A program made the translations under genes and the position numbers. Shown in pieces: positions 1 to 22,995 of a DNA stretch of 22,995 nt; position 1 is the stretch's first letter, and every line of letters starts with the position of its first letter. Origin of the DNA: a virus; IMG/VR virus record IMGVR_UViG_3300027704_000170, positions 1 to 22,995 of that record, one strand, 5' to 3'. The notes under the pieces were generated by a model. It did not search any database. It saw only the letters and a program-made list of their open reading frames with translations, and had not been told where the DNA came from.

Positions 1-438
1 ATGAAATACGATGAGGTAACAACTTTTGCGGCTTTGTATGCCATCACAAAAGACATGCTTGATTATCTGGAGATGAACAAAACTCTCAGAACGCAAGAAG
101 AAATTCAACATGCAGTATCAGTTTTGCTGAATGAATTTCCAGCGTATAAATTAGAGGAATGGAAAATTGTGATGGACAGATTCAAAGCTGGTTATTTTGG
201 CAACATGTATGAACGTCTAAAATTGCCAGAACTTAGGGATGCATTTTTAAAATTTGCAGATGAAAGATCAATCATGATGGAAAACAAATATCATGAGACT
301 AAAAAAATAGAACCAGAACCATTGTCTGAAGAACAGAGAAACATCATGAAGCAGATTGTAAAGGATCTTAAACTTCCAGAAGATGACACGAATCACAAAG
401 GTCGATGGAATCATATTCACCACCCACACACAACATAA
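1..438 (+). CDS. Small helical phage protein of unknown function
   Basis: A 145-residue, charged, mostly helical protein without signal peptide or membrane segment. Its middle (about residues 52-90: KLEEW, then GYFGNMYERL, then a helix ending DER) follows a pattern I associate with small Bacteroidota phage proteins near replication genes (leucine-rich helix, G-x-Y/F-G, a Y-x-R-L stretch, helix ending in E-R); DUF6633 may be the relevant family, but this is only a resemblance and no function is established. The C-terminus is polar and His-rich. The ATG is the first base of the window, so a longer N-terminus cannot be excluded. Its TAA shares one base with the ATG of the next gene, which indicates co-transcription with the DUF5675-like and NinG-like genes. 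Confidence 0.6.
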   Translation: MKYDEVTTFAALYAITKDMLDYLEMNKTLRTQEEIQHAVSVLLNEFPAYKLEEWKIVMDRFKAGYFGNMYERLKLPELRDAFLKFADERSIMMENKYHETKKIEPEPLSEEQRNIMKQIVKDLKLPEDDTNHKGRWNHIHHPHTT

Positions 439-908
439 TGAAATTAGAAGTATATAGATTCAATAAATCAAAAGAATCAACAAACGGAATCTTGTTTGAC
501 ATAACAAATGAAAAAAAATTTATGTGTTACACTCTGGAAGATGAACCAAGAAAAATCAAAGTAAAACATGAGACTTGTATTCCATCGGGTGAATATTGTC
601 TTGCATTGAAAAAGCATGGAAGATTGCATGATACATATCTTCACAGATTTGCTGATGTCCATGTTGGAATGATTGAAATTCTCAACGTGCCAAATTTTAC
701 AGATATTTTAATCCATTGCGGCAATACAGATGAAGACACTTCTGGTTGTTTATTAGTTGGAGACACACAAAAAAACAACAATATATCTGAGTCTGGTTTT
801 ATTGGTAAAAGTACTGTTGCATATTTTAGGATTTACAAAGCCATTTCTGATGCTTTAATGTCTGGAGAGCATTGCACACTTGTAATTACAAATGATATAA
901 ATATATGA
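438..908 (+). CDS. DUF5675-like protein
   Basis: A 156-residue protein. The chosen ATG at 438 overlaps the preceding stop (TAATG); an in-frame ATG at 405 would read through the end of the upstream gene and adds only unconserved residues. Recognisable features are an N-terminal strand (MKLEVYRF), a CYTLEDEPR stretch (30-38), IPSGEY (48-53), and an I-H-C-G-N motif (92-96) followed by T-S-G-C (101-104), the pattern I know from DUF5675. The spacing of His and Gly-Cys recalls the active site of L,D-transpeptidase (YkuD) enzymes, so a cell-wall role is possible, but this is inference. No signal peptide or membrane helix is visible and no holin lies beside it. Its TGA overlaps the next ATG (ATGA). 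Confidence 0.72.
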   Translation: MKLEVYRFNKSKESTNGILFDITNEKKFMCYTLEDEPRKIKVKHETCIPSGEYCLALKKHGRLHDTYLHRFADVHVGMIEILNVPNFTDILIHCGNTDEDTSGCLLVGDTQKNNNISESGFIGKSTVAYFRIYKAISDALMSGEHCTLVITNDINI

Positions 909-1312
909 GTGAACGTTCCAAAGCAAAAAATGCATGTGATAAAGCATTCAGCAGATTTGTGAGGTTGTCATGTGCAGATGAATATGGAATGATAAACTGC
1001 ATCACTTGTGACAAGCGCAAGATGTGGAATGAAGTTGATTGTGGTCACTTTCAAACCAGAGCAAAACTTTCAGTTAGATGGCTATATGAACCACCTTTGA
1101 TTAATGCATCTGCCCAGTGTAAAGGATGCAATATGAGTAATGGAGGACATTCGTATCAGTTCGGTAAGAAGATAGATGCTTTGTACGGCTCAGGGAGTGC
1201 TGATACAGTCGTTTTCATGTCTAATCAGATACGCAAGTACACAGTGCAAGAGTTAAGGGATATGGCAAGCTCTTTTGAAGCAAGAGCGAAAGCAATATTA
1301 AAAGAAATTTAA
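905..1312 (+). CDS. ninG: NinG/Rap-like recombination nuclease
   Basis: A 135-residue protein with the layout of lambda NinG (Rap), an endonuclease that cuts branched DNA such as Holliday junctions and aids recombination. Visible are an N-terminal basic helix (SERSKAKNACDKAF), a first metal-binding-type pair C-I-T-C (about residues 32-35), the hallmark D-C-G-H-F-Q-T-R (46-53) and a second pair C-K-G-C-N (73-77) followed by GGHSYQFG. This is the Cys/His arrangement of the zinc-containing HNH-like NinG fold. It is shorter than lambda NinG (about 200 residues), mostly at the N-terminus. The ATG overlaps the upstream TGA (ATGA), so it is probably translationally coupled. It would act in phage recombination or in resolving replicated concatemers before packaging. 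Confidence 0.85.
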   Translation: MSERSKAKNACDKAFSRFVRLSCADEYGMINCITCDKRKMWNEVDCGHFQTRAKLSVRWLYEPPLINASAQCKGCNMSNGGHSYQFGKKIDALYGSGSADTVVFMSNQIRKYTVQELRDMASSFEARAKAILKEI

Positions 1313-1337
1313 TATGATATTGATTTTCTTATATTTG
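1308..1337 (+). promoter_or_regulatory. Candidate Bacteroidota-type promoter
   Basis: The 30-bp gap after the NinG-like gene contains TATATTTG (1330-1337), an exact match to the -7 consensus TANNTTTG of Bacteroidota primary sigma factors. TTTA at 1308-1311 is a 3-of-4 match to the -33 box TTTG, 18 bp upstream. Transcription would be expected to start around 1341-1344, almost on the GTG start at 1343. It is the only such match I noticed in an intergenic gap of this window. Confidence 0.4.
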
Positions 1338-1342
1338 TAAGT

Positions 1343-1873
1343 GTGGTAAATGCATACATTTCAGAAAATTACAAAGCCATTAAAAAAATGGCGTGCATGA
1401 TTGCCAAAAAAAGTGATGTTGATTGTGAAGAATTGTGTCACATGGTCATCTTGGATGTTTTGGAGAGTGACCAAAACAAGATTGAAGAACTAATTAAGAA
1501 GAAACAGTTGAGATATTGGATGGCTAGGATGATGATGAACCAATACAACTCTGTGACTTCACCATATTATTACACATATCGAGATCCTGAAAAACGACAC
1601 AGAGAAGCCAAGAATGAAATCATGCTGTGGTTCGATTCAAACATGGACAAGAAGATAAAAGATGAAGAAAAAATTGACTTCATCAATACAGCTCTTGCAG
1701 AAATGACATTTTTTGACAGAACAGTCACAAAGATTTACTATGATCACAATCATTCATTTCAATCCATGTCTGATGCAACTGGAATCTGTAAAACAACAAT
1801 ATTTTTAACAATAAAACGTGCCAGAAATGAAATCAAAAAACAAGCCAAGCAAAGGACTTGGAGACACGATTGA
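1343..1873 (+). CDS. Sigma-70-like transcription factor
   Basis: A 176-residue protein with the two-domain layout of small sigma factors. Residues 1-40 resemble region 2 (NYKAIKKMA helix, then DCEELCHMVILDVLE, close to the D-x-E-D-L-x-Q-E-x-F pattern). Residues 120-170 resemble region 4: FDRTVTKIYYDHNHSF, then a helix-turn-helix (MSDATGICKTTIFLTIKRAR). The middle is Met- and Tyr-rich and not conserved. The GTG at 1343 is chosen because the next in-frame ATG (1388) would remove the first region-2 helix. It probably directs host RNA polymerase to later phage genes or modulates it; whether it binds core polymerase cannot be judged from sequence. Its 3' end overlaps the next gene by 47 bases. Confidence 0.65.
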   Translation: MVNAYISENYKAIKKMACMIAKKSDVDCEELCHMVILDVLESDQNKIEELIKKKQLRYWMARMMMNQYNSVTSPYYYTYRDPEKRHREAKNEIMLWFDSNMDKKIKDEEKIDFINTALAEMTFFDRTVTKIYYDHNHSFQSMSDATGICKTTIFLTIKRARNEIKKQAKQRTWRHD

Positions 1874-2198
1874 AAAAGTCGCAAAATTCACTGGCTTAAA
1901 AGCTGCTGTTGAATCCATCTTTGGAGAGGATTGTGGATGTAATGAAAGGAAAGAGAAATTGAATAAACTTTTTCCATTCAAAGCTCTGATGAGTAGTGAT
2001 GATCGTGCTCTATATGAAAAGCATTTGATTCACTGGAAGAAAGGAAAATCTGTGACAGCAACACAGCAACATCTGGCCATTGATATTTGGATCAGGAGCA
2101 CAAACAAGAAAAAGAAATTTTCAAGTTGCACATCTTGTGTCAGGAAATTCTTTGAGGATCTTGAAAAACTATATGAAAACAGCTGTGAAAATGAATAA
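1827..2198 (+). CDS. Small Cys-pair phage protein, unknown function
   Basis: A 123-residue protein from the ATG at 1827, which overlaps the end of the sigma-like gene; a GTG at 1818 would add three residues. The N-terminus is basic, followed by GLGDTIEKVAKFTGLK and E-D-C-G-C-N-E-R-K-E-K-L-N-K-L-F-P, a combination I recognise from uncharacterised proteins of Bacteroidota phages. A second Cys pair (CTSC, about residues 99-102) and a last Cys near the C-terminus suggest a zinc-binding site (CxC plus CxxC), which is inference. Its place between a sigma-like protein and the ParB-methyltransferase, with translational overlap on both sides, fits an accessory role in transcription or packaging, but no function can be assigned. 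Confidence 0.65.
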   Translation: MKSKNKPSKGLGDTIEKVAKFTGLKAAVESIFGEDCGCNERKEKLNKLFPFKALMSSDDRALYEKHLIHWKKGKSVTATQQHLAIDIWIRSTNKKKKFSSCTSCVRKFFEDLEKLYENSCENE

Positions 2199-3390
2199 AC
2201 CAATCAATACAATATTTGCTCATCCAAAGAATCCGCGTTTGATTCGCAATGAAAAATATCTGGAGCAAAAAAAGAGCATAGAGGAAACGCCTGAGATGAT
2301 GGATTTAAGGCCAGTGATAATTGATGAAGATGATATCATACTTGGAGGGCATCAAAGGTGGAGAGCATGCAAGGAATTAGGTTGGAAAGATGTTCCAGTG
2401 ATGCAATACACCAGAGAGAAACATTTGAAATCTGAATCATTCACTAAATTCAACAAAACATATGAGCTGGTTTGTGCTGAGATAGTAATCAAGGATAATA
2501 CACACTATGGAGAATTTGATTATGATATCCTTGCAAACGAATGGGATTACTTACCACTGACAGAGTATGGTGTTGCAGTCTGGGAAACTGAACCAGAAGA
2601 AGTTGAAGGATTGACAGATGAAGATGCAGTACCTGAAGCACCACAAGAACCGATAACTAAACTGGGTGACGTTTGGATACTTGGTGAACATCGGGTTATG
2701 TGTGGCGATTCTACGAGCAAAGAAGCGGTAGAGATTCTTATGGATGGGGAGAAGGCAGATATGGTTTTTACTGACCCACCTTATGGTATAGAATACAAAA
2801 GCAACTGGAAAAACAAAGACAGGGAGAAATTTAAAACTCTTAAAAACGACAATTTAATTTTAGACTTTAGGCACATATTAGATTCGTTTTGTAATGAGTT
2901 CTGCCCAATATACATATGGACATCACACCAAGTTTTCCAAATATGGAGAACGATGTATTCAGATATTTACAAGTCAACTATTATATGGTATAAGAAATTC
3001 GGGGGGATGGGAGATTTAAAAGCGGAATACGGACATAATTACGAGATGTGCCTATACTTAACAAAAAACAGAATAGAATTTGTATCAGATAGACCTAAAG
3101 CGGTTTGGGAAATAGGGGGAGATAGCCCTTCAAAATATCAACACCCAACACAAAAACCTGTTGAATTAGCAGAAACGGCTTTTTCACATCATAAGAAAGG
3201 CACAGTATTAGACCTATTCTTAGGTTCAGGTTCAACACTAATAGCAGCCGAGAAAACAAAGCGCAAATGTTACGGAATGGAATTAGACCCGAAATACTGC
3301 GATGTAATAGTAAAGCGATGGGAAGACTTTACTGGTAAAAAAGCACACCTTGAAGAAAACGAATTTGAAGTAATAACACAAGCGCACTGA
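2191..3390 (+). CDS. ParB-like domain fused to DNA (N6-adenine or N4-cytosine) methyltransferase
   Basis: A 399-residue two-domain protein. Residues 1-75 form a ParB/Srx-like domain (PINTIFAHPKNPR, then GGHQRWRA at 52-59). After an acidic Pro/Glu linker (about 131-158) comes a beta-class amino-methyltransferase: catalytic DPPY (195-198) precedes the SAM-binding region, with HPTQKP at 318-323 and DLFLGSGS at 341-348. No restriction partner is visible, so it is probably an orphan modification enzyme protecting phage DNA or influencing packaging. The ATG at 2191 overlaps the upstream stop by 8 bases; an ATG at 2173 is an alternative. Codon use changes inside the gene: from about 2780 leucine is almost always TTA or CTA, unlike the first third, suggesting a replaced methyltransferase half. 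Confidence 0.88.
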   Translation: MNKPINTIFAHPKNPRLIRNEKYLEQKKSIEETPEMMDLRPVIIDEDDIILGGHQRWRACKELGWKDVPVMQYTREKHLKSESFTKFNKTYELVCAEIVIKDNTHYGEFDYDILANEWDYLPLTEYGVAVWETEPEEVEGLTDEDAVPEAPQEPITKLGDVWILGEHRVMCGDSTSKEAVEILMDGEKADMVFTDPPYGIEYKSNWKNKDREKFKTLKNDNLILDFRHILDSFCNEFCPIYIWTSHQVFQIWRTMYSDIYKSTIIWYKKFGGMGDLKAEYGHNYEMCLYLTKNRIEFVSDRPKAVWEIGGDSPSKYQHPTQKPVELAETAFSHHKKGTVLDLFLGSGSTLIAAEKTKRKCYGMELDPKYCDVIVKRWEDFTGKKAHLEENEFEVITQAH

Positions 3391-3734
3391 TGGATAAAAC
3401 AGAACTTAAAAAGAAAGCAACACTTGAAGCTTTAGAGAAATCACTTGGTGTGGTCACTCAGGCATGTAAGATTGCAAGTATATCCAGAACACAATTTTAT
3501 CATTGGCTAAAAGATGACGCAGATTTCAAAGCTAAGACAGATGACATTGCTGATATTGCAATTGACTTTGCTGAGAGCAAACTTCATTCTCTTATTAGTC
3601 AAGAGAACGTACCAAGCACAATATTCTATCTCAAGACTAAAGGCAAAAAACGTGGATATGTAGAAACTCAAGATTTGACTATCTCAGAACCAAATAAAAA
3701 ACCAAGCTGGATCACAAGTGAAGAAGCAGAGTAA
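3390..3734 (+). CDS. terS: Terminase small subunit
   Basis: A 114-residue protein directly upstream of the large terminase gene, with ATG overlapping the methyltransferase TGA (TGATG). The N-terminal half contains a helix-turn-helix of the kind used by small terminases to recognise packaging sites: GVVTQACKIASISRTQFYHWLK (given here in two parts: GVVTQACKIAS, then ISRTQFYHWLK, about residues 20-41). The central helices (about 50-75: IAIDFAESKLHSLIS) fit the oligomerisation region, and the basic-to-acidic tail (TSEEAE) fits the segment contacting TerL. It would bind the phage pac or cos region and load the TerL motor. The array of CCCGTA repeats 3' of terL is one candidate target site, by position only. 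Confidence 0.78.
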   Translation: MDKTELKKKATLEALEKSLGVVTQACKIASISRTQFYHWLKDDADFKAKTDDIADIAIDFAESKLHSLISQENVPSTIFYLKTKGKKRGYVETQDLTISEPNKKPSWITSEEAE

Positions 3735-4878
3735 ATCATATTATGACTGCAAGAACTGTGATACACGTATTCAAGTGCATCAAGGTGGAACGAGATCAGG
3801 CAAGACATACTCCATATGTCAGGCATTGATTGAATGGTGCTCAGACAATCCCAATGCTGGTTGGGTAATTACAATCATCAGGAAAACAATGCCATCACTC
3901 AGAGCATCTGTGATGAGAGATTTCTTTCAAATACTGGAAGCAGAAGATTGGTATTCAGAAGCAAACCACAACAAATCAAGCTCTCAATACATTCTTTTTG
4001 GAAATGTCATTGAATTTGTTTCAATCGCAGAACCACAGCGCATCAGAGGCCGAAAAAGACACATTGCTTTTTTGAATGAAGCAAATGAATTAACCTTTGA
4101 AGATTTCACTCAGATAATTTTGAGAACATCAGAAATCATGATCATGGATTTTAATCCATCAGATGTATTTTCATGGATATATGACAAAGTAATGACAAGA
4201 GAAGATTGCAGTTTTTTTCAAACTACATATCTTGATAATCCATTCTTAGACGAAAACACAATAAAAGAGATTGAATACCTAAAATTAACAGATGCAAATT
4301 ACTGGAGAGTATTTGGACTTGGTGAACGTGGTATGAATGTTTCTGCAATCTTTCCATTCTTCAATCAAGTTGATAAAACTCCAGACAGAGCAAAATTCAT
4401 TTCATTTGGTTTAGATTGGGGATTCACAAACGATCCAAGCGCACTCATATCTGTGTATAAAGATGGTCTGGATTTATATGTTGAAGAACACTTGTATGAA
4501 ACTGGCCTGACAAATAATGATTTAATAAGAAAAATGAAAGATCTTGGAATTGAACGCCAAGAGATTATTGCAGATTCAGCCGAGCCGAAATCGGTAACTG
4601 AGCTTTCAAGAAATGGATTTTTAATCAAGGGCGCAAAGAAAGGGCCAGACAGCATCAGACTGGGGATTGACGTAATGAAACGCCACAGAATAAACATCAC
4701 AAAAGAAAGCACGAATCTAATTAAAGAGATGCAGTCATATAAGTGGAAAACAAACAGAGATGGAAATCAAATCAATGAACCAGAAGCAAATCAAAAGGAT
4801 CACGCAATTGATGCTTTCAGATATGTGTGTTTGAATAAACTCATGGAAAATTACTCAGGAAAATATTACATATCATGA
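3718..4878 (+). CDS. terL: Terminase large subunit (packaging ATPase and nuclease)
   Basis: A 386-residue PBSX/Terminase_3-type large terminase that drives DNA into the prohead and cuts it. The ATPase half shows Walker A GGTRSGKT (23-30), Walker B with catalytic Glu in HIAFLNEANE (115-124) and MDFNP (143-147) in the coupling region. The RNase H-like nuclease half shows the acidic residues in GLDWGFTNDP (D233), IIADSAEP (D286) and KDHAIDAFRY (D361, D365). Length is slightly below the usual 400-450. The GTG at 3718 is taken because Walker A lies only 22 codons downstream and no ATG precedes it; it overlaps terS by 17 bases. An unusual C-x-x-C (11-14) sits just before the ATPase core. The gene ends in front of the CCCGTA repeat gap. 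Confidence 0.95.
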   Translation: MKKQSKSYYDCKNCDTRIQVHQGGTRSGKTYSICQALIEWCSDNPNAGWVITIIRKTMPSLRASVMRDFFQILEAEDWYSEANHNKSSSQYILFGNVIEFVSIAEPQRIRGRKRHIAFLNEANELTFEDFTQIILRTSEIMIMDFNPSDVFSWIYDKVMTREDCSFFQTTYLDNPFLDENTIKEIEYLKLTDANYWRVFGLGERGMNVSAIFPFFNQVDKTPDRAKFISFGLDWGFTNDPSALISVYKDGLDLYVEEHLYETGLTNNDLIRKMKDLGIERQEIIADSAEPKSVTELSRNGFLIKGAKKGPDSIRLGIDVMKRHRINITKESTNLIKEMQSYKWKTNRDGNQINEPEANQKDHAIDAFRYVCLNKLMENYSGKYYIS

Positions 4879-4892
4879 AGATGCGCACGTTT

Positions 4893-4956
4893 TACGTAAA
4901 CCCGTACGATTCCCGTACAAAACCCGTAAACCCGTAAAATACCCGTAACCCCAGTA
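4893..4956 (+). repeat. CCCGTA direct-repeat array, about helical-turn spacing
   Basis: Five exact CCCGTA copies start at 4901, 4912, 4923, 4931 and 4942 (steps 11, 11, 8, 11), flanked by degenerate relatives TACGTA (4893) and CCAGTA (4951). They lie in the 128-bp gap between terL and the chaperone gene. A spacing of 11 is not a multiple of three, so coding does not explain it. One repeat per helical turn suggests stacked protein-binding sites; candidates are a packaging site read by TerS, a replication-type iteron cluster or an operator. No function is proven. Confidence 0.7.
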
Positions 4957-4969
4957 AAACCTAGCAACA

Positions 4970-5006
4970 CCGCAAACCCCGCAAATACCACCTTAAAAAC
5001 CGCAAA
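4970..5006 (+). repeat. CCGCAAA short repeats before the chaperone start
   Basis: Three exact CCGCAAA copies (4970-4976, 4979-4985, 5000-5006); the last ends directly before the ATG at 5007. With the CCCGTA array they make the whole 4879-5006 gap rich in C and A and poor in G on this strand. They could form part of the same protein-binding region or lie in the leader of the chaperone mRNA. There is no Shine-Dalgarno sequence before 5007. Confidence 0.5.
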
Positions 5007-5537
5007 ATGAAAATAGTAGTTCCAACATCAGTTGCAGATATTACAGTCAAGAAATGGATCAAACTTTCCAAGACTGAAAACGTTGTGAAACGTGTTGCAA
5101 TACTCTGTGATATAACACAGAAAACAGTCAAGAGCATGACAATGGAAAGCATGGAAACAGTCAATGCTTTGCTGGAGGAATTGGAAGACCCAAATGAAAC
5201 AGAATTTGAACTCTTTCCAATTATAGAATTAAAAGGTGAAAAATATGGAATACATCCAAACCTCTCAGAGCTTACTGTGGGAGAGTATGCAGATCTGGAG
5301 ACAGCTTGTGTTGATTCAGATGAGAACCTCCTTCAGATCCTCTCTATGCTATACAGAAAGGTCACACATCAATCCAAAGACTTCTATCAGATAGCTCCAT
5401 ACACTGGAAATGAAAACAGAGAGATCTTTAATGAGATGAAAATGGACAAAGTATTCTCTTTGCTCGCTTTTTTTTTGAATATAGGTCTGGTCTTTATGAA
5501 AGATTCAGTGCAATCTTTGGAGGAGGGGGAGCAGTAG
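5007..5537 (+). CDS. Tail assembly chaperone (G-like short product)
   Basis: A 176-residue cytoplasmic protein, acidic and mostly helical, of the size expected for a siphovirus tail assembly chaperone such as lambda gpG, which binds tape measure and tube subunits during tail assembly. N-terminal MKIVVPTSVADITVKKW and central FELFPIIELKGEKYGIHPNL (two strands around Gly) resemble proteins at this position in Bacteroidota phages. Near the end it crosses a T9 run (5468-5476), after which this frame continues for 20 residues to TAG at 5535-5537, while the -1 frame stays open to 5710 and encodes a protein-like extension. This organisation is the main reason for the chaperone call. It lies right after the repeat gap and begins the tail gene group. 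Confidence 0.7.
   Translation: MKIVVPTSVADITVKKWIKLSKTENVVKRVAILCDITQKTVKSMTMESMETVNALLEELEDPNETEFELFPIIELKGEKYGIHPNLSELTVGEYADLETACVDSDENLLQILSMLYRKVTHQSKDFYQIAPYTGNENREIFNEMKMDKVFSLLAFFLNIGLVFMKDSVQSLEEGEQ
5468..5477 (+). other. Probable -1 programmed ribosomal frameshift site
   Basis: In the zero frame the codons are GCT TTT TTT TTG, so both T TTT TTT and T TTT TTG slippery heptamers of the X XXY YYZ type are present. The -1 frame is open only from 5435 to 5710, and this is the only slippery-looking site I find before the zero-frame stop at 5537. A 7-bp perfect hairpin (AAAGATT at 5499-5505, loop 5506-5511, AATCTTT at 5512-5518) lies about 21 bases downstream, farther than usual, and a purine run (GGAGGAGGGGGAG) follows it. 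Confidence 0.65.
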
Positions 5538-5710
5538 GATCTTCAATGGCATCTAAATGGGGCTGGTTTGCTTCAATTTATCATCTGGCTGGTGGAGACA
5601 TCTTGAAAATCGAAGCTGTCACAGAGCTTAAAATTGAGCAAGCATTCACTTTTTTGTGTTACGAATTAGATCTTTCCATATCTAAGAATAACAAAGACAT
5701 CATAAAATAA
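5474..5710 (+). CDS. Tail assembly chaperone frameshift extension (T-like domain)
   Basis: This is the -1-frame extension of the gene that starts at 5007. After slippage at the T9 run the product continues FEYRSGLYERFSAIF, a Gly-rich hinge (GGGGAVGSS), then SKWGWFASIYHLAGGDILKI and a helical end, to TAA at 5708-5710. The joined protein would be about 234 residues against 176 for the unshifted one, matching the lambda gpG/gpGT relationship in which the T part recruits tail tube subunits. The W-G-W-F-x-x-I-Y-x-L-A-x-G-D-I stretch is a pattern I associate with chaperone ends in Bacteroidota phages. If translated alone it would start at the ATG at 5546 (54 residues), but that ATG has no well-placed ribosome binding site. 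Confidence 0.65.
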   Translation, partial: FEYRSGLYERFSAIFGGGGAVGSSMASKWGWFASIYHLAGGDILKIEAVTELKIEQAFTFLCYELDLSISKNNKDIIK

Positions 5711-5711
5711 C

Positions 5712-6188
5712 ATGGAAGCGAATCAATCAGAAACAACAGTCTATAAATTACTGGAGGCATTTGAAACGTATGGAGCAAAAAACACACAAATTCACAGCAC
5801 TGTAATAGGGCCGATTGATGAAATGGATGTCAAGAAGATGAATGCAGATCTATTTCCATGTTTGTTTGTGAATCTTAGTGCTGGAAGTATTGACAAAGGT
5901 GAAGCAGATTTGACTGTTGAGGTAATCATTGCAACACTTCAGCCAAGTGACTTGAAGGATCGTGCATGGATTATCAGCAACATGTTCTATATGATTAAAG
6001 ATGTGATTGCGTTAGGTCACAATCATGCATTTGATGACAATAAATTCATTCCGAGAGCAACAATGGAATTGCCAGTGTCAGTTTTACCTTTCAACTTGAG
6101 ATTTGAAAATCAATTAATTGGATGGACAGCTGATTTGACGTTTGGAGTAGATAACACAAATGACGTTTGTCTGATACCAATGTCATGA
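5712..6188 (+). CDS. Putative tail completion/terminator protein
   Basis: A 158-residue protein beginning one base after the preceding stop. It has an N-terminal helix (TVYKLLEAFETYG), a strand-loop-strand region (LFPCLFVNLSAGSIDKGEADLTVEVIIATL), a helix (DRAWIISNMFYMIKDVIAL) and C-terminal strands (LRFENQLIGWTADLTFGV). This alpha/beta order and length fit tail terminator or head-tail joining proteins, which cap the tail tube and dock it to the head. The position next to chaperone and neck-type genes agrees. No residue motif settles the family, so the function is inferred from fold-like pattern and context. Its TGA overlaps the next ATG (ATGA at 6185). Confidence 0.5.
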   Translation: MEANQSETTVYKLLEAFETYGAKNTQIHSTVIGPIDEMDVKKMNADLFPCLFVNLSAGSIDKGEADLTVEVIIATLQPSDLKDRAWIISNMFYMIKDVIALGHNHAFDDNKFIPRATMELPVSVLPFNLRFENQLIGWTADLTFGVDNTNDVCLIPMS

Positions 6189-6754
6189 TAACAATGACAA
6201 TTGATAAAGTGGTATATAAAGCACCACTGACTGATGCAGTGATGATGCGAGTTGCAAAACTCTGGAAGAAAAACGCACTTCAGATGTTAAGGAGACAAGG
6301 CCACAAAGCAACTGGAGCACTTGCAAACTCCATACAGTTGAAATGGGATCTGAACACAGACAAAGATGAGTGGAATATTGAACTCACACCTGATGTTGAT
6401 TATTGGCAATTTGTGGATTCTGGAGTTGATGGAGTAAATAAGAAATATAGTCGGGAGACTTTCAAACTCATGAACTCAAACACCAGAACATTCAGCTTCA
6501 CAAATAAGAAACCACCACTCTCAGCAATTATGGGATGGCTAAAAACAAAAGGATATCAAGGAAGGAATGCAAAAGGTCAATTCATCACAGATAGATCATT
6601 CGGATTCATAGTTCAAAACGCAATATATCAGAGAGGATTAAAACCATCATATTTTATCTCTAAAACTGGTAACAATATCTTGAAGAAATACTCTCAATCA
6701 ATAGGTGATGCAGTCGCTCAAGACATTGCATCAATCACTGCTTCTTTTATTTAA
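6185..6754 (+). CDS. Putative neck / HK97 gp10-like protein
   Basis: A 189-residue protein, started at the ATG at 6185 because it forms ATGA with the preceding stop; a TTG at 6167 would add only six residues. The N-terminal helix (AVMMRVAKLWKKNALQMLRRQGHKATGALANSIQLKW) followed by strands and Y-W-Q-F-V-D-S-G-V-D-G (about 79-89) is typical of HK97 gp10-like and other minor tail/neck proteins: basic helix, T-G-x-L-x-x-S-I, then a Y-x-x-x-x-D-x-G loop. A G-Y-x-G-R-N-A-K-G-Q-F segment and a terminal helix follow. It would sit at the head-tail interface. The call rests on this pattern and on the neighbours. Confidence 0.6.
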   Translation: MITMTIDKVVYKAPLTDAVMMRVAKLWKKNALQMLRRQGHKATGALANSIQLKWDLNTDKDEWNIELTPDVDYWQFVDSGVDGVNKKYSRETFKLMNSNTRTFSFTNKKPPLSAIMGWLKTKGYQGRNAKGQFITDRSFGFIVQNAIYQRGLKPSYFISKTGNNILKKYSQSIGDAVAQDIASITASFI

Positions 6755-6782
6755 AGACTTACAGAACCGAACACATATAAAA

Positions 6783-8186
6783 ATGGCATATATCGTAGAA
6801 CAACAACCATCACAAGTTGCTTTAACCAGCACATTACAACCAGTAATATTTACAGTGAGTGATGTTTCATATTCTGGTTTCAAGTATCGCTTTGCATTAA
6901 AGATAAATGATGATACAGGTGCACAGCTTACCACCTTAGCACTACAACCAAACAATAATGATGCAGCATCTTTCAACATTTCTCAAGTATTAGACAGCTA
7001 CATAAAAACCACAGAGATACAAACACCAGATGATGAATCAAGCGGATCAATACATCTGCTTGGTATTACGACAGCAGCAAAAACATGTGCCATTGGAGGA
7101 TATACAGCTAGAAAGTTTTTGATTACTCTTGGATTTATCAAAGCAACAACTGCAACTGGTGCTGTTGCATTCACTTCTGTGAGTACTGGAAACAAAGTCT
7201 TTGGATTGAGATGGTCTGGTCAAACATCTGACTTTGCTGATTGGGATACAACACGTTTGAACAACACTTTGATATCTGGATTCTCTGAAGGATTAACATC
7301 ATTCACATCACCTTTATTGAGTGAAATTCCTCAAAATGGAACAGGAACATGGGCAACAGGAACAAATTCCAACTCTGCGATTTACAAAGATACTGTATCA
7401 ATGGAATCATACAGAACACTTGCAACTCCAACTGGAATCTCATCAGGATTTGACCTTGATCGACCTTTGAATTTCTGGAGAATTAGAGTGATGAATGGAT
7501 CAACTGAAGTAGGTGTTTTTGTTTATACAATTAATACTGCTGGTGGTGTCTCTTCAACTCTTGTAGATGCAGACAGCATGATATCATTTGTTGGAATTGG
7601 TCCAATGAATTTAAAAACACAAACACACAACGCAGGACTTGCAACAGCCATCAATGGAACTTGGACACATTATGATATAATTGCAAGCAATACAAGTGCA
7701 GCAAATCCCGGCACACAATTGAGTGGAATATATAGATACACCAAAGTGGATTCACCCTGTCTTTACAACCAGTTTACAATTGGATTTCAGAACAGATCAG
7801 GCACATTTGATTACATTGATGTATTGGGAGCACAAACCAACACAACAAAGGTCACAAGTAGATCAAAGTATGTAGGCAAGTCAGGAAACTATCTTGATAC
7901 AAGCACAACAGTTGATTGGGCTGCATATGGAAGGAATGGAGGAACTACATTCAGAGATGTAAGATCCAAGAGAGGAATGAAAGTATCAACACATTGGTAT
8001 GATGAATCAAGAAATGTATTGATGGAGTCTTTGATTGTTTCACGAAAAGTTGTTATGATTGACAAGGATCAAAATATCATTCCAATTGTTATCACCTCAT
8101 CTAATTACGTGGAGAAAACAAGTTTGGCAAATAAACTATTTGCATATGATATCACACTTGAATATGCAAAGGAAAGAATCTCATGA
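6783..8186 (+). CDS. Tail structural protein, probably distal tail
   Basis: A 467-residue protein rich in Thr, Ser, Gly and beta strands, without signal peptide or membrane helix. The start is the ATG at 6783 after a short AT-rich gap; an ATG at 6705 would run inside the neck gene. The N-terminus (MAYIVEQQPSQV, then PVIFTVSD and FKYRFALKI) resembles the first domain of tail proteins next to tail-tip genes in Bacteroidota phages; the middle reads as repeated beta-sandwich sequence, and the end (TKVTSRSKYVGKSG, VSTHWYDESRNVLMESL) looks like a compact virion domain. It is coupled to the following tail-tip gene (ATGA at 8183), so the two products probably assemble together. Family unknown to me. 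Confidence 0.55.
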   Translation: MAYIVEQQPSQVALTSTLQPVIFTVSDVSYSGFKYRFALKINDDTGAQLTTLALQPNNNDAASFNISQVLDSYIKTTEIQTPDDESSGSIHLLGITTAAKTCAIGGYTARKFLITLGFIKATTATGAVAFTSVSTGNKVFGLRWSGQTSDFADWDTTRLNNTLISGFSEGLTSFTSPLLSEIPQNGTGTWATGTNSNSAIYKDTVSMESYRTLATPTGISSGFDLDRPLNFWRIRVMNGSTEVGVFVYTINTAGGVSSTLVDADSMISFVGIGPMNLKTQTHNAGLATAINGTWTHYDIIASNTSAANPGTQLSGIYRYTKVDSPCLYNQFTIGFQNRSGTFDYIDVLGAQTNTTKVTSRSKYVGKSGNYLDTSTTVDWAAYGRNGGTTFRDVRSKRGMKVSTHWYDESRNVLMESLIVSRKVVMIDKDQNIIPIVITSSNYVEKTSLANKLFAYDITLEYAKERIS

Positions 8187-11100
8187 TTGAACTACAAGCA
8201 AGATATGGTGATCTTTATGATTGGAAGACTTTAGAGCTGTCTGAAGGTGCTGCAATTCCTTTGACGTACTCTTTTGCAGATCCAGAGAAATTAACGTCAA
8301 GAGAAGCCCCATATTCTGGAACGTTTCTTTTGCCATTCTCAAATATCAACAATGATTTCTTTGCGAATTATTTCATGGTTGATCTCACAGTTGGTGATTG
8401 GAGCACTGATGTATTTCGTCCAGAGAATCCAGTTCAATGCACTCTCTTGAATGATGGTGTTTCTCTAATTGAAGGAGTCTTGCAATTGCTTAGTGTTTCT
8501 AAAACTGGACAAACATATGAATGTGCTATTAGTGGAGGTGCTGGAGATCTATTCACTCAAATGGGGAATGCAAAACTTAAAGATGTTTTTGCAAATCCAC
8601 AATTGTTCAAATACTTAAACACACCACAGAATGTGATTGCATCATGGAGTGGAGATATTACAGCTGGAAGTGTTGGTGATGGTGTCATTAGGATTCCGCT
8701 TGTTGACAAAGCAATGTCACAAGGAGGTAGATTGTACGGAAATTTTGGAATAGATGAAGGCCTGTATTTAAACAACTATTTGACACCTTCACAATTGTTG
8801 CCGTTTATGAATATTGATTACATATTCAGAACGATTTTGAACTTCTTTGGGTTTTCACTCTCAAGTGCATTCATGAGCACTTCAGTATGGACAAATCTGT
8901 ACATGTCACTTGGAAATGGATCAAATGCTTTAAAAACTTTGCCATTTTACGGATGGAAAGCTGGACTAACTTCTTCACTCACTTTGGGTGCTGGTCAAAC
9001 AAGCCTCACCATTCCATTTAACAATACTACAACAGTTGGATTGTATGATCCAGATGATAACTATGAAGAAGCAAATGCAACTTTTGTTGTTCCATCTGAT
9101 ATGTATGTTGTTTTTGATTTTTCATTCCAAGTAGATAATTCAGCTTTGACAGCTTCAGGATCAATCGGTTTTGAAATAATATCTGGAGGGTCAACAATTT
9201 CATCACAATTGTTTTTTGTTTCTGATAATGGTTTTGATACAACACAAACACCATTCACATTCACTATGCCTGAACCAGTTTTGTTAACAGCTGGATCAGA
9301 TGTTCAAATACAATTAGCTTCATTCAATTTATCTGGTGCTGTTATCAATGCAGATCCAAATTTCACGTTCTGGAGGTTTCTATCATATGAGAGTGTTACA
9401 ACATCAGGATTGATTGTTGACACCATAGCAAATTTACCAGACATCACATGCTCTTCATTTGTTAAAGATCTAGTTCAGAGATACAATTTAACTTTGTTAC
9501 CTTCATCGAGTCCACAGGAATTGATTCTAGAACCTTTAACGGACTTTATTGGATCGGGTGATGTATTAGATTGGAGCGAGAAAGTTGATCACTCACAAGC
9601 GTTTGTTGTAAGTCCAGCAACATCATTAAGAAGCAAAAACATATATTTCAATGATGGTGTTGATGCAGACTTTCCAAATCAATTCCACCAGAAAGAATAT
9701 GGAACACCTCTTGGTCAATACTCATACAGATCAAGTGATACATATGCAGTTGGAACACATCAAAACAATCCAGTATTTGGAAATGTTACAATTCAATCTT
9801 TGCCAACAGCAGACTGGAACTCAAGTGATGCAACCACAATCATATATCCTCGTTTGTTTGGTGAAAGCAATGGTGCTCAAGTTCCAGTATCACACAAACC
9901 TAAAATTGTATATTGGAATGGAACTCAGTTAACTGGTCCACAAGCAATATTGATTGGAAATGTTGCAACTCAAGTGTATGGATGTGTCACTCCATTTCAC
10001 ACAATACCAATAACAGACACAACACAGAGCACATACTGGAGGCACACATATAAAACTGCTGCTGGTTCTCCTTTGATTGGTCAAAATTATGCTCTTGGAT
10101 TAGCCAGATCATACTGGAGTAGTTATCTGCAACAAATTTACACAGAGGATGCAAGACTTGTGACTGCATTCATTGCGATAACACCAGCAGATATGAATCT
10201 GTTGACGTTTGATGATCGGATTTTCATTGATGGAATTTATTACAGAGTGATTGAGATTTCTGGATACAATCCTGTTGATCCAAAAACAACAGCTGTGAAA
10301 CTTTTGAAACTTCTGGACATTGGATCAGTTCCTTTATTTCCATCTGATGAATGCAGTTTGACATACATATCTGCAAACATAGATGGCACAACAAACTGGA
10401 ACAATGAATCAGGTGTTTCAGTAAATCCAACTCTGAAATGTTGCGAATCAGAAGGATTTACATTCTTGGTACAAGGAACAACACCGCAATGTTGGTGGAA
10501 CTGGCTTGGAGATGGAGGAAATGGTGATCCAGATGGCTTTGATGGTGTTGGTAGTAATGGTGGTGATGGTGTTATCACTGGAGATGATTTCACTCATGGA
10601 GGTGGTATCAAATCTGGTGTAGGTGTTTCTGGCATTCCTCCCAGATCATATGATCCTCAACTACCTATTCCAGTTGGAGCACAACAAGGAACACATTTAT
10701 TGAGGCAAAGTTCCAAGAATTTCAGCATGGCTTGGTCACAAAATGGAACTGCTTCATACACCAACAACCTGACAAATGTCGGAATGAGTTCATCAATGAC
10801 TTTCCAACTTCATTGTGTGACAAACAGTCCTGATGCAGTCACAGCTGGAGTATCTGGAAAATCAACAAGTGATCTGTATATCCCAGTCAATACAACAGCA
10901 CATTTCAAAGTGAATGCGCTTGGTGTAATATATGCAGCTAAATCCAAAACTATTGGAGACACCTATTTTGTATCTCAATCGGTTGTAATTAAAAACATAG
11001 GAGGAACAATTTCAACTGTTGCATCTACAACAGACGAAAGTTCAAAGGATTCTGGATTGTCAAATCCAACAGTGAGCATTGCAGTTGCATCAATATCAAA

Positions 11101-11296
11101 AGGAATTGCAACAGACAATGCACTTGATTTAAAAGTCACAGGAGAGACAGACGTTCACACTTCTTGGGTCATGGATGTCAATGTTACATATATCAATCTC
11201 AGTATTGCATCATCAATTGGAAATGGAATTGTGACAGAAGCAAATGATTTCTTTGTTCTAGAAAACAATACACGATTAATCACACAAGCAACATGA
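8183..11296 (+). CDS. Large tail-tip / baseplate-hub-like protein with C-terminal adhesin-like domain
   Basis: A 1037-residue protein. Residues 1-65 (LYDWKTLELSEGAAIPLTYSF, then EKLTSREAPYSGTFLLPFS, then NNDFFANYF; each part shown short) match the opening of tail-tip proteins of Bacteroidota phages: L-Y, I-P-L-T-x-S-x-x-D, Y-S-G-T-F-x-L-P, N-N-x-x-F. The central part has beta-rich domains, probably the hub ring. A Cys/Trp patch (CCESE near 753, CWWNW near 767) is followed by a Gly/Asp-rich flexible stretch (about 775-815) and a C-terminal Ser/Thr-rich beta domain that could contact the host surface. It is linked by ATGA overlaps to both neighbours. Assignment to the tail tip is from the N-terminal pattern; the adhesin role of the C-terminus is inference. 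Confidence 0.65.
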   Translation: MIELQARYGDLYDWKTLELSEGAAIPLTYSFADPEKLTSREAPYSGTFLLPFSNINNDFFANYFMVDLTVGDWSTDVFRPENPVQCTLLNDGVSLIEGVLQLLSVSKTGQTYECAISGGAGDLFTQMGNAKLKDVFANPQLFKYLNTPQNVIASWSGDITAGSVGDGVIRIPLVDKAMSQGGRLYGNFGIDEGLYLNNYLTPSQLLPFMNIDYIFRTILNFFGFSLSSAFMSTSVWTNLYMSLGNGSNALKTLPFYGWKAGLTSSLTLGAGQTSLTIPFNNTTTVGLYDPDDNYEEANATFVVPSDMYVVFDFSFQVDNSALTASGSIGFEIISGGSTISSQLFFVSDNGFDTTQTPFTFTMPEPVLLTAGSDVQIQLASFNLSGAVINADPNFTFWRFLSYESVTTSGLIVDTIANLPDITCSSFVKDLVQRYNLTLLPSSSPQELILEPLTDFIGSGDVLDWSEKVDHSQAFVVSPATSLRSKNIYFNDGVDADFPNQFHQKEYGTPLGQYSYRSSDTYAVGTHQNNPVFGNVTIQSLPTADWNSSDATTIIYPRLFGESNGAQVPVSHKPKIVYWNGTQLTGPQAILIGNVATQVYGCVTPFHTIPITDTTQSTYWRHTYKTAAGSPLIGQNYALGLARSYWSSYLQQIYTEDARLVTAFIAITPADMNLLTFDDRIFIDGIYYRVIEISGYNPVDPKTTAVKLLKLLDIGSVPLFPSDECSLTYISANIDGTTNWNNESGVSVNPTLKCCESEGFTFLVQGTTPQCWWNWLGDGGNGDPDGFDGVGSNGGDGVITGDDFTHGGGIKSGVGVSGIPPRSYDPQLPIPVGAQQGTHLLRQSSKNFSMAWSQNGTASYTNNLTNVGMSSSMTFQLHCVTNSPDAVTAGVSGKSTSDLYIPVNTTAHFKVNALGVIYAAKSKTIGDTYFVSQSVVIKNIGGTISTVASTTDESSKDSGLSNPTVSIAVASISKGIATDNALDLKVTGETDVHTSWVMDVNVTYINLSIASSIGNGIVTEANDFFVLENNTRLITQAT

Positions 11297-11478
11297 AAAA
11301 AAACTACGTGAAAAATATGTTTATCACCATTCCAAAGATTATCAAACTTGGAACATTGAATGATTCAAAAACATACACAAAAGAAACAATCAGATTCTAT
11401 GGATATTTTGAAGAAACTGGATTCAAAGGATTTTTCAGAAAAGTATTAATGGGAATAAAAGCAAGAATAAATGTCTAA
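11293..11478 (+). CDS. Small basic protein, unknown function
   Basis: A 61-residue, Lys-rich, probably soluble protein (MKKNYVKNMFITIPKIIKLG at the start). The ATG overlaps the tail-tip stop (ATGA) and its 3' end overlaps the tape-measure start by 8 bases, so it is embedded in the tail operon and probably translated. I do not recognise it. Its FITIPKI strand and FKGFFRKVLMGIKARI helix give no family. Position between tip and tape measure suggests a small tail component or assembly factor, but this is inference from context only. Confidence 0.5.
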   Translation: MKKNYVKNMFITIPKIIKLGTLNDSKTYTKETIRFYGYFEETGFKGFFRKVLMGIKARINV

Positions 11479-13315
11479 GACAGCAACGGTAAAACTCAGG
11501 ACGGAAGGCGTTAAAGAACTTACATCAGAATTATCAAAGGCAAAAAAAGGTGTTGAGGATCTTGAAGATTCACTAGAACAAACTTCTGATGCAGTGAATG
11601 ATGTCATTGCTTCTGAAGTAGTAATGGCAAAAGGCTTGGATGATTTGTCTGGTGGATCTATTACGGCATTTAAAGCTGCAACAAGAGGCGCAAAGACTTT
11701 TGTGATGGGATTGAAAACAGTGAGAGGTGCTTTGATCTCAACTGGTATAGGTGCACTTGTTGTTGTTGTGGGTTCTCTGGTTGCTTATTTCACTTCGACA
11801 AAAGAAGGAGCAGAAAAGCTAGAAATCGCAATGGCTGGATTGAAAGCTGTTTTTTCCATTTTTACAGATACGTTATCATCATTTGGAAGTGTGCTTGTTG
11901 GCATATTTACTGATCCAATTAAATCTATACAAAACTTTAATGATAGTTTAAAAAAGTTTGTACTTGACAAATTTGAAGCTATATTAGAAATGGCTGGATT
12001 TCTTGGTTCTGCATTCAAAAAATTATTTACTGGTGATTTTTCAGGTGCTGTGGACGAGGCTGGGAAAGCATTTAGAACATTCCAAGATGAATTGAATCCT
12101 ATTCATGGAGTAATGGAGGACATAGCGGATGGAATAAGTAATGTTGTAGACAAAGTAACTGGTTTAATTGTTTCCTCAACATCACTTTCGCAAAGGTCTA
12201 TTGATTTAAGAAAAGCACTTCGAGATACAAATGAAGCATTTTCAGATCAGAGAAAAGAGATTGCTGATCTGAACAAGCAAGGAGATGATACTTCACTGAG
12301 TATAGAAAAGAGAATTGCAGCAACAGAGAAAGCAGCAGCAAAAGAACAAGCGTTGATGGATCAGAGAGTTGCTAATTCTCAAGAGGCTATTGATATACAA
12401 ATAGCTGAAATGGATTTGAGAAAAACAACAGAGGAAGATGAGATCAGATTATCTGAATTGCGTGTTGCACTGTCTGATGTTCAAACCGAATCTTTAGGAA
12501 TGCAAACCAGCTTACTTACTAAGGTTAATGGATTGTATCTGGAACAAGAAGCAACAGCAAAAGAGATTGCAGATGCTGAATTGTTAAGAATAGCAACTTT
12601 GAAAACAGCAACACAATCAGCTCAACAAAATGAGATTGATGCAGTTGCTTTGAAATATGCCACACTGCATGAAATGGCAAGGGGCAATGCTGAAACTGAG
12701 AAACTCTTAAAGGAAAAACAAGAAGCAGAACTCCTTGCAATTACAGAAAAATTTGCAGTAAAAGAAGTAAAGGTTGAAACAAAAGCAGAGAAAACAAAAC
12801 AAGAATTACGCAAAGAAACGATTGATGCAATTGTTGGAATGACACAAGCAGCATTCTCATTATTTGCAGCATTGGATCAAGGGCGTGATAGTGATGATAA
12901 GAAAACAGCTAAAGCCAGATTCAAGAGAGCGAAAGCAATGCAAATTGCTGGAGCTGTTATGAGTACTGGATCAGCAATCATTGGAGCGTTATCACCACCG
13001 CCAGTAGGACTTGGGCCAACACCAGCTGGATTTGCAGCAAGTATCACATCAGCATTGACTGGAGCTGCTTCAATTGCATCCATATCAAAAACAAGATTTG
13101 ATTCAGGTGGAACTCCTGATATTGTATCACCACCAAGTTCTGGAGGTAGAAACCTAACAACAGCATTAGTGCCAGATACATTTGCACCAAGTGCAACAGC
13201 TCCAACAGACTTAGAATCATTAACAGATAAACCAATCAAAGCATTTGTTGTGGCTCAAGACATGACATCACAACAACAATTAAACGCAAATCTTTTACAC
13301 CACGCAACACTATGA
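11471..13315 (+). CDS. Tail tape measure protein
   Basis: A 614-residue protein that sets tail length and is probably ejected with DNA. It shows an N-terminal helix set (VKELTSELSKAKKGVEDLED), a strongly hydrophobic segment (about 87-107: ALISTGIGALVVVVGSLVAY), amphipathic helices, a long charged coiled coil (about 245-455, many Glu, Lys, Ala and Gln) and a second Gly/Ala-rich hydrophobic part (about 490-535: AGAVMSTGSAIIGALSPPP) before a Pro/Ser tail. This is the usual tape-measure pattern of helices with buried membrane-active stretches. At about 1.5 Angstrom per residue the tail would be near 90 nm, a short siphovirus tail. It overlaps the small upstream gene by 8 bases and the protease gene by 4 (ATGA). 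It lies unusually before the capsid genes. Confidence 0.85.
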   Translation: MSKTATVKLRTEGVKELTSELSKAKKGVEDLEDSLEQTSDAVNDVIASEVVMAKGLDDLSGGSITAFKAATRGAKTFVMGLKTVRGALISTGIGALVVVVGSLVAYFTSTKEGAEKLEIAMAGLKAVFSIFTDTLSSFGSVLVGIFTDPIKSIQNFNDSLKKFVLDKFEAILEMAGFLGSAFKKLFTGDFSGAVDEAGKAFRTFQDELNPIHGVMEDIADGISNVVDKVTGLIVSSTSLSQRSIDLRKALRDTNEAFSDQRKEIADLNKQGDDTSLSIEKRIAATEKAAAKEQALMDQRVANSQEAIDIQIAEMDLRKTTEEDEIRLSELRVALSDVQTESLGMQTSLLTKVNGLYLEQEATAKEIADAELLRIATLKTATQSAQQNEIDAVALKYATLHEMARGNAETEKLLKEKQEAELLAITEKFAVKEVKVETKAEKTKQELRKETIDAIVGMTQAAFSLFAALDQGRDSDDKKTAKARFKRAKAMQIAGAVMSTGSAIIGALSPPPVGLGPTPAGFAASITSALTGAASIASISKTRFDSGGTPDIVSPPSSGGRNLTTALVPDTFAPSATAPTDLESLTDKPIKAFVVAQDMTSQQQLNANLLHHATL

Positions 13316-14082
13316 AAACAGTTGAATTATTAATTGACGAAGAACTGGAGCTTTCAGGAATTACTGCAATTGCAGTTGTACGACATCCAGCCATTGAAGA
13401 AGGCTTTGTCTTTTTCAATAAAGGTGAGAAATATGTACTTGCTCAAATAGACGAAGCTAAAAGAATGCTTGTAGGGCCAGCACTAATTCCAGAAAAAAGA
13501 ATTGGAAGATACAATGATGAAGAAGATGAAGAGTATGAAGTCTTTTTCTCAGCTGAAACTGTCAGACAAGCATCTCAGCTTTATATGAAAGAGGAAAGAA
13601 CCAACTCACACACGTATGAACATGCTGAAGAAGTCGAAGGATTAACAGTTGTGGAATCATGGTTGATTGAAGATCCTTTACGTGATAAAGCAGCACTGTA
13701 TGGATTTGATCATTTGCCAGTTGGAACATGGATGTTGGCCATGAAAATCAACAATGAAGATGTATGGAACTCAATTCTAAAAAAAGAAGTGAGAGGATTT
13801 TCAATTGAAGGATTTTTCACAGATCAATTAATCAAAGCACAAAAATCACAAAAGAGATCACCATGTCCAAACTGCCCAAAAGATGCTGAAACAATGGAGC
13901 AGTTAAAATCTCTTGTATTAGAGGAAATGGAATCTGTATTCACTCTGGATGGCAAACCACTTTGGAGGACTATTGAAGAAGCAGAGCTGTATGGAGAGCT
14001 ATTCAATAATTGCATTGGATATCATGAGCACAAAGTTGATGATATGGTGCTCTACATGGCTTGTGAGGATCATGAGAAGTGA
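13312..14082 (+). CDS. Prohead maturation protease, XkdF-like, with C-terminal extension
   Basis: A 256-residue protein. Residues 45-172 match the XkdF-like putative phage serine protease: RMLVGPALIPEKRIGR (51-66), EYEVFFSAETVRQAS (74-88), TNSHTYEH (97-104), VVESWLIEDP (113-122), LPVGTWMLAMKI (135-146) and VRGFSIEGFF (160-169). H100 and S164 are the likely catalytic pair, by analogy with other prohead proteases. A CPNCP motif (185-189) and a C-terminal piece with LWRTIEEAE, then CIGYHEH (234-240) and MACEDHE (249-255), could bind metal. It should process scaffold and capsid subunits during head maturation, and sits directly before the scaffold-like and capsid genes. Start overlaps the tape-measure stop (ATGA). 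Confidence 0.8.
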   Translation: MKTVELLIDEELELSGITAIAVVRHPAIEEGFVFFNKGEKYVLAQIDEAKRMLVGPALIPEKRIGRYNDEEDEEYEVFFSAETVRQASQLYMKEERTNSHTYEHAEEVEGLTVVESWLIEDPLRDKAALYGFDHLPVGTWMLAMKINNEDVWNSILKKEVRGFSIEGFFTDQLIKAQKSQKRSPCPNCPKDAETMEQLKSLVLEEMESVFTLDGKPLWRTIEEAELYGELFNNCIGYHEHKVDDMVLYMACEDHEK

Positions 14083-14126
14083 TACGTTTCAATGAAAAAC
14101 ATATATATACATGAACAAGTAATATC

Positions 14127-14753
14127 ATGAGCAAAACAATAGACAAGATCAGAGGACTTTTGAACCTCCCAAACCTCACCAAATTCTATGCTGAAGCAAG
14201 ACTTGATGATGGTCGCTTAGTAGTAACAGAGGCCGAATCAATGGCTGTTGGTGTTGAGATTTCTGTGATGTCTGATGAAGGCAATGCAGATTATCTTGAT
14301 GACGGCACATATGCACTTGAAGATGGAACTGTTCTTGTTGTTGCTGAAGGTCGTATCACACAACTTGGAGAAGATGAACCAGAAGCGGAAGCAGAAGTGG
14401 AAGTGGAAGTTGAAATGGCTGAAGGTGATGAAGCAGATGTGCAAGATTGGGCTGGTATGGAGAAGCGTATCCAGAATCTTGAGGATGCTGTTGCAGATCT
14501 TAAAAGTGATAAGGTATCTGCTTATGAAGAAAAAGAAGAAGACGAAAAAATGTCTGAATTGGCTTCTGAAATCAACGCAGCATTTGAACACATGATGGAA
14601 CGTCTTTCAGCTATTGAAAACGAACCAGCATCAAATGGAGTGAGTCATTCTCCAACAAAAGGTAAAAATCAGGACATGGATCAAGAGACATTTTCTTCAT
14701 TGAAAACATCTGAAAGAGCACATGCAATTATTTCAAACTTCGCAAAAAACTAA
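14127..14753 (+). CDS. Putative scaffolding protein
   Basis: A 208-residue, very acidic protein between protease and capsid genes, the expected place for a scaffold. The N-terminal part (about 18-85) looks like a small beta barrel (FYAEARLDDGRLVVTEAES, then GTYALEDGTVLVVAEGRITQ); next is a run of alternating Glu with Ala or Val (about 88-98), then coiled coils (MEKRIQNLEDAVADLKSD; ELASEINAAFEHMMERLSAI) and a polar C-terminus (SSLKTSERAHAIISNFAKN) that may bind capsid. Such a fold order is seen in Bacteroidota phages. The Glu-rich run is encoded by short GAAGNG repeats that could vary in length. A 44-bp AT-rich gap precedes it; no clear promoter consensus is present there. Confidence 0.7.
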   Translation: MSKTIDKIRGLLNLPNLTKFYAEARLDDGRLVVTEAESMAVGVEISVMSDEGNADYLDDGTYALEDGTVLVVAEGRITQLGEDEPEAEAEVEVEVEMAEGDEADVQDWAGMEKRIQNLEDAVADLKSDKVSAYEEKEEDEKMSELASEINAAFEHMMERLSAIENEPASNGVSHSPTKGKNQDMDQETFSSLKTSERAHAIISNFAKN

Positions 14754-14754
14754 A

Positions 14755-15735
14755 ATGAAGTATATTAAAAAAACCTCATTCAATGCAGAGGATAAAAGCG
14801 TTGCAAACAAGCATGAATTTGCTGGGCCAACATTAACATCTCCAACATATGCTGGAGAGTTAGCATTGCCTTTTGTAAGTGCTGCTTTGAAAAGTGGTGC
14901 TACCTTAGCAAATGGATGGATCAGAACCATTGACAATGTATATTACAAAGCTGTAATAAACCAAATTGAAGGTGCTTCACTTATTGCTGATGCATCTTGT
15001 GATTTCGCTGATGGTGGATCTGTTACAATTACAGAGAACATTCTTGAAACAAAAGAACTAGCTGTAAATATTGACCTTTGCAAAAAGACAATGCGTCAAT
15101 CATGGTTAGCAGCTGAGACTGGAAACAGTTTAAACTCTGACATGCCAGTTGCATTCACTGATTATGTAATTGGTCACATTGCTGGATTAGTAGCTCAAGC
15201 AACTGAGAACTCAATCTGGCTTGGAGCTGCTGCAACTGGTGGACAGTTTGAAGGATTCTTAACAGCTACAACTGGAATATTCAATTTGGCTGGAAGTGGT
15301 GTAAATGCAGTAACTACAATCTCACCATACACGAAAGATATTATTGTTGTGGAAATGGAGAAGGTACTTGATGCTTGTTCATCAGAAGTATTAGCAAAGC
15401 CAGACTTCGCACTTTATGTCTCACCAAAATCATTATTCCTATACCAGCAGCATCTTGGAAAAGAAGGATATGTGAATGACTACCAAGCAAACGGAAAGCC
15501 ATCTAACATATACGGATATCCAATCTATGCATGTCCTGGAGTTCCAGACAATCAGATCATTGCTACATATGCAAGCAACCTTGTATTTGGATCTAACATC
15601 CAAACAAATATGACTGAAGTTCGTACAATAGATATGTCACCAATTGACGGATCTGACAACGTGCGTTTCATCATGCGTTATGCAGCTGGAGTTCAGGTTG
15701 GAGTAGGTGCTGATATCTACTGGGGTAAGGCTTAA
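14755..15735 (+). CDS. Major capsid protein
   Basis: A 326-residue protein in the size range of HK97-fold capsid proteins. The ATG at 14755 comes one base after the scaffold stop; an ATG at 14722 would read within the scaffold gene. After a basic, probably flexible N-terminus (MKYIKKTSFNAEDK) it runs AGELALPFVSAALKSGATLA, a central strand/helix region with DLCKKTMRQSW (helix after the E-loop-like part), DYVIGHIAGLVAQATENSIW (spine-type helix), then FALYVSPKSLFLYQQ, YGYPIYACPGVP and a C-terminal strand region FIMRYAAGVQVGVGADIYWG. The G-x-P-I-x-x-x-x-G-x-P turn and spine helix are typical of HK97-type capsids. Position after protease and scaffold-like genes supports the call. Confidence 0.85.
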   Translation: MKYIKKTSFNAEDKSVANKHEFAGPTLTSPTYAGELALPFVSAALKSGATLANGWIRTIDNVYYKAVINQIEGASLIADASCDFADGGSVTITENILETKELAVNIDLCKKTMRQSWLAAETGNSLNSDMPVAFTDYVIGHIAGLVAQATENSIWLGAAATGGQFEGFLTATTGIFNLAGSGVNAVTTISPYTKDIIVVEMEKVLDACSSEVLAKPDFALYVSPKSLFLYQQHLGKEGYVNDYQANGKPSNIYGYPIYACPGVPDNQIIATYASNLVFGSNIQTNMTEVRTIDMSPIDGSDNVRFIMRYAAGVQVGVGADIYWGKA

Positions 15736-15760
15736 TATTAACTGAAAAAAATTAAAACAA

Positions 15761-16333
15761 ATGCCGTGTTTACTTACAAAAGCCATAGGACTAAACTGCA
15801 AAGACACAGTTGGTGGAATCAAGGCAATTTATTTTAGTGACTTTCAAGTGGCTGGATATTCTGAAATGACATTTGCTTCTGGTGTTTTAACTGGAATCGG
15901 TGTTGCTCAACAAGTGTTCAGATACGATGTGCAGCCAAATACAGCTTCACTGACTACAACTGTCACTAATGAACCAGCTGGATCTGCATCATTTGATTCA
16001 GCTCTTGAGATTACTTTAAATATCTTGAAGCAATCAACATCTGATGAATTGCAACTGTTAATCCAAACGAGAGTATTTGCGTACATCTTGGATGCGAATG
16101 ACAATGTGTACTGCATTGGACTTCAAAATGGATGCACAGTGACTGGTGGAACGTTTGTCACTGGTCAAGCTAGAGCTGACATGCAAGGTTATACACTAAC
16201 TGTGACAGCTGGTGAAGGTGAATATCCTCCATCTATTACAGCAAGTGATTCATCTGATGCGGCTGCATGGCCATTTGACGGTGTAAATGCTGGAGCTGGA
16301 GCTGCTGACTTTACTGTGACGAATCCAACATAG
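15761..16333 (+). CDS. Major tail tube protein
   Basis: A 190-residue protein with the pattern I recognise as the tail tube subunit of Bacteroidota phages: MPCLLTKAIGLNCKDTVGGI at the start, KAIYFSDF, a middle strand SFDSALEITLNILKQ, VFAYILDANDNVYCIGLQNG (about 106-125), TVTGGTFVTGQARADMQGYT (about 126-145) and a C-terminal tail with Ala and Gly. The order of strands around one central helix (SDELQLLI) fits the tail-tube fold. It assembles into the tube around the tape measure with help of the chaperones encoded at 5007-5710, about 10 kb upstream. A strong terminator follows immediately, so the gene ends a transcription unit that also contains the capsid gene, consistent with high expression. 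Confidence 0.8.
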   Translation: MPCLLTKAIGLNCKDTVGGIKAIYFSDFQVAGYSEMTFASGVLTGIGVAQQVFRYDVQPNTASLTTTVTNEPAGSASFDSALEITLNILKQSTSDELQLLIQTRVFAYILDANDNVYCIGLQNGCTVTGGTFVTGQARADMQGYTLTVTAGEGEYPPSITASDSSDAAAWPFDGVNAGAGAADFTVTNPT

Positions 16334-16356
16334 GATTTCAAATAACTAATTGAAAG

Positions 16357-16387
16357 AGGGGTGGCAATACGCCATCCCTTTTTTTTT
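16357..16387 (+). terminator. Rho-independent terminator after the tail tube gene
   Basis: A 9-bp stem (AGGGGTGGC at 16357-16365, pairing with GCCATCCCT at 16371-16379, one G-U pair) with a 5-base loop AATAC, followed by an unbroken T run 16379-16387 and preceded by AAA. It lies 24 bases after the tail tube stop and 23 bases before the modular protein start, so it probably limits read-through into the modular protein and portal genes. Confidence 0.9.
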
Positions 16388-16410
16388 CTTAAATATCTCA
16401 ATATCTCATA

Positions 16411-19400
16411 ATGATTCAACTTACAAAAGGAACAAACACACTTGATATCAATCTCAGTGATTTCAGTGGTGCATCTGATGAGTTGGTTCAAAATGGGCAA
16501 TTCACTGACATTGGGCCAAACACAGTCAACAATGGTTCTTTCAATGAGACAGCAGCTGTCAATCTACTCAATCCAAACTTTAATGACATAGGATCTGAGC
16601 TTGTAACGAACGGAGATTTTAGTGCTGTTCCATTAGGTAGTGAGTTAATTCTTGACGGTAATTTTCCTTCACCAAATGAACGTTGGAGTAATGAAACGGG
16701 TTGGTCGATTGGAAGCAACGTGGCAAGTTATAACGGAACCTCTGCAAATAACGCCATATCGCAAAACAGAGGAGTCATTATTGCTGGTAAGACCTATCGC
16801 TTGTCTTTTACTGTTTCAAATTATCAAAGCGGAACTTTAGTTGGTGCATTAAGTAGTGGTTCTTTAACTGGAAACACTCCAGACATAACAGCAAACGGAG
16901 CGTATTCTTTTGATATTGTTTCAACTGGTGTCTTGTGTATTTTCAGAAGTACATCCAGTTTTCTTGGCTCAATCGGTAATGTATCAGTAAAAGAAGTACT
17001 CAACATTGTCACAAATGGTGACTTCAGTGAAATAGGAACGCAGCTTGTCACGAATGGTGACTTTAGTGGTGTTACTGAGTACGTTGGTACATGGTCAACA
17101 ATAGGCACAGGGTGGACTTTATCGGGGTCAAATTTAATAGGCTCATCAGGCACAACTGAAAACCTTCAAACTATTTTTGCCACCGCTGTTTCAAGAACTT
17201 TAAGGCTTTCTTATGAAATAACAAACTACAGTAGCGGACAAGTTGCGATGTTAATGGATGGGGAATCTAAAACCTTTGAAAGTGCAAACGGAATTTACAC
17301 CAGAATTATCACCACGACTTCACAAATTTTAGAAATAGACGGCAGAGATTCAGACCCATTTACAGGAACTATAACAAACATTTCTGTTAAAGAACTTGGC
17401 GAGGGGTGGACGGCAACAAATGCTGTGTTGTCTTTTGCAAATAGCCAGATGACGGTTGACGATTCGGGTGATGCGGGTGATGACTCTCGAGGTACTCAAA
17501 TTATTACAACTGAAGTAGGTAAAATTTACAATTTATCTTATAATAGAATTTCAACAACTGGGTTTTTTTATTTAGCTGTAGGAAGTAATGACACGGACAG
17601 CGATGGTTATAAAAATATATTTTACGAGAATTTAGGTGCATCAACGGGAGTGTACACGCTTCAATTTACGGCACTCAGCACAACAACTTACATAGGTTTA
17701 ATAACTTCAGGTATTAGTGCAAGTGTTTACTCTGATGTATCTGTTAAAGAGGTCGGACAGAATTGGACACCATCCACTAGTTTAGATGGGAATATTCAAT
17801 TTACTGCACAAGGTTTAAAGATTAGTAACGGAGCATCAAACGGACAGGCAAAAGTAACACAACCGTCAATATTTGAAAATGGCAAAACCTATAAATTCAA
17901 ATATAAGATAGTTGCATACAATGGTGGGGATATTGGTTTAGCTGGTGAATCTTCAGCCATGTCCAGAATCCCAGGTGACCATGTTGAATACCTTACAAGA
18001 TCAGGTGATACAACAGATTTTGTACTTGGTAAAGCAAATGATAATACTGATGTAACTGTAACAAACATCTCAGTTCAAGAGCTTGGAACGGATTGGACAC
18101 TTCAAGATGGTTGGAGTATTGGAGAAGATAAAGCGGTATGCGATGGCTCACAAACAGCTCAAAGTTCCTTATTCCAATTAGGAATTGTACCAAAATTCAA
18201 ATCTTATAAAGTCGTTTTTGATATTGTGGTAGATGCTGGTAGTATGATTGTCGCGGTAGGGGGTTCCAATGCACAGCCCACAATTACATCTACCAACACA
18301 TATACATATTACACACAAGCTACTCAAGGAGATCCTAATTTATATTTTTCTGCTCAGACTAATTTTGTTGGTTCAGTAACAAACGTAACAGCTAAGGAGG
18401 TCGGACAAAATTGGACAGTACAACAGCCAGCTGGACAATTGGTCACCTTTCCAAATAGCACACTGAAAATTGAATATGATTCAACACAGACGCAAGGATC
18501 AACTGGAGTGTATCAAGATATTCTAACGATTGGAAAGAATTACAAAATTGTTCTCAGTGTTATATTAGTTACTGGAACTTTCAAAATTCAGGTAGGAAGT
18601 AAACAAAAAGATATTACGACATCAGGCATCCATGAATTTTATACAGAAGCGGAAAGTGACAGATTATTTATTGTAAGGAGACAAAATTCTCTGAGCGTCA
18701 CAGCCGTTGTTGACACAGTATCAGTCACAGAACTTGATCCAAATTCTTACTGGAATATACCAGATCCAGCCACAACTCAAATTGCAACAAATAAAGTTGA
18801 GATAACAAATGGAATTGGTGCTGTGATTACTCAATCAGGAACGGAAAGCTCACAATATTTCAGGATGCAATTCACTGTTTTAGATTATGTTTCTGGAGGT
18901 GTTAAAGGCTTCGTTTCAAATAATCTTGCAAGCTCATATGCTGAAAGTGATGGAGTAAAAATACAATATATTCAAGGCGGTGGAAATGGAACTCTGTTTG
19001 CTTTGTTTTGTAATGCATTCACTGGAAACGTCACAAATATTCAACTCAATTTATTAGATCCCAATTCAAGATGGATTCCATATACAGTTGCAGCATCAAA
19101 AGTTGTTTTTAAATTTGCTGAAGTAGATCTTGAAATCAGTGCTCTTGGTGATGATGTTGGAATTATTCAAACTGGTATTATAAAACCAAAAAAAATATAT
19201 ATCATTAGCATCAGCATGAAAGCAACAGCTGCTTTAAATGTTGAGATTGCAACATCTACATTGTCAGTTATCAGTGAGGTGATTGCAACACAAGCCATCA
19301 CAACTTCATTTGTGGAGTATTCTTTTGAATTTATACCAACATCAACCACAACAAAAGATTTCTTGATTCATAGGTCTTTAGGATCTGGAAATGGTGAAAC

Positions 19401-19827
19401 AATTTCAATCAATTCTGTCTCAATAAATAGCGTTGATGAAAGTCAGTGGATTAATGATCCAGCATGGAATCCATTTGCAACTACATTGACCTTTGTACCT
19501 ACATTAACAGATGAATCAACCAACAACTCAAAGCAATTTACACTTGATACATCCATAACTGATGGCGGTTTTGATGGTCGTAGTTTACATGGTCAAGTTG
19601 TTGTTAATGATACACAAGCAGAAGCTCCAAATGCTGGAATCATATTCCTAAAACAACCAGAATTTTTGGAGGGATTTTATAGTGTAGAGATTCGTGGCTA
19701 TCTTGGCACATATTACAGAGTTCTTGGAAAAGGCATGGCACACCTTCAGAGAGCTTTAGGGGAGGACGGATACAACAGATTCGAATCATACAATGATAAA
19801 GTAACATACAAGGCTTATGAAGAATAA
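16411..19827 (+). CDS. Giant modular virion protein with tandem carbohydrate-binding-like domains
   Basis: A 1138-residue Ser/Thr/Gly-rich protein. Residues 1-20 (MIQLTKGTNTLDINLSDFSG) and about 1020-1138 look like two parts of a short Bacteroidota virion protein; between them lie about eight beta-sandwich modules of 105-125 residues (starts near 77, 211, 332, 452, 562, 668, 780 and 889). Most open with W-T or W-S and close with a short strand such as SVKELG or VKEVGQNW. Residues 24-90 hold five 12-16-residue copies of the opening motif (V-x-N-G-x-F-x), and 198-219 two more. Modules resemble galactose-binding-like/CBM folds; probable role is binding surface sugars of the host, though a head or tail decoration is equally possible. 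Codon use differs among modules. Its end overlaps the portal start by 11 bases. Confidence 0.72.
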   Translation: MIQLTKGTNTLDINLSDFSGASDELVQNGQFTDIGPNTVNNGSFNETAAVNLLNPNFNDIGSELVTNGDFSAVPLGSELILDGNFPSPNERWSNETGWSIGSNVASYNGTSANNAISQNRGVIIAGKTYRLSFTVSNYQSGTLVGALSSGSLTGNTPDITANGAYSFDIVSTGVLCIFRSTSSFLGSIGNVSVKEVLNIVTNGDFSEIGTQLVTNGDFSGVTEYVGTWSTIGTGWTLSGSNLIGSSGTTENLQTIFATAVSRTLRLSYEITNYSSGQVAMLMDGESKTFESANGIYTRIITTTSQILEIDGRDSDPFTGTITNISVKELGEGWTATNAVLSFANSQMTVDDSGDAGDDSRGTQIITTEVGKIYNLSYNRISTTGFFYLAVGSNDTDSDGYKNIFYENLGASTGVYTLQFTALSTTTYIGLITSGISASVYSDVSVKEVGQNWTPSTSLDGNIQFTAQGLKISNGASNGQAKVTQPSIFENGKTYKFKYKIVAYNGGDIGLAGESSAMSRIPGDHVEYLTRSGDTTDFVLGKANDNTDVTVTNISVQELGTDWTLQDGWSIGEDKAVCDGSQTAQSSLFQLGIVPKFKSYKVVFDIVVDAGSMIVAVGGSNAQPTITSTNTYTYYTQATQGDPNLYFSAQTNFVGSVTNVTAKEVGQNWTVQQPAGQLVTFPNSTLKIEYDSTQTQGSTGVYQDILTIGKNYKIVLSVILVTGTFKIQVGSKQKDITTSGIHEFYTEAESDRLFIVRRQNSLSVTAVVDTVSVTELDPNSYWNIPDPATTQIATNKVEITNGIGAVITQSGTESSQYFRMQFTVLDYVSGGVKGFVSNNLASSYAESDGVKIQYIQGGGNGTLFALFCNAFTGNVTNIQLNLLDPNSRWIPYTVAASKVVFKFAEVDLEISALGDDVGIIQTGIIKPKKIYIISISMKATAALNVEIATSTLSVISEVIATQAITTSFVEYSFEFIPTSTTTKDFLIHRSLGSGNGETISINSVSINSVDESQWINDPAWNPFATTLTFVPTLTDESTNNSKQFTLDTSITDGGFDGRSLHGQVVVNDTQAEAPNAGIIFLKQPEFLEGFYSVEIRGYLGTYYRVLGKGMAHLQRALGEDGYNRFESYNDKVTYKAYEE
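16597..17068 (+). repeat. Repeated module-opening motif (VTNGDFS)
   Basis: Near-identical 28-base units encode the (L)VTNGDFS motif at 16597-16624, 17002-17029 and 17041-17068; the last two match at 23 of 28 positions and are adjacent. More diverged protein-level copies lie at residues 24-61 and 77-92 of the same protein. They mark starts of beta modules and are likely recombination points. Confidence 0.65.
17746..18417 (+). repeat. Repeated module-junction DNA (EVGQNWT)
   Basis: The 24-base stretches at 17746-17769 and 18394-18417 agree at 22 positions and encode K-E-V-G-Q-N-W-T at two module borders 648 bases apart; a weaker copy at about 18078-18100 encodes ELGTDWT. The DNA is more alike than the modules between, which suggests recent recombination or gene conversion at the junctions. 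Confidence 0.65.
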
Positions 19828-21676
19828 TAAAAGCGAATTTTCAGTAATGGGAATGCCAGTGCACGACATTCCACAATTTGAGGAGGTACAAGGCAAGAAT
19901 TGGATCTCATATGGTTCAGATGATTGCTATGGTGATTATCTGGAGAGTTTATATCTTGGATCATCGATACATTCAGCAATTGTGAATGGTGTTGGAGCTA
20001 TGATATACGGCAAAGGATTGGATGCGGTTGAGAGAGATGATTCAGATGGCAATAAAGAGCAGTGGTTGAGACTTCAATCTCTATTGAATACCAGTGATGA
20101 TGAGTTGCTCAAGAAACTTGCTCTGGATTTGAAGTTGTATGGTCAATGTTATGTAAATACTATCTGGAACAAAGCGAGAACTTCAGTTGCTCAAATGAAA
20201 CACTTGCCAGTTCACACAATGAGAGCTGGAATTGCTGACAGTGAAGGAAAAATCCATGAATGGTATTATAAAAGCTCATGGAACAAATCAAATGACCGAG
20301 TGAGTCCAAATGTATTGAAGTCTTTTTCAAGTGAAGACAGAACAAATGCATCAACAGTGCTCCAAATCAAAAGATACTCACCTTCGTTTCACTATTACGG
20401 ACTTCCAGACAGCCAAGGATCAAACGGATATGTAGAACTGGACATCCAAGTGCAATCTTTTCATTTGAACAACATCTCTAACTCATTGATGCCCAGTATG
20501 ATGCTGAGTTTTTCCAATGGTATTCCAACAGATCAAGAGAGAGCAGATATTGAGCGCAAAGTGTATGAAAAATTCTCTGGAAGCAATAATGCTGGAAAGC
20601 TGTTGATTACGTTTAATGATGGGCCAGATACAGCTCCAAAGATTGAACCGATTGCAAGCAATGGATCAGATGATATGTACACATATTTGTCAGGGGAAAT
20701 CACAAACAAAGTTCTCACTGGTCACAGAATCACATCACCTCTTTTATTTGGTGTTTCTGGAAATTCAAATTGGGGTTCTTCGGCTGATGAATTAAATGAT
20801 TCATACAGTTTATTTCACAATACAGTTATTGAGGAATTTCAAGATATTTTGCTCAAAGGATTGAGTCCAGTATTTGTTGCAAATTCTATCAACCTTGATT
20901 TGTTTTTCATTCCTTCAAAACCAGCCAATTTCATAAATATTGATGAGGACACAACGGAGGTTGTAAAGCCAGTAAAAGAAGAAATGAAGTCAGCATCCTC
21001 TGAGGATAAAGAAGCGGTTGCAGAAGCTCTTATTGCGCTTGGTGAGGATGCACCTGATGGATATGAACTTATTGATGAGAGGAAAGTGGATTATGATGAC
21101 GAAGATCGGCTCGATGGAATGATTAATGGAGTGAATTTAGCTTCTGCAATTCCAGCCACAAGTGATCAATCAAAAGAACAAGACAATCCTCTGTTCAAAA
21201 TACGATATCAGTATGCTCCATTAAAGATTGATCAGATGCCATATCCAAGCAGAGATTTTTGTGTCAAGATGGTGAATGCTGCACGATTTTACACGAAAGA
21301 AAACATATACAAAGCTGGAAGAACATCTGTCAATGCTGGATGGGGGCCAAAGGGAGCATCTAAATATGATATATGGCTAAATAGCTGTGAATCAAATAGA
21401 TACGATATGTACAAAGGCGGTGGATCATGTGCTCATTATTGGAGCAGATTTACGTTCTTGAAAAAAGACAACAAAAAAATTACAGCAAAGCAAAGACAAG
21501 CCATAATAAATGCACTTGATCCAGCTGAAAGGAAAGCAGTTACACCAAAGAAGAATGATTCAAAGGTTGCAGAGAGGCCAAGAGACATGGATTATAGAGG
21601 GTTTTTACCTTCAAACAAAGCAGCGAAAAACATTAGAACTGATAGAAATCCAAAACCAAAAAAAGAAGACAATTAA
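19817..21676 (+). CDS. Portal protein with C-terminal YDIWL/KGGG domain
   Basis: A 619-residue protein. Residues 1-375 fit an HK97-type portal, the dodecameric ring at one capsid vertex through which DNA enters and leaves: G-K-N-W-I-S-Y-G (26-33), YLESLYLGSSIHSAIVNGV (41-59), IYGKGL (63-68), LKLYGQCYVNTIW (105-117), and ITSPLLFGVSG (305-315). An acidic linker (about 376-430) leads to a second domain (455-550): FKIRYQY, SRDFCVKMVNAARF, GWGPKGASKYDIWL (508-521) and YKGGGSCAHYWSRF (532-545). This domain is known to me from Bacteroidota phages but without function. Here about ten residues (NSCESNRYDM) separate YDIWL from YKGGG, which are usually contiguous. The C-terminus is basic. Start overlaps the modular gene by 11 bases. 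Confidence 0.85.
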   Translation: MKNNKSEFSVMGMPVHDIPQFEEVQGKNWISYGSDDCYGDYLESLYLGSSIHSAIVNGVGAMIYGKGLDAVERDDSDGNKEQWLRLQSLLNTSDDELLKKLALDLKLYGQCYVNTIWNKARTSVAQMKHLPVHTMRAGIADSEGKIHEWYYKSSWNKSNDRVSPNVLKSFSSEDRTNASTVLQIKRYSPSFHYYGLPDSQGSNGYVELDIQVQSFHLNNISNSLMPSMMLSFSNGIPTDQERADIERKVYEKFSGSNNAGKLLITFNDGPDTAPKIEPIASNGSDDMYTYLSGEITNKVLTGHRITSPLLFGVSGNSNWGSSADELNDSYSLFHNTVIEEFQDILLKGLSPVFVANSINLDLFFIPSKPANFINIDEDTTEVVKPVKEEMKSASSEDKEAVAEALIALGEDAPDGYELIDERKVDYDDEDRLDGMINGVNLASAIPATSDQSKEQDNPLFKIRYQYAPLKIDQMPYPSRDFCVKMVNAARFYTKENIYKAGRTSVNAGWGPKGASKYDIWLNSCESNRYDMYKGGGSCAHYWSRFTFLKKDNKKITAKQRQAIINALDPAERKAVTPKKNDSKVAERPRDMDYRGFLPSNKAAKNIRTDRNPKPKKEDN

Positions 21677-21678
21677 TC

Positions 21679-22257
21679 ATGGCAAGTACAACAATCGTAT
21701 TAGTATCTCCAGCGAGAGTTCAGAGAGATACAGCACTTGGAGGATCAGTTGATCCAAATGTCTTATTTCCAGCAATTTTAAATGCTCAAGAAAAATGGAT
21801 CTTGCCAGTGGTAGGGACAGATTTATTTGATAAGATAAAAACACTGATTTCTGCTGATGAAATTGACAATGTTGGAAATGAAAAATATGCAACTTTGCTC
21901 AATACATACATCATTCCATGTTTGGTTCAATTTAGCTTCATGGAGGTGATACCAGTGCTTCGTGTGAGGTTCGTGAACAATGCAGTTGTTGCCATGAATA
22001 CTGAGCAAGGTGGATCTGTATCATATGATGATATTAAACCTCTAATATCAACAGCCAGAGATATTGCGTCATGGTATAAAGAAAGATTAATTGACTACCT
22101 ATGCGCAAACTCAACTCTGTATCCAGAATATACAAGCAATTCATTTCCAGATGTGCAACCATCTTCAACAAATTACACTCAAGGATTAAATGTAGAGAGA
22201 ACTTACAGAGACGAAGATCAAGCACTTTTAAACATGATTCTTGGCCCAAGAAGATGA
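21679..22257 (+). CDS. Head-tail connector-like protein (DUF6712-like)
   Basis: A 192-residue, mostly helical protein starting two bases after the portal stop. The middle (PNVLFPAILNAQEKWILPVV, then G-T-D-L-F-D-K-I, then YIIPCLVQFSFMEVIPVLRV) shows the pattern of DUF6712-like phage proteins, in which a Q-x-x-x-I-x-P-x-x-G-x-x-L-x segment and a following helix pair resemble head-completion adaptors. The region SWYKERLIDYLCANSTLYPEY adds a helix typical of this group, and the C-terminus is polar. Its position directly after the portal supports a ring that attaches to the portal and accepts neck or tail proteins. Its TGA overlaps a possible small ORF (ATGA at 22254). Confidence 0.65.
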   Translation: MASTTIVLVSPARVQRDTALGGSVDPNVLFPAILNAQEKWILPVVGTDLFDKIKTLISADEIDNVGNEKYATLLNTYIIPCLVQFSFMEVIPVLRVRFVNNAVVAMNTEQGGSVSYDDIKPLISTARDIASWYKERLIDYLCANSTLYPEYTSNSFPDVQPSSTNYTQGLNVERTYRDEDQALLNMILGPRR

Positions 22258-22397
22258 AACCAAACAAGCGCACCAGAGCTAATATCAGAAAATTAAAGAA
22301 ATATATTAAGAAACATGGCAACCAAGAAAGTTACACAATTAGCAACAGCGACAAGTGCAGATGCAGCGGATCTTGTGATGATTGTAGATGTAAGTGA
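22254..22397 (+). CDS. Possible tiny basic, Cys-rich protein
   Basis: A 47-residue ORF whose ATG forms ATGA with the connector stop. The first part is strongly basic (MKPNKRTRANIRKLKKYIKK); the last part has five Cys (CRCSGSCDDCRC) and could bind metal. It overlaps the start of the following gene by 83 bases in another frame, and the Cys-rich end lies wholly in that overlap, so it may be only a by-product of the other frame. The coupling and the non-overlapping basic part speak for translation; the overlap speaks against. No family recognised. Confidence 0.3.
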   Translation: MKPNKRTRANIRKLKKYIKKHGNQESYTISNSDKCRCSGSCDDCRCK

Positions 22398-22869
22398 CAC
22401 AGCGATGTCACCAGAGGGCACGAATAAAAAAATCACAAAAGCAAATCTGATAACTGGTGGAGGAAGCAGTGACGAATTTTTCACTGTGAATGGTGCTTGT
22501 TTTATTGGACAAACATCTGAAAGAGCAATTCCATTTGGATCTACAACAGCAGAATCTACAGTCTTCACATATACAAATGTTTTTGCAATACCTAAAAATT
22601 GTCGTTTGGTATCTGTCACATCTGCAAGTCAAGTGAATGGTGGATCTGTTGACTTGAAACCATACAAACCAACTTCAGATATCAACTTATCTAATTTTAC
22701 AGCACTTGGAACTGTAAACGTTGCAAGCCATACCAACTCAGGAACACACACATTCACCTTCAATACATCAACATTCGATTATGTTGTTGGTGACAGATTC
22801 GGAATTTCAGTCACTCCATCTTCAAACATGAGTGGATTCCGTTACACTTGTTTATTTAAAATGACATGA
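22315..22869 (+). CDS. Putative tail fibre / receptor-contact protein
   Basis: A 184-residue Ser/Thr/Asn-rich protein. The first 45 residues (VTQLATATSADAADLVMIVD, S-P-E-G-T-N-K-K-I-T-K-A-N-L-I) follow the N-terminal attachment motif seen in many phage fibre and spike proteins: K-V-x-x-L, A-x-D-x-x-x-I-V-D, then G-T-x-K-K-I-T-x-x-x-L. The remainder is predicted beta-rich (FTVNGACFIGQ, FTYTNVFAIPKNCRLVSVTS, HTFTFNTSTFDYVVGDRFGISVTP) and could be a trimeric tip domain. It is short for a fibre, so it may be a decoration or a fibre adaptor. Its TGA overlaps the next start (ATGA). The function is inferred from the N-terminal motif and composition. Confidence 0.55.
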   Translation: MATKKVTQLATATSADAADLVMIVDVSDTAMSPEGTNKKITKANLITGGGSSDEFFTVNGACFIGQTSERAIPFGSTTAESTVFTYTNVFAIPKNCRLVSVTSASQVNGGSVDLKPYKPTSDINLSNFTALGTVNVASHTNSGTHTFTFNTSTFDYVVGDRFGISVTPSSNMSGFRYTCLFKMT

Positions 22870-22995
22870 AAGATTATACAATCCCACAGATCTTACAAGA
22901 CTTTTGTTCAGAAGAAGAAATTGAACACCTACCAAATCATGAACACCTCATGGATGTGCTAGGAAGAATTTTGACAAAGATTGACAACCTAGAAC
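22866..22995 (+). CDS. Start of an unidentified gene, cut by the window end
   Basis: Forty-three codons are visible from an ATG that forms ATGA with the preceding stop, still open at the last base. The sequence begins MKDYTIPQILQDFCSEEEIE, then LPNHEHLMDVLGRILTKIDN, and looks helical and acidic. It is translationally coupled to the fibre-like gene, so a small structural or assembly protein is likely, but no family can be named from this fragment. Confidence 0.6.
   Translation, partial: MKDYTIPQILQDFCSEEEIEHLPNHEHLMDVLGRILTKIDNLE

Follow-up and report, generated by a model that had tools for sequence, protein, structure and literature searches.

What is the long protein encoded between the capsid and portal genes of this phage, and how did the repeated domains that separate its two ends come to lie there? 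The window, i.e. the whole stretch of 22,995 nucleotides that was analysed (IMG/VR virus record IMGVR_UViG_3300027704_000170), encodes this protein, hereafter X (Table 1). An earlier note had described it as a small virion protein apparently interrupted by sugar-binding-like modules. The ORF and the ladder of modules were confirmed, and the finding proved larger than described: further carrier genes, module exchange and ordered seams add to what the note had reported.

A module array inserted into a small protein

In X, a small protein, an insert of about 1000 residues separates the first strand from the remainder; it is made of a short-repeat leader and eight tandem modules. The earlier note had counted about eight modules of 105-125 residues: the number stood, the lengths being in fact 106-133. 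It was also right about the two-part ends, which comprise 17 and 113 residues (LTFVP starts at residue 1026) instead of 18 and 115, and its YxxYxxxxxYxxY tail is matched only approximately by the window sequence (YNRFESYNDKVTYKAYEE). A module profile, built partly from the window modules themselves (m1 and m3-m6 were in the training alignment), retrieves seven of the eight with E values from 5e-35 to 3.5e-6; m8, a divergent member, is not seen by this profile at E 1e-2.

Table 1. Features of X and of its neighbourhood in the window
Feature	Position	Strand	Basis or remark
Major capsid protein (context)	14722..15735	+	phrog_11320 2.6e-26; phrog_1623 4.4e-11
p190, conserved, just upstream of X (context)	15761..16333	+	phrog_19091 4.9e-23
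ORF of X	16411-19827	+	1138 aa (translation)
X N-terminal strand, residues 1-17, MIQLTKGTNTLDINLSD	16411..16461	+	By-eye alignment with short orthologs L012/L015
Leader, residues 18-84, about five ELVTNGDFSxIG-like copies, insert start	16462..16662	+	Translation
m1 (85-196)	16663..16998	+	HMM E 1.7e-24 on identical protein in L001
m2 with short leader (197-329)	16999..17397	+	HMM E 5.0e-12
Seam K (SVKELGEGWTA), m2/m3	17383..17415	+	
m3 (330-448)	17398..17754	+	HMM E 7.6e-11
Seam V (SVKEVGQNWTP), m3/m4	17740..17772	+	
m4 (449-558)	17755..18084	+	HMM E 2.1e-15
Seam Q (SVQELGTDWTL), m4/m5, opens cassette shared with L125	18070..18102	+	
m5 (559-664)	18085..18402	+	HMM E 5.0e-35; AlphaFold2 pLDDT 92.9, CBM-like beta-sandwich
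Seam V (TAKEVGQNWTV), m5/m6	18388..18420	+	
m6 (665-775)	18403..18735	+	HMM E 1.7e-18; 61-62% aa identity to L006 m5, L013 m4
Seam D (DPNSYW), m6/m7	18736..18753	+	
m7 (776-882)	18736..19056	+	HMM E 3.5e-06
Seam D (DPNSRW), m7/m8	19057..19074	+	
m8 (883-1008), conserved last module	19057..19434	+	51-53% aa identity to relatives' last module
Linker DESQWINDPAWNPFATT, residues 1009-1025, back into base protein	19435..19485	+	Conserved in relatives
X C-terminal part, residues 1026-1138 + stop	19486..19827	+	63-82% identity to relatives including short L011/L012
Portal protein, overlaps X end (context)	19817..21676	+	phrog_33693 1.9e-94; PF04860 3.1e-12

The array is an insertion relative to short alleles of X. 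In related phage contigs (labelled L001, L006, L012 and so on), as in the window, the gene lies between a p190 homologue, which adjoins it, and the portal gene. In this same slot, close relatives have an uninterrupted X of 136-139 aa, and other relatives hold four to six modules. The short forms (139 aa in L011/L012, 136 aa in L014-L016) are flanked by the p190 homologue and by a portal with 84-85% identity, and the C-terminal part of the window X is 63% identical to that of L011/L012. When the DNA of the long form from L006 is aligned with the short form from L012, identity is 84% up to codon 16 and 87% again from about codon 803, about 2.36 kb being exclusive to the long form; for the window, homology with L012 restarts at position 19503. 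The short family described in the earlier note is real (MIQLTRG..., MIQITKGTTNNVALTLTEK..., 132-136 aa), and the lack of a short homologue, which would have refuted its reading, is not what was found: three kinds of carrier gene have alleles without the insert. An assembly chimera or artefact is unlikely, since a longer IMG/VR record (possibly from the same sample) contains the window sequence again at 99.97% and since relatives' arrays reappear in independent records of different samples (identical in L010 and L019, near-identical in L006 and L018 and in L008 and L021).

X is likely a virion protein, as inferred from its position between capsid and portal genes in the absence of particle data, and its probable site, likewise inferred, is the head-neck. 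The capsid gene also matches Phage_capsid at a sub-cut-off E value of 3.4e-4. The whole X protein has no family in PHROGs or Pfam, its joined ends have none in PHROGs, and a PDB profile search with the base part gave chance-level matches only. The model of a short X ortholog is all-beta and poor (mean pLDDT 58); its top structural match has a Z of 6.3, the fold search being uninformative, and only weak structural similarity links it to a Lactococcus neck-passage protein. Because this base model is poor, the folding of the joined ends into one domain and the place of X in the virion remain unsettled.

Module exchange between carrier genes, and typed seams

Module arrays are present in unrelated carrier genes. 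Related arrays follow the N-terminus of a positional equivalent of X and that of a tail-completion protein (PF11367; 7.1e-8 and 33.1 bits in L126, 6.4e-6 and 26.7 bits in L134, for a cut-off of 24.5 bits), and a similar short-repeat leader occurs in relatives and in these other carrier proteins. Both additional carriers have uninterrupted short relatives. For instance, the insert-free allele of the PF11367 carrier in L220 (130 aa) shares 82% identity with the tail part of the query, and its flanks align with those of the long form in L217 at 84% and 81% identity.

Furthermore, modules are transferred between phages as cassettes of about 300-430 nt. One cassette is 93.3% identical in DNA over 433 nt between L129 and L006, whose portals share only 44% of their amino acids. 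Module m5 of the window is 86.7% identical over 324 nt to its counterpart in L125 (portals 48.6% identical in amino acids) and 79.8% over 342 nt to a module of the PF11367 protein of L126. Between L006 and L008, the flanking DNA is 94-98% identical and the inner modules are barely alignable, chiefly as islands of 30-60 nt at the junctions. Over all arrays compared, 29 of 30 pairs of same-slot modules show an identity of only 26-38%. Identity is high between proteins (147 module pairs at 70% or more, some being the same array in sister phages) and low within them (below 50% in 115 of 116 matching pairs), which argues that modules were acquired from a pool and not recently duplicated in tandem. 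The phage also encodes a NinG/Rap-like DNA-junction endonuclease, which we count in favour of exchange.

The junctions between modules, or seams, are typed and ordered, each type carrying its own DNA. Their order across arrays is concordant in 113 pairs and discordant in 4, a result reached by none of 20,000 shuffles; these overstate independence because many arrays share ancestry, and counts per gene are approximate, L138 having been grouped with X though its base protein differs. Seams of 33 nt are 83% identical at the same rank versus 56% at other ranks (0 of 20,000 permutations). Where the amino acid is identical, the codon is also identical in 79.5% of cases for the same seam type across carrier genes, versus 52-54% for different seam types in different arrays and 49% inside modules. 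An exact search for the Q seam in 2.9 million viral contigs gave 19 matches, one per contig, all in frame in module-array ORFs and 18 of them coinciding with a called module end. A search for promoters yielded no excess over shuffles. Several observations stand against strict ordering: the window array itself places V before Q; the same module type is found in L007 m2, L010 m1 and L017 m5, as well as in L008 m5 and L013 m2, so that slots are loose; and between L138 and L017 one cassette changed slot without its own seam, which speaks against seam-bound exchange.

The seams might be merely the least variable strand-turn, their DNA likeness and order coming from the recent shared ancestry of a whole array that passed from gene to gene; they would then play no part in exchange. 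We consider this rather improbable without being able to set it aside, since the seam does correspond to the final strand and initial turn in the m5 model, the arrays do share ancestry and some modules switch slot without their seam. However, type-specific synonymous codons are kept across carrier genes and between phages whose portals are 44-49% identical, with the intervening modules replaced. Because synonymous seam codons were retained while the modules between them were replaced, the breakpoints must lie at or beside the seams.

Fold of the modules and possible sugar binding

The modules are probably CBM-like, sugar-gripping domains, a view that rests on structure prediction with no binding data. 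The one module that was modelled (m5) gave a confident CBM beta-sandwich; its best Foldseek match is a porphyran-binding CBM (8xmz, E 6e-5), CBM4 being found at 1.6e-4, and its structural Z scores are 11.4 for the porphyran-binding CBM, 10.8 for CBM4 and 10.5 for CBM16. A match to a non-binding fold, which would have told against the earlier note, was thus not obtained for the module tested. The module profile also reaches a GH10 CBM at E 0.01. No BACON or Ig-like Pfam family was found at E<=1 for the window protein, nor does one figure in the family listing of 23 modules.

The modules could instead be structural spacers or shields (stalks, decoration) that bind no glycan, their turnover reflecting neutral drift or escape from surface recognition. 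A CBM-like fold alone proves no binding and is shared by proteins with non-glycan ligands, for example the ligand-binding domains of Eph receptors and meprin. Moreover, no module passes the curated Pfam CBM cut-off, the best match being CBM_4_9 at E 0.058 for one of 23 modules. Nevertheless, true CBMs dominate the top Foldseek matches and the same pool was captured repeatedly by several carrier genes, which suggests selection for module function; we therefore regard the spacer hypothesis as unlikely.

The source of the modules in bacteria was not identified, since the profile gave only eight matches, mostly weak, across 199 genomes belonging to a single bacterial family; the absence of profile matches in six host-like assemblies is uninformative alone. 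Among the isolated phages of a phage collection, tblastn with the window protein found no module match at E 0.01, and a marine module protein matched Nonlabens phages only over 50 residues that do not belong to a module.

A proposed exchangeable adhesion array and its relation to known systems

The explanation that we favour, and hold to be reasonably probable, is that X carries an adhesion array whose modules are exchanged and re-assorted, with recombination taking place at or near the seams. The loop after the first strand of X would hold the CBM-like modules, so that every copy of the protein would bear a flexible adhesive string. This string may provide weak, multivalent attachment to polysaccharides on or around marine Bacteroidota-like hosts, as inferred from the fold and the phage relatives. 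Its content turns over rapidly, single modules being replaced from a pool common to many phages and several virion genes. Exchange is demonstrated; its route through conserved seams of about 25-30 nt, like the virion location and glycan binding, is inferred. Since seam types differ within an array and are near-identical between arrays, exchange would mostly remain in register, and the loss of internal modules would be disfavoured. Only tentatively can it be proposed that the type-specific seams act as addresses for in-register swaps of cassettes between genomes and virion genes, and that their differences within an array prevent its collapse by internal recombination.

Diversification might also be targeted, either through a diversity-generating retroelement or through a site-specific recombinase that uses the seams; this would account for variation being limited to a single region whose borders are sharp and conserved. 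It appears very improbable, as whole modules are replaced instead of scattered substitutions and the window record, together with seven related contigs, yielded no PF00078 reverse transcriptase (these contigs are incomplete, and site-specific recombinases were outside the search). That the array is old and vertically inherited, its modules diverging fast by selected point mutation between fold-constrained seams, is scarcely credible: the order and sequence of the seams are kept, but so are their synonymous positions, same-slot modules are no closer than different-slot ones (median 0.31 vs 0.29) between flanks 82-98% identical in DNA, and distant phages and unrelated genes share near-identical modules.

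Tandem adhesion domains are already known in phages, mostly in tail-region genes. BACON arrays of crAss-like and related gut phages are likewise tandem, carbohydrate-linked beta-sandwiches in Bacteroidota phages, and their single domains were horizontally transferred in two lineages (PMC6949934). They consist of another domain sited in tail-region ORFs, not within a small protein, and the portions of that report available to us mention no DNA-typed ordered junctions, unlike the window arrays. According to a secondary account, the Ig-like domains of tailed phages are likewise accessory beta domains that spread horizontally to many unrelated virion proteins (Fraser 2006, via PMC10276861); here, the fold family differs, and up to eight modules with shared ordered seams follow the N-terminus. 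Ordered seams are reported nowhere in the literature searched. Here, one module pool is common to several unrelated small virion genes and inserted behind their N-termini, with junction DNA conserved by type and order while modules turn over. If seams guide exchange, this would be a natural, rapid and frame-preserving re-assortment of binding domains. Glycan recognition is thereby indicated as a main evolutionary axis of uncultured marine Bacteroidota phages.

CBM4/CBM16/CBM22-type and porphyran-binding CBMs (8xmz, 1gui, 2zex, 4qpw) have the same fold as the modules, whereas those of the window are shorter (about 106 aa), phage-borne and tandem, and lack binding data. The neck-passage proteins of Lactococcus phages and the adaptor of roseophage R4C are neck or adaptor proteins with accessory carbohydrate-binding or Ig-like domains (PMC10684548, PMC10276861); they show one accessory domain or C-terminal exchange, whereas X has an internal multi-module array. 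Lastly, the tail-completion gp17 family (PF11367) is a second carrier of the same arrays, on a base protein unrelated to X.

Short and module-bearing forms of the base protein

The ORF located between the genes of p190, a conserved protein of unknown function, and of the portal encodes 1138 aa and matches no PHROG or Pfam family. The earlier note viewed its product as a small, likely virion protein (X) whose two ends enclose about eight tandem modules, and this layout is borne out by the translation: seven modules were recovered with a profile (E 5e-35 to 3.5e-6) trained partly on the window's own modules, and the eighth (m8) belongs to a divergent type kept as last module in relatives (51-53% identity). 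About five repeats in the preceding leader look like a module's first strand and may be remnants of modules that have been lost.

Location of X, its parts and other features of the window
Feature	Window positions	Residues of X	Remarks
NinG/Rap-like DNA-junction endonuclease	905-1312		phrog_5034 1.6e-19
ParB-like domain fused to DNA methyltransferase	2080-3390		phrog_498 1.1e-88; ParB-like matches
Major capsid protein	14722-15735		neighbour of X
p190 (190 aa)	15761-16333		neighbour of X
Terminator-like hairpin and T run	16352-16384		14 pairs; just upstream of the X start codon
X ORF	16411-19827 (+)		
N-terminal strand		1-17	
Leader	16462-16662	18-84	short ELVTNGDFS-like repeats
Eight modules, then linker			106-133 residues each; between leader and C-terminal part
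C-terminal part		from 1026	
Portal	19817-21676		neighbour of X
184-aa ORF	22315-22869		weak Lectin_like match (E 0.062); after portal and DUF6712 genes

Among the 24 loci found by a portal search, the p190-portal slot is occupied by a protein of 139 aa (L011/L012) or 136 aa (L014-L016), which supplies the short uninterrupted homologue supposed in the earlier note; in other relatives the same slot holds 670-927 aa, and in the window's sister contig 1138 aa. For instance, the DNA of the long form of L006 aligns with the short one of L012 at 84% up to codon 16 and again at 87% from about codon 803. Short proteins (116-196 aa) also fill this slot in more distant phages and in assembly contigs of Bacteroidota. 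The short family described in that note does exist (MIQLTRG/MIQITKGTT..., 132-136 aa) and was reached by tblastn via X2, the positional equivalent of X. X and X2 are equated by slot and neighbours, no direct sequence similarity having been shown. The model of the short base protein is all-beta, and in it the insert would enter at a loop that precedes residue 26, but the model is poor (pLDDT 58), so that the fold of the protein and its place in the particle are only tentative.

Furthermore, X2 comes in a long (407-962 aa) and a short (155-158 aa) version, and the PF11367 tail-completion family (gp17) follows the same pattern as X, with carriers of 259-863 aa versus 130 aa (L220); the flanks of the short L220 align with those of the long L217 at 84% and 81%. 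ConA-like proteins and large proteins of the tail region contain modules as well. L022 has a short X (129 aa), and its modules are found in a ConA-like gene after the portal; L023, which starts at the portal, has a four-module ConA-like gene (2657-4492). L241 carries two adjacent short X2-type genes (2272-2775, 167 aa; 2809-3276, 155 aa) between a p190 homologue and the portal; such a duplicated carrier might be an intermediate that precedes the insertion of modules.

Fold and possible role of the modules

The model of the fifth module (m5), built with 71 aligned modules, is all beta (pLDDT 92.9, pTM 0.85). Foldseek matched it to a porphyran-binding CBM (8xmz, E 6e-5), CBM4 (1gui, 1.6e-4), a hyaluronan-binding CBM and CBM16, and VIA-align gave Z scores of 11.4 for 8xmz (2.2 A, 102 residues), 10.8 for CBM4 and 10.5 for CBM16. 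A PDB search with the module profile retrieved GH10-associated CBMs (E 0.01); no module reached the Pfam CBM cut-off. Related viral models include a Cellulophaga phage phi10:1 protein named structural protein and a Lactococcus neck passage protein. From the fold, the phage relatives and the position of the gene we infer that a string of modules projecting from a head-neck protein may serve multivalent attachment to polysaccharides; that the modules act as spacers or shields is not excluded.

Exchange of modules between phages and carrier genes

The flanking DNA of L006 and L008 is 94-98% identical, yet alignment is lost over about residues 196-652, where only a 252-nt stretch (67%) and junction islands of 30-60 nt still match. 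In five relatives, same-slot modules share 26-38% identity in 29 of 30 comparisons, and one module type was found in different slots. A comparison of 271 distinct modules gave 116 matching pairs within a protein, of which 115 lie below 50% identity, whereas 147 pairs between proteins, sister phages included, reach at least 70%.

Moreover, near-identical modules occur in distant phages. L129 and L006 have in common a 433-nt stretch covering m1 (93.3% DNA identity); the capsid and portal of L129 are 34% and 44% identical to those of the window at the amino acid level. Likewise, m5 is common to L125 and the window (86.7% over 324 nt; portals 48.6%). A module of L126, 79.8% identical to m5 of the window over 342 nt, lies inside a different protein, the PF11367 tail-completion protein; sample 3300006947 is the source of both L126 and the window's sister contig.

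The best-supported explanation is that recombination replaces modules one at a time and breaks at or next to the module junctions (seams). Incoming modules would be drawn from a pool common to phages and carrier genes. The NinG/Rap-like endonuclease is only suggestive of a possible recombination helper. The variation pattern is not that of point-like hypermutation, and a search of eight contigs yielded no reverse transcriptase.

Ordered seams

Five seam types were distinguished: K ([KE]ELGxDW), Q (QELGEGW), V ([KQ]EVGQDW), I (EIATSY) and D (DPNxYW). Of the 117 ordered pairs in 34 arrays of three carrier genes, 113 follow K<Q<(V or I)<D (L138 being counted with X despite its different base), a score that none of 20,000 shuffles matched. 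Seam DNA is 89% identical within a type across different carrier genes versus 73% between types; codon agreement at shared amino acids is 79.5% within types, 52-54% between types in different arrays and 49% inside modules. Same-rank seams in five relatives are 82.7% identical, versus 55.6% for other ranks (0/20,000 permutations). Since the types were set by eye after viewing the data, these tests describe a pattern and confirm no prediction, and the permutation figures overstate independence because arrays share ancestry. The sole check on sequence outside the type definition is an exact-pattern scan of 2.9 million viral contigs, in which a 24-nt Q-seam pattern occurred once in each of 19 stretches, mostly already-known loci. 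Every one lies in frame within an ORF that carries modules, 18 of the 19 at a called module end, and they are distributed over X, X2, gp17 and further carriers.

We infer that typed seams would help exchange to stay in register and make internal deletions less likely. This rule is not strict: slot changes are seen. In the window's own array, whose seams are more diverged, V precedes Q, against the usual order.

The closest known kinds are BACON arrays (PMC6949934), promiscuous Ig-like domains, neck proteins that bear accessory binding domains (PMC10276861, PMC10684548) and modular adhesins of gut phages (PMC13370021). In the open-licence papers searched we found no description of DNA-typed, ordered junctions, nor of a single module pool inserted behind the N-termini of several small virion proteins, which is only weak evidence of novelty.

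Arrays of ConA-like genes (L154, L161, L187, L197, L023, L199) also have ordered, codon-distinct seams, with REVGQDW then KEVGQNW or KEVGMDW, or CVEVGQDW then KEVGMDW; the ordered arrangement may therefore also apply to a further class of carrier.
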